A stretch of DNA of 64,000 bases from Spirochaetales bacterium (GTDB lineage Bacteria; Spirochaetota; Spirochaetia; UBA9216), in NCBI GenBank assembly GCA_016839055.1, contig JAEKNX010000001.1:1-64000 (forward strand), written 5' to 3'. Under the pieces are notes generated by a model. That model was not told where the DNA came from and made no database searches. It saw only the letters and a program-made list of their open reading frames with translations. Positions 1-64,000 of the stretch are shown here, one piece after another (within the stretch, counting starts at the first letter, position 1; each line of letters starts with the position of its first letter). The position numbers and the translations under genes were made by a program.

Positions 1-77
1 TTCATGTTTCACTCCAATATTCCGGAGTTTATCAGTTATCAGACTTCAGCGGCAGGTGCGGTTGTTTTGACGGTTAC

Positions 78-727
78 GAAGAACCTACGGTTCTTCACGT
101 CGCAGCCCAGGCTTTTTTTATTTTTTCAAATCATAGCTTAATCCCTTGCCTTATAATTTATGGATGTTTTGGCATAGCCAAAACTCCAGAGGAACCGCAG
201 GTTCCTCCACCCGCCAACGCGATAAGCGTTACATCCCTGTTTGACATACACCAGAACCAAAAACTCACCTAAAGCCCCGGGGGCACGTTAAGCCATATAG
301 TCTGACCCGAAAAGTGCAGATGAAGTAGAAGCGAAGCTGAAACTTCATTCGAGTAGGTGGCAGGTTTGCCTTTGGCAAACTGCGGAAGAACCTACGGTTC
401 TTCACGTCGCAGCCCAGGCTTTTTTTATTTTTTCAAATCATAGCTTAATCCCTTGCCTTATAATTTATGGATGTTTTGGCATAGCCAAAACTCCAGAGGA
501 ACCGCAGGTTCCTCCACCCGCCAACGCGATAAGCGTTACATCCCTGTTTGACATACACCAGAACCAAAAACTCACCTAAAGCCCCGGGGGCACGTTAAGC
601 CATATAGTCTGACCCGAAAAGTGCAGATGAAGTAGAAGCGAAGCTGAAACTTCATTCGAGTAGGTGGCAGGTTTGCCTTTGGCAAACTGCGGAAGAACCT
701 ACGGTTCTTCACGTCGCAGCCCAGGCT
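78..727. repeat. Perfect 307-bp tandem repeat (two full copies plus the start of a third)
   Basis: The segments 78-384 and 385-691 read as identical, and 692-727 repeats the first 36 bases before diverging. Each unit holds, in order: an 8-bp stem with loop TAC (gaagaacc/ggttcttc, 78-96), a T-rich stretch, an 8-bp stem with loop ATA (166-184), an 8-bp stem with loop GCA (189-207), a short aacgc/gcgtt stem (216-230), an imperfect stem at 321-347, and a 7-bp gtttgcc/ggcaaac stem with loop TTT (364-380). No credible open reading frame is present. Identity over 307 bp implies a very recent duplication or ongoing homogenisation. An assembly artefact is possible. Confidence 0.9.
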
Positions 728-1525
728 AAATCATTTTTTCAAATCACAGCTTACAATCAAACATTATTACCAAATAATTGCGTGGCTCTTTTCCGCAGGA
801 AAAGGTCAGAGCAACCACAGGTTGCTCCACCCGCTAACGCAGAACGCGTTGGAACCTAATTTGACGCCCTATCACCCTGAAAAGCGGTTTACCCGCGGGA
901 CAAAGTGGGTTATGAACCTTACGCCAAGTAACCCAAGAAAAGCGTTTTAACCCCAGATAAGCTGTATGGACGTTCGGATGCAAGTCATGGCTCTTTTCCG
1001 CAGGAAAAGGCCCGAGGAACCAAAGGTTCCTCCAAACTCCAGAGCAACCGCAGGTTGCTCCGTCATCTGAGCAATCAGAGATTGCTCCACAGGCTTTTTT
1101 TTATTTTTTCAAATCACAGCTTACAATCAAACATTATTACCAAATAATTGCGTGGCTCTTTTTCGAAGAAAAAGGCCAGAGCAACCTGTGGTTGCTCCAC
1201 CCGCTAACGCAATAAGCGTTATGAGGAATCTTTGATTCCTCCACCCTGTTAGATGCACTAATGCCGTGAAAAGCGGTCTGTCGCGGGGCACAGCTTCAGC
1301 CTGTAGTTGATCTGAGAAAACAATTAAACCGCTTTTGATTCCAAATAACCTAAGTGGATGTTTTGGCTTCGCCAAAACTCCAGAGCAACCACAGGTCGCT
1401 CCGATATCGCCAAGCTAAATCATTTTTTCTTTTTTAAGAATTACTTTATAATCCCACATATCATTACCTTATAATTACATGGCTCTTTTCTGAAAGAAAA
1501 GCCAGAGAAATCTCAGATTTCCTAT
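728..1525. repeat. Diverged double-hairpin repeat units
   Basis: Non-coding DNA built from diverged relatives of the 307-bp unit. A stretch of about 57 bp ending at gcgtggctctt recurs with an offset of 370 (ending at 790 and 1160). A weaker copy ends near 1490. Hairpin pairs lie at 788-804/809-827, 993-1009/1014-1032, 1158-1174/1179-1197, 1360-1378/1383-1401 and 1486-1502/1508-1522, with an extra stem at 1069-1087. Loops are three bases, linkers are about 4 nt (gtca, gccc, gcca, tcca), and the second stem usually begins gag and ends ctcc. Stem sequences differ between units but stay self-complementary. The short open frames here are by-products of the repeats. From 1526 to 1677 nothing is recognised. 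Confidence 0.8.
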
Positions 1526-1774
1526 TACTATTTGTTCCTTAATACTTCGAGTAAAATAATCGTAATGAAATTTAGAATTAGGATTGGGAACCGTATTTGT
1601 GGATAAGGTGTTCGGAAGTATATTTTTGTAAATCAGATTACAGAATTCTTATGGTTTCTTCCTATACTGAATTGTAATGTATATTCCGGTGAAACCGGAC
1701 AGCTGCCTGAAGGAAAAAATCCTCGCTTGCTATTATGAATAGGTGTCCGTTTTGAGTCAATCTATAGCATGCAA

Positions 1775-2488
1775 TTATCTCCTTGCCGTATCTCCATCTA
1801 TATCGATTCGGTGAGAATTAAATGCAATCCGATCGAGTATTGCATCGGCAATGGTGGGATCACCGATGAGTTCATGCCAGTTTGAAACCGGTTGTTGGGA
1901 AATAATCAGAGTCGATTTACGGCTGTGACGGTCTTCAAGGATCTCAAGAAGCGCCATTCTTGCAACCATAGTAAGCGACTCAAGACCAAAGTCGTCAAGG
2001 ATAAAGAGCTTGTATTTCATCAACCGGCCGAGAACCTTGAGATAGGTTCCATCCTGTTTTGCTTCTTCGAGTTCGTTGAATAAGCGGGAGGCAGCCGCAT
2101 AATAAACAGGATAGCCCAGCTGACAGGCTTGATAACCAAGCGCAGTTCCGATATAGCTTTTACCAACGCCGGTAGGGCCTGTAACAAGAACATCCTGCCC
2201 GGTTTTTATCCAGCCGCAGTCGGAGAGTCTCAGAATCTGATTCTTATCAAGCGTTCGGTCGAGGGTGTAATCAATATCTTCTAAAGCCGCATGATAACGA
2301 AATTTTGCAGCCATCGTCAGCCTGTCAAGGCGACGATTATGTTTCTCATCCCACTCTGAATCAATAAGGTAACTCACAACTTCATCGGTTGTGAGATTCA
2401 TATTTTTACCGGTTTCAAGAAGGTTTCTAAATATTCCGTGCAGCCGCATTTCACTCATTTTATTTATTGTTGCCTGATTACTGTTCAT
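1775..2488 (-). CDS. istB: IS21 helper ATPase IstB
   Basis: This 237-residue protein matches the AAA+ transposition helper of IS21 elements, which assembles on DNA and activates the IstA transposase. The Walker A motif GPTGVGKS lies at residues 104-111 and the Walker B segment LFILDD at 161-166. The N-terminal region (MSEMRLHGIF and onward) is typical of IstB. It lies 8 bp downstream of istA and begins with ATG. The length is slightly short for the family but no disruption is seen. Its partner gene is interrupted, so any activity would need an IstA supplied elsewhere or readthrough. Confidence 0.93.
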   Translation of the reverse strand: MNSNQATINKMSEMRLHGIFRNLLETGKNMNLTTDEVVSYLIDSEWDEKHNRRLDRLTMAAKFRYHAALEDIDYTLDRTLDKNQILRLSDCGWIKTGQDVLVTGPTGVGKSYIGTALGYQACQLGYPVYYAAASRLFNELEEAKQDGTYLKVLGRLMKYKLFILDDFGLESLTMVARMALLEILEDRHSRKSTLIISQQPVSNWHELIGDPTIADAILDRIAFNSHRIDIDGDTARR

Positions 2489-2496
2489 GGATGCTC

Positions 2497-4044
2497 CTAT
2501 TTGTAGATGGCGCTATTGCGCAGGTTTTCGTGTGAATCGAAATGAACCATGTTAACTGTTCCCTGATCGATTTTTCGCTGCCTGATGATGTCCTCGAGGT
2601 AAATTTTAATTTCACGGTAGCTTACCCGGCCATAATTGAGTGCTTTCCGGCAGGCATGGTTCAAATCATCCGCATTACTCTTCTTTTCCAGCGATAATAT
2701 ACCCATACATGATTTATATGCCTGCTGCTCGTGCTGTTTGCTCTCAAGAAGATGATTAACTGCGGATAAAACTTCTGGCCCTAGGTTTACTGCCCATTTC
2801 CTGAACTTCTCCCCTGACCAGGAATGATAAAACCGGTGAGTCTCCGGCATATGTGCAGTGGAAGTCGTATAAGTCCCTATTTTACGCTCCCGCCTGTGCT
2901 GTGCTTCGCGTCTGCCGTCTAAATAAACTGCAACGTTTCGCTCATCGTAGATTACTTTGACTCTTTTCCCCTTCAGCTGCCACGGAACAGAGTAATAATG
3001 CTTGTCTGCAGAAAGAATTATATGATAATCAGGCCCAACCTAGTGTGTTTCAAAGTATTTTAGCGGATACTCCTCGGATGGGAGTGTCTTTAACTCATTC
3101 TTTTCAATTTCATTAAACAGTTCACGCCTTGATATTTGCAGTTTTGTAAGTTTCCGGTTATTATGCTTCTCAAGAAGTTCAGCAATTGCCTGATTGAGCT
3201 CAGATAAAGAGTTGAACCTCTTATCATTTAACGGAGCGAAGATCCGCTGGTAGGCAAGTTTAACAGCATTCTCTGCTAGGGCTTTATCTTTAGGCCGATA
3301 TGCTTTTGCGGGTATTATAGTGGTTCTGTAATACTCTGAGAAATCGTTGAACAGCGGGTTCAGCTCCGGTTCATATTTACTTGCCTTCGTTACCGCACTT
3401 TTCAGATTGTCCGGCACCAGTGCTCTGGGGATGCCTCCAAAGTATTTCAAAACCCGTTCTGTTGAACGAATGAACTCTTCCTTTGTCTGGTTGATACTTG
3501 CTTCAGCAAATGTGAGCTGGCTTGCACCGAGTATTGCTACATATACCTCGGCTTCAGTTTCTTTGCCGTTATCATAGTAAGAAATCTTTTGACCGGTATA
3601 ATCTATGAACGCCATGTCGCCTGGTTCGTGCTGCTGCCGCATGGTGAGTTCTCCTGATTTCTGGTAGATATCAAGATGGTGACAGAACTGACTGTAGCGG
3701 TATCCGCCCGGATAGCGTTTAAGATACTTTTCCCAAAGCAGCTGCTTGGTAAAGCCTGTCTTTTTCAATAAGCGGCAGTATTCCGGGAATAGTGCCGTGA
3801 GATTATTATATTGTTCGCATTCCTGCAGCTTACGCTCTTCAAGCAACTCAAGAAGTTCCTCATCAGTTAACGATTTACTTTGTACGTAGTTGAGTCCCGA
3901 CCGTTTAAATCTAGCCAGATAGTCACTGACCGTTGTTTTTGATGCCCCGGAGAGTTTTGCAGTATCTCTGATACTGAGTTCGCTCTCGTACTTCAGTTGT
4001 AGAATCTTTCTTATTTGTTTCAATTGAATCCTCTTTCTTGCCAT
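2497..4044 (-). pseudogene. istA: IS21 transposase IstA, interrupted by an in-frame TAG
   Basis: Reading from ATG 4044 (ggag 7 nt upstream; an ATG at 4071 is also in frame), the frame encodes an IS21 transposase with an N-terminal helix-turn-helix and a DDE core. D148 (in FIDYTG), D212 (in VPDNLK) and E258 (in LAENAV) are present. A TAG codon at 3040-3042 stops translation after residue 334. The same frame continues without a shift for 180 further codons through typical C-terminal IstA sequence (YYSVPWQLKGKRV, HMPETHRFYHSW, ALNYGRVSYREI). This is a single nonsense substitution, perhaps from a Lys or Gln codon. The catalytic triad is upstream of the stop but the C-terminal domain is lost. Confidence 0.9.
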
Positions 4045-4140
4045 GGCGTACTCCAAAAGTTGATTCAACATTCTATGAAGTACACTCGGTTTAATCGAGG
4101 ATTTTTTCTGTCAGGAAGCCATTCCGGAGCTCCGGAATAA

Positions 4141-4235
4141 GTGTCCGCTTTCGGCCGGAATAACTGTCCGCAATGAAACGGAATGTGTGTCCGCTTTACG
4201 CCGGAACAGGTGTCCGTTTTGCTCCGGAATATACA
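4141..4235. repeat. IS21 right-end multiple repeats
   Basis: Four imperfect repeats of about 22-24 bp, each with a tgtccg core followed by a ccggaat-like end, lie at roughly 4141-4162, 4164-4187, 4187-4206 and 4209-4230, ending in the terminal tataca. Multiple subterminal repeats of this kind are the transposase-binding sites described for IS21 elements. The left end shows one good copy (1678-1703) and a tgtccgtttt motif near 1745 in the other orientation. The 112 bp between the IS and the antitoxin gene (4236-4347) show nothing recognisable. Confidence 0.65.
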
Positions 4236-4347
4236 AAAACTATAGGACGGGCTAATCTACGTTAATGCAAACACGGGGGTCACTTCATATTGTCTACACC
4301 ACGCACACGCCATAGTTTAATTCCGTCGGAGTCAAATTAAACGTGAT

Positions 4348-4668
4348 TTAGTGAGTAAGTCTATAGTCTAAAATGTGAGGATCTCTTTTTAATGCATCAA
4401 GAAGAACTCGGGCAGCCCCATTTGGATTTCTTTGTCCCTGTTCCCATTTCGCAACAATTGATTGATTGACATCTAGAATGCTGGCAAAAACAGCTTGACT
4501 AATATTGAGCGAATTCCGGATTGATTTAATATCCTCAGGACTGATAGTAATAGGCTGTGGATGAATACCAAGACGTTTTAGATCTCGTTTGCTGAAAGCT
4601 GTATTTAAACCAATTTGCTCAAGGTCCCTGACGGTTTCTTTTAAAGAGTCCATTGCAGAATTACTCAT
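4348..4668 (-). CDS. XRE-family antitoxin (HigA-like)
   Basis: A 106-residue protein with a C-terminal helix-turn-helix (DIKSIRNSLNISQAVFASIL, then QSIVAKWEQGQRNPNGAAR), typical of HigA-type antitoxins that neutralise the partner toxin and repress the operon. The chosen ATG at 4668 has tggagg just upstream and overlaps the end of the toxin gene by 8 bp, so the two are probably translationally coupled. A longer open frame extends to 4815 but it lies inside the toxin gene and has no better start signal. Toxin-first order is the HigBA arrangement. Confidence 0.88.
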   Translation of the reverse strand: MSNSAMDSLKETVRDLEQIGLNTAFSKRDLKRLGIHPQPITISPEDIKSIRNSLNISQAVFASILDVNQSIVAKWEQGQRNPNGAARVLLDALKRDPHILDYRLTH

Positions 4669-5041
4669 CTTTGTCCTCCAATTCAAAAAATATTTTATTT
4701 TTAATAGCATCAGCCCATTGTTCAGAAGAAAACCCGCAAAGCATTTTTGCAAGTTTCTTATAATCTCGCTTTTCAGCAGCACTAATATTACCCTGATCAT
4801 TTTTAGCAAAACCATGCAAGAATACAGCTAAAGTCCCCTCACGATATACCAAGAGAGTGCGAAATCCACCGCTTTTGCCTTCTCCTTTGCGGGGAACACG
4901 AACTTTGTAGACTGAACCTCCAAGAGCATCTGCACTTTTATGCTCAACAATATTACGTATAGCATTAAGTAGGTCCCGATCGCTTACATTCTCTTTGGTT
5001 GCCCATCTTGCAAATACTTTGGCCTTTAGCTTCTTCACCAT
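4661..5041 (-). CDS. RelE/HigB-like toxin
   Basis: A 126-residue protein of the RelE/HigB-like toxin type, whose members generally act as ribosome-dependent mRNA interferases. Recognisable are the opening KVFARWATKENVSDRDLL, the central GGSVYKVRVPRKGEGKSGGF, and LAVFLHGFAKNDQGNIS. The start is taken at ATG 5041 because family alignments begin there. An upstream ATG at 5056 lies inside the operator palindrome. Codons 2-5 are rich in lysine. The gene forms a two-gene operon with the antitoxin that follows. Full length, with no visible defect. Confidence 0.88.
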   Translation of the reverse strand: MVKKLKAKVFARWATKENVSDRDLLNAIRNIVEHKSADALGGSVYKVRVPRKGEGKSGGFRTLLVYREGTLAVFLHGFAKNDQGNISAAEKRDYKKLAKMLCGFSSEQWADAIKNKIFFELEDKDE

Positions 5042-5044
5042 TAT

Positions 5045-5073
5045 ACTATAGCACAATGTGCTACAGTTTTCAA
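5045..5073 (-). promoter_or_regulatory. Toxin-antitoxin promoter with nested palindromic operator
   Basis: On the minus strand a TTGAAA -35 box (5073-5068) and a TATAGT -10 box (5050-5045) are separated by exactly 17 bp. A perfect 15-bp palindrome, tagcacaatgtgcta (5049-5063), sits in the spacer and touches the -10 box, a position suited to repression by the antitoxin. The expected transcription start (about 5038) falls at the toxin start codon, leaving no room for a leader. Confidence 0.7.
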
Positions 5074-5137
5074 GTTGATAGATACGATTGTTTCTTAAAA
5101 GTTAAAGCTGCCATAAAATTTCTGAGTATAACTATAT

Positions 5138-6523
5138 GTGGGACCACAGCTAAAATCAGAACTGAGAAAGAAGGACCGGGCATATCAGCCCAGGGGTATA
5201 AACCTTCTACAGGAAATATTTGAGCGGCATTTCTCTGATTTCATCACAGCGTATGAGGATGACTATGCTAACCGTTATGGAAAATACCGTCTCGAACGCA
5301 TCAAAACAATTGGAGAACATTTTCTTGCCTGCGGAGATTATTTAAACGGTGTGGCCCGAATCCGCTGTACAAACCCGAAATGCGGTCATGATTACTTCAG
5401 ACCTTTCAGCTGTAAAGGGTTTTATCTTTGCCCGTCATGCAGTCAGAAAAGAACAATACTTATGGCAGAACACCTTACAGAAGAGGTGCTGCTCAGACTA
5501 CCTCATCGGCAGTTTGTTTTCACTTTTCCCAAAGCCTTGCGAGTTTTCTTCCGGAACAACAGAAAGCTTTTTGCTGATATTTCCCGTCTTATTTTCAGTA
5601 TTATCAAGAACTTCTATAAAGAGGCATCTGGAAAAGATATTAAAACAGGAATGGTTATTGCTCATCAGACTTTTGGTGATATGCTGCGCTGGAATCCGTG
5701 CAGTTTCTGCGAAGCAGAAACTGCCAGGGAGTTTGCCTTCGGCAAACTCCACCATTTTCACTGCCTTGTGTTGGAAGGAGGTTTTGATGAAGAGGGAAAT
5801 TTTGTTTTCATTCCATTTTCCAGTCTGCAAAAGATGACAGAGTATTTCAGACGAAGAGTAATTGGTCTGTTTCTGAAAAACAACATGATAAACGGGGGGT
5901 TCGCCAGGAATCTGTTGTCCTGGAAGAACTCAGGCTTCAGTATTGATAATTCTGTGCAGATATTAACTGACAAGGCAAGAGTAAACTTGTCAGAGTATAT
6001 TTCGCGGGCCCCTGTTAGTCTCAAGAAGTTGCGATATGAGCCGTTCAAGGGTAGGGTTCTGTTTCATACCCAATATAATCAGTACTTTGGTGAGAATGTT
6101 CATATGTTTGAGGGATGCGACTTTCTGGCAGAACTGACACAGCATATACCGCCCAAGGGAACACAGTACATACGCAGGTACGGCTTATATGCTTCAAGGA
6201 CTAGGGGGAAATGGCCGGAGCATCCTGAGATTGTCAGACATGCTCCGGAAGGCTGGAAAGCAGCACAACAGACTCTTCCTTTAGAGGACGAATTGCCTGA
6301 AGAGTCTGCATGTGATATTTCTGAAAAGGCAAGCAGGAAAACATGGGCACGGATGATAGCAAAGATATATGAAATTGATCCTTTTGTTTGTCCGAAATGT
6401 GGTTCGGAAATGAGGGTGATTGCAGTAATTCAGAATACGGCTGAGATCAAAAGGATTCTGAAACATCTTAAGAAGGTTGGAAGGCCGCCGCCCGGTGTGG
6501 ATTATACGAAATTATTAGATTAG
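5138..6523 (+). CDS. IS91-like HUH transposase
   Basis: A 461-residue rolling-circle-type transposase. It has an N-terminal zinc-binding domain (C77, C82, C92, C98, C101), the LPHRQFVFTFPK segment, the HUH metal-binding motif HFH (206-208) and a likely nucleophile tyrosine in SEYISRAP (Y287). The C-terminal region contains a CPKCG motif. The start is uncertain: the frame opens at GTG 5138 with no good ribosome site. The segment NP-HFHCLVLEGG, normally contiguous in this type of transposase, is split by 18 extra residues (188-205) encoded by a double hairpin. Downstream lies a tyrosine-recombinase remnant, a partner often seen with these transposases. Element ends were not identified. Confidence 0.88.
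   Translation: MGPQLKSELRKKDRAYQPRGINLLQEIFERHFSDFITAYEDDYANRYGKYRLERIKTIGEHFLACGDYLNGVARIRCTNPKCGHDYFRPFSCKGFYLCPSCSQKRTILMAEHLTEEVLLRLPHRQFVFTFPKALRVFFRNNRKLFADISRLIFSIIKNFYKEASGKDIKTGMVIAHQTFGDMLRWNPCSFCEAETAREFAFGKLHHFHCLVLEGGFDEEGNFVFIPFSSLQKMTEYFRRRVIGLFLKNNMINGGFARNLLSWKNSGFSIDNSVQILTDKARVNLSEYISRAPVSLKKLRYEPFKGRVLFHTQYNQYFGENVHMFEGCDFLAELTQHIPPKGTQYIRRYGLYASRTRGKWPEHPEIVRHAPEGWKAAQQTLPLEDELPEESACDISEKASRKTWARMIAKIYEIDPFVCPKCGSEMRVIAVIQNTAEIKRILKHLKKVGRPPPGVDYTKLLD
5699..5752. repeat. 54-bp in-frame double-hairpin insert inside the transposase gene
   Basis: Two hairpins lie side by side: an 11-bp stem with loop GAA (5700-5724) and a 10-bp stem with loop TTC (5728-5750), followed by cacc. 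Removing 5699-5752 restores aat-ccg-cat-ttt-cac, that is NPHFH, the usual wording of the HUH region. The insert is 18 codons, keeps the frame and adds CSFCEAETAREFAFGKLH. Triloops, the short linker (cagg if the second stem is taken from gag) and the ctccacc after the second stem match the hairpin pairs at 1-1525. Confidence 0.8.
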
Positions 6524-6615
6524 TTTTTCATTCTCTGTACTATGACGGGAGAAGTATGCTTTGAGGATGAAGAAGAATGCGGTTTTAAGGTTTTACGGCT
6601 GTGTATGAGATGTAA

Positions 6616-6846
6616 TTCACTGGCAGGTGGGGGGGACTCCCGCATTATTTTACAAATGTTAAACAGTTCCTTGCTTTTTACCAGGAGCCGATTGAACAAC
6701 TAAGCGATGAAGAAATCAAAGATTACCTGTTCTATTTAATCTCAGATCTAAAATCATCTGATTCAAAAATCAGGCAAGCCCATGGCGCAATTAAATACCT
6801 TTATACTAAGACACTTCTTTACATAGTTTCAGATAGGGTCCGGTGA
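6616..6846 (+). pseudogene. Tyrosine recombinase, N-terminal remnant
   Basis: From 6640 the plus strand encodes PHYFTNVKQFLAFYQEPIEQ and then a helical stretch with DEEIKDYLFYLI and KIRQAHGAIKYLYTKTL, ending at TGA 6844-6846. This resembles the SAM-like core-binding domain at the start of phage-type integrases, in particular those found beside IS91-like transposases. No catalytic domain follows. The frame is open back to 6616 but no start codon with a ribosome site is visible, and a 7-G run (6629-6635) may mark a frameshift. It is a truncated relic. Confidence 0.7.
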
Positions 6847-6863
6847 TTACTTTTCCGGGGAGA

Positions 6864-6887
6864 TTCCTTGCGCCCGGGCGCAGGGAA
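6864..6887. repeat. 24-bp near-perfect palindrome
   Basis: A 12-bp inverted repeat with no loop, one G-T position, and a perfect 14-bp core (tgcgcccgggcgca). It lies between the recombinase remnant and the cheW promoter. There is no following T-run, so it is not a standard terminator. Otherwise the gap 6847-7020 shows nothing recognisable. Confidence 0.6.
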
Positions 6888-7026
6888 ACGCACAGATAGA
6901 TAGCAATTATCTCTTAATGATGATAGAATGGGTTTTCAGCCGTATTTTGAGAATTCTCAGTAAGTGTTTATTTAGGCAGGAATTAAATTATTGTTGCGTT
7001 AGCAAGGCAAGATTATTAGAATTATA

Positions 7027-7054
7027 TTGATGTTTTTAGAGAATATTGTATTAT
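7027..7054 (+). promoter_or_regulatory. Probable promoter of cheW
   Basis: TTGATG (7027-7032) and TATTAT (7049-7054) are separated by 16 bp in an A+T-rich stretch, 31 bp before the cheW start codon. This fits a housekeeping sigma-70-type promoter. No sigma-28-like motif is evident here. Confidence 0.5.
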
Positions 7055-7085
7055 ATTAAGGTCCTATTAATATACAGGAGGCAGT

Positions 7086-7565
7086 ATGGCAGACAATGAT
7101 GAACAACTACAGCTGGTAACTTTTCAACTAGGCGCAGAATTATACGGTATCGATATAATGAACGTCAAAGAAATACAGAAGGTAAGAGAGATTAGAGATA
7201 TTCCGAATGCTCCTATGTATGTTGAAGGGATATTTAATCTGCGCGGAAACATTATTCCCGTTATAAATTTACATAAAAGATTTCATATCAGGAAGGCCGA
7301 ACTGAGTGAAGAAGACAAAATGCTCAGTGGTTTTATGATAATCGGTATCAATGGACGGCTTATTGGTGTGTATATTGATAAGGTATCAAGGGTAATGACC
7401 ATCGAACGGTCTAATATTCAGCCTCCTCCGCAGATGATTACCGGTATTGGATCTGAATATATCCAGGGTGTCGTAAAAGAAAATGACGGATACTTGATAA
7501 TATTGGAAATAACCCGGCTTTTTGATCCTAAAGAACTTCAGCAGCTCGGAAATCTAAATAACTGA
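7086..7565 (+). CDS. cheW: Chemotaxis coupling protein CheW
   Basis: This 159-residue protein is a single CheW/SH3-like domain. The adaptor links chemoreceptors to the histidine kinase CheA. Family hallmarks are QLVTFQLGAELYGIDIMNVKEI at the start, the NLRGNIIPVINL segment in the middle, and YIQGVVKENDGYLIILEITRLF at the end. The ATG is preceded by aggaggcag, a strong ribosome site. The gene follows the mobile region and heads a run of plus-strand housekeeping genes. A cheA gene begins at 62967, far away in the motility cluster. Confidence 0.95.
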   Translation: MADNDEQLQLVTFQLGAELYGIDIMNVKEIQKVREIRDIPNAPMYVEGIFNLRGNIIPVINLHKRFHIRKAELSEEDKMLSGFMIIGINGRLIGVYIDKVSRVMTIERSNIQPPPQMITGIGSEYIQGVVKENDGYLIILEITRLFDPKELQQLGNLNN

Positions 7566-7580
7566 CAGGATTGAACAAAA

Positions 7581-8603
7581 ATGAACATTTCAGTTTTTAA
7601 ACCCTCTATCAATCGGAAAGAAATGGATGCTGTATTAAACTGCATGGTGTCCGACAGAATTGGTTTCGGAAAGGCGGCGTCTCAGTTGTCAAAAGAGATT
7701 GCCGACTATCTGGGCCTTAAGGGCGGAATCGCATTTAAGGAATACTTCCGGGCTCTTAAAACCGCGCTGGAATGTCTGGAGCTGGAAGAAGGTTCCGGGG
7801 TGATTGTTTCGGCTTTGGCACCGAATATGTATCGGATGGTCTTGGATGAAATAGGGCTGAAAGCTATTGTGGTGGATGTAGATCCAGACAGCAGTCTCAT
7901 GGATACGGCAAGGCTGGAAGAGCTTGTCGGGCAGGCTTCCGCCCTTATAGTGAATTATGAGATGGGTTTTCTTCCGGATATAGAAAAGATTTTAGAATTT
8001 GAGCTTCCTGTTATTGAGGATATTTCAATGGCTTTCGGGGCCGTTTTCTCGGAGAAGAAGGCTGGAACTTTCGGCAGGTATACACTGCTTAATATGGATG
8101 AGGACGGACTTATTACAACCGGCGGAGGAACCGCAGTTCTGGCTGCAGGACGCAAGGAATTGCAGATACTCAAAGAGCAGGCGGATACTCTTCATCCTAC
8201 TGTTTTTCTGCCTGATATGAACGCGTCACTCGGTCTTGCGCAGCTCAAGAGTCTTGAAGAGTATATTGAAATCCGTAAAGAGATCGCGGATATATTCTCT
8301 CAGTCGCTAATGAGGTCGAGGCATAAAAAACTTGTGCAGAGCGGAGATGCTGAAAATATAAACTACAGTTTTCCAGTTGTTCTCGATACTGGTATAGCGG
8401 AGGTCGCGGCCTTCGCACGTAAGAAAAATATATTAACCGAGCCTGCATTTAGCGGCTCTATAGCCGCTTATTCAGAAGAGGTCCAGAACAGCTGTCCGAA
8501 TGCAAAGGCGCTGCTGCTTCGGTGCATGAATTTCCCTCTCTATCCGATGCTCGGCAAGAAGAATATTGTCGAGATTGCAAGAGTATTATCATCTTTACCG
8601 TAA
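7581..8603 (+). CDS. DegT/DnrJ/StrS-fold protein lacking the PLP lysine
   Basis: A 340-residue protein with the layout of DegT-type sugar aminotransferases. The PLP-facing segment PVIEDISMAFGAVFSEKKAGTFG keeps the aspartate (D147). The segment that normally carries the Schiff-base lysine before TTGEGG reads NMDEDGLITTGGG (171-183), with no lysine at or next to the expected place. It may therefore be a lysine-independent enzyme, as known for a few family members, or a non-catalytic relative. It starts 16 bp after cheW and is followed by nadK, so it is probably cotranscribed. Substrate unknown. Confidence 0.75.
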   Translation: MNISVFKPSINRKEMDAVLNCMVSDRIGFGKAASQLSKEIADYLGLKGGIAFKEYFRALKTALECLELEEGSGVIVSALAPNMYRMVLDEIGLKAIVVDVDPDSSLMDTARLEELVGQASALIVNYEMGFLPDIEKILEFELPVIEDISMAFGAVFSEKKAGTFGRYTLLNMDEDGLITTGGGTAVLAAGRKELQILKEQADTLHPTVFLPDMNASLGLAQLKSLEEYIEIRKEIADIFSQSLMRSRHKKLVQSGDAENINYSFPVVLDTGIAEVAAFARKKNILTEPAFSGSIAAYSEEVQNSCPNAKALLLRCMNFPLYPMLGKKNIVEIARVLSSLP

Positions 8604-8627
8604 TAATAACAGGCTGGTTTGAATTAA

Positions 8628-9485
8628 ATGAGTAGATTGGTTATAAAAAAAGCTGCAGTCATAGTAAATCTTCTTAAACCCGAGGCCAAGGAAGTAGTAG
8701 CTGAAATAACTGACTGTCTTCACGGGAAGGGTATTGAGACTGAAGTTTTCGGTTATTCAGGTAAGCCGATAGCCCCGATTGTAGGTGATATTGATATGGC
8801 CTTTGCCCTCGGCGGTGACGGAACTGTTCTTTTTTCCGCCCGGACTCTGGCACTGATGCAGGTTCCTGTTCTTGCCGTAAATATGGGGAATTTTGGATTC
8901 ATAACCGAGGTGTCTAAGGACGAATGGCGTGAGACCTTTGAGGAGTATATTGAAGGTAAGCTGAGTCTGAGCAGGCGGCTTATGCTGCAGGCCAGGGTTC
9001 TCCGCGACGGCGAGATTACTGCCGAATTTCACTGTCTGAATGATTCGGTAATTTCCGCTTACGGGATATCGAAGATGATAAAGCTCTCGGTAAAACTCAA
9101 TGATACGCCGCTTGGACAATACAGAGCGGACGGAGTAATTCTGTCGACACCTACAGGCTCTACCGCTTATTCCGCAGCTGCAGGCGGTCCGCTCTTGGAT
9201 CCTGAGATGGAAGCAATGCTTATCAATCCTATATGTCCGTTCAGCCTGTCCAACAGGCCCCTGGTCGTACAGGCTGACAAGAAAGTCTCCATTTCAGTAG
9301 AGCCGGATCAAAGGGCAGAGGTTATCCTGACGGTAGACGGCCAGATGGTCTTTCCTCTGAAACCTCTTGATACCATCCTTTTCGAGAGGGCTGAAGAGAA
9401 GGCCCTGATAATCCGTTCTGATAAGAGAAATTTCTATGAAATACTCCGAAGTAAACTGAAGTGGTCGGGGGGGCCTGATGCTTGA
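8628..9485 (+). CDS. nadK: NAD kinase
   Basis: A 285-residue ATP-NAD kinase that phosphorylates NAD to NADP in the cytosol. The GGDGT motif (62-66) and the downstream TPTGSTAYSAAAGGPL motif near residue 176 are the two family signatures. NMGNFGFITE lies between them. Length is normal. The end of the gene contains a run of seven G (9467-9473) and overlaps the recN start codon by 8 bp (atgcttga), so recN translation is probably coupled. Confidence 0.95.
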   Translation: MSRLVIKKAAVIVNLLKPEAKEVVAEITDCLHGKGIETEVFGYSGKPIAPIVGDIDMAFALGGDGTVLFSARTLALMQVPVLAVNMGNFGFITEVSKDEWRETFEEYIEGKLSLSRRLMLQARVLRDGEITAEFHCLNDSVISAYGISKMIKLSVKLNDTPLGQYRADGVILSTPTGSTAYSAAAGGPLLDPEMEAMLINPICPFSLSNRPLVVQADKKVSISVEPDQRAEVILTVDGQMVFPLKPLDTILFERAEEKALIIRSDKRNFYEILRSKLKWSGGPDA

Positions 9486-11181
9486 AGAACTTAATGTCAG
9501 AAATTATGCACTTGCCGATGCTCTGAATGTTGAATTCGGTCCAGGGCTGAATATACTCTCGGGAGAAACCGGTTCAGGAAAGTCAGTAATAATCGGAGCC
9601 TTGGGTCTTGTCCTGGGAGAGAAGGGTGATGTTGGGGCAATTCGAACGGGCTCGGATGAAACCGAAGTTTCGGCTGTAGTAAACATCAACGGGAACGCCC
9701 AGGCCGCGCTCTGGCTTGCCGAACACAGTCTCCAGTCTGAAGACGGACGAGTAATCCTCCGCAGAATTTTGAAACAGAACGGCAGGGGCGGCATTTATAT
9801 CCAGTCATCAATGGTCACGAGAACTGATTTAGCCGATTTCACCTCGCTGCTGTTTGATATACACGGTCAGCATGAGCATCAATCGCTTCTGTCAGCTGAT
9901 AACCATAGAAGGTATCTAGACAGCTTCGCGGGCCTTACAGAGACGGCTGAGGAGCTGAAAAACAGCTTCATGGAACTTTCATCCGTAAAGAAAGAATATA
10001 AGGCGCTTGTTGCTGATGAAAGAGAGATACTCAGGGAGGCGGACCTTGCGGCCTTTGCTGTGAAAGAAATTGAAGAGGCAAAGCTTCAGTCAGGTGAGAT
10101 TGAACAGCTTGAGAATGAACATCGGCTGCTGTCTCAGGCTGAAAAACTGTTCCTGCTTTTTGAGGATATGCATTCGAGTCTTAGTGAATCTGCAGGCGGA
10201 GCCTTAAACGGGCTGCGCAGCGGAATGAAGCAGCTGAAAGAGCTGAGTTCAATCGACCCGCTTTTTGAGGAATCTTCGTCGAGAATTGAGAACGCATTCT
10301 ATGAAACGGAGGATGTTCTCGACGGGCTTGAGAGATATAAAAATGATTTTGATTTCAGCCCCGAACGTCTTGGGGCTTGTGAAGACAGGCTCTCGGAACT
10401 TCTTAAGCTGCGGAAAAAATACGGTGATAGTGTTGAGGAGATCCTCGGATTCCTTGAGGAGAGCCGGAAGAGAATAAACAGTATAGAAAATAGGGAAGAG
10501 CTAAAGGAAGAGTACGCCGGAAGGATTGCGTCTATAGAGAAGTCTGTGCTTCAGACTGCAGCCGGCCTCTCTGAAGGCAGAAAGGCCGCGGCAGTGGAAC
10601 TTCAGGGCGCTATTCAGCGACAGCTAAAGGCCCTGGGGATGCCGAAGGCTGAGTTCCGGGTGCTGGTTGAGGCTCGGACCGGAGACAACGGGAAGCCGAG
10701 CTGCGGTATGAACGGTTTTGATACGGTTGAGTTTCTCATTTCTCCGAATCAGGGTGAGCCTCCGAAGAAGCTGCGAAATATAGCCTCCGGAGGAGAGATT
10801 TCGAGGGTAATGCTTGCGATAAAAACTGTTCTCGCTGAGATTGATACTGTTGACTGTCTAGTGTTCGATGAGATTGACAGCGGCATCGGGGGTGAGGTAG
10901 CTGTGGCTGTAGGCGAGCATTTATACAATTTATCACGTTTTACCCAAATTCTCTGCATTACACATCTTGCGTCAATAGCAGTTCGTGCCGATAATCATAT
11001 AAGGGTAAGTAAGAATACCCATGATGACCGGACTTTTACGCAGATTCGCAGTATTATAGGCGATGAGCGGAAGGCGGAAGTCGCAAGAATGCTTTCCGGT
11101 GATGAGGACGGCGAAGTATCGCTGAAACATGCTGAAGAACTTTTATCAAAAGCCGGACAGACATCCGAAGGAAAAAAATAA
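9478..11181 (+). CDS. recN: DNA repair ATPase RecN
   Basis: A 567-residue SMC-like protein that acts in double-strand-break repair. The Walker A motif GETGSGKS is at residues 29-36. A long helical coiled-coil middle follows, then the signature LRNIASGGEISRVMLAIKTVL and the Walker B region CLVFDEIDSGIGG, and finally QILCITHLASIAV. Length is typical. It begins inside the last codons of nadK and is followed after 2 bp by a gene of unknown function. Confidence 0.96.
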   Translation: MLEELNVRNYALADALNVEFGPGLNILSGETGSGKSVIIGALGLVLGEKGDVGAIRTGSDETEVSAVVNINGNAQAALWLAEHSLQSEDGRVILRRILKQNGRGGIYIQSSMVTRTDLADFTSLLFDIHGQHEHQSLLSADNHRRYLDSFAGLTETAEELKNSFMELSSVKKEYKALVADEREILREADLAAFAVKEIEEAKLQSGEIEQLENEHRLLSQAEKLFLLFEDMHSSLSESAGGALNGLRSGMKQLKELSSIDPLFEESSSRIENAFYETEDVLDGLERYKNDFDFSPERLGACEDRLSELLKLRKKYGDSVEEILGFLEESRKRINSIENREELKEEYAGRIASIEKSVLQTAAGLSEGRKAAAVELQGAIQRQLKALGMPKAEFRVLVEARTGDNGKPSCGMNGFDTVEFLISPNQGEPPKKLRNIASGGEISRVMLAIKTVLAEIDTVDCLVFDEIDSGIGGEVAVAVGEHLYNLSRFTQILCITHLASIAVRADNHIRVSKNTHDDRTFTQIRSIIGDERKAEVARMLSGDEDGEVSLKHAEELLSKAGQTSEGKK

Positions 11182-11183
11182 CA

Positions 11184-11993
11184 GTGGGAAAAATCAGTGC
11201 TCTGATAAAAGAGCAGTATACAGAAAACTTAAAAGAACATAAGTTGAAGCTCGAAGAGCTCAGGAAGATAGAACAAGAGTTAGCCATTCATGCCCGAAGC
11301 GATAAAGAACATGCCGGTATGACTAAGCTGAAGGTAGCAGAGACTAACCTGAATATAGTTTCCTACCTTGTTCTGATGAACGGTATCTCTGTTGCTCTTC
11401 TTGGTATTAAAAATGATGCTTTCCTGAACGAAGCCCGGAAAACCTGCTATAAGGCAATAATAAATATTGAAGAATCCGTTTCAAATTATATTGATGTCCC
11501 ATTTTCTGAATATGAGGGTCTTCTCGAGAAAATCAGGGATGTTAATCAGGTTCGGCGCTGGGCTCTGGTGCGAAAGCTGGGGTTTTCGATACAGGCGGTT
11601 AAAGACGGTTTTGGCGAGAATACGAAATGGAAGTGGTCTTTCGTCGAAATTGAAGCACGTTTTGCTATTGTTGCCAAGAATCTTCTTGATTTAAAGACCC
11701 TGATGGCGGGCCTTGACCCGCGTGCCCAGTTTTATCAGGAGAGATATGCTCATCTGAAACTGGTAAAGAAGCTGCTTCAAAAAAGTGCTGATGGATATCG
11801 TGAGAAATATGAGCTGTCGACTCTTCGAATAGATGATTTCAAGCTTGCGATTAATTACCTCGGCAGTCTGCGCAGGCTTAACGCCCTCATAGGAGAACCT
11901 GAAGAGGCGAATGAGCTAAAAAAGAAGATTGATGTCTGGAAACAGAAAATGGATCAGGATATCAAGAAAAAAGAGTCTTCAGCTAAAGCCTGA
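11184..11993 (+). CDS. Predicted helical protein of unknown function
   Basis: This 269-residue protein has no family I can name. It starts with GTG 2 bp after the recN stop and is probably in the same transcript. The sequence is predicted to be almost all helix, rich in Lys, Glu and Leu, with possible coiled coil near residues 10-45. There is no signal peptide or clear membrane span, although IVSYLVLMNGISVALLGI (about 58-75) is hydrophobic. The lysine-rich tail ends KKKESSAKA. The gene order nadK-recN-this gene looks familiar from treponemes, but this is recollection. Confidence 0.6.
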   Translation: MGKISALIKEQYTENLKEHKLKLEELRKIEQELAIHARSDKEHAGMTKLKVAETNLNIVSYLVLMNGISVALLGIKNDAFLNEARKTCYKAIINIEESVSNYIDVPFSEYEGLLEKIRDVNQVRRWALVRKLGFSIQAVKDGFGENTKWKWSFVEIEARFAIVAKNLLDLKTLMAGLDPRAQFYQERYAHLKLVKKLLQKSADGYREKYELSTLRIDDFKLAINYLGSLRRLNALIGEPEEANELKKKIDVWKQKMDQDIKKKESSAKA

Positions 11994-12022
11994 TTATCCT
12001 TCCTAAATACGGAATTACCGAT

Positions 12023-12439
12023 TTACTCGTTATATTTTCCATCTCTCATTTCTGAAAGCGCGTCGAACGGGAAAAGTTCTCCGGTAGTCGTCGATACAAA
12101 ATCATCAAGATTCATACCGCTGAAATAAACAGGGAAATCGCTCTCGGTGAACTCTGAGATGACCTGTCTGCAGGCCCCGCAGGGTGATACCGGGTAATCA
12201 GCCTTTGTGCAGCAAACTGCCATGGCGGAAAATTTGGTTTGGCCCATCGAGATTGCCTTTACGATCGCAGATCGTTCCGCACAGATTGTAAGCCCGTAAG
12301 AGCGATTCTCGATATTGCCGGCTGTAACAACCTGTCCATCGGCACATAGTAAGGCTGCCCCTACGTTAAAATTAGAATAAGGGGAGTATGATCTTTCCGC
12401 GGCTTTTTCTGCTTCTTTAAGTAACTCTTCAGGTTTCAC
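12023..12439 (-). CDS. cdd: Cytidine deaminase
   Basis: A 138-residue homotetramer-type cytidine deaminase of pyrimidine salvage. The zinc and catalytic motif CAERSAI and the second zinc motif PCGACRQVISEF are intact, and the N-terminal SYSPYSNFNVGAALL matches the family. It is convergent with the preceding gene and divergent from the next plus-strand gene, and the promoter presumably lies within 12440-12524. No terminator hairpin is evident in the 29 bp between it and the upstream convergent gene. Confidence 0.95.
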   Translation of the reverse strand: MKPEELLKEAEKAAERSYSPYSNFNVGAALLCADGQVVTAGNIENRSYGLTICAERSAIVKAISMGQTKFSAMAVCCTKADYPVSPCGACRQVISEFTESDFPVYFSGMNLDDFVSTTTGELFPFDALSEMRDGKYNE

Positions 12440-12524
12440 TCTCTACTCCTATAAATCGAGTTTAAAAAATCTTGTTTGACAGTATCGCATGTAATGGTAT
12501 AGGATGCAATTAATTGTGACTATT

Positions 12525-13577
12525 ATGAAAAAAAGAATTATGATTGTTTTATTTTTTTTTATGTTGACTGGGTATATTCTCTTCTTTCCTGTCGTGCTCC
12601 AGAAGGAACTCGTCTTTATTCCGTCCTGGGCAGTCGAGATAGCCGCAGGGGCGCCCGGTTCCTCGGAAATTATGGGACCGAAGATTCCATTCAAGCTCGA
12701 TGATCGGCTCGGCTATTTTTCGCGGAGCGGTGAACTGGGGTTAACCGCGGAAATTGATTATGAAGCGGTTGTGTCAGATAATTATTTTATAAATTATTCC
12801 AGTTTATCGCAGAATCTTGTACTTCAGAACAGCAGTGGTGAAATACTGGGGAATATAGTAACCGAAGGGCTTCCCTTCCTGCTTAACGGCAGATCTTTTA
12901 TTATATCACCTGACAGGCTGACAGTTACCGAACATGAAGAGGGGAAGATTCTCTGGTCGGTAACTCCCGGCTCAATGATCACATCGATTGATTGTAACAG
13001 CTCGGAGACGTTGATAGGCCTCATGAATGGTAAGGTTTTTCTCTATAACAGGGCTGGTGAAAAGCTTTTTTCTTTTTTCTCTACTGATAGCAGGTACAGC
13101 ATTGTATATGCATGTGCTCTTTCGGACGACGGGCGGTACATGGCTGTGGTTACTGGTCTTTACCCTCAGCAGCTTATCTGTTTCGAGTCAAGGAATGAAT
13201 TAATTACGGTTATACTAAGAAAAGATCTCGATGTTCCATTCAGACGGAATCTATATCTTGATTACAGCTCAGACGGAAAGCTTCTCTATCTGGAGGCTCC
13301 TGAGGGGCTGGATGTTATCAACTCAACGGGTATACCTAAAGAAAGTATTAGATTTAATGGAATTGTTACCGCGTCAGAGCTCGGGGGGGTGAGTGAACTC
13401 TCTTATCTGCATGTTGTGAATGAGGGGAATTCTATTCTCAGAATCTTCAGGCCCGATGTCGGACCTATTGCGGAATTTCAGCTTCCTTCAGGCGGGCTTT
13501 ATTTTAATCCGGATGAAAGATGTGTCTATCTGGGATGGAATGGAATTATAGTAAGATATGATCTTATTGAGGGATGA
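12525..13577 (+). CDS. Membrane-anchored propeller-like protein, function unknown
   Basis: About 350 residues from the ATG at 12525 (an in-frame ATG at 12504 is also possible). A hydrophobic N-terminal segment (IMIVLFFFMLTGYILFF) should act as a signal anchor. The remainder consists of beta-rich repeats such as ILWSVTPGSMITSIDCNSSE, ACALSDDGRYMAVVTG and LYLDYSSDGKLLYL, which resemble WD40 or PQQ-type propeller blades. It probably lies outside the inner membrane. The next gene, for an exported M23-like protein, follows directly, so the two may work together on the envelope. No named family recognised. Confidence 0.65.
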   Translation: MKKRIMIVLFFFMLTGYILFFPVVLQKELVFIPSWAVEIAAGAPGSSEIMGPKIPFKLDDRLGYFSRSGELGLTAEIDYEAVVSDNYFINYSSLSQNLVLQNSSGEILGNIVTEGLPFLLNGRSFIISPDRLTVTEHEEGKILWSVTPGSMITSIDCNSSETLIGLMNGKVFLYNRAGEKLFSFFSTDSRYSIVYACALSDDGRYMAVVTGLYPQQLICFESRNELITVILRKDLDVPFRRNLYLDYSSDGKLLYLEAPEGLDVINSTGIPKESIRFNGIVTASELGGVSELSYLHVVNEGNSILRIFRPDVGPIAEFQLPSGGLYFNPDERCVYLGWNGIIVRYDLIEG

Positions 13578-13581
13578 AATA

Positions 13582-14463
13582 TTGAAAAAAATATTTACCG
13601 GAACATTTATATCGGTTCTGCTTTTCTTTCCTGTACTGACACTGTTCTCTTTTGGATGGCCGGTAGGTGACCCCATTGTGACCGCTACCTTCGGTGAGGA
13701 TAAATGGGGAACATTCGGGCACGGAATTGGAATTTCTGGAAGCAGTATTGAAGTTTATCCTTCGGAAAAAGGCGAAATAGTTTTTTACTATGAAAATTCA
13801 GAGGTATTCAGCCAGATGCCCAGTGGGCTGGGTAGTTTTGCGGTCGTAGAACATGAGAGGAAGCTTCGGACTCTGTACGGCGGTCTTGACCTGTCACCTG
13901 AACTGGAAAATAGTGAAAAAATAACAACCGAGGACAGCCTCGGCAAAGCCGGTTTGACGGGAAAGTCGGATAAGATGCATCTCTTTTTTGCGGTGATAGA
14001 CAGTGAATTCGGACAGTTTGTTAATCCTCTGCTTTTGCTCAACTCTATAGCAGACAGCAAGGCTCCAGTTATTAGAGAAGTGGGAATCAGATCTCCGGCG
14101 GGCTACCAGTTGATTGGGCGGGAAGCAGTTGTTTCTGCGGGAAGGGCTGAAATCCAGGCTGAAATTTTCGACCCCTGTATGTCTGAAGACTTTTCTCGCC
14201 CCATGGCCCCGTATAAGATCTATTTATTTCTTAACGGTGAAGAAATTTTTTATATAAGCTTTGAATCGATGATTACCGAGGCCAGTGAAGCGGTGGTGCA
14301 GTCAAACGCGAGCCTGTTGTATTCTGATTACTATAAGGAAGACGGCAGGATTTCACTTGGGGACATAAATCTTGTTCCGGGAGAATTCAGGTTTGAGATC
14401 CTTGTCAGTGATTATGCCGGAAATGAAACAAGCCGGGCTTTTAAAATCAGAGTAGTAGAGTGA
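13582..14463 (+). CDS. Exported M23-peptidase-like protein with degenerate active site
   Basis: About 293 residues from TTG 13582, chosen because gaggga lies 7 nt upstream. An ATG at 13558 inside the previous gene is the alternative. A signal peptide (FTGTFISVLLFFPVLTLFSF) is followed by an M23/LytM-like region: VTATFGEDKWGTFGHGIGI, GSFAVVEHERKLRTLYGGL, KAGLTGKSDKMHLFFAVID, FVNPLLLL. The zinc ligands are not intact: the H-x3-D motif reads HGIGI with glycine for aspartate, and the H-x-H motif reads HLF. It is thus probably a non-catalytic wall-binding or regulatory protein. The C-terminal half is beta-rich. Confidence 0.65.
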   Translation: MKKIFTGTFISVLLFFPVLTLFSFGWPVGDPIVTATFGEDKWGTFGHGIGISGSSIEVYPSEKGEIVFYYENSEVFSQMPSGLGSFAVVEHERKLRTLYGGLDLSPELENSEKITTEDSLGKAGLTGKSDKMHLFFAVIDSEFGQFVNPLLLLNSIADSKAPVIREVGIRSPAGYQLIGREAVVSAGRAEIQAEIFDPCMSEDFSRPMAPYKIYLFLNGEEIFYISFESMITEASEAVVQSNASLLYSDYYKEDGRISLGDINLVPGEFRFEILVSDYAGNETSRAFKIRVVE

Positions 14464-14468
14464 TCTGA

Positions 14469-15332
14469 ATGAAGACCTTCTCGAAAGTGCCTGCGGAAAA
14501 TCATTACAGACAGATCTGCTGTAATCTATGCGGTTCGCAGAAGAGCGAGCTTCTCTGGGATTTTAAGGCCTGGGCCTTTGTTAAATGCGGAAACTGCGGG
14601 CTTGTTTACCAGAATCCGCAGCCTTCGGCCAAAGAACTTGCCGGGCGTTACGATAGTGAGTATTTCAATTATGAGATAGAGAACGAGGATGCCTTTTTTC
14701 ATCTGATGGAACTTGGATTGAAGGATGTCGGTCTTGACGCAATTGAGCGAAGAATATTTGTCGAAGGAAAGGCTGATGGCGAAAAGCCGGTTTTTCTCGA
14801 TGTCGGATGTGCTACAGGCCGGCTGATAGAGCATGTCGGAAACCGGGGCTGGATCGGTAGAGGCGTGGAAGTCTGTCGTGAAGCTGCCGAATACGGAATA
14901 AGAACGAGGGGTGTCGATATCTCGATAGGAACACTCGAAGAGGCTGCTTTCGAGGATTGCTCGGTTGATGTAATGCACAGTTCGCATCTTGTGGAACATT
15001 TGACATCACCGAATGATTTTTTTAAAGAAGCCTCGAGAATTATTAAGCCGGGAGGATTTTTGATTACCGTTACTCCTGACATAAGTGGTTTTCAGGCACG
15101 GATGTTCGGTTCCGGCTGGAGATCGGCTATCGCGGATCATATGTATTTATTTTCAAAGAAGACACTGACAAAGATGCTCAAGAAAAACGGTTTTATTATC
15201 AATAAAACCATCAGCTGGGGAGGTCTTGCCGCCGGTTCTGCCCCTGTTTATATAAAAAACATGGCTGATAAGCTTGCAAAAGCTTTGGGAGCAGGGGACG
15301 TTGTCTGTATTCTGAGTATGATCTCGGATTAG
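14469..15332 (+). CDS. SAM-dependent methyltransferase with zinc-ribbon N-terminus
   Basis: A 287-residue class I methyltransferase. The N-terminus has two CxxC pairs (CCNLCGS and CGNCGLVYQNPQP). The SAM-binding motif I is FLDVGCATGRLIEHV. Motif-like segments VMHSSHLVEHL and IIKPGGFLITVTPD follow. This layout is common in enzymes that modify sugars or lipids, but the substrate cannot be told. It starts 5 bp after the M23-like gene and is probably cotranscribed with it. Confidence 0.8.
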   Translation: MKTFSKVPAENHYRQICCNLCGSQKSELLWDFKAWAFVKCGNCGLVYQNPQPSAKELAGRYDSEYFNYEIENEDAFFHLMELGLKDVGLDAIERRIFVEGKADGEKPVFLDVGCATGRLIEHVGNRGWIGRGVEVCREAAEYGIRTRGVDISIGTLEEAAFEDCSVDVMHSSHLVEHLTSPNDFFKEASRIIKPGGFLITVTPDISGFQARMFGSGWRSAIADHMYLFSKKTLTKMLKKNGFIINKTISWGGLAAGSAPVYIKNMADKLAKALGAGDVVCILSMISD

Positions 15333-15387
15333 TGTATTGACACAACATATTCATTTATCTAGGATTAGAGATTGAACCGGAGGGATT

Positions 15388-16116
15388 ATGACTGAAGAAC
15401 GACTGCAGCTGTTGCCTGAGGATTTTCTTCGAAACATCGCTGTTAAAGAAGGTATCAGCTTTGATGATACTATTGATAAGCAGGAATTGATTGAAATCAT
15501 TCTCGATGCAATAGAAGAGGACCGAGCCGAGAAGTATTCGTCTAATAATCCAGCTATGCGGATTAAAGAACGGAAATTCGATATCACACTTAATGAGCAG
15601 TTTGATTTTGATGAAGATAAATATCCTCTTCCAGAAAAATATAATGAGACAAAAATTGTACTGCTTCTTCGGGATCCCGCATGGGCTTACGCCTACTGGG
15701 ATATTAAGGAATCAGATATTGAAGCTGTTAAGGTCGGAGCCGTTAACGGATCACTTCTTTTACGGGTTTTCGAACTGGAAAAACCTGAGATACTAAAATC
15801 AAACATTATTGACTTTTTTGACATTCCACTGAAAATTAACGATAGCAGCTGGTATATAAATCTTCCTAACAGGGGTGTTTACTACAAATTAGAGCTTCTA
15901 CTCAAGAGAGGCGAGACCGAGAAGGTCCTCTGCTTCTCGAACTGTATACTGAGTCCGTCCTGGGAAGTCGGTGAGATGAATAATATCAAGGAGATGAAGG
16001 GGACAGGGAACGACCTTCTGCTTGTAGCAGGCGTATATGATCTTAGTGAATCCGAAACCGGGACGAAAATTCCCCAACGGATTATTTCAATGATTGATAG
16101 TGAGTATCTGGAGTAA
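15388..16116 (+). CDS. DUF4912 domain protein
   Basis: A 242-residue protein with a DUF4912-type core: LPEKYNETKIVLLLRDPAWAY, AYWDIKESDIEAV, then LPNRGVYYKLELLL and FSNCILSPSW. DUF4912 is often encoded next to GH57 enzymes in diverse bacteria. Here the GH57 gene starts 6 bp downstream, so a shared role in glucan metabolism is likely by association only. The N-terminal 60 residues (LPEDFLRNIAVKEGI) resemble a Rho-N/SAP-like helical module. RBS ggaggg is 6 nt before ATG. Confidence 0.75.
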   Translation: MTEERLQLLPEDFLRNIAVKEGISFDDTIDKQELIEIILDAIEEDRAEKYSSNNPAMRIKERKFDITLNEQFDFDEDKYPLPEKYNETKIVLLLRDPAWAYAYWDIKESDIEAVKVGAVNGSLLLRVFELEKPEILKSNIIDFFDIPLKINDSSWYINLPNRGVYYKLELLLKRGETEKVLCFSNCILSPSWEVGEMNNIKEMKGTGNDLLLVAGVYDLSESETGTKIPQRIISMIDSEYLE

Positions 16117-16122
16117 TGAATT

Positions 16123-17718
16123 ATGAGCATTGAAAAAGGATATCTTGGATTTGTACTTCATTCGCATCTGCCGTATGTACATCATCCTGAGAAACAACAT
16201 TGTCTTGAAGAATACTGGTTTTTTGATGCCCTGGCGGAAACTTATCTGCCACTGCTTGATCTTTTTAATAAACTTTATGCGGAGAAAATTCCATATAAGC
16301 TGACCATTTCTCTTTCTCCTACTCTGACCACGATGCTGCTTGATGATCTTCTTCAGACGCGTTTTGCGGCCTATCTTGAGAATAAAATAGCATTAGGGGA
16401 AAAAGAGCTTGAGCGGAACCGGAAGAATCCCGATTTACTTAAGCTTTCCGAACTTTATAAAAAACATTATGAGAAATGCCGCGACAGTTTTGAGAATACT
16501 TATAAACGGAACCTGATAAAAGGATTCAAGGCGCTTGAGAAGGCTGGATGTATAGAAATAATTACTACCGCAGCAACCCATGCTTTTCTTCCGCTGTATC
16601 AGGAGTTTCCGCGGGTAATTGAGGCGCAGATTCATACCGCCGTCATGTCCTACGGTCGGGTTTTCGGAAAGGCTCCAAGAGGCATGTGGATTCCAGAGCT
16701 CGGATATTTTCCCGGACTGGGTAAATATATGAAGCAGCATGGGATAGATTACAGTTTTGTCGCAGCCCACGGACAGCTTTTTGCCAACAAAAAGTCCAAA
16801 TACGGTGTATACGGTCCAGTTGAAACCAGCAGCGGTATTCTTGCCTTCTCAAGAGACATTCCCGCATCCAGGGCCGTATTCTCAACCGAAGACGGTTATC
16901 CCGGCGATCAGGTATACAGGGACGCCGAACAGGATATTGGTTTTGATCAGGGCTTCGATTATATTGGACCATATATTTATGATGATAAAATAAGAATTAA
17001 CACCGGCTATAAATATTACCGGATAGATACCGGTGAGAAGGGGCATGTCTACAATCCGGAGAAGGCCGCGGCTAAGGCTATAGCCCATGCCGAGAATTAC
17101 ATCTACCTTCGAAGCAAGCAGGTGAAAAAACTTAAGACGCTGATGGACAGACCGCCGATAATAATTTGTCCATATGATTCGGAAATCTTCGGAAAGTGGT
17201 GGTATGAAGGGCTTATCTGGTTCGAACATGTGATCAGGAAGGCCGCACAGTCGGACGATTTTGAAATGTCCACACCGTCGCAGTATATTGACGAGTTTTC
17301 TGTGAATGAGAAGGTTGAGCCTATATTCTCGAGCTGGGGAAATAAAGGTTACGCCTCGGTCTGGCTCGAAGGATCTAATGACTGGATTTATCGGCATATC
17401 CATAAGGCATCTGAACGGATGAAGGAGCTCGTTGCCAGGTTTCCGAATGAATCAGGTCTTAAGAAGAGAGTGCTCGACCAGGCGGCCCGTGAGGTTCTGC
17501 TGTCCCAGGCTTCAGACTGGCCCTTTATAATGAAAACCTGTCTGAGTGCGGACTACGCGAAGATGCGTGTTAAGCGTCATCTTTATAACTTTAATAAAAT
17601 CTATGACAATCTCTGTCGAAATACGGTGAATACCGAATGGCTCACACGAATAGAGAAAGAAAATAAAATATTTCCTGATCTGGATTATCGAATATTCGGC
17701 GACAGGGATTTTTCCTGA
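16123..17718 (+). CDS. GH57 glycoside hydrolase (branching-enzyme type, with DUF1957)
   Basis: A 531-residue family GH57 protein. It opens with GYLGFVLHSHLPYVHHPE and carries the catalytic nucleophile region MWIPELGYFPG (E192) and the acid/base region PYDSEIFGKWWYEGL (D352). The C-terminal helical DUF1957 domain (ASDWPFIMKT, then HLYNFNKIYDNL) is typical of GH57 1,4-alpha-glucan branching enzymes, which make alpha-1,6 branches in glycogen-like polymers. Some relatives are amylases, so the exact reaction is inferred. It is the last gene of the plus-strand run and ends just before a strong hairpin. Confidence 0.88.
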   Translation: MSIEKGYLGFVLHSHLPYVHHPEKQHCLEEYWFFDALAETYLPLLDLFNKLYAEKIPYKLTISLSPTLTTMLLDDLLQTRFAAYLENKIALGEKELERNRKNPDLLKLSELYKKHYEKCRDSFENTYKRNLIKGFKALEKAGCIEIITTAATHAFLPLYQEFPRVIEAQIHTAVMSYGRVFGKAPRGMWIPELGYFPGLGKYMKQHGIDYSFVAAHGQLFANKKSKYGVYGPVETSSGILAFSRDIPASRAVFSTEDGYPGDQVYRDAEQDIGFDQGFDYIGPYIYDDKIRINTGYKYYRIDTGEKGHVYNPEKAAAKAIAHAENYIYLRSKQVKKLKTLMDRPPIIICPYDSEIFGKWWYEGLIWFEHVIRKAAQSDDFEMSTPSQYIDEFSVNEKVEPIFSSWGNKGYASVWLEGSNDWIYRHIHKASERMKELVARFPNESGLKKRVLDQAAREVLLSQASDWPFIMKTCLSADYAKMRVKRHLYNFNKIYDNLCRNTVNTEWLTRIEKENKIFPDLDYRIFGDRDFS

Positions 17719-17725
17719 TTTAAAG

Positions 17726-17755
17726 CCGCGGCCTATCTCCTGGAGATGGCCGCGG
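17726..17755. terminator. Bidirectional hairpin between convergent genes
   Basis: An 8-bp GC-only stem (ccgcggcc/ggccgcgg) continues, after a one-base bulge, into a 5-bp stem with loop CTG. It sits between the GH57 gene and a convergent minus-strand gene, whose final codons overlap it. T-runs on either side are weak, so it may end transcription in both directions or act as an RNA end stabiliser. Confidence 0.6.
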
Positions 17756-17978
17756 TCTCATCAATAGTCAACTGTTCAAGATAGTACCTGATTATTGGTC
17801 CGTTGTTTGTGTCTGTTGAGGATTTTCGGTAAACGCGATAAACTATCGTTTTCGCTGATTCCAGCGGCAGGCTTACAGGGAAACCGTTTATATCGACCAA
17901 TTCGTTTAGCCGAAGGTGTCTGTCGACCTCACGGTGATCACCTTCGGGATATATTATTAATATTGTATCAAAAGTCAA
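17733..17978 (-). CDS. Small protein of unknown function
   Basis: An 81-residue protein with a TTG start overlapping the preceding gene's TGA (ttga), so it is probably translated by coupling. The sequence has a basic central part (SAKTIVYRVYRKSSTDTN) and no signal peptide, membrane span or known motif. No family recognised. The stop codon lies inside the terminator hairpin. Confidence 0.6.
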   Translation of the reverse strand: MTFDTILIIYPEGDHREVDRHLRLNELVDINGFPVSLPLESAKTIVYRVYRKSSTDTNNGPIIRYYLEQLTIDETAAISRR

Positions 17979-18283
17979 CTTTTAAATCCATTCCCGTCCG
18001 GGGCATCATCAAGTAGTTTGAAATTCATCACCCTCGGATTCTCGAAGGCTTCATCCCTGAATTCTTCTATTAGCGAAACTGTCTGAAAGGGAATCATCAG
18101 ATGTTCGACCTTCCCGAAGAGCCGTCTTACCTCATCCTCTGACGGGTCGATTATCAGTCTGGATTCTTTATTCAGGATCAGATCCCTTATGGAAACAAAG
18201 TAAGGATGGGTGAGATCCAAGCTTGAAGCTTTCAGCTGAAGGTCTTTATCCTTCCATTTAAAGTGAACTCTGTATATAGACAT
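17975..18283 (-). CDS. DUF1820-like protein
   Basis: About 102 residues from the ATG at 18283 (MSIYRVHFKWKDKDLQLKA). An ATG at 18301 is less likely. The opening YRVHF, the DLILNKESRLIIDPSEDEVR stretch and the later MIPFQTVSLIEEF match the pattern of DUF1820 proteins, which have no known function. It is divergent from mraZ and shares the 18284-18467 intergenic region, which is A+T-rich and presumably holds promoters for both directions. Confidence 0.7.
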   Translation of the reverse strand: MSIYRVHFKWKDKDLQLKASSLDLTHPYFVSIRDLILNKESRLIIDPSEDEVRRLFGKVEHLMIPFQTVSLIEEFRDEAFENPRVMNFKLLDDAPDGNGFKS

Positions 18284-18385
18284 GAAATATACATACTTCA
18301 TTGAGCTTAAATAAGCTACTTAACAAAAGTTAAGTTGTAATTATCGGAATATACATGCAAAACCTTTAATTCTTTTAAAAAAAGG

Positions 18386-18459
18386 TTTAAAAAAGAAATT
18401 TCGTGGGTTACTATTGTTTAAGTGTGGTAAAAAGTGGGAATAATTAGGAACAAGTGGGT
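18386..18459 (+). promoter_or_regulatory. mraZ promoter with four MraZ boxes at 10-bp spacing
   Basis: TGG-type repeats begin at 18425 (tggta), 18435 (tggga), 18445 (tagga) and 18455 (tgggt), each exactly 10 bp apart, with a further tgggt at 18404. MraZ is known to bind such tandem TGGGN boxes upstream of its own operon. A TTTAAA/TACTAT promoter (18386-18391, 18409-18414) would start transcription at about 18421, so the boxes cover the start region. The last box lies only 8 bp before ATG and may double as the ribosome site. Confidence 0.75.
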
Positions 18460-18467
18460 TTTTTTAA

Positions 18468-18908
18468 ATGATTACCGGTGAGTATCGAAATAATCTTGAT
18501 GAAAAAGGCAGAATGCTCGTTCCTTCCCGCGTTCGGAATATGATTCCCGGAACTATGCTGGTGCTTACCCGCGGTATTGATAAATGCCTATGGGTTTATA
18601 CACCAGAGGAGTGGAAGAAGATTGCGTCGCAGATTCTTGATTCCGCGTCGGTATTCAAGTCGAAAACCCGGCTTCTGCAGCGAAGAATCATTGCTCCCGC
18701 TCAAGAATGTGAAATTGACAAATCAGGCAGAATAAACATTCCGCCATCGCTGCGCGACAGCGCGGGTCTGTGTAAGGAAGTGGTGCTTCTGGCAATGGAG
18801 AAGTATATGGAAATCTGGGATGAGTTGGAATATAATAATTATCTTAAAGAAAGTGAGGAGGATTTCCTGGCTGCGGCTGAGGATTTGGGCGATTTGCTCA
18901 ATCTCTAA
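18468..18908 (+). CDS. mraZ: Division/wall cluster regulator MraZ
   Basis: A 146-residue MraZ with the two SpoVT/AbrB-like repeats: GEYRNNLDEKGRMLVPSRVR near the start and AQECEIDKSGRINIPPSLR in the middle. MraZ is a DNA-binding regulator of the dcw operon and first gene of that operon. The boxes directly upstream suggest autoregulation. The start codon is fixed by the family N-terminus; there is no textbook ribosome site. rsmH follows after 24 bp. Confidence 0.95.
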   Translation: MITGEYRNNLDEKGRMLVPSRVRNMIPGTMLVLTRGIDKCLWVYTPEEWKKIASQILDSASVFKSKTRLLQRRIIAPAQECEIDKSGRINIPPSLRDSAGLCKEVVLLAMEKYMEIWDELEYNNYLKESEEDFLAAAEDLGDLLNL

Positions 18909-18932
18909 TCTCTGACAGGAAAAGGATCGTTC

Positions 18933-19886
18933 ATGGATATAGTTCATTATTCAGTGTTGAAAGAAGAGGTCTACAGTTATCTCGAGCCAGGTGAGGATGA
19001 TTCCCTGCTTATAGACTGTACTCTGGGAGAGGGCGGACATACTGAAATGTTCCTTTCCCGTTGTCCGCATTTGAATACAATCGGACTAGATGCCGACGAA
19101 AAAATCATGGACGTCGCAAAGCAGCGGCTTGCGGTCTATGAAGGCAGAGCCAGATTTTATAATCAATGGTTCAATGGTTTTTTCAGGCAGTATCCACTGG
19201 GAGATGAACGGCCCGATCTGATACTTTTTGACCTCGGCATTTCGATTTTTCATTATGAGAAGTCCGGTCGGGGATTTTCTTTCTTGCGGGATGAACCTCT
19301 TGATATGAGGCTGTCGGCGGATCTTGAAATCTCGGCTGCGGATATTGTTAACAATTATCCGGAGTCCGAGATTGCCGACCTGATTTTTCAATTCGGCGAA
19401 GAGCGGTATTCAAGGCGTTTTGCCAGGGCAATAGTCGAAGATCGGAAAAAAGTTCCCTTCGAGACGACCGTTCAGCTTGCCGGGCTGATTAAACGTGTTT
19501 CCCCGCCGGATTACCGGCGGGGCAGGATACATCCGGCCACGAAAACATTTCAGGCTCTGCGGATAGCCGTGAACGGAGAACTCGCGAGACTGGATTCGGT
19601 GCTGCTTAATGCTCTTCAGATCCTGCGGCCCGGGGGCAGGATGGGGGTAATCACTTTCCATTCGCTTGAGGATAGAATAGTCAAGCACTTTTTTAAAAGC
19701 CTTAATAAGACCTGTATATGCCCGCCGGAACAGCCGATATGTAATTGTAAGGGGCGGAAAATTGTAGACATTCTGACAAAGAAACCTGTAATACCTACAG
19801 AACAGGAACGATCGGAAAATCCGCCGTCGCGAAGTGCGAAGCTGCGGGTAGTTAGAAAAATTTCAGATGAGGAATTCAGGATTTGA
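18933..19886 (+). CDS. rsmH: 16S rRNA m4C1402 methyltransferase RsmH (MraW)
   Basis: A 317-residue SAM-dependent enzyme that methylates N4 of C1402 in 16S rRNA. Motifs: HYSVLKEEV, DCTLGEGGHTEMFL (SAM site), DLILFDLGISIFHYEKSGRGFSF, and RPGGRMGVITFHSLEDRIVK near the C-terminus. Length is typical. The stop codon overlaps the TTG start of the FtsL-like gene. Confidence 0.96.
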   Translation: MDIVHYSVLKEEVYSYLEPGEDDSLLIDCTLGEGGHTEMFLSRCPHLNTIGLDADEKIMDVAKQRLAVYEGRARFYNQWFNGFFRQYPLGDERPDLILFDLGISIFHYEKSGRGFSFLRDEPLDMRLSADLEISAADIVNNYPESEIADLIFQFGEERYSRRFARAIVEDRKKVPFETTVQLAGLIKRVSPPDYRRGRIHPATKTFQALRIAVNGELARLDSVLLNALQILRPGGRMGVITFHSLEDRIVKHFFKSLNKTCICPPEQPICNCKGRKIVDILTKKPVIPTEQERSENPPSRSAKLRVVRKISDEEFRI

Positions 19887-20173
19887 AGAGAACAGTCGTC
19901 CTTATACTTATTTTAATAATTCCTATTCTCCTTTTCATCTCGGTTTGGCAGTCTTATAGGTACGACAGACTCAGCGGTGAAGTCGCCGGAATGGAGCAGG
20001 TTCAGAAAGAAATTTTTGAAAAGAACAAGAAGATTGTAATGGGGATAGAGTTTCTTAAATCCCCATTTCGTATAAATAAAATTGCTGAAGAAGAACTTGA
20101 CCTGGAAAAAATAAAACCTGAGAGGATAATCCGGATTGATCTAGTGCCGGATAGGGACAGACAGGATGGGTAG
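19883..20173 (+). CDS. ftsL: FtsL-like divisome protein
   Basis: A 96-residue bitopic protein in the ftsL position between rsmH and murF. Residues 4-22 (TVVLILILIIPILLFISVW) form one membrane span, followed by a short coiled-coil-like periplasmic part. Such proteins join FtsB/DivIC and FtsQ to recruit the septal synthase. Sequence conservation is low, so the name rests mainly on position, size and topology. The TTG start overlaps the rsmH stop (ttga). No ftsI gene follows. Confidence 0.7.
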   Translation: MKRTVVLILILIIPILLFISVWQSYRYDRLSGEVAGMEQVQKEIFEKNKKIVMGIEFLKSPFRINKIAEEELDLEKIKPERIIRIDLVPDRDRQDG

Positions 20174-21596
20174 CCGCCATGAGGCTTTGTTTTCGGCAGT
20201 CGAAGTCGCGGCCTGGTCGAATGGAAAGCTTGACGGGGATTCCTCGGCTGTCCTGACTGGGGTTATTATTGATTCAAGAGAGTGTGGTCCCGGCGGGCTT
20301 TTTGTCGCGCTGAAGGGTGAGAATACCGACGGTCATAATTATCTGGATAAGGCTTATGAGAATGGGGCAGCCGGTGCTGTTGTTTCGGAGCGCTGGATTT
20401 TAGAAAATGAATATCCCGATATTCCTGAGGGCAGGTTTCTGCTTACAGTTGCCGAGCCGCTTGAGGCTCTTCAGGCCGTTGCTGCTGCCTATCTGGGTTG
20501 CATAAAGCATCCTGTTAGAATCGGAGTCACCGGCAGTAATGGAAAGACGACAACCAAAGAACTGATATCGAGAGTGTTATCAAAAAAGTATTCGGTTGTT
20601 AAAACCGAAGGAAATTTTAATTCAGAAATAGGACTGCCGTTGTCAGTCTTTAACATTAAAGACCGTCATGACTATGCGGTCATTGAAATGGGCATAAACC
20701 GTGTGGGCGAAATGGATGTATTAACAGAGATACTCCGTCCGGATATTGTTGTCATTACAAATATCGGGACTGCCCACATCGGTATTTTTAAAACGAGAGA
20801 GACTATAGCCTTCGAGAAGAGGCGGGCGATGTCGCTTTTTAATGATGAAAGCGTGCTTTTTCTCGATGAAAACTGTGATTTTAGGGATTTTCTGGTTGAG
20901 GAGCATCCCGGCAGACTGGAACTCTTTGGCTGCCGGAGTCTTGTCGCCGAGGGGCATTCCTTATCCGCCTTGAGCCGCGGGCTAAAGGGATGGACCCTAA
21001 GTCTTGACGAGCGGGAGATAGCTTATCCGCTGATAGGTGAACATAATCTAAAGAACGCCCTATGTGCCGTAAAGGTCGGGCTGTTCGCCGATGTGCCGCG
21101 AAACAGCATTGCGGAGGCTCTCGAAGAGGCGCAGCCTCTGTTCGGCCGCAGTCAGATTATCGACGGTCCTGTCACTATTATCCAGGATTGCTATAATGCT
21201 AACGCTGATTCCCTTCTTGGTTCCATCAGTTTTGCTGATGATCTTGAGTGGGAAGGCGCAAAACGGTATGTAATCGGAGATATGAAAGAGCTCGGAGCAA
21301 GCAGTCGTGAGATCCATGAGGCTGCCGGCCGTGCATCTGCCGCGGGAGCCGCAGCGGAGGTTTTCTTTTTTGGGGAAGACGCTGAGGTTTCATATAAGGC
21401 GGCCGTGAGTGCCGGAGAGAAACTCGGCGGCACTACGCCCCGGTTTTTCTGGACCGATGATTTCAAGGTGCTTGAATCAAAACTTTTTAAGAGTATCACG
21501 GCAGGAGATTTACTGCTTCTAAAGGCGTCCAGATCGATGAATCTTGAGAGACTTGTTCCTATGGTAGAGGAGTATAATAGAGGTAAAAGATGTTAA
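20166..21596 (+). CDS. murF: MurF ligase
   Basis: A 476-residue UDP-MurNAc-tripeptide:D-Ala-D-Ala ligase, which makes the complete cytosolic pentapeptide precursor. The Mur ligase P-loop GVTGSNGKTTTKEL, the substrate segment TEGNFNSEIGLPLSVF, and GEHNLKNALCAVKVG with the later DCYNANADSLL are seen. It overlaps ftsL by 8 bp (atgggtag) and mraY by 7 bp, so the three are tightly coupled. Confidence 0.95.
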   Translation: MGSRHEALFSAVEVAAWSNGKLDGDSSAVLTGVIIDSRECGPGGLFVALKGENTDGHNYLDKAYENGAAGAVVSERWILENEYPDIPEGRFLLTVAEPLEALQAVAAAYLGCIKHPVRIGVTGSNGKTTTKELISRVLSKKYSVVKTEGNFNSEIGLPLSVFNIKDRHDYAVIEMGINRVGEMDVLTEILRPDIVVITNIGTAHIGIFKTRETIAFEKRRAMSLFNDESVLFLDENCDFRDFLVEEHPGRLELFGCRSLVAEGHSLSALSRGLKGWTLSLDEREIAYPLIGEHNLKNALCAVKVGLFADVPRNSIAEALEEAQPLFGRSQIIDGPVTIIQDCYNANADSLLGSISFADDLEWEGAKRYVIGDMKELGASSREIHEAAGRASAAGAAAEVFFFGEDAEVSYKAAVSAGEKLGGTTPRFFWTDDFKVLESKLFKSITAGDLLLLKASRSMNLERLVPMVEEYNRGKRC

Positions 21597-22669
21597 AAGA
21601 ACTACTTTATCCATTGGTGGATATGTTTTCTGCTTTTAATATTTTTCAATACATAACTTTCCGGGCGGCTTATGCTGCTGTAACGGCCCTTTTTGTTTCA
21701 TTCATTTTCGGGCCTAAAATAATCAATGCGCTCAGGAAGTTTAAGCTGGGCCAGATGATTCGTGCTGATGGTCCCCGATCTCACCTTCATAAGAGCGGAA
21801 CACCGACCATGGGCGGTCTTATTATGATTCTGGCAGTTCTTGTTTCCACTATCCTGTGGCAGGATATCAGGAATCCTTATGTCTGGATCGGTTTGGGGTC
21901 GATGCTCGGATTCGGACTCGTCGGTTTCATAGATGATTATCTGAAAATAACCAGGAAGAGTTCCGAAGGTCTTCATGCCGGGTTTAAACTTGTGGGACAG
22001 ATAGCGGTCTCCCTGGCTATAGTACTTGTAATTTATTTTAATGGAAATGAGCATACGACCCTACTGTATCTGCCTTTTCTCAAGGCGCCGGTTGTTGATC
22101 TGGGTGTGTTGTACATACCATTCGGGGTTTTCGTTCTTGTTGCCTGGGCTAACGCGGTCAATCTAACAGACGGGCTGGACGGACTTGCCGTCGGGCTTGT
22201 GATGATGGCCGGCATAGCTTTTGTGATTATAAGTTATATAATGGGGCGAGCCGACTTCGCCGAGTATCTGCAGATTCCCTACCTGCCGGAGAGCAGTGAG
22301 CTTCCGGTCTTCTGTTTTGGCCTTGTCGGTGCATGTATAGGATTCTTATGGTTTAATTCTCATCCGGCAGAAGTCTTCATGGGTGATACAGGTTCACTAG
22401 CTCTCGGCGGAGCCCTGGGTGTTCTGTCTCTGATGATTAAAAAGGAAATACTTCTGGTTATTATCGGAGGCGTCTTTGTTCTTGAGACTCTGTCGGTGAT
22501 TATCCAGGTTGCATCATACAAGCTTACAGGGAAAAGAGTTTTTAAAATGGCACCTCTTCATCATCATTTTGAATTGAAGGGCTGGGCTGAAACAAAAGTA
22601 GTTATCCGGTTTTGGATAATGGGCGGAATGTTTGCGATTCTCGCGCTCTCGACATTAAAGATTCAATAG
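21590..22669 (+). CDS. mraY: MraY phospho-MurNAc-pentapeptide translocase
   Basis: A 359-residue polytopic membrane enzyme that transfers phospho-MurNAc-pentapeptide to undecaprenyl phosphate (lipid I). Family motifs: GTPTMGGLIMI, GFIDDYLKI, NAVNLTDGLDGLAVGL, FMGDTGSLALGG and MAPLHHHFELKGW. Around ten membrane spans are apparent. murD and murG, often next in this cluster, are absent: ftsW follows after 6 bp. Confidence 0.97.
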   Translation: MLKELLYPLVDMFSAFNIFQYITFRAAYAAVTALFVSFIFGPKIINALRKFKLGQMIRADGPRSHLHKSGTPTMGGLIMILAVLVSTILWQDIRNPYVWIGLGSMLGFGLVGFIDDYLKITRKSSEGLHAGFKLVGQIAVSLAIVLVIYFNGNEHTTLLYLPFLKAPVVDLGVLYIPFGVFVLVAWANAVNLTDGLDGLAVGLVMMAGIAFVIISYIMGRADFAEYLQIPYLPESSELPVFCFGLVGACIGFLWFNSHPAEVFMGDTGSLALGGALGVLSLMIKKEILLVIIGGVFVLETLSVIIQVASYKLTGKRVFKMAPLHHHFELKGWAETKVVIRFWIMGGMFAILALSTLKIQ

Positions 22670-22675
22670 AGGAAT

Positions 22676-23809
22676 ATGAACGGCAGATTCGAACTTGAAA
22701 AAGTGCCCGGCGGGCAGAGTGATTTTATTCTCATACTCACAATTATTCTTCTTGCCGGCTGCGGTTTTTCTGCGCTTTTTTCAGCTTCATATAGTTATGC
22801 CGGAAGATATTTTAACGACAGTTTCCTGTTTATTCGTAAACAGCTGATCCTCGGAGCGGTTGGAACTTCGCTGGGATTTGCAGCGTATAAGATGCCGAAG
22901 GATTTTATAAGGCGTTATACTCCGTTACTTCTAGTCGGAACCATGTTTTTAATTCTGCTTACCTTTATTCCGGGACTCGGGGAAGAGGTCCTCGGCGCCC
23001 GCAGATGGATATTTTTATTCGGTTTTTCTTTCCAGCCGTCCGAACTTGCGAAACTCGCAGTCATTCTCTATCTTGCTAATATTTTTGACAAGAAAAAGGA
23101 CCGGATGAATGATCTCGTCAATACGATAATTCCGCCGCTCATCATAACAGCGGTTGTTATTTCGCTTGTTCTGATGCAGAACGATTTCTCTACTGCCGTT
23201 TTCATCCTTCTTGTAGGTCTGGTGATGTTTTTTATGGCGGGTGTTTCAATTCTTTATTTTCTGTATCTGATAATAGCGATCATCCCTCTTTCTGTAATGC
23301 TGCTGTTTACCAAGCCGCACAGGGTTGAACGGCTGATTGCGTTTATTAATCCGGAAACCGATCCTGTAGGGTCCGGTTATCAGGTTATTGCGGCTCGATC
23401 TGCGCTTGAAAGCGGAGGGCTGTGGGGAGCGGGCATTGGGAATGGACTCAAGAAACTGGGAGGTCTTCCCGAGGTTCACTCCGATTTTATTTTTGCGTCG
23501 ACCGCTGAAGAAGTTGGTTTTATCGGCGTAATGTCGATCATTCTCTTGTTTCTTGGATTCGCCTCAAGGGGCTTTATCAGGGGGTACAGGAGTGCTAGCC
23601 GGTATGATTTTTTATTAAGTTTCGGGCTCACATTCTGTATTCTGTATCAGGCATTGTTTAATCTCGCGGTAGTATCAGGACTTGTGCCGGCAACAGGTAT
23701 ACCTCTGCCGTTCTTCTCGTCGGGAGGTTCTTCGCTGATTGTAACATTAATCATGTGCGGTTTGCTTCTCGGAGTAACACGGCGGCAAAACGGGGACGGC
23801 AGGAAATGA
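22676..23809 (+). CDS. ftsW: FtsW, SEDS glycosyltransferase
   Basis: A 377-residue SEDS-family polytopic protein. FtsW polymerises septal glycan together with its cognate class b PBP. Family motifs: SASYSYAGRYFNDSFLFIRKQ near the start, GARRWIFLFGFSFQPSELAKL, the NDFSTAVFIL segment, and AEEVGFIGV with GIPLPFFSSGGSSL near the end. The ATG is preceded by agagga. Its TGA overlaps the ftsQ start. Confidence 0.95.
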   Translation: MNGRFELEKVPGGQSDFILILTIILLAGCGFSALFSASYSYAGRYFNDSFLFIRKQLILGAVGTSLGFAAYKMPKDFIRRYTPLLLVGTMFLILLTFIPGLGEEVLGARRWIFLFGFSFQPSELAKLAVILYLANIFDKKKDRMNDLVNTIIPPLIITAVVISLVLMQNDFSTAVFILLVGLVMFFMAGVSILYFLYLIIAIIPLSVMLLFTKPHRVERLIAFINPETDPVGSGYQVIAARSALESGGLWGAGIGNGLKKLGGLPEVHSDFIFASTAEEVGFIGVMSIILLFLGFASRGFIRGYRSASRYDFLLSFGLTFCILYQALFNLAVVSGLVPATGIPLPFFSSGGSSLIVTLIMCGLLLGVTRRQNGDGRK

Positions 23810-24705
23810 GTCAGGCACATCAGTTCAATAATAGAGAAAGTCAGACTGGTACTTCTTTTTACAATTACTCAGATGTCGACACTGAAAGGAGTGTGAAGTC
23901 TGCTCGTCAGGTTGTTGTTAAAGAGCGTTATTCAAAAGACGAAAGAATCACAAGGATATTCAAGATAATAATTGTGCTTCTTGTGTTTGTCATATTTGTG
24001 CAGATTTCATATCATCTGTATTTTGCCCGGAATATTATGATTGAAAAAATTGTGATTGAGGCCGGAGCGGGATTTACTGCAACCGATGAGCAGGTTCTTC
24101 AGATGGCAGGACTTGGCGGGGTTGAGTCATATTTCTCACTAAAGCCGGAGCAGGTTAAGACCCGACTCGAGCGATATCCGCAGATAGCCTCGGTTAGTGT
24201 GGAAAAAAAGTTTCCGGGTACGCTGATCATAGGAATCGAGGGCAGGACTCCGATAGCAGTATGTCTGATTGATAATAACGGAGAGACTATTCCCGCTGCA
24301 GTTGATGCGGAAGGAATAATTTTTCAGATAGGGAAAACGGTTAGTGAGCTAAATCTTCCCGTCCTTTCCGGAATAAAGATAGGTGAGGCGGGCATTGGGT
24401 CAAAGATGCCACGGCCGGTCACGGGATTTCTTCATGATCTAGAGAAGCTCAGGAAAGAATCCCCAGTTTTTTACAACAGCATATCCGAGTTGAAATTTGT
24501 CAGAAAAACGAATGAAGATTTTGAAGTGTTGATGTATCCTCAAAATTATAGTATTCCTGTTAGGATAGGAAATAGAATAGATAAGAATCTGTTTACCTAT
24601 GTTATTCTGGTACTGGATGTAGTGAAAGCGCAGGGAATGTCTGCTTATCTTGAGGAATTGGATTTTAGAACTGATGAAGTCGTTTATAAAATCAGGGAGG
24701 AATAA
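23806..24705 (+). CDS. ftsQ: FtsQ/DivIB-like divisome protein
   Basis: About 299 residues from ATG 23806, chosen because it forms an ATGA overlap with the ftsW stop and has ggcagga upstream. A short, charged cytoplasmic N-terminus leads to a membrane span (IFKIIIVLLVFVIFVQISYH), then a POTRA-like region (IEKIVIEAGAGFTATDEQVL, RLERYPQIASVSVEKKFPGT, IEGRTPIAV) and a beta domain. It scaffolds the divisome with FtsL and FtsB-type proteins. Position between ftsW and ftsA supports the call. Confidence 0.88.
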   Translation: MSQAHQFNNRESQTGTSFYNYSDVDTERSVKSARQVVVKERYSKDERITRIFKIIIVLLVFVIFVQISYHLYFARNIMIEKIVIEAGAGFTATDEQVLQMAGLGGVESYFSLKPEQVKTRLERYPQIASVSVEKKFPGTLIIGIEGRTPIAVCLIDNNGETIPAAVDAEGIIFQIGKTVSELNLPVLSGIKIGEAGIGSKMPRPVTGFLHDLEKLRKESPVFYNSISELKFVRKTNEDFEVLMYPQNYSIPVRIGNRIDKNLFTYVILVLDVVKAQGMSAYLEELDFRTDEVVYKIREE

Positions 24706-24707
24706 TC

Positions 24708-25943
24708 TTGCCCGTTGATGATTTGATTGTCGGACTGGATATAGGAACTACAAAAATTTGCGCCGTAATCGGAGAATATACCGACACGAGAAGAATAGAA
24801 ATTGTCGGAATAGGGACAGCTCCGTCTGATGGTTTGCGCAAAGGTGTTGTAATAAATATTGAATCAACCCTGAAGGCCGTAACAAAAGCGATAGAGGCGG
24901 CGGAGATGATGTCCGGCCGTGAGGTCAGTTCTGTTATTACCGGAATAGCCGGGGCTCATGTTGAGGGAATTAATTCAAGGGGTGTTGTCGCTGTCTCAGG
25001 CCGGGACCGTGAAATAAATGAGGAGGATATCAGGCGGGTCATTGATGCTGCTCGCGCTGTTGTTATTCCTATGGATCGTGAAGTGCTCCATGTTATTCCT
25101 CAGGAATTCGTTGTAGATGATCAGGGCGGAATAAAAAATCCGCTCGACATGATAGGTATAAGGCTTGAGGCTGAAGTTCATATAATAACCGGTTCGGTAA
25201 CATCGGCTCAGAATCTTCTGAAATGCGTTAACAGGGCGGGCTTCAGGGTTGAAGATATTGTGCTCGAATCTATAGCCTCATCCCGCGCGGTTCTGTCGGA
25301 AGAGGAGAAAGAACTTGGTGTTCTGATGATAGATCTCGGGGGAGGGACAACCGATGTTCTGGTTTTTGTTGATGGTTCTCCATATCATACCGACGTAGTT
25401 GCGGTAGGCGGAGAACAGGTTACCTCCGATATATCAATAGTGCTGAAGACCCCGTCTGAATTCGCTGAAAAATTAAAGAAAGAGTCCGGCTGTTGTTATA
25501 TGCCTCTCGTCGATCCTGACGAGGAGATTTTTCTTCCGGGTGTTGGCGGCTGGCCGTCTGCCTCGATTCCCCGGGCCGAGCTTTGCAAGATTATCCAGCC
25601 GAGGATGGCTGAAATATTCTCGCTGATACGGGATAAGATGATAAAGAAGGGCTATCTGAATCACCTGCGGGGAGGCGTTGTTCTTACCGGCGGCGGCTCA
25701 ATGCTGCCTGGGGCCGCCGAGCTCGCAAAGGAGATTTTCGGAGTACCCGCAAGAATAGGCTATCCGTTCGAACTGGGCGGACTTGTTTCCGAGTATAAGA
25801 ACCCGATGTATTCGACAGCAGTCGGACTGATTATTTATGGAAATGAGACTGCATCCAAAGACGGAGAGATGAAATCCGGAGGCCGTCGGGGAAAAGAAGG
25901 CCTTGGCAGAAGGTTTAGAAACTGGATGAAGGAATTTTTTTAA
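24708..25943 (+). CDS. ftsA: FtsA, actin-like divisome protein
   Basis: A 411-residue actin-fold ATPase that tethers FtsZ to the membrane. The N-terminal nucleotide site VGLDIGTTKICAVIGE, the 1C domain start GLRKGVVINIESTLKAV, the second phosphate loop MIDLGGGTTDVLVF, and GGVVLTGGGSMLPGAAELA are present. The C-terminal GRRFRNWMKEFF is a plausible amphipathic membrane helix. The start codon is TTG, 2 bp after ftsQ, with agggagg upstream. Confidence 0.95.
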   Translation: MPVDDLIVGLDIGTTKICAVIGEYTDTRRIEIVGIGTAPSDGLRKGVVINIESTLKAVTKAIEAAEMMSGREVSSVITGIAGAHVEGINSRGVVAVSGRDREINEEDIRRVIDAARAVVIPMDREVLHVIPQEFVVDDQGGIKNPLDMIGIRLEAEVHIITGSVTSAQNLLKCVNRAGFRVEDIVLESIASSRAVLSEEEKELGVLMIDLGGGTTDVLVFVDGSPYHTDVVAVGGEQVTSDISIVLKTPSEFAEKLKKESGCCYMPLVDPDEEIFLPGVGGWPSASIPRAELCKIIQPRMAEIFSLIRDKMIKKGYLNHLRGGVVLTGGGSMLPGAAELAKEIFGVPARIGYPFELGGLVSEYKNPMYSTAVGLIIYGNETASKDGEMKSGGRRGKEGLGRRFRNWMKEFF

Positions 25944-26023
25944 AAAAGGTTCTGTTTTCTACTGGTAAAATCCGGCAGGACCGTTATATTATATTTATAT
26001 AAGCTTCTGGGAGGGGGCGGCTA

Positions 26024-27196
26024 ATGAATATTGAGCTTGTCGAAGACAAATTCGGTGGTGATCTAACCAGTCCTACCGTAATCAAGGTCATCGGTGTCGG
26101 TGGCGGAGGAAATAACGCTGTAAACCGAATGATCGCGAGTGGATTGAAAAATGTTGAATTCATTGCAGTTAATACTGATTTACAGGCACTAAAATTATCA
26201 AGCGCTGGAATGAAGATGCCTATAGGTACGAAACTCACCGGCGGACTCGGCGCGGGAGGAAATCCCGATGTTGGTCAGAACGCCGCTATTGAGAGTACTG
26301 AAGAACTCAAGAACGCGCTCAGGGGTGCCGATATGGTTTTTATCACCGCAGGTATGGGTGGAGGCACAGGTACAGGCGCAGCTGCTGTGGTTGCGCAGAT
26401 TGCCCGAGAGCTTGATTCTCTGACTGTCGCGGTTGTAACAAAACCATTCGCGTTTGAAGGCGCTAAAAAGATGAAGCTTGCCGAACAAGGCATAGAGCGG
26501 CTGCGTAAGGCTGTTGATACGCTGATAATTATTCCGAATCAATACCTTCTGAAAATTGTCGAACGTAAGACGCCGATCAAGGAAGCATTCAGAATTGCCG
26601 ATGATGTCCTGCGTCAGGGTGTTCAGGGAATCTCAGATCTGATTACCGAAGCCGGGGAGATCAATATCGATTTTGCCGATGTTCGGACAATCATGAAAGG
26701 TAAGGGCGACGCACTCATGGGCATTGGCACCGGCCGCGGAGATAATCGCGCAGTTGATGCCGCTACAAACGCAATCAATAATCCGCTTCTCGAAGACGCC
26801 AGGATAGAGGGTGCCAAAGGTATTCTTGTAAGTGTCACAGGTGGAGAAGACTTTTCTCTTTCCGAGTATGAGGAAATCCTGAATATCATTACTACCAATG
26901 CCGACAGCGACGCTATGATTATCTCCGGAACCGCGACTGATCCTAGCCTTAATGATGAGGTTAAGGTTACCGTCATTGCAACCGGTTCGAGCGATGAGGA
27001 AGAAGTCGTTATTGAAGCCTCTCCGGAAGTCGAGACCAAAAGACAGGAAGTCGTAGGCTATAAGGAATGGATTGAAATGCAGTCGGGACTCAGCAGGAAT
27101 AATCAGGCATCATCGTTATCCCGAAGAAATTCGTCAATTGAAGAAGATTTGGGAATACCAACGGTTTTTCGGTCCGAATTAAGTAATGAGGGCTGA
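26024..27196 (+). CDS. ftsZ: FtsZ, tubulin-like division GTPase
   Basis: A 390-residue FtsZ that polymerises into the division ring. The tubulin signature GGGTGTG is at residues 112-118. Other motifs: [15 protein letters not shown] near the start, NTDLQAL, and the T7 loop region [11 protein letters not shown]. The C-terminal [12 protein letters not shown] corresponds to the conserved peptide bound by FtsA. An 80-bp gap after ftsA holds a strong ribosome site (gggaggggg) and A+T-rich sequence with tatatt near 25985, so ftsZ may also have its own promoter. Confidence 0.97.
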
Positions 27197-27211
27197 GAAA
27201 TCAGTTTTTTT

Positions 27212-28132
27212 ATGATGGATGTAGACAGAATCCTTTCAGATTATGCTGATTATTTGAAAATTGATTTAAGGCTCAGTCTTAATACGGTTGAAGCTTACAC
27301 TAGGGGCTGCACCGATTTCCTTGGTTTTATAAACAGGAAAGAAGGAGCCGCACTGGCTGATATATCAGCAAGAGAGATAATAAGTTACCTCAATGAAAAA
27401 CGTGTCTCGATCAACTCCGAAGACGGTCGGGTGACCGGACTTAGTCAGCGCACCATCTCGAGAATACTCAGTTCGCTTCGTTCATTTTTCAGTTTTTTGA
27501 TTCTTGAGAAGATAAGGGTTGATAATCCGGCGAAAACCGTCGACATGCCGAAGCTGAACAAGAAGCTTCCCGAGGTCATGTCAATTGAAGAGGTAGATCG
27601 CTTTCTATCCGAGATTGATATCGAGAAACCATCAGGACTTCGTGACAGAGCGCTCTTCGAGCTGATTTACTCCTGCGGCCTGCGTGTGTCTGAGGCGGTA
27701 ACTCTTTCATTTGGCGGACTATTTCTGGAGGAGGGACTTCTTCGTGTCAGGGGAAAGGGTGATAAGGACAGGTTTATACCTCTTGGTGATGAAGTAAAAT
27801 ACTGGCTTAATCTGTATCTATCCGAAGGCCGCCCCAGGCTTGTTAAGAAGACTGATAACAGCGGAAGGATCTTTCTGAATTACAGAGGGCAGCCGCTGAC
27901 CAGGAAGGGCATGTGGAAAAGGTTTCACGCAATTGCCGTGAAAATAGGTGTTGAAGCAAAAATTCATACTCTCAGGCATTCATTCGCAACCCACATGCTT
28001 CAGGGCGGAGCCGATCTGCGCTCTGTTCAGGAACTGCTTGGGCACACTGACATATCGACTACTCAGATTTATACTCATTTGAGTCGTGATGATTTGAAAG
28101 AGAACCATCTTCGGTTTCATCCGAGAGGCTGA
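27212..28132 (+). CDS. Tyrosine recombinase XerD-like
   Basis: A 306-residue Xer-type recombinase. Two such proteins normally resolve chromosome dimers at dif before division. Catalytic elements: R in SCGLRVSEAV, H-x-x-R in HTLRHSFATHML, the GHTDISTTQ histidine, and Y in IYTHLSRDDL. The SAM-like N-terminal domain is complete. It follows ftsZ by 15 bp across a tiny ctga-gaaa-tcag hairpin with seven T. No good ribosome site lies within 15 nt of ATG. Whether it is XerC or XerD cannot be fixed without alignment: a second copy is at 32002. Confidence 0.88.
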   Translation: MMDVDRILSDYADYLKIDLRLSLNTVEAYTRGCTDFLGFINRKEGAALADISAREIISYLNEKRVSINSEDGRVTGLSQRTISRILSSLRSFFSFLILEKIRVDNPAKTVDMPKLNKKLPEVMSIEEVDRFLSEIDIEKPSGLRDRALFELIYSCGLRVSEAVTLSFGGLFLEEGLLRVRGKGDKDRFIPLGDEVKYWLNLYLSEGRPRLVKKTDNSGRIFLNYRGQPLTRKGMWKRFHAIAVKIGVEAKIHTLRHSFATHMLQGGADLRSVQELLGHTDISTTQIYTHLSRDDLKENHLRFHPRG

Positions 28133-28179
28133 ATCGGGGTGAATAAAAAAGGGTTTAATAGATTGGGAGAATTCAGAAG

Positions 28180-28911
28180 ATGAGTAATAGACGAATAATT
28201 AGAATTATCTACATTATTGTACTGCTTAGCCTGATTACCGCCTGCGGCGGCGAGAAATCGACCTGGGTTGAAAATCTATCAGCCGCCGAAAAGAAGGAAT
28301 TTAAATCCGGAGACATTCCTGAAGAGAGGATAGAAAACCTTAAAAAGGGAATATCTTTCTACGATCAGGATGTAGAGAGAACCGTGAAAGCCTCGAAGCA
28401 GATTGGAATTTATTATCGGATGCTTGCTCTTGAATATATGAGTCTTGAGATGTATAACGAAGCACTGAAGAGTATAGAGCATGCTGTGACGTATTTTCCA
28501 ACGAGCCCCCTCCTGTTTTATTACGGTGCCGTGTCTTCAGCTCAGATGTCTACTGTTGTCTTTGATGATAAGGAATCCGATACCTATCTGCTTCTTGCTG
28601 AAAAGTATTATCTGCGGGCCATCACCCTTGATCCCGGATATAATGAGGCCTTATACGGTCTGTCAGTATTATATATTTTTGAACTGAACCGGCCCCTAGA
28701 TGCCGAGAAGCTGCTTGAACGCCTCGTGAATCTTAGCCGGACTCATTACAATGCGATGTTTCTTCTTGCCAGAGTTAAGATTTTAAGGGGTGACCTTGAG
28801 GCTGCTGTCGATCTTTATTCACGAATCGAAGAAAACGCAAAAGACGATGAGGTTAGAAAGAAGGCTGCCGCAAACAGGCAGAAGCTGTTTGAAGGAATTT
28901 CTGATGGCTGA
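28180..28911 (+). CDS. TPR-repeat lipoprotein
   Basis: A 243-residue exported protein. Residues 1-22 form a type II signal peptide with lipobox LITAC, so the mature N-terminus would be a lipidated Cys. The rest is helical with tetratricopeptide-like repeats: EYMSLEMYNEALKSIEHAVT, AEKYYLRAITLDPGYNEALY, FLLARVKILRGDLEAAVDLY. Such proteins act as scaffolds, but the partner is unknown. It overlaps dprA by 8 bp (atggctga), so the two are probably coupled. Confidence 0.85.
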   Translation: MSNRRIIRIIYIIVLLSLITACGGEKSTWVENLSAAEKKEFKSGDIPEERIENLKKGISFYDQDVERTVKASKQIGIYYRMLALEYMSLEMYNEALKSIEHAVTYFPTSPLLFYYGAVSSAQMSTVVFDDKESDTYLLLAEKYYLRAITLDPGYNEALYGLSVLYIFELNRPLDAEKLLERLVNLSRTHYNAMFLLARVKILRGDLEAAVDLYSRIEENAKDDEVRKKAAANRQKLFEGISDG

Positions 28912-29947
28912 GTTCTTTGACCTTCTATTAAGCAGATATACATTTTTGACAACTATTGAGAAAATGCTTCTCCGAGATGTCTGCGGTAATGCACAGACCC
29001 TCATGGAGCTGGATAATACCGATATCAGCAGAATTATCGGCCGGAGGCCCCTTATTCGGAGCTGGTCGAAGGAAAAGGCCCAAAGTGAGGCTGAAAAAGC
29101 CGGTGAGATACTTGGCGGCGGACGAATAAAATGTTTATTTTTTCATGAACCTGATTACCCCGCTCAGTTAGGGGCAATCTATGATCCGCCTTTTCTTCTT
29201 TATTACCGGGGAAGTCTGCCTGACTGGAACAGGCCTCTGGCGGCGGTTGTGGGAACCCGGCTTGCAACCGGAATTGGTATCGATGCAGCCTTTGAACTCG
29301 GCTTTGAGTTCGGCCTGAATGATATAAGAGTAGTCTCTGGGCTTGCTCTGGGAATTGACAGCGCGGCGCATTCGGGTAATACTGCGGCAGGAGAGGGTTC
29401 GGTAGCGGTTCTCGGCTGCGGAGCCGACAGGATTTATCCTGCTTCAAACAGGGGCGTGGCTCAGGCTCTGCTTGAGAACGGCGGATTGATATTAAGCGAG
29501 TATCCGCCGGCAGCCGAAGTGCGGCGGTTTAATTTTCCTGAGAGAAACAGGATAATAAGCGGCCTCTCACGGGCAGTGGTTGTTGTCGAGGCTCCAGGCA
29601 AATCTGGAGCGCTGATTACAGCCGATTTTGCGCTGGAACAGGGGCGTGATTTGTTTGTTCATACCGCTGCGCTCAGGAGTCCGGGGAATAGAAGCAGGGT
29701 CGAGAGGCTGATGTTTGACGGGGCTCCGTTAATAAATAAGGCTGAGGATGTACTCAGCGAATGGGGAATATCTGCTCAGCGGATAGGTGGGACAATTGCG
29801 GAGCAAGAGGCCGCAATGAGTGTCAAAGAAGCGGGGAATTTGCTCGCGGATAATATGTATAAAGAACTTAACGGTTATTATATAAAATTTAATGGTAATT
29901 ATATCAGGAGAGCGTGCTATGAAAGTTCATACTCTATTAATAGTTGA
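28904..29947 (+). CDS. dprA: DNA processing protein DprA
   Basis: About 347 residues from ATG 28904, which overlaps the TPR gene by 8 bp; the frame is open further upstream but only inside that gene. DprA loads RecA on incoming single-stranded DNA during transformation. The Rossmann-like core is clear: AAVVGTRLATGIGIDAAFEL, RVVSGLALGIDSAAH, AVLGCGADRIYPASN, SEYPP, FNFPERNRIISGLS, EAPGKSGALITADFALEQGR. The C-terminus is short and shows no obvious winged-helix domain. The last 29 bp overlap topA. Confidence 0.93.
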   Translation: MAEFFDLLLSRYTFLTTIEKMLLRDVCGNAQTLMELDNTDISRIIGRRPLIRSWSKEKAQSEAEKAGEILGGGRIKCLFFHEPDYPAQLGAIYDPPFLLYYRGSLPDWNRPLAAVVGTRLATGIGIDAAFELGFEFGLNDIRVVSGLALGIDSAAHSGNTAAGEGSVAVLGCGADRIYPASNRGVAQALLENGGLILSEYPPAAEVRRFNFPERNRIISGLSRAVVVVEAPGKSGALITADFALEQGRDLFVHTAALRSPGNRSRVERLMFDGAPLINKAEDVLSEWGISAQRIGGTIAEQEAAMSVKEAGNLLADNMYKELNGYYIKFNGNYIRRACYESSYSINS

Positions 29948-32012
29948 ATCACCAGCAAAAGCATCTACAATAGAAAGGTATCTGGGGCCGGGGTATACTG
30001 TCTCTGCTTCGATGGGGCATCTGATAGATTTGCCTAAATCAAGAATTGCGATCGATGAAAAGAATAATTTCGAACCGGAATATATTACCGTGCGAGGCAA
30101 GGCCAAGATCTTGAAAGATCTTCAGTCGAAAGCCAATAAAGCCGGTCATGTACTTCTCGCGTCTGATAACGACCGAGAGGGCGAGGCAATAGCTTATCAC
30201 CTCCGGAATTCGCTTATTAAGAAAAATGAGAATCTCGAGATAGAGAGAATTATTTTCAATGAGATCACCCCTGCTGCTATCAAGGAAGCCGTCGCAAAAC
30301 CGATTGGAATCAATGAGCGGAAAGTTAATGCTCAGAAGGCAAGACGTGTCCTGGACAGGCTTGTAGGGTACAACCTGTCGCCGCTTTTATGGTCCAAGGT
30401 TAAAAACGGGCTCTCGGCAGGCCGGGTTCAATCTGTTGCCCTGCGGCTTATTTGCGAACGAGAAAAGGAAGTCGAAAGTTTTATTCCTGACGAGTATTGG
30501 TCTCTCGATGGAGAATTCAAAAAAGGCAAGACCAATATTGCGGCGCAGCTTGTTCTGTACAAGGACAAGAAGATCGATATCAAGGATGAGGCTGAGATTA
30601 ACAGAATCATCGAAGAACTCAAAGGTGTAGAGCCTGTAGTGAGCGCGGTTAAGGGTGTTGAAAAACAACTCAAACCCAAGGCGCCGTTTACAACCTCAAC
30701 GCTGCAGCAGACTGCGGCAAACAGGCTAGGCTTTACATCCAGAAAAACAATGCAAATAGCTCAGCAGCTCTATGAAGGTATAAACATAGACTCGAGCCGG
30801 GTCGGACTGATTACCTACATGAGAACGGATTCTACAAGAATCTCTGACATGGCAATAGGTGAGGTTAGAGAATGGCTGGAAGCTAATCATCCTGATGAGC
30901 TTCCGGAGACTCCTAATACATATTCTGTTAAAAAAAGCGCTCAGGATGCGCATGAGGCCATTAGGCCTACATACATTCGGTACACTCCTGAGGAGATGAA
31001 GAAACATCTCAATAAGGATCAGATTAAACTCTACACGATCATCTGGGAGAGATTCGTATCCTGTCAGATGATAAACGCGAAGACCTTGACAACATCAATT
31101 GATATTAAAATTAATGACGCCATTTTTAGAATAAGTTCAACAAAATATCTAGTCAAAGGTTTTCAGACTGTAATAAAGATGCTCAAATCCAAGGAAAAAA
31201 CGGTGAAAATTCCCACCCTAAAAGAGGGGGATAGTCTTGAAGTTGAAGAGTTTAACGCAAATCAGCATTTTACAACCGGTCCGTCGCGTTTCACCGATGC
31301 AAGTATAGTGAAAATGCTCGAAGAAAACGGAATCGGACGTCCGTCAACCTATGCTCCGATCATCTCGGTACTTCTTGACCGCTACTATGTTGTCAGGCGG
31401 AACAAACAGCTTCAGCCCACAACCTTAGGCAAGATAATTTCAGACATGCTTTCAACTCAGTTTCCCAACGTTGTGAGCCAGGAGTTCACCGCCGAGATGG
31501 AACAGAATCTTGACAGGGTAGAAGAAGAGGGCGTTGAATGGCATCAGATGATAGGCAAGTTCTATGCTCCGTTTAAAAAACAGGTCGACCATGTCAATGA
31601 GACCCTGGAATCGATCAAGGGCGTGCTCGATGAACCCACCGACGAAGTCTGCGAGAAATGCGGTTCTCCGATGGTGAAGAAGCTTGGACGTTTCGGGTTT
31701 TTCCTGGCCTGTTCGGGATTTCCTGACTGCCGGAATACGAAGGCTGTGCCTCTTGCCGACTGTCCGAAGGAAGGCTGCGACGGAAAGATTGTCGCCAGAA
31801 GAAAGGCCGGCGGAAAGGGAAAGGAGTTTTACGGTTGTTCAAATTATCCTGAATGTGAGTTTATCTCGCATTTTAAACCGACAAGTTCGAAATGCCCTAA
31901 ATGCGGATATTTTCTCGTTGAAAAGAACGATAAAAAAATAGGTACGGTTAAATCATGTATAAATCCTGACTGTGATTTTCTGCATACCCATGAGGATTCA
32001 GATGAAGGTTGA
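29919..32012 (+). CDS. topA: DNA topoisomerase I
   Basis: About 697 residues from ATG 29919 (aggaga upstream); an in-frame ATG at 29892 is less likely. Type IA topoisomerase that relaxes negative supercoils. The TOPRIM part starts LLIVESPAKASTIERYLG, with ASDNDREGEAIAYHL. The active-site tyrosine lies in YMRTDSTRIS (Y300). Three C-terminal zinc ribbons with Cys pairs (CEKCGSPM, CPKEGCDGK, CPKCGYF) bind DNA. The start lies inside dprA and the end overlaps the xerC-like gene. Confidence 0.97.
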   Translation: MKVHTLLIVESPAKASTIERYLGPGYTVSASMGHLIDLPKSRIAIDEKNNFEPEYITVRGKAKILKDLQSKANKAGHVLLASDNDREGEAIAYHLRNSLIKKNENLEIERIIFNEITPAAIKEAVAKPIGINERKVNAQKARRVLDRLVGYNLSPLLWSKVKNGLSAGRVQSVALRLICEREKEVESFIPDEYWSLDGEFKKGKTNIAAQLVLYKDKKIDIKDEAEINRIIEELKGVEPVVSAVKGVEKQLKPKAPFTTSTLQQTAANRLGFTSRKTMQIAQQLYEGINIDSSRVGLITYMRTDSTRISDMAIGEVREWLEANHPDELPETPNTYSVKKSAQDAHEAIRPTYIRYTPEEMKKHLNKDQIKLYTIIWERFVSCQMINAKTLTTSIDIKINDAIFRISSTKYLVKGFQTVIKMLKSKEKTVKIPTLKEGDSLEVEEFNANQHFTTGPSRFTDASIVKMLEENGIGRPSTYAPIISVLLDRYYVVRRNKQLQPTTLGKIISDMLSTQFPNVVSQEFTAEMEQNLDRVEEEGVEWHQMIGKFYAPFKKQVDHVNETLESIKGVLDEPTDEVCEKCGSPMVKKLGRFGFFLACSGFPDCRNTKAVPLADCPKEGCDGKIVARRKAGGKGKEFYGCSNYPECEFISHFKPTSSKCPKCGYFLVEKNDKKIGTVKSCINPDCDFLHTHEDSDEG

Positions 32013-32901
32013 TGAGTATCTGGAGTATCTGACTCGGGTCAGAAACTATTCAGATGAAACTGTCAGAGCATATGGCGATGATCTCGCCAAATTCTCAACA
32101 TATATCAGGGAAGAGGAGCTTGATTATCTGAACCTTGATAACAGCTGTGCCAGGAGGTTCATCTCTTCACTAAGCAGCAGCGGCCTGGCTAAATCAAGCC
32201 TTAACCGGATAATGTCCACAATGAAGGGATATTACCGTTTTCTTATATTGCAGAAGTATACCGAAGTAAGTCCCTTCGAAAATGTCAGGAGCCTGAAGAA
32301 TAACAGGTATTTACCTGATTACATGTTTGAAAAGGAAGTTGAAAACATTATAGGGCTCGCGGGAGCCGGTTTTTTCGGAATCAGGGACAGGTTTATTCTT
32401 GAACTGCTCTATTCAACCGGCTGTCGTGTCTCTGAAACAGCATCAATTTCAGTTTCCGATATTGATTTTAAGGATAGAAGTGTAAGGGTTAGCGGAAAAG
32501 GCGGAAAAGAGAGAATTGTCTATCTCGGCCAGGGCGCGATAGAGAGTCTTGCCGAATACCTGCCGCTTCGCTCAATCAGGGCCGATAAGGAAGATGCAGA
32601 CGCCATAGATGCCCTGCTGCTGAACCATCGGGGACGGCGGATAACGCCGCGCGGGATTGCCCTCATAGTCGATAAGTACGTACGGCAGTCAGGTATTACA
32701 AAAAAAATCAGCCCGCATTCATTCAGGCATAGCTTCGCAACGCATCTTATTGATCACGGAGCAGACATAAGGGTAGTCCAGGAAATGCTTGGGCATGAGA
32801 GTCTGTCGACTACCCAGATATACACACATATGGGAATCGATAAACTCAGAGACGTCTACCGGCGCGCGCATCCTCACGCGGAGAAGAGGAATGGAGCTTA
32901 A
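32002..32901 (+). CDS. Tyrosine recombinase XerC-like
   Basis: About 299 residues from ATG 32002 (gagga 6 nt upstream), overlapping topA by 11 bp. A second Xer recombinase. Catalytic elements: R in [11 protein letters not shown]-x-x-R in [12 protein letters not shown], the GHESLSTTQ histidine, and Y in [10 protein letters not shown]. Together with the enzyme at 27212 it makes a plausible XerC/XerD pair. The position before hslVU recalls the xerC(codV)-hslV-hslU order of Firmicutes and supports the XerC reading. Confidence 0.88.
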
Positions 32902-32902
32902 A

Positions 32903-33436
32903 ATGAAAATACGATCGACAACAATAATTGCAGTCAAGAAAGGCGGTACGGTGGCGATGGCCGGTGACGGACAGGTTACCCTCGGCCAGACTGTCATGAA
33001 GGGAAACGCCCGGAAGGTCAAGACTATATACGGCGGGAAAATCCTCACCGGATTCGCCGGGGCGACCGCGGACGCCTTTACGCTTTTTGAACGTTTTGAG
33101 GGAAAGGTTAATGAGTACAACGGAGACATCACAAGGGCGGCGGTCGAGCTTGCCAAGCAATGGCGTACCGACAGGATGCTCAGTAAACTCGAAGCTATGC
33201 TGCTCGTGGCGGACAGGAATAAAATTCTCCTTATTTCAGGAACAGGCGATGTAATAGAGCCGGAGGAAGGAGTGCTTGCAATCGGTTCGGGCGGGAATTA
33301 TGCCTATGCCGCCGCACTCGCCTTCCTGTCCAACCCGGAGCTCAGCGCGAGGGAAATCGCGGAGAAATCGATGGAGATTGCCTCGAGAATCTGTATTTAC
33401 ACCAATAGCAATTTTAACGTGGAGGAAGTTTCATGA
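32903..33436 (+). CDS. hslV: HslV protease subunit
   Basis: About 177 residues from ATG 32903; ATG 32891 (MELKMKIRS) is the alternative. HslV is the threonine protease of the HslUV (ClpYQ) complex. The N-terminal [20 protein letters not shown] gives the catalytic Thr after removal of the first residues. [20 protein letters not shown] and [14 protein letters not shown] are conserved. Its TGA overlaps the hslU ATG. ggag lies 6 nt before the chosen start. Confidence 0.95.
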
Positions 33437-34908
33437 TTACAGGACTGGAAAAACTTACCCCAAAACAGATAGTCGAAGAACTCGATAAATATATTATCGG
33501 GCAGAATAAGGCAAAGAAGGCAGTAGCCATCGCCCTTCGGAACAGGATGAGGCGGCAGATGCTGGCCCCCGAGATGAGAGAAGAGATTGCGCCTAAAAAT
33601 ATAATAATGATAGGAGCGACCGGGGTAGGGAAAACCGAGATAGCCAGACGTCTTTCGAAACTCGTCAAGGCTCCCTTCATTAAGGTCGAGGCCACGAAGT
33701 ATACCGAAGTAGGTTATGTCGGACGGGATGTTGAGTCGATGATCCGTGATCTGATGAGTGATGCCGTTTCAATGGTGAAGAAAGAGCTTGAAGAGGATGT
33801 CAGGGCCGAGGCCGAACTTCGAACCGAAGACGCCATCCTTGATCTTCTCCTGCCGGGAGTAGGAAAGAAAACCGAAGGCGGAGGAATCAATCTCGGAAGC
33901 ATTTTCGGAGCCGTGGGAAGAGGCGCAAAACCGGCAGGAGATACATCCCCTCAGGTTATTAACCTGCCCGGTCCTGTCGATAGCCTTGAGATCGGAGAAG
34001 CCGCAGAGCAGGGGGCTGCCGACGTAAAGACTTCCTCTACCAGAGAGAAATTCAGGAAGATGCTGCGAGATGGAAAGCTTGAAGACAAGGAAGTTGAAGT
34101 ACTCGTTACCAGCTCACCGTCGGGCGGACCAATGGATATGTTTTCAGGAATGAATCTCGAGGATATGGGTATCAATATCGCAGCTATACCGATGTTCGGC
34201 GGTAAGAAAAAGAAGAGAAAGGTTACCGTTGAAAGGGCCCGTGAGGTTCTTATGGCTGAAGAGGTAGATAAGCTGATAGATCAGGAGCGGGTTAATGAGA
34301 TTGCCCGCGACCGTACCCAGCAGATGGGCATTGTTTTTATTGATGAGATAGACAAGATTGCGTCAAAAGAGGGAAGAACCTCCGGGGATGTTTCCCGCGA
34401 GGGCGTTCAGCGTGATATCTTGCCCATCGTCGAGGGCTCCAAGGTTAACACGAAATACGGAATGGTTGATACTTCCCACATCCTGTTTATCGCGGCCGGA
34501 GCTTTTCACATGAGCAAGCCTTCCGATCTGATTCCTGAACTTCAGGGACGTTTTCCTCTTCGTGTAGAGCTCGATGACCTGACCGCGGAAGACTTTGAGA
34601 AGATCCTTACACAGCCGAAGAACGCGCTCATCAAGCAGTATACGGCGCTGCTCGGAACCGAGGAAGTCACACTTATTTTTACACCAGAGGCGATTGTCCG
34701 GATGTCCGAGATTGCCTCCGAGGTTAACTCTAAGACCGAAAATATCGGGGCAAGGCGTCTGCATACGGTTCTTGAGCTGCTGCTTGAAGAGGTTTCCTTC
34801 AACGCTCCGGATCTGACTGGTCAGACAATCACGGTAACGCAGGAATATGTTGATGATAAACTTGAGAATGTCAAAGGTGATCAGGATCTATCGCGTTATA
34901 TTCTGTAA
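33433..34908 (+). CDS. hslU: HslU ATPase/unfoldase subunit
   Basis: A 491-residue AAA+ unfoldase that feeds substrates to HslV. Motifs: [20 protein letters not shown] at the start, Walker [15 protein letters not shown], the pore segment [13 protein letters not shown], Walker [12 protein letters not shown], sensor region [13 protein letters not shown], and the C-terminal tail ending LSRYIL that inserts into HslV. The intermediate domain (about residues 120-250) is Gly- and Glu-rich. The next gene is 117 bp away. Confidence 0.97.
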
Positions 34909-34931
34909 ATTTGAAAATCATCAAGTTTTAC

Positions 34932-35001
34932 TAAGCAGAGGACAGATTGTTCCGATATTTTAAACGATAGCATGAGGGCGGCGATTTTTTTGCTGCCGTC
35001 C
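34932..35001 (+). promoter_or_regulatory. Possible flgB-operon promoter and leader hairpin
   Basis: The 117-bp gap before flgB contains ccgata (34952-34957) preceded by taag (34932-34935), a weak match to flagellar sigma-28-type promoters (-10 like GCCGATAA). A leader stem gggcggc/gccgtcc (34976-34982, 34995-35001) encloses a 7-T run. The motif match is partial, so a housekeeping promoter elsewhere in the gap or readthrough from hslU is possible. Confidence 0.3.
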
Positions 35002-35025
35002 GACTTTGAATGGAGAGAGGTTTTT

Positions 35026-35442
35026 ATGTTTCTAGATAATAGTTTTGGAAAGAATATGGAGCTGCTTCACCGGACGATGGATGCCAGCCTTTACAGGCGT
35101 TCGGTCATTGCCGACAACCTCGCCAATGCGGACACTCCGAACTTCAAGAGATCAACGGTGAACTTTGAATCAGAACTCAAGAGAGCGCTAAATTCAGAGA
35201 ATAGCGGAGGAATGAAGGCGGCGCTGACAGATGAGAAGCATATTTCTTTTAACAAAACTCAGGACTGGAAGGATGTTAAGCCCCGCAAGGTTCTTGATTA
35301 TCTGACACAGTCGGATAACAACGGAAACAATGTTGATGCCGAGGAAGAGATGATGCTCGCAATGCAGAATCAGTTGCAGTACAACCTCCTTACAGCATCT
35401 ATCTCAAACCAGTTTTACCAGATTACAAAGGTAACAAGCTAG
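35026..35442 (+). CDS. flgB: FlgB, proximal rod protein
   Basis: About 138 residues from ATG 35026 (gagagagg upstream), matching family N-termini; an in-frame ATG at 34972 lacks a site. FlgB is a rod subunit of the flagellar basal body. It shows the rod signature MDASLYRRSVIADNLANADTP and the C-terminal QLQYNLLTASISNQF. First gene of the motility cluster; flgC follows after 10 bp. Confidence 0.95.
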   Translation: MFLDNSFGKNMELLHRTMDASLYRRSVIADNLANADTPNFKRSTVNFESELKRALNSENSGGMKAALTDEKHISFNKTQDWKDVKPRKVLDYLTQSDNNGNNVDAEEEMMLAMQNQLQYNLLTASISNQFYQITKVTS

Positions 35443-35452
35443 GAGGCTCATA

Positions 35453-35914
35453 ATGGGATTATTCACAAGCATAAATACTGCAACATCAGGAATGACCGCA
35501 CAGCGGATGCGGCTTGATGTTATTTCAGATAATATAGCGAATGCCGAAACAACACGTACTCCAGAGGGCGGGGCTTTTCGGCGGAGCAGGGTTATCTTCA
35601 AGCCTGAGGTTTCGCAGCCGTACTGGAAGAGTCCTTTTCTTCCGGAGAAACTACAGAACAGGATAGGCAAGGGAGTCGAGGTTGTCGAGATCCAGAAGGA
35701 TATGGACAGCGAGATGCGTCTTGTCTATGACCCGACTCATCCCGACGCTATGAAGGTCGGGCCGAAGGAAGGTTATGTAGAAATGTCGAACGTAAATATC
35801 GTCGATGAAATGGTCGACATGATTTCGGCCTCTCGTTCATATGAGGCGAATGTGGCGGTTGTCGAGGGTTCGAAGTCGATGTTTATGAAGGCCCTTGAGA
35901 TAGGCAGGAGGTAG
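35453..35914 (+). CDS. flgC: FlgC, proximal rod protein
   Basis: A 153-residue rod protein. N-terminal INTATSGMTAQRMRLDVIS with DNIANAETTRTPEGG is the shared rod/hook signature; the C-terminal VDEMVDMISASRSYEANVAV completes the coiled-coil pair. It assembles with FlgB in the periplasmic rod. RBS aggagg is present before ATG. Length matches the family. Confidence 0.96.
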   Translation: MGLFTSINTATSGMTAQRMRLDVISDNIANAETTRTPEGGAFRRSRVIFKPEVSQPYWKSPFLPEKLQNRIGKGVEVVEIQKDMDSEMRLVYDPTHPDAMKVGPKEGYVEMSNVNIVDEMVDMISASRSYEANVAVVEGSKSMFMKALEIGRR

Positions 35915-35917
35915 TAG

Positions 35918-36250
35918 ATGAGCGGGTTATTCGGTACGGGAGCGGTAACAGGTGATCAGGTCTTGCTCAAGGCGACGCATAAGAATCATTTTGGTATTCA
36001 GCAGCCTAAGCAGGATGATGAAAACGCTTCCGAAGAGTTTACAAACGCACTTAAGGGCGCACTTGGACAGACGAATCAGCTGCAGCAGAGTATGACTGAC
36101 ATTACTCAGGCTTATTTAACCGATCCTGAGAGTGTGGATGTTCATGATGTGACAATTGCCATGAGTAAGGCGAATATGTCACTTGAAATTACCAAAGCGG
36201 TGGTTGACGGAGCGTTAAAAGCGTATAACAATATAATAAATATTAGATAA
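35918..36250 (+). CDS. fliE: FliE, MS ring-rod junction
   Basis: A 110-residue FliE that links the MS ring to the rod. The C-terminal core is conserved: FTNALKGALGQTNQLQQSM, SVDVHDVTIAMSKANMSLEI, VDGALKAYNNIINIR. The first 30 residues are variable. It starts 3 bp after flgC. A 55-bp gap with no notable structure precedes the fliF start. Confidence 0.93.
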   Translation: MSGLFGTGAVTGDQVLLKATHKNHFGIQQPKQDDENASEEFTNALKGALGQTNQLQQSMTDITQAYLTDPESVDVHDVTIAMSKANMSLEITKAVVDGALKAYNNIINIR

Positions 36251-36305
36251 AGAAAAACAGCTTAGTTTTACTATATTCCAGGTTCTTTTTTCAATGGGAG
36301 GGGGA

Positions 36306-38015
36306 ATGAACGAATGGTTTAGAAAAGTAATTGAGCGGATCCGGGGCGCATGGGGGAAATGGTCCGGTCTGCAGAAGATTATTTTTATAGGAATAATAAT
36401 CGCTATTATTGCCGGAATAATTCTAGTATCGGCAGTAAGTACGACACCGAATATGGTGCCGCTATTCACATCCCCTGTTACTGATTCGGATACTCTGTAT
36501 AAGATCTCAATGCGGCTTGATGAGGAAAATGTTCAGCACCGTATAACTGAAGCGGGAATGATCTATGTAGACAATAAGGCGGCGGCTCAGCGGATGATCT
36601 CCATTCTGATGCGCGAGGATCTTATTCCGTCCGAGATTTCTGTTTGGGACGTTTTTAAGATGGACAGATGGACAGTCACCGACTTCGAACGGGAAGTTAA
36701 TCTGCAGCGTGCGGTAACCGAGAGTCTTGAACTTCATATCGAAGCACTCGAGGATATCGACAGCACCCAGGTGACTCTGGTAATGCCTGAGACTGAACTC
36801 TTTTCTGAGGACCAGGATCCTGTAACCGCTTCGGTTATAATAACCCCCAGACCGGGAAGCGATATAATCACGAACCGTAACAAGATCGAAGGTATCGAGA
36901 AACTCGTGAAATTCGCGGTTCAGGGGCTCAAAAGTGAAAATATTGTAATCACAGATTACCGTGGTACTATTCTTAATGATTTTGAGGATATGGCTCAATT
37001 TGACAGACTGGAGCTGACTAAACGTCAGATGGATCAGAAGTCGAAGCTCGAGGCCAAGTATAAGGCCGAGATCCTCAATGAGCTCCGGAGTATTTTTGGG
37101 GTAGACAGGGTAAAAATTCTAAGGGTTGATATCGACCTGGATATGGGCAAGAAGACAGTTGAAACAGATGAGTTTTTCCCTATCACACTGAAGGCCGATA
37201 ACCCAAGTACTCCCTTTGATGAAACAGAGGTCATTAAAAATGTGCCGCGTTCTGAGCAGAAGATAGATGAAAGCTACCGCGGTACAGGTTTTAATCCCGA
37301 GGGTCCTCCGGGACAGGAAGGGCAGACTCCTCCTGCTTACAAGGATCTTGAGGGTCTTGTTGGTGAATATGAAAACAATTCGAATACTATAAATTATGAA
37401 ATCAATGAGCGGAAAATCTTCGAAGAAAAAAATCCCTGGAAAATTCAGAGAATTACCATAGGTGTAGCTTTGGATGGAATATGGACTCGTGTTTATAATG
37501 ATAAGGGCCTTCTTTCGATAACTCCAGAGGGTTCAATCGAAAGAGAATATAGAAGCATTGATGATGAGAGTCTTCGTAAGGCCCAAAACCTTATAGAACA
37601 TTCGGTAGGCTATAACTCCTTGCGGGGCGACTCAGTTTCTGTTCAGCATCTTGCTTTTGACCGAACGGCTCAGTTTGAATTTGAAGATCAGAAATACCGT
37701 AATCAGAAGAGGCTGCAGCAGGCAATAATATATTCACTGATAGGAATTGCTGTAATAATTATAGCCTTTATACTTTTCCGGTTTGTCTCAAGAGAACTCG
37801 AGCGCAGGCGCCGTCTGCGTGAAGAGGAACTCGCAAGGCAGCATCAAGCCATGCGTGAGGCGGCCCTTAGGTCTGCCGAAGAAGAGAGCATGGACGTAGA
37901 AATGTCTGTAGAAGATCGGGCCAGAATCGAGATACAGGAGCATGCCATGAATATGGCACGTGAACATCCTGAGGATGTAGCGCAATTAATCAGAACATGG
38001 CTTGTGGAGGAGTAG
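36306..38015 (+). CDS. fliF: FliF, MS-ring protein
   Basis: About 569 residues from ATG 36306, where gggaggggga supplies the ribosome site; an ATG at 36294 overlaps that site. FliF forms the inner-membrane MS ring. One membrane span is near residues 21-45 (KIIFIGIIIAIIAGIILVSA), a second near the C-terminus (AIIYSLIGIAVIIIAFILF). The ring-building motif domains between contain DRWTVTDFEREVNLQRA. The C-terminal tail (DVAQLIRTWLVEE) binds FliG. Confidence 0.96.
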   Translation: MNEWFRKVIERIRGAWGKWSGLQKIIFIGIIIAIIAGIILVSAVSTTPNMVPLFTSPVTDSDTLYKISMRLDEENVQHRITEAGMIYVDNKAAAQRMISILMREDLIPSEISVWDVFKMDRWTVTDFEREVNLQRAVTESLELHIEALEDIDSTQVTLVMPETELFSEDQDPVTASVIITPRPGSDIITNRNKIEGIEKLVKFAVQGLKSENIVITDYRGTILNDFEDMAQFDRLELTKRQMDQKSKLEAKYKAEILNELRSIFGVDRVKILRVDIDLDMGKKTVETDEFFPITLKADNPSTPFDETEVIKNVPRSEQKIDESYRGTGFNPEGPPGQEGQTPPAYKDLEGLVGEYENNSNTINYEINERKIFEEKNPWKIQRITIGVALDGIWTRVYNDKGLLSITPEGSIEREYRSIDDESLRKAQNLIEHSVGYNSLRGDSVSVQHLAFDRTAQFEFEDQKYRNQKRLQQAIIYSLIGIAVIIIAFILFRFVSRELERRRRLREEELARQHQAMREAALRSAEEESMDVEMSVEDRARIEIQEHAMNMAREHPEDVAQLIRTWLVEE

Positions 38016-38019
38016 TAAT

Positions 38020-39069
38020 ATGGCAAAAACCGGAGCAGCCGCAGCCGGCAGCGGAAAGGGAAAGATTAAAAAGGATCTTACAGGAAGACAGAAGGCCGCA
38101 ATTTTCCTTGTTACCCTCGGATCGGAAATCTCTTCCGAGATCTTCAAGCATCTTCGTGATGATGAAATAGAGGCTTTAACGTTCGAAATAGCAAGGCTTG
38201 ATACGATTGAGTCTGAGGAGCGTGACCGCGTTTTAATGGAGTTTAAAGAGTTGATGATGGCACAGGACTTTATCACTTCGGGCGGTATAGAGTATGCCCG
38301 TGAACTGCTTGAAAAGTCACTCGGTTCTCAGAAGGCGGTAGATATAATTAACCGTCTGACAAGTTCGCTTCAGGTTAGGCCCTTTGACTTTATAAGAAGG
38401 ACCGATCCGGCACATCTTCTGAACTTTATTCAGCAGGAGCATCCGCAGACCATCGCGCTGATCCTTGCTTATCTCGAACCTCAGAAGGCTTCGGTAATAC
38501 TCGGAGCACTTCCTCATGAGGTCCAGTCTGATGTAGCGCGGCGAATTGCTACGATGGACCGGACGTCTCCAGAGGTCCTTAGAGAGGTTGAGAGGGTACT
38601 CGAGAAGAAGCTTTCAACTCTATCCTCTGAAGACTATACTGCGGCAGGCGGTGTAGAGAATATTGTTGAGATTCTAAACCTTGTTGACCGATCTACCGAG
38701 AAAATCATTATTGAGGCACTCGAGGAAGACGATCCGGAGCTTGCTGAAGAAATTAAAAAGAGGATGTTCGTTTTCGAGGATATTGTTCTGCTTGATGATA
38801 GGGCAATCCAGAAGGTTCTCCGGGAAGTTGATACGAGTGAGCTGGGCAAGGCGCTCCGCGGTGTTGAGACCGAGGTTCAGGACAAGATCTTCAGGAATAT
38901 GTCCAAGCGTGCATCTCAGCTTCTTAAGGAAGAGATGGAATATATGGGTCCTGTCCGGCTTAAGGACGTTGAGGAAACCCAGCAGAAGATAGTGTCGATT
39001 ATTAGAAAGCTTGAAGATCAGGGTGAGATTGTTGTGGCCCGCTCAGGCGAAGATGAAATGGTAGTATAA
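38020..39069 (+). CDS. fliG: FliG, motor switch protein
   Basis: About 349 residues from ATG 38020 (ggaggag upstream); the frame is open further but inside fliF. FliG transmits torque from the stators to the rotor. Recognisable: LTGRQKAAIFLVTLGSEISS, the middle-domain EHPQTIALILAYL (EHPQ motif), and the C-terminal torque helix with VLREVDTSELGKALRG and MSKRASQLLKEEME. An unusual Ala/Gly/Lys-rich N-terminal extension of about 20 residues is present. Confidence 0.96.
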   Translation: MAKTGAAAAGSGKGKIKKDLTGRQKAAIFLVTLGSEISSEIFKHLRDDEIEALTFEIARLDTIESEERDRVLMEFKELMMAQDFITSGGIEYARELLEKSLGSQKAVDIINRLTSSLQVRPFDFIRRTDPAHLLNFIQQEHPQTIALILAYLEPQKASVILGALPHEVQSDVARRIATMDRTSPEVLREVERVLEKKLSTLSSEDYTAAGGVENIVEILNLVDRSTEKIIIEALEEDDPELAEEIKKRMFVFEDIVLLDDRAIQKVLREVDTSELGKALRGVETEVQDKIFRNMSKRASQLLKEEMEYMGPVRLKDVEETQQKIVSIIRKLEDQGEIVVARSGEDEMVV

Positions 39070-39082
39070 CGGAGGTTTCGGT

Positions 39083-39991
39083 TTGGCAAAGAATGTATTT
39101 AGGCCGGCAGAGATAGTCGCTCTGACAAAACAGGTGATGCTTGATTCACCATTCAAAAAGGTTCCCGAGCCTGAAATGATAATTCCCGCCGAAGAATATA
39201 CCGGGCCTACGGCCGATGATCTCCGGCGTGAGGCCGAGGCTTTCAGAATAAACTGGGAGGCCGAAAAAGAGATGATGATTTCCCAGGCCCGTGCCGAGGC
39301 TGACCGTATTATAAACGAAGCCGAGCAGTCCGCCTTTGATCAGGTGAAGCAGAAGAACGACGAAGCCCTTCAGATTAAACAAAAGGCGGAGGACGAGGCA
39401 GGGGATCTGCTGGATAATGCAGAGAAACAAGTGCGGAGTATGATGGATGACGCAGAAAAGCAGGTATCAGGCCTGCATGAAGCGTCAAGGAAAGAAGGTT
39501 ATACCGAGGGCCGTGAAGAAGGTTTCGCCGAAGGCAGGGCCGAGGTTGACAGGCTCATCGAGCATCTGCATACAATAATTTCAAACGCCATAGAGAAACG
39601 AAACCAGATAATTGATCAGTCAGAGACGCAGATTATAGATCTTGTGCTGCTGATTAGTCAGAAAATAATCAAGGTGATCTCTGAAAACCAGAAGAATGTA
39701 GTTATAAATAATGTTATCCAGGCGCTCAGGAAGCTTAAGAGCCGGGGTGATGTAGTCATACGTGTCAATCTTGACGATGTGAAGCTTACCAGTGAGCATG
39801 TGAAGGATTTTATGAGGATGGTCGAAAACGTCAGATCTATTACTGTCATGGAAGATTCGTCGGTTGATAGAGGCGGGTGCATAATTGAGACTGATTTCGG
39901 CCGTATTGATGCCAGGATTAGTTCTCAGTTTAAAGAGATCGAGGAGAAAATACTCGAACTTGTGCCTATTAGGGCCAGCGGGGAAGAGTGA
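39083..39991 (+). CDS. fliH: FliH, export ATPase regulator
   Basis: A 302-residue FliH, which holds the export ATPase FliI at the C-ring. The N-terminal half is a long acidic coiled coil (about 60-150) including TEGREEGFAEGRAEVDRL; the C-terminal part (IDLVLLISQKIIKVI; VKDFMRMVENVRSITVMED; GGCIIETDFGRIDARI) matches the FliH/V-ATPase E-like domain. Start is TTG with ggagg 7 nt upstream. A double hairpin begins exactly at its stop codon. Confidence 0.93.
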   Translation: MAKNVFRPAEIVALTKQVMLDSPFKKVPEPEMIIPAEEYTGPTADDLRREAEAFRINWEAEKEMMISQARAEADRIINEAEQSAFDQVKQKNDEALQIKQKAEDEAGDLLDNAEKQVRSMMDDAEKQVSGLHEASRKEGYTEGREEGFAEGRAEVDRLIEHLHTIISNAIEKRNQIIDQSETQIIDLVLLISQKIIKVISENQKNVVINNVIQALRKLKSRGDVVIRVNLDDVKLTSEHVKDFMRMVENVRSITVMEDSSVDRGGCIIETDFGRIDARISSQFKEIEEKILELVPIRASGEE

Positions 39992-40050
39992 CGGCCTGAA
40001 GGGCCGTCCAGGAGTTTTAATATTTCCATAGTGGAAATATTAAAACATCC
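39990..40050. repeat. Double hairpin at the fliH stop codon
   Basis: Stem one is gacggcct/gggccgtc with loop GAA (39990-40008, one G-U pair). Then comes the 4-nt linker cagg. Stem two is a perfect 15-bp inverted repeat with loop TAG (40014-40046), flanked by gga and atcc. Triloops, the cagg linker and a second stem bounded by gga/tcc match the hairpin pairs at 1-1525 and 5699-5752. It begins within the TGA of fliH. Confidence 0.8.
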
Positions 40051-40089
40051 ATTAATATAAGTGAGGGTTTTTTAACCAGGGAGTTTGTA

Positions 40090-40138
40090 CGGTAATTACC
40101 GATGAACTTCACAATCAATTTGCGATAGCAGATTGATT
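40090..40138. repeat. Further inverted repeats before fliI
   Basis: A 12-bp perfect palindrome (cggtaattaccg, 40090-40101) is followed by an 11-bp stem, aatcaatttgc/gcagattgatt, with loop GATA (40113-40138). Together with the preceding hairpin pair they fill most of the 171-bp gap between fliH and fliI. They could form an mRNA structure upstream of the fliI ribosome site. Confidence 0.6.
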
Positions 40139-40162
40139 CACTTTTACCTGGGAGGGGAGAAA

Positions 40163-41530
40163 GTGAAGATGTTTGAAAAATACAACATGATGCTTGGCCG
40201 GACCGATCCGATTAAGTATACCGGTGTTGTGAAACGTGTAATGGGGCTTTTGATAGAAAGCAGCGGCCCCCAGGTAGTGTTAGGTGAGGTCTGTCAGATA
40301 CTTATTCCCGGCTGCAGTGAGCCTGTGAAGGCTGAGGTCGTCGGGTTCAGGGACAAAACGGTCCAACTTATGCCCTACCACGAAATAGACGGAATTGAAC
40401 CAGGATGCGTTGTCGTGGCTTCCGGGAAGACTCTTGAAATACCAGTATCAAAGCGAATGCTCGGACGTGTGGTTGATAGTATGGGCCGCCCCGCTGACGG
40501 TATGGGTGCCTATGGGGCCGATGCCTGGTATCCTGTATCCGCGCCTTCTCTGAATGCGCTCAAAAGAGAAGTGATCCGGGACAGAATTGTCACCGGAGTA
40601 CGAGCCATTGACTTCATGACCCCGGCAGGAAAGGGCCAGCGTATCGGAATATTCTCAGGCTCCGGCGTCGGAAAATCAACACTTTTAGGAATGATAGCAC
40701 GGAATACTAATGCGGATGTAAATGTGATTGCGCTCATCGGAGAGCGCGGCCGTGAGGTGCGCGAGTTCATTGAACGCGATCTTGGTCCGGAAGGTATGAA
40801 GAAATCTATAATCATAGTCTCGACATCGGATACCCCTCCTCTTTCGAGGCTGCGAGGGGCATATGTAGCAACTACTATAGCCGAATATTTTCGTGACCAG
40901 GGTAATGATGTAATGTTGCTGTTCGACTCAATAACCCGCTTCGCCCGTGCACAGAGGGAGATAGGTCTTGCATCCGGTGAACCTCCGGCAAACCGCGGCT
41001 ATCCACCGTCTGTATTTGAAAAAATGCCAAAGCTGCTTGAACGATGCGGAACCTCTGACAAGGGAACAATAACAGGTTTTTATACAATCCTTGTTGAAGG
41101 TGATGATATGGACGAACCTATCGCCGACAATGTCAGAGGTATTCTTGACGGTCATATAGTACTTACCCGAAGGCTTGCCCAACGATACCATTACCCGGCA
41201 ATTGATGTTCTGGACTCGGTTTCGAGGCTTTCAACGGTTGTAACCGAGAAAGATGAGCAAGCGGCTGCCGGTAAGATGCGGAGGCTTCTTGCCGAATTTA
41301 CAGAGGCCGAAGATCTGATAAATGTCGGTGCCTATGCTGCCGGAAGTAATCCTCACATAGATGAAGCAATATCCAAGATGGAATCGATAAACGGCTTCCT
41401 GAGGCAGGAAATTGAGGATAAAGCGCCTCTTGGGCTGACTCTGAATACGGCCTCTGATATTGTTGAAATGCCCATAGCCGCGGCGGCCCCCGCTGACCTC
41501 TGGGATAAGGGAGATCTGACAGATGCATAA
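40163..41530 (+). CDS. fliI: FliI, flagellar export ATPase
   Basis: About 455 residues; GTG 40163 is chosen (ggagg 7 nt upstream), with ATG 40169 two codons later as an alternative. FliI is the F1-beta-like ATPase of the flagellar type III export apparatus. Walker A is FSGSGVGKSTLLGMIA, followed by ALIGERGREVREFI, DVMLLFDSITRFARAQREIG and GYPPSVFEKMPKLLERCG. It is separated from fliH by an unusually long, hairpin-rich gap, and overlaps fliJ by 8 bp. Confidence 0.96.
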   Translation: MKMFEKYNMMLGRTDPIKYTGVVKRVMGLLIESSGPQVVLGEVCQILIPGCSEPVKAEVVGFRDKTVQLMPYHEIDGIEPGCVVVASGKTLEIPVSKRMLGRVVDSMGRPADGMGAYGADAWYPVSAPSLNALKREVIRDRIVTGVRAIDFMTPAGKGQRIGIFSGSGVGKSTLLGMIARNTNADVNVIALIGERGREVREFIERDLGPEGMKKSIIIVSTSDTPPLSRLRGAYVATTIAEYFRDQGNDVMLLFDSITRFARAQREIGLASGEPPANRGYPPSVFEKMPKLLERCGTSDKGTITGFYTILVEGDDMDEPIADNVRGILDGHIVLTRRLAQRYHYPAIDVLDSVSRLSTVVTEKDEQAAAGKMRRLLAEFTEAEDLINVGAYAAGSNPHIDEAISKMESINGFLRQEIEDKAPLGLTLNTASDIVEMPIAAAAPADLWDKGDLTDA

Positions 41531-41963
41531 GTTCAGATTTAATCTGGAGCGCCTCCTTAGAATCCGTGAGCATGAGGAACAGGGCTGGAAAATTAAGCTC
41601 GGGAAGGCTGTCTCCGAATGTGTCCGGATAGAAACCAGAATTTCCAGCTGTGGATCTGAGATTGAACGAATTCTGCTTACCCGCGGCAGTATTGAAAATC
41701 GTGAAGCTGATTTTTTCTCAATGGAATTATATAAGCGCAGGATGACCTCTGAAATACAGAGCTTTTCAGTAGAGCTTGTAGAGGCTCAAAAGCGGAGAGA
41801 TTCCGTCAGAGAGACCTTCATTGAACATTCGAAGAATAGGAAGGTTCTGTCAAAGCTGAAAGAAAAGCGTGAACATGAATACTATAAAAAGCAGCTGAAG
41901 ATTGAATTCAATGAAGTTGATGAAATTAATAATAGCCGAGCCGCCGGCCGGACTATGAGGTAG
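41523..41963 (+). CDS. fliJ: FliJ, export chaperone/escort
   Basis: A 146-residue predicted coiled-coil protein in the normal fliJ position after fliI. FliJ sits in the export ATPase like a central stalk. It begins FRFNLERLLRIREHEEQGWKI and is rich in Glu, Arg and Lys throughout. The start overlaps the fliI end (8 bp). Family conservation is low, so position and topology carry the call. Confidence 0.88.
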   Translation: MHKFRFNLERLLRIREHEEQGWKIKLGKAVSECVRIETRISSCGSEIERILLTRGSIENREADFFSMELYKRRMTSEIQSFSVELVEAQKRRDSVRETFIEHSKNRKVLSKLKEKREHEYYKKQLKIEFNEVDEINNSRAAGRTMR

Positions 41964-41972
41964 GAGGGAGTT

Positions 41973-42614
41973 GTGGCAGGAATATCGGCTGTAAAAACCG
42001 GATCAAAGGTAGTAGCTCTTGTGCTGCTGATTTTAATACTGGTTCTGGGCGGGTTCGTCTGGTTTGATTATCTGGGGCTTATTAATGTGAAGGAAATGTT
42101 GTCTCCAGTTGTCGGCCCTGTTGCCGGGCGTCTGGGAATTGATTTCGGACTTCCTGAACCTATAAAAAATATTGAGGATATAAATCTGCTGGCAAAAGAG
42201 CGTCTTGGTAAGCAGCAGCAGTCTCTTGAACTGCGGATGAGTGAGCTCGATCTCCGTGAACAGGAGATCGAAACTACCGAGGTAGAGATCAAACAAATGC
42301 TCGAATCTCTTGAAGAAAGGGAAGCGGCTTTCAAAGAACAAGAAAAATCGTTTAACGATCGTCTAAAAGCGTACGACAATAGAAATGCGAACCTTAGGCA
42401 AGCAGCAGAGTATTTCATTGGAATGCCGCCTGAAGCAGCTGTTCAGATGTATCTTGAAATGGATGATCAGGATGTTATTGATATTCTGAGAGCACATCAG
42501 GCTATTAGTAATGAAAAAGGAACTGCTTCAATGGTTTCCTACTGGCTGTCACTGATGCCTGCCGAAAGATCCGCGACTCTCAATCGGAAAATGTTAAAAA
42601 AGCCGGAGAGTTAA
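41973..42614 (+). CDS. flbB: FlbB, spirochaete flagellar collar protein
   Basis: A 213-residue protein with one N-terminal membrane span (VVALVLLILILVLGGFVWF), a long coiled coil (about 75-140), and a C-terminal MgtE-N-like helical part (AAEYFIGMPPEAAVQMYLEM, DVIDILRAHQA). This matches FlbB, which in Borrelia organises the periplasmic collar around the motor. Start is GTG with aggaggga upstream. Position between fliJ and fliK agrees with other spirochaetes. Confidence 0.85.
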   Translation: MAGISAVKTGSKVVALVLLILILVLGGFVWFDYLGLINVKEMLSPVVGPVAGRLGIDFGLPEPIKNIEDINLLAKERLGKQQQSLELRMSELDLREQEIETTEVEIKQMLESLEEREAAFKEQEKSFNDRLKAYDNRNANLRQAAEYFIGMPPEAAVQMYLEMDDQDVIDILRAHQAISNEKGTASMVSYWLSLMPAERSATLNRKMLKKPES

Positions 42615-42634
42615 TATTCTATTGGAGGGTGGGG

Positions 42635-44062
42635 TTGAATACAGCACCTTTACAATTATTGCCGATAGATTGCGGCAGTAAACATCAGGAAAAAGTCTCA
42701 CAGCAGATGAAAGGCGAAGAACATGGGAAAAGGTTTAACGATGTTCTTGAGTCAGCTGTACAGAAAAATGAGCGGAAGCCGGCAAGTCGAGAAGTACGAA
42801 CCGAAACCGGGAAGAGCTCAGCTGACTACAGAGGCGAAGCTGACTCAGACGTAATAGGCCGGCAAGCGGATGCGGCCGGAAGAGATACGCAGACTGAAGA
42901 CGGGAAGGCCGAGCGTGGAAAGGCTGATAGCAAGGCTGATTCCGGAAAAAATGAGAAAACCAGGAAAAGCGGCGGAAGGAAAACCGACGAGATCACGGCG
43001 GATACTAAAAAGCCTAAGGGAAAAGGTGAAGATGTTCTCGCGGCTGTTTTTGCGGGCCGGGCGGAACTAGGGAAGCTCGAAGATCAAAAAGCTTCTAAGG
43101 ACCTGAAAGCCGGAAAAGAGGCTGTAAAGTCTATACCGGTAAAGAACATTCTTAAATTCAACACTCTCGAAGGCCTTAAAGGCGCGGCAGGACAATCTGA
43201 AACCCTCAATCATAAATTAGACCTCGAAAAGACCGGTAGCAAGCAGAAGAGTGATAAGAATGCAGAAGCGAAGACTGTCGGAGCGGGCGGCATGCTGTCC
43301 TCAGATGCCGCAGAAAAGCTCCTCAGGGCAGCCGGAAGTGGAAGAGGACTCATTCCTAAGGCTGCATCTCATGGAGGCATTAACAGCGTCTCGAAGGTGA
43401 CCGGCGGGAAAGCTTCGGCACTCGACGGAAAGGCTGCTAAGGCCAATTCGAAACTCCGGGTTGTTGATCATCGCAGGAATTCGGCCGCGCATTCGGAAGG
43501 AAAAAGCTTCAAGCTCAATTCCGATGAGAGTTTCAAAATAAGTGGGACTTCTGCCGATGATACCGGTAAAACCATTGAACTCAACGCAGCTCCTGATTCC
43601 AGTAGAATGGAAGGCCGTACGGCTCAGCCGCGGACTGTTCAGGCAACAGTTTTATCTCAGCTGAAAGAAGGCGTTAATGATCAGATAGTTAAACAGGCCG
43701 GTATCATCGTCAAAGCGAACGGTAACGGGGAAATAAAGCTTGTTATGAAGCCTGAACAGCTCGGAAAAGTAAGAATCCAGCTTTCGCTGAACGATAATCA
43801 TATAGCCGGGCGAATAATTGTCGAAAATAATATAGTGAGAGAGATTTTTGAGAGTAATCTTGAAAATCTTTATAAGGCGTTCGGCTTGGAAGGCTTCGAG
43901 AACGGCGGACTTGAGGTTATGGTACAGGGCGGAGATTCAGACGGCCCCGGAAAGAGATCGTCGGGCGGCGCCAACAGAAGGGCCATGCAGGCTATCGAAG
44001 ATGCCGTTCCAGAGATAGTCGAAACCGAATGGCAGAACAATGCCGTTAACATGGTAGTTTAA
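42635..44062 (+). CDS. fliK: FliK, hook-length control protein
   Basis: About 475 residues from TTG 42635, with ggaggg 5 nt upstream; the in-frame GTG at 42629 overlaps that site. The long N-terminal part is Lys-, Gly- and Ala-rich and low complexity, as expected of a molecular ruler. The C-terminal FliK domain is seen in IIVKANGNGEIKLVMKPEQL followed by GKVRIQLSLNDNHIAGRIIV. It sets hook length and switches export specificity. A hairpin pair starts at its stop codon. Confidence 0.9.
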   Translation: MNTAPLQLLPIDCGSKHQEKVSQQMKGEEHGKRFNDVLESAVQKNERKPASREVRTETGKSSADYRGEADSDVIGRQADAAGRDTQTEDGKAERGKADSKADSGKNEKTRKSGGRKTDEITADTKKPKGKGEDVLAAVFAGRAELGKLEDQKASKDLKAGKEAVKSIPVKNILKFNTLEGLKGAAGQSETLNHKLDLEKTGSKQKSDKNAEAKTVGAGGMLSSDAAEKLLRAAGSGRGLIPKAASHGGINSVSKVTGGKASALDGKAAKANSKLRVVDHRRNSAAHSEGKSFKLNSDESFKISGTSADDTGKTIELNAAPDSSRMEGRTAQPRTVQATVLSQLKEGVNDQIVKQAGIIVKANGNGEIKLVMKPEQLGKVRIQLSLNDNHIAGRIIVENNIVREIFESNLENLYKAFGLEGFENGGLEVMVQGGDSDGPGKRSSGGANRRAMQAIEDAVPEIVETEWQNNAVNMVV

Positions 44063-44106
44063 GGAATGATAAATCATTTCTTAAGCAGTTTCCTCTGGAA
44101 ACTTGC
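44059..44106. repeat. Double hairpin at the fliK stop codon
   Basis: Stem one is a 12-bp inverted repeat (44059-44070 with 44073-44084, one G-U pair) that includes the fliK TAA. Stem two is gtttcc/ggaaac with loop TCT (44088-44102), extended by gca/tgc. The second stem resembles the gtttgcc/ggcaaac stem of the 307-bp unit. The flgD ribosome site aaggag follows. Confidence 0.65.
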
Positions 44107-44121
44107 ATAAAGGAGAATTGA

Positions 44122-44553
44122 ATGGATTTTTCATCAACAATGTCCGTCCAAGATAAGGCGGTATCCCAGGCTCAGGTTAATAATCTTAACGCAGTGCTGA
44201 AGCAGGACGGAATCAAGCAGAGCGCTCTTGGGCAGGATGATTTCCTGAAGATTCTTATCACTCAGCTTTCCTATCAGGATCCTACAGCACCCATGCAAGA
44301 CAAGGAATTTGTCGCGCAGATGGCTCAGTTTTCGAGTCTGGAGCAAATGACGAAAATGGGTAGTGAATTTGCAAAGCTGTCAGGTACATTGAATATGAAT
44401 TCTGCGATAGGGCTGATAGGGAAGAATGTTACAATTTTTTCCGGTGAGAATACTGTCAACGGGCTGGTTGAAGAAGTTGCGGGAACTGAGAATCCTCAAG
44501 TTTTGGTAAATGGTAAATTTTATGATTTCGAAAATATACAGAGTGTAAGGTAA
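44122..44553 (+). CDS. flgD: FlgD, hook cap/scaffold
   Basis: A 143-residue FlgD that caps the growing hook. The N-terminal export and assembly part is conserved: LGQDDFLKILITQLSYQDPT, PMQDKEFVAQMAQFSSLEQM. It is short compared with enterobacterial FlgD, ending after a single beta region (IGKNVTIFSGENTVNGLVEE), which is common in spirochaetes. flgE follows after 15 bp. Confidence 0.93.
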   Translation: MDFSSTMSVQDKAVSQAQVNNLNAVLKQDGIKQSALGQDDFLKILITQLSYQDPTAPMQDKEFVAQMAQFSSLEQMTKMGSEFAKLSGTLNMNSAIGLIGKNVTIFSGENTVNGLVEEVAGTENPQVLVNGKFYDFENIQSVR

Positions 44554-44568
44554 GGGGGTAACAGCTTT

Positions 44569-45957
44569 ATGATGCGGTCACTATACGCCGGAGTATCCGG
44601 ACTTCAGAACCATCAGGTGAGAATGGACGTAATAGGAAATAATATTTCCAATATCAATACTATAGGTTTCAAGAAGGGGCGAGTTAATTTTCAGGATATG
44701 CTGTCTCAGTCTATGTCCGGAGCCTCTCGTCCCACCAATGAGCTCGGCGGTGTAAACCCCAAGCAGGTCGGACTCGGAATGAGCGTTGCTTCCATTGATA
44801 CGATTCACACCCAGGGTTCGATGCAATCTACCGGGGTCACAACCGACCTTGCGGTACAGGGAAACGGTTTCTTCGTAATGGCGGGCGGCGCCAAGCAGTA
44901 TTATACCCGTGCCGGAGCCTTCGGAGTTGATGAAGTCGGAACCCTTGTTAATCCGTCAAACGGAATGAGAGTTCAGGGATGGATGGCCGAGACTATAGAC
45001 GGGGAAGCCTACATCAATACAGCCTCTGATGTCGGTGATCTTGTGATTCCGGTAGGCGGAAAAGATCCTGCGGCGGCCACTACTCAGGTTGACCTTGCCT
45101 GTAACCTCGACAAGAGACTCGATTTAATCCCCGAAGGCGCGGCTGAGGGAACAATAAGAGAGAACACCTGGACGATAGATAAAGATATATATGATAACTT
45201 CGGAAATGTTCACAGGATGAGAGTCAGCTTCACGAAGCTTGAAGGAACCGAGAACAGCTGGCAGGCAACCGCTTCTATCGATCCCGGCAATGAGATAGCA
45301 ACGAACACGCTGGCGGAAGTAGGGGCTGAGAACAATGCGGACGGTACTTTCATAGTTAACTTCAATAACCTTGGCACCCTCCAGTCGGTAACCGACGCAC
45401 AGGGAGATGTTCTTGATCAGGGCGGCCTCCAGGTTCAGTTATCCTTCGATGTCGCAGGCGCAACTGCCGGTGAAGGCGGAGCCCCTGTAAGGCAGACTTT
45501 TAACCTGAACCTCGGTGAAGCCGGCAGTGTTGTGAATACAGTAACCCAGTTTGCAGAAACAAGTTCTACAAAGGCATTCAGGCAGAACGGCTACGGTATG
45601 GGATATCTTGAAAACTTCAAGATTGATCAGAGCGGCAAGATTACCGGCGTTTATTCCAACGGTACAAACCGTACTCTCGGTCAGCTTGCCTTGGCTACCT
45701 TTACAAATCAGAGTGGTCTAGAGAAAGCCGGAGAGTCAACCTTTGTTGTTACCAATAACTCGGGTGACCCCAATATCGGACCTACAGGCGTTGCAGGAAA
45801 AGGTAAAATTATCGCCGGAGCTCTTGAGATGAGTAATGTAGACCTCGCGGAACAGTTTACAGATATGATAGTGACCCAGAGAGGCTTTCAGGCTAACTCA
45901 AAGACGATTACAACCTCTGATGCAATGCTTCAGGAACTATTGAGTCTTAAGAGGTAA
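44569..45957 (+). CDS. flgE: FlgE, hook protein
   Basis: A 462-residue hook protein. N-terminal [20 protein letters not shown] plus [18 protein letters not shown] and C-terminal [20 protein letters not shown] are the hook signatures. K165 (in VGGKDPAA), C178 and N179 (in DLACNLDK) occupy exactly the positions, 13 residues apart, that form and support the lysinoalanine crosslink between hook subunits in Treponema denticola. The hook is therefore likely covalently crosslinked. An ATG doublet begins the gene; the first is used here. Confidence 0.96.
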
Positions 45958-45999
45958 AACTTCTTTTTAAGATAAATCTTTTATGAGGAAAGTGTTTAA

Positions 46000-46197
46000 A
46001 TGATTGAAGTAACCAGACTAAATGGTGATGTTTACTATGTGAATCCGCACCAGATTGAATATATTACTGCATCGCCGGATGTAACAATGGTTATGCTTTC
46101 CGGAAAAAGACTGGTAGTCAAAGAGGACTACCAGTCTATATTTAATCGAATTGTTGAATATAGAAGCCTTATCGGGGCTTTTAAAAACGAGGAGTAA
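46000..46197 (+). CDS. flbD: FlbD family small protein
   Basis: A 65-residue FlbD-type protein: MIEVTRLNGDVYYVNPHQIE, MLSGKRLVVKEDYQSIFNRI. These small proteins lie between flgE and motA in spirochaetes and Firmicutes. Their role is not well defined. RBS gaggaaag precedes ATG. motA follows after 5 bp. Confidence 0.9.
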   Translation: MIEVTRLNGDVYYVNPHQIEYITASPDVTMVMLSGKRLVVKEDYQSIFNRIVEYRSLIGAFKNEE

Positions 46198-46202
46198 TTT
46201 TA

Positions 46203-46985
46203 ATGGATCTTGCCACATTAGGGGGCCTCGGGCTCGGACTGGGAATGATTATTTTTTCAATTCTTGGAACCGGAGTTTCAATGTCGAACTTCATCGATAT
46301 TGGTTCACTCGCAATGGTTTTCGGAGGTTCGCTGGCGGCAGTTATGGTTTCTAATCCTCTTCAAAGGATGATGAAACTCGGCAGCTATCTTAAGATTATC
46401 ATTAATGTAAATAATTTCGAGATTGAGAAAATAATTACAACCCTTGTTAGGTTTTCCGAGAAGGCAAGGCGTGACGGCCTTCTTGCTCTGGAAGATGATC
46501 TTGAAGAAGTTGAAGATGAATTCATGAAAAAAGGAATTCAGTTTGTAGTTGACGGTACTGACCCCGAGATTATCAGCACCATGCTCTACAGTGATCTTAA
46601 CCAGCAGCAGGAACGTCATGCCGACGGTATCAAGATATTTGAAGATTGGGGAACTCTTGCTCCGGCCTTCGGAATGATTGGAACGCTGGCGGGACTCATT
46701 GGTATGCTTGCTAATCTTGATGACCCCGATTCAATCGGTTCAGGTATGGCGCTCGCACTCATTACAACCATGTACGGTTCAATTTTTGCCAACCTGTTTT
46801 TTATACCGATAAAGAACAAGCTGATGGATAGAGACAAGGAAGAAACCCTCGTTAAGGAGATTCTTATCGAAGGAATTCTCTCTATTCAGTCTGGAGACAA
46901 CCCGCGTATTCTCGAGTCTAAACTTGTTTCATTTCTGCCTCCTGATAAACGTGAGGCAGTTCTTGCGGAAATCAGCGCAGAGTAA
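46203..46985 (+). CDS. motA: MotA, stator protein
   Basis: A 260-residue MotA with four membrane spans. Together with MotB it makes the ion-driven stator. Recognisable: LATLGGLGLGLGMIIFSILG, FGGSLAAVMVSNPL, the cytoplasmic loop, and the third-to-fourth span APAFGMIGTLAGLIGMLANL and GSGMALALITTMYGSIFANL. Normal length. It overlaps nothing; motB starts 12 bp later with ggagg upstream. Confidence 0.96.
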   Translation: MDLATLGGLGLGLGMIIFSILGTGVSMSNFIDIGSLAMVFGGSLAAVMVSNPLQRMMKLGSYLKIIINVNNFEIEKIITTLVRFSEKARRDGLLALEDDLEEVEDEFMKKGIQFVVDGTDPEIISTMLYSDLNQQQERHADGIKIFEDWGTLAPAFGMIGTLAGLIGMLANLDDPDSIGSGMALALITTMYGSIFANLFFIPIKNKLMDRDKEETLVKEILIEGILSIQSGDNPRILESKLVSFLPPDKREAVLAEISAE

Positions 46986-46997
46986 TGGAGGATAGAA

Positions 46998-47726
46998 ATG
47001 GCACGACCGCCTAAAAAAGTAAAATGTCCTTCAGCTGGAGCCCCGGAATGGATGAATACCTATGGCGACATGGTGACACTTCTTCTGTGCTTCTTTGTTA
47101 TGCTCTTTACTACTGCAACTGTTGACGGTCATGAGATGAAGCTGGTTATAGCGGCATTCAGCGGACTCGGGCTTCTTGAGGGTGGGAACACTCTGGAAGC
47201 CGGTCATCTGGCCGAACTGGGAAACACGATTGAATCACTTCCGTCAATGCAGGCTGGAAGGGCGCTGGACCAGGCCAGGAAGAAGGCAGTAAGTCAGTTT
47301 CAATCAGAAATAAAGTCTAACAAGGTTCGGGTGACAATTGATGAACGAGGGCTTATAATCAGCCTGGCCGCGGATTCGTTTTTCAGGCCTGCTTCCTCTG
47401 AGGTTGATATCGAGGCTGCCAGGGAAACGCTGCAGAAGGCCTCGAGCCTTGTGAATTCTCTCGGGGACAACAGGAAGTTCAGGATAGAGGGTCATACCGA
47501 CTCGCTGCCCACCGACCCTGAGGGACCATGGGAGACAAACTGGGAGCTTTCAGCCGAGCGTTCGGCAAACGTTCTTCACTATATGGTCGATTTCGGTGTT
47601 GATGAAGACCAGTTTCAGATAGCAGGGTGTGCTGATACCCGGCCGCTCGCGGATAATTCAACTGCTGAAGGTCGGGCTTATAACAGAAGAGTTGATATAG
47701 TTATACTTGCCGAGGGGCAGTATTAG
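46998..47726 (+). CDS. motB: MotB, stator protein
   Basis: A 242-residue MotB. The ion-binding aspartate is D24 in WMNTYGDMVTLLLCFFVMLF, inside the single membrane span. The C-terminal OmpA-like peptidoglycan-binding domain has FRIEGHTDSLPTDPEGPWET, NWELSAERSANVLHYMV and EGRAYNRRVDIVI. It anchors MotA to the wall. A 106-bp gap with a weak inverted repeat (tccctg/caggga) separates it from fliL. Confidence 0.96.
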   Translation: MARPPKKVKCPSAGAPEWMNTYGDMVTLLLCFFVMLFTTATVDGHEMKLVIAAFSGLGLLEGGNTLEAGHLAELGNTIESLPSMQAGRALDQARKKAVSQFQSEIKSNKVRVTIDERGLIISLAADSFFRPASSEVDIEAARETLQKASSLVNSLGDNRKFRIEGHTDSLPTDPEGPWETNWELSAERSANVLHYMVDFGVDEDQFQIAGCADTRPLADNSTAEGRAYNRRVDIVILAEGQY

Positions 47727-47832
47727 GGTGTTCACGGCAGATTTTTTCTGTTAGAATTTCCCTGTAAAACAGCAATTTTAATAATCAGGGATTCTTGAAA
47801 CTTTGATTTTTAAATAGGCTTAGGAGAATGGT

Positions 47833-48378
47833 ATGGGTGATGACGATATTTATGCTGAAGAAGATGTAGCCGGCGGCGAACTTGAAGTAGGTGAAAAATC
47901 GAGCGCGATAAAGGAACTGCTTCCTAAGCTGCTCAAATGGGTTGCAATTGTTATAGTAGCAGTTATTTTTATCGTTACTATAGTATTCTTTACCATGAAG
48001 ATAATGACAAGAGGTACGACAAATCAGTCTTATGCTGTGCAGTCACCGGAGTACGCAACCGAGCCGGACGTAATGTCATGGTACGGTCTCGATGAGATTA
48101 GGACGAGAACGGCGGATAAAGATCCCGCGACTGTTATTATCAAGGCTAAACTTGGGTATGAATGGGAAAATGCTGATATACAAACCGATCTGATTCAGCG
48201 TTCCGAAATTATCTATGACGCAATGCGTCAGTATCTGAGTTCGAAGACTGCAGCTGAGCTGACACCTCAGACCGAAATGCAGATTAAGCAGGAGATGAAA
48301 GAAAAAATCAATCGGCTGATTTCAGCGGGTAAGATTCAGGAAATTGTATTCATGCAGTACAATATTTTCCAGTATTAG
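47833..48378 (+). CDS. fliL: FliL, basal body-associated protein
   Basis: A 181-residue FliL, which surrounds and stabilises the stators. An acidic cytoplasmic N-terminus leads to a membrane span (WVAIVIVAVIFIVTIVFFTM) and a periplasmic stomatin-like domain (KLGYEWENADIQTDLIQRSE, IRDAM-like IYDAMRQYL, and FMQYNIFQY at the end). ATG has aggagaat upstream. Confidence 0.93.
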   Translation: MGDDDIYAEEDVAGGELEVGEKSSAIKELLPKLLKWVAIVIVAVIFIVTIVFFTMKIMTRGTTNQSYAVQSPEYATEPDVMSWYGLDEIRTRTADKDPATVIIKAKLGYEWENADIQTDLIQRSEIIYDAMRQYLSSKTAAELTPQTEMQIKQEMKEKINRLISAGKIQEIVFMQYNIFQY

Positions 48379-48393
48379 GGCCAGGCGGGGTAG

Positions 48394-49419
48394 ATGAACG
48401 AAGTTTTATCGCAGGACGAAATAGATCAGTTATTGACAGCTATTTCAACCGGAGACATTGAGACTGAAGAAGTAACTCAGGCGGCGGATCAGCGCAAGAT
48501 AAAGATCTATGATTTCAAGCGTCCCGATAAATTTTCGAAGGACCAGATCAGGACCGTTTCTATTATGCATGAAACCTTTGCGAGGCTCACGACAACAGCC
48601 TTGTCGGCACAGCTTCGGAGCCTCGTTCACGTACATGTCGCGTCGGTTGATCAGCTGACCTATGAAGAGTTCATAAGGTCCATTCCTAATCCGACTACAC
48701 TAGGAATAATTAATATGGATCCTCTGAAAGGTTCGGCTGTACTCGAAATTGATCCTGCTATAACATATTCAATAATTGACAGACAGTTCGGCGGTCAGGG
48801 CGAGGGCAGCAAGATTTCACGTGATCTTTCCGATATTGAACAGGCGGTTATGGAAGGAATCATAGTAAGGATTCTTGGAAACCTGCGGGAAGCCTGGAGT
48901 CAGGTGATAGACCTTCGGCCCAGGCTCGGCCAGATAGAGACCAATCCTCAGTTCGCGCAAATAGTCCCACCTACCGAGATGGTTATTCTTGTTACCCTTG
49001 AAACGAAGGTCGGCGAGGTAGAGGGAATGATGAACTTCTGTATTCCTTATTTGACAATCGAGCCTATTATTTCGAAACTTTCGGCACAGTATATGTATTC
49101 ATCCGTTCGGAGCGGAGCGACTACCGAGAACCTGAATATCCTGAAAGACAGGCTCGCCACTATATCCATTCCGATAATGGCGCAGATTGGAGTAATGGAG
49201 CTTTCGATGAGAGAGGTTCTTTCATTAAGACCAGGCGATCTTATTCGACTGCCGGATACCAGGATTACCGATGAGATGATTCTGAAAGTAGGTAATAAGG
49301 AAAAGTTTTTATGCCGTCCCGGTGTTGTCGGAAAAAAAGTATCAGTTCAGATAACTAAGAAGCTGGAAGACATAGTAAAGGATGAGTTCGAAGAACTCAT
49401 CGCTGAAGGAGAGGAATAG
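48394..49419 (+). CDS. fliM: FliM, motor switch protein
   Basis: A 341-residue FliM. The N-terminal VLSQDEIDQLLTAI is the CheY-P-binding segment. The CheC-like middle domain includes MHETFARLTTTALSAQLRS and FGGQGEGSKISRDLSDIEQA. The C-terminal SpoA domain covers LRPGDLIRLPDTRITDEMIL. It ends 1 bp before the fliY start codon. Confidence 0.96.
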   Translation: MNEVLSQDEIDQLLTAISTGDIETEEVTQAADQRKIKIYDFKRPDKFSKDQIRTVSIMHETFARLTTTALSAQLRSLVHVHVASVDQLTYEEFIRSIPNPTTLGIINMDPLKGSAVLEIDPAITYSIIDRQFGGQGEGSKISRDLSDIEQAVMEGIIVRILGNLREAWSQVIDLRPRLGQIETNPQFAQIVPPTEMVILVTLETKVGEVEGMMNFCIPYLTIEPIISKLSAQYMYSSVRSGATTENLNILKDRLATISIPIMAQIGVMELSMREVLSLRPGDLIRLPDTRITDEMILKVGNKEKFLCRPGVVGKKVSVQITKKLEDIVKDEFEELIAEGEE

Positions 49420-49420
49420 C

Positions 49421-50611
49421 ATGAGCGACGGATCACTGTCTCAAGATGAAATAGATGCTTTGCTGCAGGGCGGAGATATGAACATGGGCGCTCCATCGGG
49501 CGGAGGCGCAGACGGCCTGAGTAAACAGGAAATTGCTGATTTTACAGCAATAATAAATGAGCTTCTGCCGTCACAGGCTCAGAATCTTTCCAACATGGTC
49601 GGCGATACTGTTGAGATGAGCTCTCCGGTTGTTTCTGTTGTTGGACGAGATGAACTTGTCTCGGGCCTGGCGGATGAGATTGTTGAAGTCCGCTTGAACT
49701 TTCAGGATGATATCAGCGGAAATCATTCCTATCTGATAGGGCCCGACGTTGCGCTCACCATTGCCGGCCTTATGATGGGCCAGCAGGAAGTTGAACTGAA
49801 TGAGGCAGCATTATCTGCTATCGAAGAAGCCGCGAATACCCTCGCGGGCTCGGCTGCTACAACCTTCGGGGAGAAGAGCGGGAAATCCGTAATGACATCT
49901 CCGGGGGAAACAAAGAAGACCCCTTCCGGATTGATAAGTTTTCCTGAAGACCCAATAGTCAAATTGAGTTATCAGACGAAGATTGACGGGAAGGAACCGG
50001 CGGAATTTATTGAAATTTTCGCGGTCAATCTGGTAAAGGACATACTGGGGGGTGATGAGCTATCGGAACTCGGCAGCTTTGATAATATGGCAGGACTAGA
50101 TTCCGGCAACATGGGCCAGAACAGCGGTATGGGCCAGAACAGCGGTATGGGCCAGATGGGCGGTATGGGCCAGATGGGCGGTATGGGCCAGATGGGCGGC
50201 ATGGGCCAGATGGGCGGCATGGGCCAGATGGGCGGCATGGGCCAGATGGGCGGCATGGGCCAGATGGGCGGGTACGGTTCAGGTCAGCAGACGCCGAATG
50301 TTCAGTCTCTTCAATTTCCGAATTTAAATCCGCAGGCCGTTTCCGGAGAACAGGGCAATATCGGGCTTCTTATGGACGTCTACATGGAGATGACCGTTGA
50401 GCTCGGACGAACCAAGAAGCTGATAAAGGAAATTCTAGGAATGGGCGAGGGCACGATAATTGAGCTGGATAAACTGGCCGGTGAACCGGTGGATATACTC
50501 GTTAATCATAAACTAATTGCAAAGGGTGAGGTTGTGGTCATTGATGAAAATTTCGGTGTACGAGTTACTGAAATTGTTTCACCTATAGATCGCGTAGACA
50601 GTCTCGGATAG
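49421..50611 (+). CDS. fliY: FliY (FliN-type switch protein) with a Met-Gly-rich linker
   Basis: About 396 residues from ATG 49421 (gaggaat upstream); an in-frame start at 49382 lies inside fliM. N-terminal LSQDEIDALLQGG parallels FliM. A CheC-like domain follows, then a linker of nine near-identical hexapeptides (MGQ-NSG or MGQ-MGG; DNA 50111-50272), then the C-terminal FliN/SpoA domain (GLLMDVYMEMTVELGRTKKL, IIELDKLAGEPVDILVNHKL). It is part of the C-ring. Confidence 0.93.
   Translation: MSDGSLSQDEIDALLQGGDMNMGAPSGGGADGLSKQEIADFTAIINELLPSQAQNLSNMVGDTVEMSSPVVSVVGRDELVSGLADEIVEVRLNFQDDISGNHSYLIGPDVALTIAGLMMGQQEVELNEAALSAIEEAANTLAGSAATTFGEKSGKSVMTSPGETKKTPSGLISFPEDPIVKLSYQTKIDGKEPAEFIEIFAVNLVKDILGGDELSELGSFDNMAGLDSGNMGQNSGMGQNSGMGQMGGMGQMGGMGQMGGMGQMGGMGQMGGMGQMGGMGQMGGYGSGQQTPNVQSLQFPNLNPQAVSGEQGNIGLLMDVYMEMTVELGRTKKLIKEILGMGEGTIIELDKLAGEPVDILVNHKLIAKGEVVVIDENFGVRVTEIVSPIDRVDSLG
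50111..50272 (+). repeat. Nine 18-bp tandem repeats inside fliY
   Basis: Nine consecutive 18-bp units: two atgggccagaacagcggt, then seven atgggccagatgggcggt/c/g. Each encodes six residues, so copy-number change would lengthen or shorten the linker between the FliY domains without shifting the frame. The units are nearly identical at the DNA level, including third codon positions. Confidence 0.95.
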
Positions 50612-50615
50612 CCAT

Positions 50616-50635
50616 CGGCCGGTAAATCCCGGCCG
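50616..50635. terminator. GC-rich hairpin between fliY and fliO
   Basis: A perfect 7-bp stem (cggccgg/ccggccg) with a 6-nt loop, 5 bp after fliY and 25 bp before the fliO start. A short T run (ctcttttg) follows only after about 10 bases, so it may be an attenuator or mRNA processing site rather than a full terminator, given that the operon clearly continues. Confidence 0.45.
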
Positions 50636-50660
50636 TGCGCGCTCTTTTGGGGAGGGGAAG

Positions 50661-51287
50661 ATGAAGAAAATTATACTCATATTGCTGATACTCTCTGTGT
50701 CGGCAATTTTTTCTGCATACAGTCAGGATGAGGGTGAGGCCGCCGCCGAAACGACTTCAGTCGAAACGACTACAGTCGTCCCGGACTTCAATGATGAAAC
50801 AACAATTATTCTAGATAATAACGTCGTCAGAGAGCCGGCAGCCGGCAGCGGAAACTTCTTTTCAGCAGGCGATATAATAAAAGTCATTTTGATTCTTGTC
50901 GCGGTGATTCTTGTCATTTACGCAATTTTCTACGGCCTGAAGAAGGCCGGCGGAGGGAAATTTCATGATGACGAGATTATTCGGCTTGTCGGTTCGAGGA
51001 GTCTCAGTCAGAACGGAGCCGTTCACCTGATAGAAGTTGGAGCCAAATACTACTTGATAGGAAGTGCCGACGGGTCGGTAACCCATCTCGCGGATGTAGA
51101 TGACAAAGAGTCTGTCGATGAAATAATGCTGAAACGGCCGACAGTCGGACAGGGCCCAAAGAGTTTTAGCGATATTTTTAGCTCCATGTTCGGAAGAAAC
51201 GAACATAAACAAGGTGATTTAAGCGGAAAAATCGCAAATAATAATAAATTAGTAAAGGATCAGATAGAAAGATTAAAAAAAATGTAG
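50661..51287 (+). CDS. fliO: FliO/FliZ, export gate assembly protein
   Basis: A 208-residue protein in the fliO position. A cleavable-looking signal peptide (KIILILLILSVSAIFSAYS) is followed by a Thr/Glu-rich stretch, a membrane span (IIKVILILVAVILVIYAIFY) and the cytoplasmic FliO domain (IIRLVGSRSLSQNGAVHLIE, YYLIGSADGSVTHLADV). FliO helps assemble FliP. ggggagggg precedes ATG. Confidence 0.9.
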   Translation: MKKIILILLILSVSAIFSAYSQDEGEAAAETTSVETTTVVPDFNDETTIILDNNVVREPAAGSGNFFSAGDIIKVILILVAVILVIYAIFYGLKKAGGGKFHDDEIIRLVGSRSLSQNGAVHLIEVGAKYYLIGSADGSVTHLADVDDKESVDEIMLKRPTVGQGPKSFSDIFSSMFGRNEHKQGDLSGKIANNNKLVKDQIERLKKM

Positions 51288-51339
51288 CAAAAATATGCAA
51301 AAATGTGATAGAATTTGGCTATCATTTTCTGGGGGGGGA

Positions 51340-52128
51340 ATGAGAAAGTTATTAATTGTTCTGTGTCTTTCGACACTGTTTCTGGTGATCATGCCGGGAC
51401 AGCTTTTTTCACAGGAGGCTGTAGATCCCGACGCAGGCGCTGGATTAAATATTCCATTTGTAGATCTCACAATTACTCAACCGGAGAATAACCAGGAAGT
51501 TGCTTTATCGATCCAGCTTCTGCTTCTTCTCGCGGTAATAACTTTAGCGCCGTCAATAATTATACTGACTACCAGCTTTCTGCGTATTTCAATTATCTTT
51601 GATTTTATACGAAGATCGTTGTCGCTACAGCAGGTTCCACCAAATACCGTGTTGAACGGAATAGCGCTTTTTCTTACCCTGTTTATCATGTGGCCGACCT
51701 TTACGACAATCTATGAAAATGGATTCAAGCCCTTCTCGGAAGGAGAGATAGGAGTAGAGGAGATGTATAGTGAGACTGAAAAGCCCCTCAGGCTTTTCAT
51801 GTACAAGCAGATGGACGGTAATTACGAGAATATTCAGCTTTTTATGAAGATGGCGGAGATGGGAAAACCGAAGACGGCGGCAGACGTTCCCACTTATATC
51901 CTGATTCCGGCCTTCATTCTCAATGAACTGACAATTGCGTTTAAGATAGGAATTCTGCTTTTTATTCCTTTTATAATTATTGACATGATAGTGGCTTCTA
52001 CACTTATGTCGATGGGTATGATCATGCTTCCCCCCGCGATGATCTCTCTGCCCTTTAAACTTATTTTATTCGTGCTTGTAGACGGATGGAGCATGATAAC
52101 TCAGCAGGTTGTGCTGAGTTTTATGTGA
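51340..52128 (+). CDS. fliP: FliP, export gate protein
   Basis: About 262 residues from ATG 51340. A signal peptide (LLIVLCLSTLFLVIMPGQLF) precedes the polytopic gate core: VITLAPSIIILTTSFLRISI, QVPPNTVLNGIALFLTLF, LIPAFILNELTIAFKIG, MSMGMIMLPPAMISLPFKL. FliP forms the export pore with FliQ and FliR. The ribosome site is a run of eight G (51331-51338), which might slip in length and change spacing to the start codon. Confidence 0.95.
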   Translation: MRKLLIVLCLSTLFLVIMPGQLFSQEAVDPDAGAGLNIPFVDLTITQPENNQEVALSIQLLLLLAVITLAPSIIILTTSFLRISIIFDFIRRSLSLQQVPPNTVLNGIALFLTLFIMWPTFTTIYENGFKPFSEGEIGVEEMYSETEKPLRLFMYKQMDGNYENIQLFMKMAEMGKPKTAADVPTYILIPAFILNELTIAFKIGILLFIPFIIIDMIVASTLMSMGMIMLPPAMISLPFKLILFVLVDGWSMITQQVVLSFM

Positions 52129-52140
52129 TGGAGGTAGATT

Positions 52141-52404
52141 ATGACCCTAGGTTTTATTCTTGAGATTATCAGAACGGCTGTTTTTCTGGTATTGACTCTT
52201 GCCGCGCCGATTTTATTTTCCGGGCTGATTGTAGGCCTCTTGGTCTCTATTTTTCAGGCCACAACCTCGATTCAGGAACAGACGCTTACATTTGTACCCA
52301 AGATTGCGGCTATTTTGCTGGTACTGGTTTTTACATCGGAGTGGATGTTTACTTCACTGCGTGATTACACAATTGAATTATTCAGTATGATCCCTAATAT
52401 TTAG
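52141..52404 (+). CDS. fliQ: FliQ, export gate protein
   Basis: An 87-residue protein with two membrane spans, the small gate subunit of the flagellar export apparatus. AAPILFSGLIVGLLVSIFQA with TTSIQEQTLTFVPKIAAILL is the family signature. It lies between fliP and fliR, with ggaggtag before ATG. Confidence 0.96.
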   Translation: MTLGFILEIIRTAVFLVLTLAAPILFSGLIVGLLVSIFQATTSIQEQTLTFVPKIAAILLVLVFTSEWMFTSLRDYTIELFSMIPNI

Positions 52405-52419
52405 GGTTAAGGACAGTAG

Positions 52420-53214
52420 ATGACATTAGATTACCTGGTTGGTGAAGCACAGATATTTCTCCTTATTCTTGCCAGGTTACTTGTGTTCGTTGAAATTGCC
52501 CCCTTGCTAAATTCAAGCGCAATTCCCCAAATCGGAAAGGTCGGGCTGGCTTTTTTTGCGTCGACCGCCGTTCTGCCCTGGGTTGTTAGAAGCGGAGTAT
52601 ATTCCATTCCGGAGATCGGGCTTGGGTATGTTTTTATGCTCATTGGAGAAGTGTTGATCGGAATAATTATGGCCTTCTTTATTGTTATCATTATGGCTGT
52701 CTTTCAGTTGGCTGGACAGTTTTTCTCAACCCAGATGGGTTTCGCCTCTTCCCAGGTTTTTGATCCGTTAGCGCAGATTCAGATTCCCCTGATGGGGCAG
52801 TTCATGAGTCTTATCGCCACGATGATTTTCCTGACTGTAGGCGGCTTTCAGCGCCTGTTTCTCGGCGGAATCTACAGGAGTTTTCAGGCTGTAACTATAA
52901 GTTCGCTGCTTTTAAATAAGGACAATGTCATAAAGATGCTCCTTTCGAGCATGACAGGGCTCTTCGGTCAGGCGCTGGTAATTGCGCTACCGATCATGGG
53001 CGTTCTTCTTCTGATGCAGATAACGATGGGCCTTCTGGCCAAGGCTGCGCCCCAGATGAACCTTCTTATGCTCTCGTTTCCGCTGAACATCCTCACTGCC
53101 TTCCTGCTGCTTTACGCGCTGATGCCGCTGATGATGGAATCATTTGAAAAGATAATTGATGCGGGATTTATCGGGCTGAATGAACTGGTAAAAGCAATGG
53201 CGAGGCGGATCTGA
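52420..53214 (+). CDS. fliR: FliR, export gate protein
   Basis: A 264-residue polytopic gate subunit. Conserved: FLLILARLLVFVEIAPLLNS, IPQIGKVGLAFFASTAVLPW, GQFFSTQMGFASSQVFDPLA, and MGLLAKAAPQMNLLMLSFPL near the C-terminus. Its stop overlaps the flhB ATG. Confidence 0.96.
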   Translation: MTLDYLVGEAQIFLLILARLLVFVEIAPLLNSSAIPQIGKVGLAFFASTAVLPWVVRSGVYSIPEIGLGYVFMLIGEVLIGIIMAFFIVIIMAVFQLAGQFFSTQMGFASSQVFDPLAQIQIPLMGQFMSLIATMIFLTVGGFQRLFLGGIYRSFQAVTISSLLLNKDNVIKMLLSSMTGLFGQALVIALPIMGVLLLMQITMGLLAKAAPQMNLLMLSFPLNILTAFLLLYALMPLMMESFEKIIDAGFIGLNELVKAMARRI

Positions 53215-54395
53215 TGGTGATGTATCTTAGCGGCGCGGACGAAAATATTGGTCTCAAGAATGCTCTCTATTCGAAATATTTCAATCTTGAGACATCAGCG
53301 AAAATCGATCTTCAGTGGTTTGGGCCGGAAGATGAGGGCCGTACTGAGGACGCTACCGAGTATAAACTGCGGAAGGCAAGGGAAGAGGGCAAGGTCGCCA
53401 AGTCGGCAGATCTCACATCGGCAATAGTCCTGATATTCTGTATTACAGGCCTCGCGGCCTTTGGTTCAGGTATGATCGAAGGTATGCGCGACATGATGAT
53501 TTACTTCTACTCCAATGCGGTCGAGCTCGATCCGGTAAGTTCACCAGAGGCTGGTATTGCGGCTCTGACGTATTTTGTGAAGATTGCGCTGCCGCTTGCG
53601 TCGGTAGCCTTCGTTGCCGCCTTTACCGGAAACGTCTTTCAGGTCGGATTTCAGTTTTCCTCAAAACCTATTACTCCAGACCCCAGTAAGATAATTCCGA
53701 AGTTTGGGAAATGGTTTACTCGCTCCTTCATGTCGGCCGAGGCTGGATTTAATCTTATGAAATCAATTGTCAAGGTGCTTATAATCGGCGGAATTTCTTT
53801 CGTGAATATCAGAATGGAGTTTGATCAGATAGTAAGTTTCATCAGTATTCCATTCTTGCACGCTTTCTCCACCCTCGCGGGAATTGCATTTCGAATAATG
53901 CTTGAAGCGGCTATCGCGATGCTTGCTTTCGCAATTCTTGATTACAGATTTCAGAAAAAACAGCATCTCGATTCCTTGAAGATGTCCAAGCAGGAGGTCA
54001 AGGAAGAGAGGAAGATGACCGAGGGTGATCCTCTGATTAAGAGCCGGCTGCGTGAGCGGATGCGGGAGATAATGACGCGCGATATGATTAGAAAAGTTCC
54101 TGAGGCCGATGTCGTTATAACAAACCCGACCCATTTTGCAGTTGTCATGCAATGGGACAAGTCGAAGATGGCCGCTCCGATGGTTACAGCCAAGGGGCAG
54201 GATAATATGGCTTTCAGGATCAGGACTATTGCGAAAGATAATAATGTTCCGATTATGGAGAACAAGCCGCTTGCGAGAGCTCTCTATGCTGAGGTCGAGG
54301 TCGGAGATACGATTCCTGAACAGTATTATCAGGCAATGGCAATTATTCTCGCAGAGGTTTTCCGTATGCGCGGTGAGAAAATGGAGGCAGTATAA
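53214..54395 (+). CDS. flhB: FlhB, export specificity switch
   Basis: A 393-residue FlhB. GPEDEGRTEDATEYKLRKAR with EEGKVAKSADL starts the conserved region; four membrane spans follow; the autocleavage motif NPTH is at residues 304-307 in VVITNPTHFAVVM. Cleavage there changes export specificity from hook to filament. An extra N-terminal segment of about 35 residues precedes the usual start. ATG 53214 overlaps the fliR stop; ATG 53220 is an alternative. Confidence 0.95.
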   Translation: MVMYLSGADENIGLKNALYSKYFNLETSAKIDLQWFGPEDEGRTEDATEYKLRKAREEGKVAKSADLTSAIVLIFCITGLAAFGSGMIEGMRDMMIYFYSNAVELDPVSSPEAGIAALTYFVKIALPLASVAFVAAFTGNVFQVGFQFSSKPITPDPSKIIPKFGKWFTRSFMSAEAGFNLMKSIVKVLIIGGISFVNIRMEFDQIVSFISIPFLHAFSTLAGIAFRIMLEAAIAMLAFAILDYRFQKKQHLDSLKMSKQEVKEERKMTEGDPLIKSRLRERMREIMTRDMIRKVPEADVVITNPTHFAVVMQWDKSKMAAPMVTAKGQDNMAFRIRTIAKDNNVPIMENKPLARALYAEVEVGDTIPEQYYQAMAIILAEVFRMRGEKMEAV

Positions 54396-56521
54396 TGTCC
54401 GACAAACCCGGAGTATTCAGTAGTATTACCAAGGCTTTTGCTAGTCAGAAGACCGATATTTTCGTCGCAGTAGGCGTGATTTTCATAATAATGATGTTGC
54501 TTATTCCTCTTCCGACGATTGTTCTAGATATTCTAATGTCACTAAACCTCGTACTTAGTGTTATGATAATTCTTATTACCCTCTACACAAAACGAGCCCT
54601 GGACTTCTCTATTTTTCCGACCCTGCTTCTTGTGACAACCCTCTTCAGCCTGGCGCTGAATGTGTCCTCTACGAGGCTGATCCTGTCGAAGGGGGCCGAG
54701 TTTAACGGTAAAATTATAACCGGTTTTGCAACCTTTGTCGTTGGTACAAGCGGTAGTGAGGGACTTGTTATAGGACTTATCATCTTCATTATTCTGATAG
54801 CTGTTCAGTTTATTGTAATTACAAAGGGTGCTACCAGAGTCGCCGAGGTTGCCGCAAGATTCACCCTCGACTCACTACCCGGAAAGCAGATGGCAATTGA
54901 GGCAGAATACAACTCCGGTGCGTTGACAGAAGAAGAAGCCTCAAAGAAGAAATCTGATCTACAGAAGGAAGCCGATTTCTACGGTGCTATGGATGGAGCC
55001 TCGAAGTTTGTCTCGGGTAACGTTAAGATCGGAATTCTTATAACGGTGATAAACATAGTCGGCGGACTTATAGTCGGCATGTTGATTCACGGTGAGCCGG
55101 CGGCTTTTGCAATAAAGAATTATATTACTTTCGCCATCGGCGACGGCCTTGTCAGTCAGATTCCTTCGCTATTTATCTCGACTGCCACCGGTTTTATTGT
55201 TACGAGGGCAATTTCCGACGGTACCTTCGGCCAGGATATTACTACTCAGTTTGGCGCACAGTCGCAGATATACTGGGTAGGCTCGGCGTTTCTGTTCGTT
55301 CTCGGAGTTCTGCCGGGGTTTCCCTGGTATATCCTCTTTCCTATGTCGGCCCTTCTTTTCTGGATCGGCTGGCGCCTTCGAAAGAGAAAACAGGCCGAGA
55401 CGGACTTTGAGGCAATGGAAGCCGAGGCTGAAAAGCAGACCAGGGCGGAACCGGCGGAGATGTCCCCGATTGTACCCCTCGATTCGTTGTCGATCGAGCT
55501 CGGCTATGGACTGATACCCCTTGTCGATAAGGACCATGGAGCCGAACTGCTTGACCGGATAACCCGGATACGACGTGAATCGGCGCTGGAGCTGGGGCTT
55601 GTAGTACCCAAAATAAGGATAGTGGATAATATGCGTCTCGAACCTGCTGAGTACTGTATTAAGATAAAAGGTGTCGAGGTCGGCAAGGCCATCATCCGCT
55701 CCGGTCTCTACCTTGCCATAAACCCCGGGCAGGCAGATGATGAGATAGAGGGTGAAGCAACAACTGATCCTACCTTCGGTCTTCCCGCTAAATGGATAAC
55801 AGAGGCTGACCGTGACAGGGCAGAACGTTCGGGCTATACTGTTGTTGACTCCCCGTCTATAATAGCTACTCATCTGACTGAAATTATCAAGAAGCATGCT
55901 CATGAGATGCTGGGCAGACAGGAAGTACAGAAGATTCTCGACAGCCTCAGGAGCGACTATTCAGCTGTTGTAGATGAAGTTACAAAGGCTATGGGGCTGG
56001 GTGAAATACAGAAAATCCTTCAAGGACTCCTTGTTGAGCAGGTCTCAATAAGGAACATGATCCCTATTCTCGAGACAATCGCGGATTATGTCCCTATAAC
56101 AAAGGATACAACCTTTCTGATCGAGAAGGTGAGGCAGACACTGTCGCGTCAGATTTGCCTGCAGTATTCCGATGATAACAAATTGATGAGGGTGCTTACA
56201 ATTGCTCCCGAGCTGGAACAGATTATCGGAGCATCTAAGATAGAGACGGCAAGCGGAGTCTTGGCGGCACTCGAGCCTGAAGTTCAGCGAAAGTGGATAA
56301 CCGGTGTAGCAAACATGGCTCGGAATGTGGAGCAGATGGGAGTTTTCCCGATTATTCTCTGTTCTGAAGCAGTAAGAGCGCTCGTTAAGGCCAGCATAAA
56401 ACGGGATTTTCCGAGTATTGCTGTACTGTCGGTGCCCGAGGTTGTTTCAAATGTAAGAATTGAATCATTAGGGGAAATTTCTCTGGAAGAAAGTTATATA
56501 GAGCAAGAGGTTAATCAATAA
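54395..56521 (+). CDS. flhA: FlhA, export gate protein
   Basis: A 708-residue FlhA. The N-terminal half has about eight membrane spans, with the FHIPEP-type loop region LNVSSTRLILSKGAEFNGKI, VRTAVEVAARFTLDSLPGKQ-like segment TRVAEVAARFTLDSLPGKQM and EEASKKKSDLQKEADFYGAM. The large C-terminal cytoplasmic domain (LSIELGYGLIPLVDKDHGAE onward) binds export chaperones. Full length. flhF begins immediately after the stop codon. Confidence 0.96.
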   Translation: MSDKPGVFSSITKAFASQKTDIFVAVGVIFIIMMLLIPLPTIVLDILMSLNLVLSVMIILITLYTKRALDFSIFPTLLLVTTLFSLALNVSSTRLILSKGAEFNGKIITGFATFVVGTSGSEGLVIGLIIFIILIAVQFIVITKGATRVAEVAARFTLDSLPGKQMAIEAEYNSGALTEEEASKKKSDLQKEADFYGAMDGASKFVSGNVKIGILITVINIVGGLIVGMLIHGEPAAFAIKNYITFAIGDGLVSQIPSLFISTATGFIVTRAISDGTFGQDITTQFGAQSQIYWVGSAFLFVLGVLPGFPWYILFPMSALLFWIGWRLRKRKQAETDFEAMEAEAEKQTRAEPAEMSPIVPLDSLSIELGYGLIPLVDKDHGAELLDRITRIRRESALELGLVVPKIRIVDNMRLEPAEYCIKIKGVEVGKAIIRSGLYLAINPGQADDEIEGEATTDPTFGLPAKWITEADRDRAERSGYTVVDSPSIIATHLTEIIKKHAHEMLGRQEVQKILDSLRSDYSAVVDEVTKAMGLGEIQKILQGLLVEQVSIRNMIPILETIADYVPITKDTTFLIEKVRQTLSRQICLQYSDDNKLMRVLTIAPELEQIIGASKIETASGVLAALEPEVQRKWITGVANMARNVEQMGVFPIILCSEAVRALVKASIKRDFPSIAVLSVPEVVSNVRIESLGEISLEESYIEQEVNQ

Positions 56522-57694
56522 ATGGAGTATTTTAAAGAGCAGGGTACATCTTATATGGAAGCCGTCACGAAGGCTAAAACCCGATACGGCGAGAGTGCTA
56601 AGATTCTGAATCATCGCAGTATAAGATATGGCGGATTTTTGGGTATTTTTTCCAGAGAGGGAGTGGAAGTCGAGGGATATATTAATAAAGAACCTTCTCT
56701 GGCGGCAAGACGAAGTCTTGATGATGAAAAGAAGAAGATTATTGCAGCGGCCGGAGGGCGGCGTGATGATACACTCGACAAGGTCCTCGATATGGTTAAA
56801 TCCATCGATGCCAGGATAGAATCGGGAAAAGGTTCCGGGGCGTCTTCCGAACCCGAAGCCTTCGGGATGATCGAGAATCTACTGATAGACAATGATTTTT
56901 CCTACTCATTTATTAAGAAAATCGGCATCAGGCTCAGGTCGGAACTTTCACTCGAGCAGCTGAATGATTTTAACCTGGTTCAACAAAAGACTCTTGAGTG
57001 GATGGGAAGTGGTATTCCTATCTATTTAAATAAGCCGGTCAGGAAGGGCCGAATTGTAATCCTCGTAGGCCCGACAGGGGTAGGCAAGACCACCACTATA
57101 GCAAAATTGGCGGCTCTTCATGGCCTGGGAATAAAGGGTGAGGCTCCCAAGAGTGTCAGGATGATCACAATAGACAATTATAGAATCGGAGCAAAGGGTC
57201 AGATTCAGACCTATGGTGATTTAATGAGTATTCCGGTATCATGTGTTGAGTCAATGGATGAGCTTCGGAATAAACTCATCTTGTATCAGGAAGCTGATCT
57301 GATATTGATAGATACAATGGGAAGATCTCCTAAAGATTATCAGAATCTTGCACAGATGAGAGAGATGCTCGATGTCTGCGGAAAGGATGCTGAAATATTT
57401 CTTACCGTGAGCGCCACGACCAAGGCAGGGGATCTTGACGGAATATTTCAGGAGTTCTCGGGATTCAAGTATGATGCCGTTATTCTGACAAAGCTTGATG
57501 AAACAATGAAGCTCGGCAATGTTATCTCTGTGCTCAACGGCAGGAAGACGCCGATAGCCTACATAACAGACGGTCAGGGAGTGCCTCAGGATATTGAGAG
57601 GGCTGATGTAAGACGTCTTCTTCGGAATCTTGAAGGGTTCAGGCTGTCGCCAGCAGCCGCGGCTGATAATTATAAAGAATCGATTAGGATATAG
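56522..57694 (+). CDS. flhF: FlhF, SRP-type GTPase for flagellar placement
   Basis: A 390-residue FlhF. The N-terminal B domain (KEQGTSYMEAVTKAKTRYGE) is followed by an N domain and the SRP-type G domain: P-loop GPTGVGKT (183-190), DNYRIGAKGQIQTYGDLMSI, LILIDTMGRSPKD, ILTKLDETMKLGNVISVL, YITDGQGVPQDIE. It controls number and position of flagella together with FleN, next in the operon. Confidence 0.95.
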   Translation: MEYFKEQGTSYMEAVTKAKTRYGESAKILNHRSIRYGGFLGIFSREGVEVEGYINKEPSLAARRSLDDEKKKIIAAAGGRRDDTLDKVLDMVKSIDARIESGKGSGASSEPEAFGMIENLLIDNDFSYSFIKKIGIRLRSELSLEQLNDFNLVQQKTLEWMGSGIPIYLNKPVRKGRIVILVGPTGVGKTTTIAKLAALHGLGIKGEAPKSVRMITIDNYRIGAKGQIQTYGDLMSIPVSCVESMDELRNKLILYQEADLILIDTMGRSPKDYQNLAQMREMLDVCGKDAEIFLTVSATTKAGDLDGIFQEFSGFKYDAVILTKLDETMKLGNVISVLNGRKTPIAYITDGQGVPQDIERADVRRLLRNLEGFRLSPAAAADNYKESIRI

Positions 57695-57710
57695 GTGTAC
57701 GGAGAATTCA

Positions 57711-58580
57711 ATGACGGATCAAGCGGAACAGTTACGTGAAATAATGAAGGGACGCCAAAACGGTGATGATGAACCGGAGAAAAAAACACGGATCATAGCC
57801 GTTTCCAGTGGAAAAGGCGGAGTCGGAAAAACCAATATTTCTGTAAATCTCGCGATTGCATATGCTCAGCTTGGAAAGAAAGTTATCGTTCTCGATGCTG
57901 ATCTCGGCCTCGCAAATGTGAATGTTGCACTCGGAATAATTCCGAAGCATAATCTTTATCATGTGATAAGAAAACAGAAGACCATGCGTGATATAATTAT
58001 GAATACAAGCTACGGTATTCAGATAGTTGCCGGCGCTTCCGGATTTTCAAAAATCGCCAACCTGACTGATGAGGAGAGGACTGGTTTTATAAAAGAGATG
58101 TCGGAATTGTCTTCGGCTGATATAATTATTATAGATACAAGCGCGGGAGTCTCCCAGAATGTTTTGTCGTTTATAGCTGCGGCCGATGATGCGATAATTG
58201 TTACCACACCTGAGCCGACTGCTATTACGGACGCCTATGGTATTATTAAGATCATTGCTACTGAAGTTGAAAACAGTAGTTTGTCGATTAAGCTGATAGT
58301 GAACAGAGTAAAGTCTGTTACAGAGGCAAAGAAGGTCTCCGAGAGGGTAATCAGCATTGCCGGTCAGTTTCTGAATCTGAAGGTTGATTATCTTGGATAT
58401 GTCTATGATGATCCTACGGTATCGGCGTCAGTAATAAAACAGAGACCTTTCATGGCCGTTGATCCGGGCTGTAAAGCTGCAATATGCCTGAATCATATAG
58501 CCAGCCGACTTGAGAAAGTTGAGTATAAGGAAGGCGGAGGGGTGTCAAGGTTTATTAAAAAACTTTTCGGCGGAGTATAG
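57711..58580 (+). CDS. fleN: FleN/FlhG, MinD-like ATPase
   Basis: About 289 residues from ATG 57711 (cggaga upstream); the frame is open further but inside flhF. A MinD/ParA-type ATPase that limits flagellar number. The deviant Walker A GKGGVGKT is at 34-41; VIVLDADLGLANVNVALG, ADIIIIDTSAGVSQNVLSFI and TTPEPTAITDAYGIIKII follow. The C-terminal VSRFIKKLFGGV is a plausible amphipathic membrane-targeting helix. Confidence 0.95.
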   Translation: MTDQAEQLREIMKGRQNGDDEPEKKTRIIAVSSGKGGVGKTNISVNLAIAYAQLGKKVIVLDADLGLANVNVALGIIPKHNLYHVIRKQKTMRDIIMNTSYGIQIVAGASGFSKIANLTDEERTGFIKEMSELSSADIIIIDTSAGVSQNVLSFIAAADDAIIVTTPEPTAITDAYGIIKIIATEVENSSLSIKLIVNRVKSVTEAKKVSERVISIAGQFLNLKVDYLGYVYDDPTVSASVIKQRPFMAVDPGCKAAICLNHIASRLEKVEYKEGGGVSRFIKKLFGGV

Positions 58581-58641
58581 ACGATACGAGGTTTTCGTAT
58601 TGACTTGACTGTAGAAGTTTTTTGAAATAAGCTGAAATAAA

Positions 58642-59352
58642 ATGTTTAGTGAAAGAATTGGAAGCTGGAAAAAAGTAACGGCCGGATGCGCAGTATTCGT
58701 TTTCATTCTCTCTTTTGTTTTCGGTATAATAGGTGGAGTACTTATTGGTGCGGTGATTCTCAGAGCTTTGCTTTTTGCTGCTTTATTTGCGGGAATCAGC
58801 TTGCTGGTACTTGGACTGATTGACAGATTTATTCCTGAACTACTATCATCTGACATGGATGACGAAGAACTGCAGGAATCGGTTATTAGTGGAGACGGGT
58901 CTGGACAGAAAAGCGGGCCTGCACGACAAGATAATGGTAAGAATCTTGATATCACGGTTGATGATGATGATGAATTATCTTTTACGCCGGAAAGCGGCGG
59001 TTATGAGGAACTTGAATCTCTTGAAGCCGCTGAAAGTTCTTCTGACACATCAGAAGATGCTTCAGATACGCTTCCTGCGCAGGCAGAATCAGCAGAAACC
59101 GCTGATGAGGCGGAAGATGTCGAGGTACTTGAAGAAGAGGAAGTTTCCGCTGTTGATGAAGACCGAAATCTTCCGGATATCGGAGAATTTGCGGACGGCT
59201 TTGAACAGTCGGCCGGAGCAGGTGATGACGACGGACTCAGCAGTATCGACGGATCAGGGCGCGACGGCGCTGATATCTTCGGAAGCAGGCATGAGACACA
59301 GGATTTAGTGAAGGCTGTGCAGACAGTTTTAAAAAAGGACCAGGAAGGTTAA
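58642..59352 (+). CDS. Acidic membrane protein of unknown function
   Basis: A 236-residue protein with a hydrophobic N-terminal hairpin (AGCAVFVFILSFVFGIIGGV and AVILRALLFAALFAGISLLV) and then a very acidic, Ser/Asp/Glu-rich and probably disordered cytoplasmic tail. The last 25 residues (GSRHETQDLVKAVQTVLKKD) are more ordered. It lies between fleN and the sigma factor gene. A TTGACT box (58599-58604) 38 bp upstream may belong to a local promoter. No named family recognised; a role in flagellar placement or sigma control is only suggested by position. Confidence 0.65.
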   Translation: MFSERIGSWKKVTAGCAVFVFILSFVFGIIGGVLIGAVILRALLFAALFAGISLLVLGLIDRFIPELLSSDMDDEELQESVISGDGSGQKSGPARQDNGKNLDITVDDDDELSFTPESGGYEELESLEAAESSSDTSEDASDTLPAQAESAETADEAEDVEVLEEEEVSAVDEDRNLPDIGEFADGFEQSAGAGDDDGLSSIDGSGRDGADIFGSRHETQDLVKAVQTVLKKDQEG

Positions 59353-59355
59353 TAG

Positions 59356-60144
59356 ATGGATGCAAATCTGCTGAAAAACAAGACAGAAGAAGAGTTGTGG
59401 ACTATGTACAAGGACTCCCGTGACACTGCTGTTCGTGATATGTTCGTTAAACAGTATGCACCTTTAGTAAAATATGTTGCTGGTAAGGTAGCGGTCGGCA
59501 TGCCCCATAATATAGAATTTGATGATTTGGTAGGATACGGCGTTTTCGGTCTGTTTGACGCGATTGAGAAATTTGATCCGGATAAACATGTAAAATTTAA
59601 AACCTATGCCGTAACACGAATACGCGGAGCAATCTTTGATGAGCTGCGTTCCATAGACTGGGTTCCAAGATCCGTTCGCCAGAAGTCCAGAGAAGTTGAA
59701 GATGCCGTACATCGGCTTGAGTCGTCACTGGGCAGATCGGTTACCGACAATGAGATAGCCAATGAGATGGGAATGAACATGCAGGATTACCAGAAGACGA
59801 TTTTGAAGATCAGCGGAACATCGATTATGTCGCTGAACGACGTCTGGTATACTGGTGAAGATAATGACAAGGTCTCAATCGTGGACAGTATTGAATCACC
59901 CCAGGGATTGAATCCAGACATCATTGTAGAAAAAGATGAAATTAAGCGAGTAATAATCGAAGCAATAAATGAACTTCCGGAGAAAGAAAAGAAGGTCCTT
60001 GTACTTTATTATTATGAGGATTTAACCTTGAAAGAGATTGGAAAGGTTCTCGAAGTTACTGAATCGAGGGTGTCACAGCTTCATACGAAAGCCATCATGA
60101 GGCTGAGGGCAAAGCTTACAAATCTTAAGAAAGGAATATTGTAA
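59356..60144 (+). CDS. fliA: Flagellar sigma factor (FliA/WhiG-type sigma-28)
   Basis: A 262-residue sigma-70-family factor of the FliA/WhiG group, which directs RNA polymerase to late flagellar genes. Region 2 reads [20 protein letters not shown] with [20 protein letters not shown] and [15 protein letters not shown]. Region 4 reads [20 protein letters not shown] and [14 protein letters not shown]. It is preceded 3 bp earlier by the acidic membrane protein gene. In treponemes the gene is often named whiG or fliA. Confidence 0.94.
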
Positions 60145-60147
60145 CTT

Positions 60148-62103
60148 ATGGTTCAATTATCGGAAATGAGAGAATTCATGAAGAAACAGGCGGAAGACGA
60201 CCGTTTACGAAAAACTGTTCAGGTAACAGGTTCTTCAATTGATGAGGCTCTTGAACAAGCATCGATAGAATTGAACCTTCCTCCAAGTAAAATAGAGTAT
60301 GAGGTACTTGAGCACCCATCTCAGGGCTTCCTGGGCTATGGGAAAAAAGACTGTATGCTGATAGCGTTTGAGGCTTTCAAGGAAAAGAAATCCGAATTCG
60401 ATGACGACGCCTTCGATCTGGACTTTGGTGAAGGGCAGTTTGCCTCGGATATTCCTAAAGATAGAGACGGTGAGGCCATAGTGAGGCTAAGGCAGGAGGG
60501 CGTTTTTCTCAAGGTTTATAAGCCGATAGGAAAGGGCGCCAGAATAACCGAGCGTGAAGCGGTGATGAAGCTGAAAGCCCGCGGAGTTACCGACTTCAAC
60601 AAATCAGTCCTTGCCAGTGTCATAAAACAGGCAGATGGAGAACTGGTGAGGCTTGGTGATTTCGCCTATAATCCAATGAATGACGGACTGATGACCGTCG
60701 AGATTACTGATCTTGATATGAAGGCCACTGTCCTCCTGAAAGAGGCAGGCCCCAGCGGCGCCGATATTATGGCCGACAGTATCATAGGTCTTCTAAAGGC
60801 TAATGGAGTAATTCACGGACTGAAAGAAGATGTTATAACTAATCTTGAAGATCATCCCATCTATGACAGCCGGGTAGTAGTAGCCGAGGGAAGTAAACCG
60901 GTAAATGGAAATGACGCCCGAATTGTATATAATTTCGAGAAAGAAACCGAGGGTTCGGTTTCTTTTAAGGAAAAGCGTGGAAAGGTTGACTTCAAGGAGA
61001 TGAACCAGATTCAAAATGTAGTTGAAGGGCAGATTCTGGCGCGGAAAGTGCCGCGTGAAGAAGGGAAACCGGGGCGAACAGTCACCGGAAAACTTCTGCC
61101 TGCAAAGGCCGGAAACGATATTGCCTTTAATATCGGTAAAAACGTAAAAATTTCCGATGACAAAGCAAATGCTATAGCTGAAATAAACGGGCAGGTAATA
61201 CTCGTGGGCGGAGTGAAAATTACCGTGGAACCTGTATATGTAGTACAGGGTGATGTGAATTTGAAATCCGGCGGAAACATCATTTTTCTCGGTTCGGTTG
61301 TCGTTAACGGCAGCGTGGAAGACGGATTTAAGGTAAAAGCCTCCGGTAACATTGAGATTATGGGTAATGTCGGAAAATCAGAAATTGATGCTGAAGGCGA
61401 TGTTATTGTTCATCAGGGAATAAACGGCAAGACAGAAGGTAAAGTCCGCGCAGGGAAAACCGTCTGGGCGAAATTCATAGAAAACGCAAACGTTGACAGC
61501 GGCGATATTGTTATAGCAACTGACGGAATTATCAACTCAAACGTTGTATCAAACAGGATGATCGTCTGTATGGGAAAGAGGGCAACTATAGTCGGCGGAC
61601 GGCTTAGGGCGACCGAAGAAATCCACGCGAAGACCCTTGGGTCGGTCTCCGGCTCTGAAACAACCCTCGAGGTCGGCTGGGATCCTAGGAGTAAGGAGAA
61701 ACTGACCGGACTTGAGAAGGATCTCGAAAATTTCACCCGTCAGATAGATGATATTGAACGAAATGTACTTACTCTCGAGAATTTTAAGAAGAAAAAGAAG
61801 AAACTACCCGATGATAAAGAAGAGTACCTTGAAGAATTGAAAAATCAGAAGCTTGAAACGCATAATGAAATACTTGGCTGTCAGGATAAAATCCAGGAGA
61901 TCAAAGAGTATATGGCGTCCCTCAAGTATGTTGGCAGAATATCCGCCGCTTCGAAGGTGCACGCGGGGGTCAGGATAATTATTAAAGATGCCCCTCTGCG
62001 AGTGAGAAATGAGTTTAACAGTGTTACATTTGTAAATGAAGAAGGAGATGTCAAACCCGTAAAATATGAGCAGCTTGACGAAGATTTGACTAAACAAGGC
62101 TAA
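60148..62103 (+). CDS. FapA (DUF342) family protein with Jag-N domain
   Basis: A 651-residue protein. Residues about 15-75 form a Jag-N-like domain (VTGSSIDEALEQASIELNLP, LEHPSQGFLGYGKKD). The middle and C-terminal parts match the FapA/DUF342 family, with beta-helix repeats such as GDVNLKSGGNIIFLGSVVVN and VKASGNIEIMGNVGKSEIDA, then a coiled coil (about 525-590, rich in KKKKK and E). FapA-like proteins are frequent in flagellar operons, and their function is poorly defined. It starts 3 bp after the sigma gene. Confidence 0.85.
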   Translation: MVQLSEMREFMKKQAEDDRLRKTVQVTGSSIDEALEQASIELNLPPSKIEYEVLEHPSQGFLGYGKKDCMLIAFEAFKEKKSEFDDDAFDLDFGEGQFASDIPKDRDGEAIVRLRQEGVFLKVYKPIGKGARITEREAVMKLKARGVTDFNKSVLASVIKQADGELVRLGDFAYNPMNDGLMTVEITDLDMKATVLLKEAGPSGADIMADSIIGLLKANGVIHGLKEDVITNLEDHPIYDSRVVVAEGSKPVNGNDARIVYNFEKETEGSVSFKEKRGKVDFKEMNQIQNVVEGQILARKVPREEGKPGRTVTGKLLPAKAGNDIAFNIGKNVKISDDKANAIAEINGQVILVGGVKITVEPVYVVQGDVNLKSGGNIIFLGSVVVNGSVEDGFKVKASGNIEIMGNVGKSEIDAEGDVIVHQGINGKTEGKVRAGKTVWAKFIENANVDSGDIVIATDGIINSNVVSNRMIVCMGKRATIVGGRLRATEEIHAKTLGSVSGSETTLEVGWDPRSKEKLTGLEKDLENFTRQIDDIERNVLTLENFKKKKKKLPDDKEEYLEELKNQKLETHNEILGCQDKIQEIKEYMASLKYVGRISAASKVHAGVRIIIKDAPLRVRNEFNSVTFVNEEGDVKPVKYEQLDEDLTKQG

Positions 62104-62435
62104 TGTCAGTTTCACCATTGGATATGCAGACACTTTTCAGTAATCTCAAAAATGTCGGACAACAGCAGGCTGCTGAACGCAGCGCGGAGATTGCGTCGCA
62201 GGATAAGCAGGCCGATGCACTTGTGCGAAAGGCTGATGAAAAAGATCATCAGGTTTCGGAAACTAAAGACATTGAGACGGGTGTAGACAAGGTTAACGAA
62301 AAAGGAAAGAAGCAGCATGAGGGATCTTCGCGCGAAGGTAAAGGTAAAGAAAAAGAAGAAGAGAGTGAGGCCGCTTCCAAAGAACAGTTTTTTGAAGATC
62401 CGGATATAGGCCATCATATTGATATTTCAGGATAA
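62103..62435 (+). CDS. Small charged protein of unknown function
   Basis: A 110-residue, highly charged, Lys/Glu-rich protein with no membrane span, probably largely disordered apart from a short helix near the start (MQTLFSNLKNVGQQQAAERS). Its ATG overlaps the last base of the FapA-like stop codon. The C-terminal FEDPDIGHHIDISG is more ordered. No family recognised. It belongs to the motility transcript by position. Confidence 0.65.
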   Translation: MSVSPLDMQTLFSNLKNVGQQQAAERSAEIASQDKQADALVRKADEKDHQVSETKDIETGVDKVNEKGKKQHEGSSREGKGKEKEEESEAASKEQFFEDPDIGHHIDISG

Positions 62436-62440
62436 CCATT

Positions 62441-62965
62441 GTGATTTTTTACATAACAGTTCTTCTGGTTAATATTCTCATATTATCCATTATTTATATA
62501 ATTCTAAGAAGACGCATCGACAGACTCACCGATAACGGAAGGGTTACTGATGAGCTGGCTAGGGAACTAGATACAATCCTTGCCGAAATTAATCAGGCCA
62601 CCGACCGAAATATATTAATCATTGAAGATAAAATAAAAGAACTTGACCTTATTATCGCGAAAACCGAGCAGCGTATCAGTCTACTCAGAAAGGATGAGCT
62701 TAAACGGCCAGAACCGACTGAGTTGAGGAAGACAGATCTGACCTACAGTCATCTTAACAGGATGAATACTATGTCCGCTCTTGTGACGCCGCTGAAAGTT
62801 CCGGAAAAAATCATTGAGGAAGAAATCGACGAAAAGCAGAAGGTTATTGAGTTATACCGAAGCGGGCTCAGTGCATCGGTTATTTCTGCAAGTATTGGAT
62901 TGAATATGGGAGAGGTTGAATTAATCATATCTCTTTTCAGACAAAAGGAAAACAAGCAGGACTGA
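62441..62965 (+). CDS. Membrane-anchored coiled-coil protein with C-terminal HTH-like part
   Basis: A 174-residue protein starting with GTG. One N-terminal membrane span (FYITVLLVNILILSIIYIIL), then a coiled coil (about 28-85), then a C-terminal segment KVIELYRSGLSASVISASIG with LNMGEVELIISLFRQK that resembles a small helix-turn-helix. The layout is like short DUF6115-type proteins near motility genes. Function unknown. It is 1 bp upstream of the cheA start region. Confidence 0.6.
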   Translation: MIFYITVLLVNILILSIIYIILRRRIDRLTDNGRVTDELARELDTILAEINQATDRNILIIEDKIKELDLIIAKTEQRISLLRKDELKRPEPTELRKTDLTYSHLNRMNTMSALVTPLKVPEKIIEEEIDEKQKVIELYRSGLSASVISASIGLNMGEVELIISLFRQKENKQD

Positions 62966-62966
62966 T

Positions 62967-64000
62967 ATGGCAGAAGAGAAATTATATAATACGTTCGAAC
63001 AGGACACCAGAAGTTTTATTCATCAGATAAATGAGCAGCTGATCAGACTTGAGAACAGCGGCTACAATAACGATGTAATAAACCAGATGTTCAGGTGCAT
63101 CCATTCAATAAAATCTGAAGCGGCATATCTGAAACTTGACGAGATTGCCGGTTCCGCCCACGCGATGGAATCAGCTCTCCAGCCGCTCCGGAATCCGGAC
63201 GGCAAGGCCGCACTCGAGCCTGGACTACTGGCTTTATGTTTTTCGACAATCGATAAAATATCAGAGCAGATGGAGAATATCCGGCTTCCGCAGATGGAGC
63301 CAGCTGAGTCTGAATTCGCTCCTGTTCCAGAGGATGGACTTTCCGCCACCTTAGAAGAAGGCTTCCAGGCAGTCCACAGCGGGTTCTACAATGACTTTGA
63401 ACTGCTTCTTGTGAAAGAGGCCCGGAGTCGGGGGGAACGGCTCTACAGGCTTTCATTTGCGATCTCGCAAGAGGAAAGCATGAAATATCCCCGGGCCTAT
63501 CTTGCCTTAAGCAATCTGGAAATGAATCATAATGTTATCAATGTTTATCCGGAACTCGATGAGATAAGCAGCGGCAAAACGGACAGGACATCTGTGGTTT
63601 TAAGCTCGGCCGCGGGAGAAAAGCTGATTGCAGATGAGGTCAATATTGATCATATTGAAAATATTAAAATATCAGAATTATCATATGACGAAGAGCTCCG
63701 AAATCAGCCGATGGAAAATGAGGGGAGGCGTGAGCATTCTGTTAAAACCCATCAGAGAATAATAAATGTGGAAGCCTCAGAAATTGATGCGATAAGTGAG
63801 TATGTTACCGAAATAAAGAATCGGCTGGCTAATTTATCTTCAGTTGTGAATGACGACGCGGCCAAAGGCAGGCTTGAACTCGATCTGCAGGGACTCGAAA
63901 CCATATCTTCTGGTATTGAGAAAATGATGATCAATCTGCGGACCGTAGATTTTAATAAACATTTTGAGGGATACAGGCGTACGGCAAGGGATCTCGCGGC
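62967..64000 (+). CDS. cheA: CheA histidine kinase (partial, runs off the window)
   Basis: The first 344 codons of an open frame from ATG 62967 that continues past the window end. The N-terminal HPt domain carries the phosphorylated histidine as H46 in FRCIHSIKSEAAYLKLDEIA. Near the end, VDASEID-like INVEASEIDAISEYVTEIKN and MINLRTVDFNKHFEGYRRTA with RDLA match the dimerisation and start of the kinase region of CheA. The segment between (about 110-255) is poorly conserved. The HPt glycine after K is Ser here. cheW lies at 7086. Confidence 0.88.
   Translation, partial: MAEEKLYNTFEQDTRSFIHQINEQLIRLENSGYNNDVINQMFRCIHSIKSEAAYLKLDEIAGSAHAMESALQPLRNPDGKAALEPGLLALCFSTIDKISEQMENIRLPQMEPAESEFAPVPEDGLSATLEEGFQAVHSGFYNDFELLLVKEARSRGERLYRLSFAISQEESMKYPRAYLALSNLEMNHNVINVYPELDEISSGKTDRTSVVLSSAAGEKLIADEVNIDHIENIKISELSYDEELRNQPMENEGRREHSVKTHQRIINVEASEIDAISEYVTEIKNRLANLSSVVNDDAAKGRLELDLQGLETISSGIEKMMINLRTVDFNKHFEGYRRTARDLA

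Follow-up and report, generated by a model that had tools for sequence, protein, structure and literature searches.

A 54 bp stretch at positions 5699–5752 of the window (i.e., the whole stretch of 64,000 nucleotides that was analysed, from a Spirochaetales bacterium) was confirmed to be a clean in-frame insertion into an existing IS91-like transposase gene. The inserted DNA is probably a small non-autonomous palindromic element. It contains two hairpins with triloops, as had been proposed from the sequence alone, and both stems proved to be perfect (Table 1). Folding of the insert region yielded –33.8 kcal/mol (z = –5.35), a stability that was equalled by none of 200 shuffled sequences.

Table 1. 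Coordinates of the insert, its host gene and related features in the window.
Feature	Position	Strand	Basis or remark
Insert of 54 bp, in frame, 18 codons (CSFCEAETAREFAFGKLH)	5699..5752	+	Empty junction in L062; absent in 12 relatives
Hairpin 1, GCAGTTTCTGC-GAA-GCAGAAACTGC, 11-bp stem, triloop GAA, perfect	5700..5724
Hairpin 2, GGAGTTTGCC-TTC-GGCAAACTCC, 10-bp stem, triloop TTC, perfect	5728..5750
IS91-like HUH transposase ORF, 461 aa, bears the insert	5138..6523	+	ORF; Pfam PF04986 and PF14319
HUH motif HFH, first codons 3′ of the insert	5753..5761	+	H206 and H208 invariant (alignment A4)
IS91-like element, approximate extent	5097..6594	+	Limits of DNA similarity to other copies
R1 array (double hairpins of the host), its layout and CTCCACC ending like those of the insert	161..1528	+

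An empty junction in IS91-like relatives

The size of the insert could be set at exactly 54 bp because locus L062, from a different spirochaete genome, directly joins the bases equivalent to window positions 5698 and 5753 (positions 1726/1725 of that locus). At the protein level, the 18 added residues are placed between NP and HFH, immediately ahead of the HUH motif, and are without counterpart in all 12 aligned relatives (39–76% identical to the transposase), which continue without a break from the insertion point into that motif. Despite the insert, the frame remains open throughout all 461 codons, and the product matches the Pfam families Y2_Tnp and Zn_Tnp_IS91. The sequence-only reading, which had proposed 18 added residues in an open frame and had suggested looking for an empty site among relatives, was borne out on these points, while an ordinary family insertion was rejected, with none of the relatives carrying the 18 residues. 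No second full copy of the insert was present among 395 Spirochaetia genomes, i.e., it was found only here. A MITE would have terminal inverted repeats of an IS and a target duplication; no such duplication was evident at the L062 junction or in the pairs of filled and empty copies described below. The insertion had earlier been called recent or tolerated, and may be recent, the grounds being one assembly and the lack of the insert in other genomes. An AlphaFold model of the transposase was uninformative on tolerance of the added loop because of its low confidence (mean pLDDT of 54, and below 50 around the insert).

Elsewhere in the window, an IS21-like element (1775–4071) has an intact IstB and an IstA-like frame that is split into two ORFs (2497–2850 and 3040–4071), and may be inactive because of this split. 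The CGGAAnnnnTGTCCG-type repeats beside it (4133–4247, with a spacing of 23 bp) are probably its end repeats. On the minus strand, at 4348–5056, two small overlapping ORFs resemble, by eye, a toxin and its antitoxin, one partner being a helix-turn-helix protein.

Double hairpins of the host and their likeness to the insert

The double hairpins in the left-hand array of the window and in similar arrays on other contigs (family R1) follow the layout GGN-stem-loop-stem-NCC-A-GAG-stem-loop-stem-CTCCACC. Their stems compensate (98.6% paired, with 19 double-sided changes vs. 8.6 in shuffles; alignment A3). By inspection, the insert shares the order hairpin-CCAG-hairpin-CTCCACC with R1, and the CTCCACC ending that had been noticed as common to both does occur in the array. 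In the host, which was surveyed as a sample of about 0.41 Mb plus model searches, an R1 covariance model built from the other copies found about 39 copies at E < 0.01, mostly within a few arrays, and did not have the insert among its genome-wide matches (150 of 2260 candidates scored). In a local search of 501 bp, the R1 model gave the insert 14.8 bits, on the minus strand. An origin of the insert from the left-hand array is thus not supported by the R1 model, which fails genome-wide and is weak locally, although blastn does find hairpin 2 in the array family, where it resembles the hairpins at C43:2325, C9:3651, and C23:69942. Judging from layout and partial sequence, kinship between the insert and R1 is likely, which stops short of proving where the insert came from.

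Among 248 sampled genomes, R1 occurred in the host's genus only, apart from one match in genome G105 (L231) that was discounted, since it sits in a long ORF resembling a normal UvrB by eye. At the very start of the contig (window 78–684), a 300 bp unit occurs twice with 100% identity and a spacing of 307 bp, and the R1 arrays of other contigs likewise lie near contig ends, probably because such repeats break assemblies. The single hairpins of the insert recur as well: the core of hairpin 1 (GTTTCTGCGAAGCAGAAAC) is present alone at L194, in another spirochaete genome, and the palindrome of hairpin 2 is present twice at L193 (genome G235), downstream from a sequence that resembles a tRNA.

Hairpin inserts at other sites and in other genes

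Hairpin inserts of other kinds, at other positions, are borne by further IS91-like genes. Single genomes hold filled copies alongside empty ones, both among IS91-like genes (L062 vs. L063/L064) and among RHS genes (L179 vs. L181). For spirochaetes generally, the earlier proposal that the hairpins move is supported by inserts at other sites and by empty copies in the same genome. The commonest hairpin element, R2, measures about 42–45 bp and reads CCnGGnTGCATnnnC-GAGCA-stem-3 nt-stem-GACCA-Gnn. Covariation is strong in both of its helices (97.2% paired, with 32 double-sided changes vs. 10.3 in shuffles; alignment A2). Such covarying stems, which keep their shape while their sequence changes, point to recognition of a folded strand. 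In one array of the complete genome G052, adjacent units even have common flanks and unrelated stems. GNA triloops go with unusually stable DNA mini-hairpins, e.g., GCGAAGC, and 14 of the 18 distinct R2 triloops on the box-bearing strand were GNA, while none was TNC. This bias favours a folded DNA strand, and is not proof of one. The R2 model, with its conserved GAGCA and GACCA boxes, did not match the window insert (best score of 2.0 bits). When seven loci holding R1 or R2 were searched against Rfam at gathering thresholds, all matches were to tRNAs or to a group II intron, and none was to R1 or R2 themselves.

R2 was present in 50 of the 248 sampled Spirochaetia genomes (23 of 101 genera), with 58 matches in G052. 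Five of the six matches in genome G011 lie within IS91-like genes and the remaining one in HsdR, from which we infer that these copies look as though they were imported by mobile genes. The HsdR copy leaves the frame open, and two plasmid homologues are without the 13–14 residues at that place; comparison with PDB 3h1t was ambiguous, as 3h1t is long there, and the closer plasmid homologues decided. R2 also lies within an IS5-like transposase gene (Pfam DUF772) and probably within an ABC permease gene, the distant relatives of which are mostly without the stretch. An FGGY kinase gene (L211) is a further candidate case, its PDB alignment beginning beyond the putative insert. A third hairpin class, GGGATCGTTCCTCGC..GCTGCGGTACGACCC, was likewise found in IS91-like genes, at L032 (1517–1562, 42 bp) and at L070 (near 1780–1850, 41 bp, out of frame).

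The host sample holds a single R2 (L047 on contig C9, 9710–9752, 49.4 bits), situated directly upstream of a gene that is hsdM-like by eye, as if brought by a restriction system. In G052, the R2 sequence GAGCAGGCAGCGTAGCTGCCGACCAG of L087 has about ten occurrences including its copies, at least one of them near a group II intron, and tandem hairpin units adjoin tRNA genes at L098/L101 and L107. Clustering of the inserts near the HUH motif is not claimed: 5 of 12 lie within 15 residues of it (p = 0.003), but the p-value becomes 0.035 when each site is counted once.

Seven R2 events in IS91-like genes, defined by site and sequence (L032, L062, L064/L066, L066/L068, L072, L250, and L257), each measure 42 or 45 bp. 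The chance that all seven lengths are divisible by three is 3 to the power –7, or about 5e-4, if the events are independent and unselected. Except for L250 and L257, these events were first found by alignment and then entered the model (five of seven); detection bias is limited because the R2 model, as well as open-frame alignment, recovers copies. Frame-breaking lengths were seen at L070 (41 bp) and in RHS (43 bp), and stops occur inside the inserts at L032, L250, and RHS site 1. Selection favouring open frames is thereby suggested, not proven.

Origin of the insert

Apart from a mobile element, the hairpins could have arisen in place, if replication slippage or template switching had made an inverted pair by copying sequence from nearby or from farther away. 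Consistent with this, the hairpins resemble each other as inverted units (AGTTT..GC-GAA-GC..AAACT), and a second full copy of the insert was not found. Nevertheless, near-identical relatives are found elsewhere (hairpin 2 in the host arrays and G235, the core of hairpin 1 in G058), and the IS91-like gene family repeatedly receives R2 elements that are clearly dispersed, which makes such a local origin unlikely.

The fact that both hairpins have GAA loops, on opposite strands, also recalls an inverted pair of REPs, i.e., a REP or BIME-like unit that a resident RAYT, which is a Y1 tyrosine transposase, would have mobilised, and intragenic REPs are known (PMC3733652). However, neither the host (G000) nor the R2-rich genome G052 yielded a match to Y1_Tnp (PF01797), and window positions 5686–5765 contain no GTAG, CGTC or complement of either, so that mobilisation by a RAYT would be quite improbable, at least in the present host.

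As the insert is known in the host from one assembly, for which no reads were available, an assembly or sequencing artefact was considered as well, but the exact codon junction, the open frame over 461 aa and the comparable inserts in other, independent genomes render this very improbable. A selected regulatory hairpin by which the transposase mRNA limits its own expression would account for the very stable fold and the recurrence of inserts in transposase genes, but is hardly credible given the absence of the insert from relatives, the occurrence of the elements in RHS, HsdR and intergenic arrays, and the covarying stems and GNA triloops that fit a dispersed element.

The small palindromic element that we prefer as explanation may move as a folded single DNA strand. 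This strand would be joined into exposed single strands either through a trans-acting nuclease or through template switching during replication, and the element would persist because the length of the insert keeps the frame open. IS91-like elements transpose via single-stranded rolling-circle intermediates. An IS91-like element might in turn serve both as an exposed target and as a carrier between hosts, and its enzyme is itself a possible candidate for the mover; no integrating enzyme for the insert was identified.

More broadly, spirochaetes would seem to harbour an active class of tiny mobile palindromes about which little is known. A literature search with limited coverage of subscription journals found no description of these hairpin elements. 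We regard as a tentative and rather doubtful extension that Spirochaetia host widespread "shape-only" mobile palindromes, i.e., folded single-stranded DNAs that would be recognised via conserved boxes and stable GNA triloops, have their stems replaced wholesale with pairing kept, travel between hosts inside rolling-circle transposase and other mobile genes, and add short peptides to proteins. To our knowledge, palindromes inserted in frame within genes are on record chiefly from Rickettsia, Wolbachia, and a scattering of REP carriers. Because spirochaetes have numerous copies, more than one family, and both filled and empty copies within one genome, they would be a tractable system in which to learn how such elements move.

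Comparison with known systems

The interrupted gene has the zinc-binding domain and the Y2 transposase domain with HUH motif of the IS91 family, and departs from the 12 aligned relatives in its 18 additional residues. With regard to the insert itself, the mitochondrial double-hairpin or repetitive hairpin-forming elements also have two short hairpins in a row, are dispersed and thought to be mobile, and sometimes lie in genes (PMC2800124). These elements are mitochondrial and not bacterial, and the likeness is one of description only.

GTAG and CGTC REP repeats are small hairpins with compensatory stem changes that are often paired or clustered and sometimes intragenic, and CGTC repeats have been reported in Spirochaetes (PMC3733652). 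The spirochaete elements described here are likewise small hairpins with compensatory stem changes that lie inside genes. In contrast, the insert has neither a GTAG nor a CGTC tag, its kind has triloops where loops of the CGTC families count 4–5 bases (PMC3733652), and no Y1 transposase that could be the resident RAYT expected for GTAG REPs was found in the host or in G052.

Rickettsia palindromic elements are palindromic repeats of about 150 bp that lie in frame in protein-coding genes, have empty homologues, and are moved by an unknown agent (PMC10969869); two of their families bear a CGTC tag (PMC3733652). The window insert is also palindromic, lies in frame in an ORF, and has empty homologues, whereas spirochaete inserts measure 42–54 bp, occur in other bacteria and, in the case of the window insert, are without the CGTC tag. 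Because it has neither tag and is much shorter than the Rickettsia elements, the insert was filed outside both the Rickettsia and the REP families. The parallel with Rickettsia palindromic elements drawn by the sequence-only reading accordingly fails on size and on the CGTC tag, and holds as a likeness in mode of working: the insert would seem to work as those elements do.
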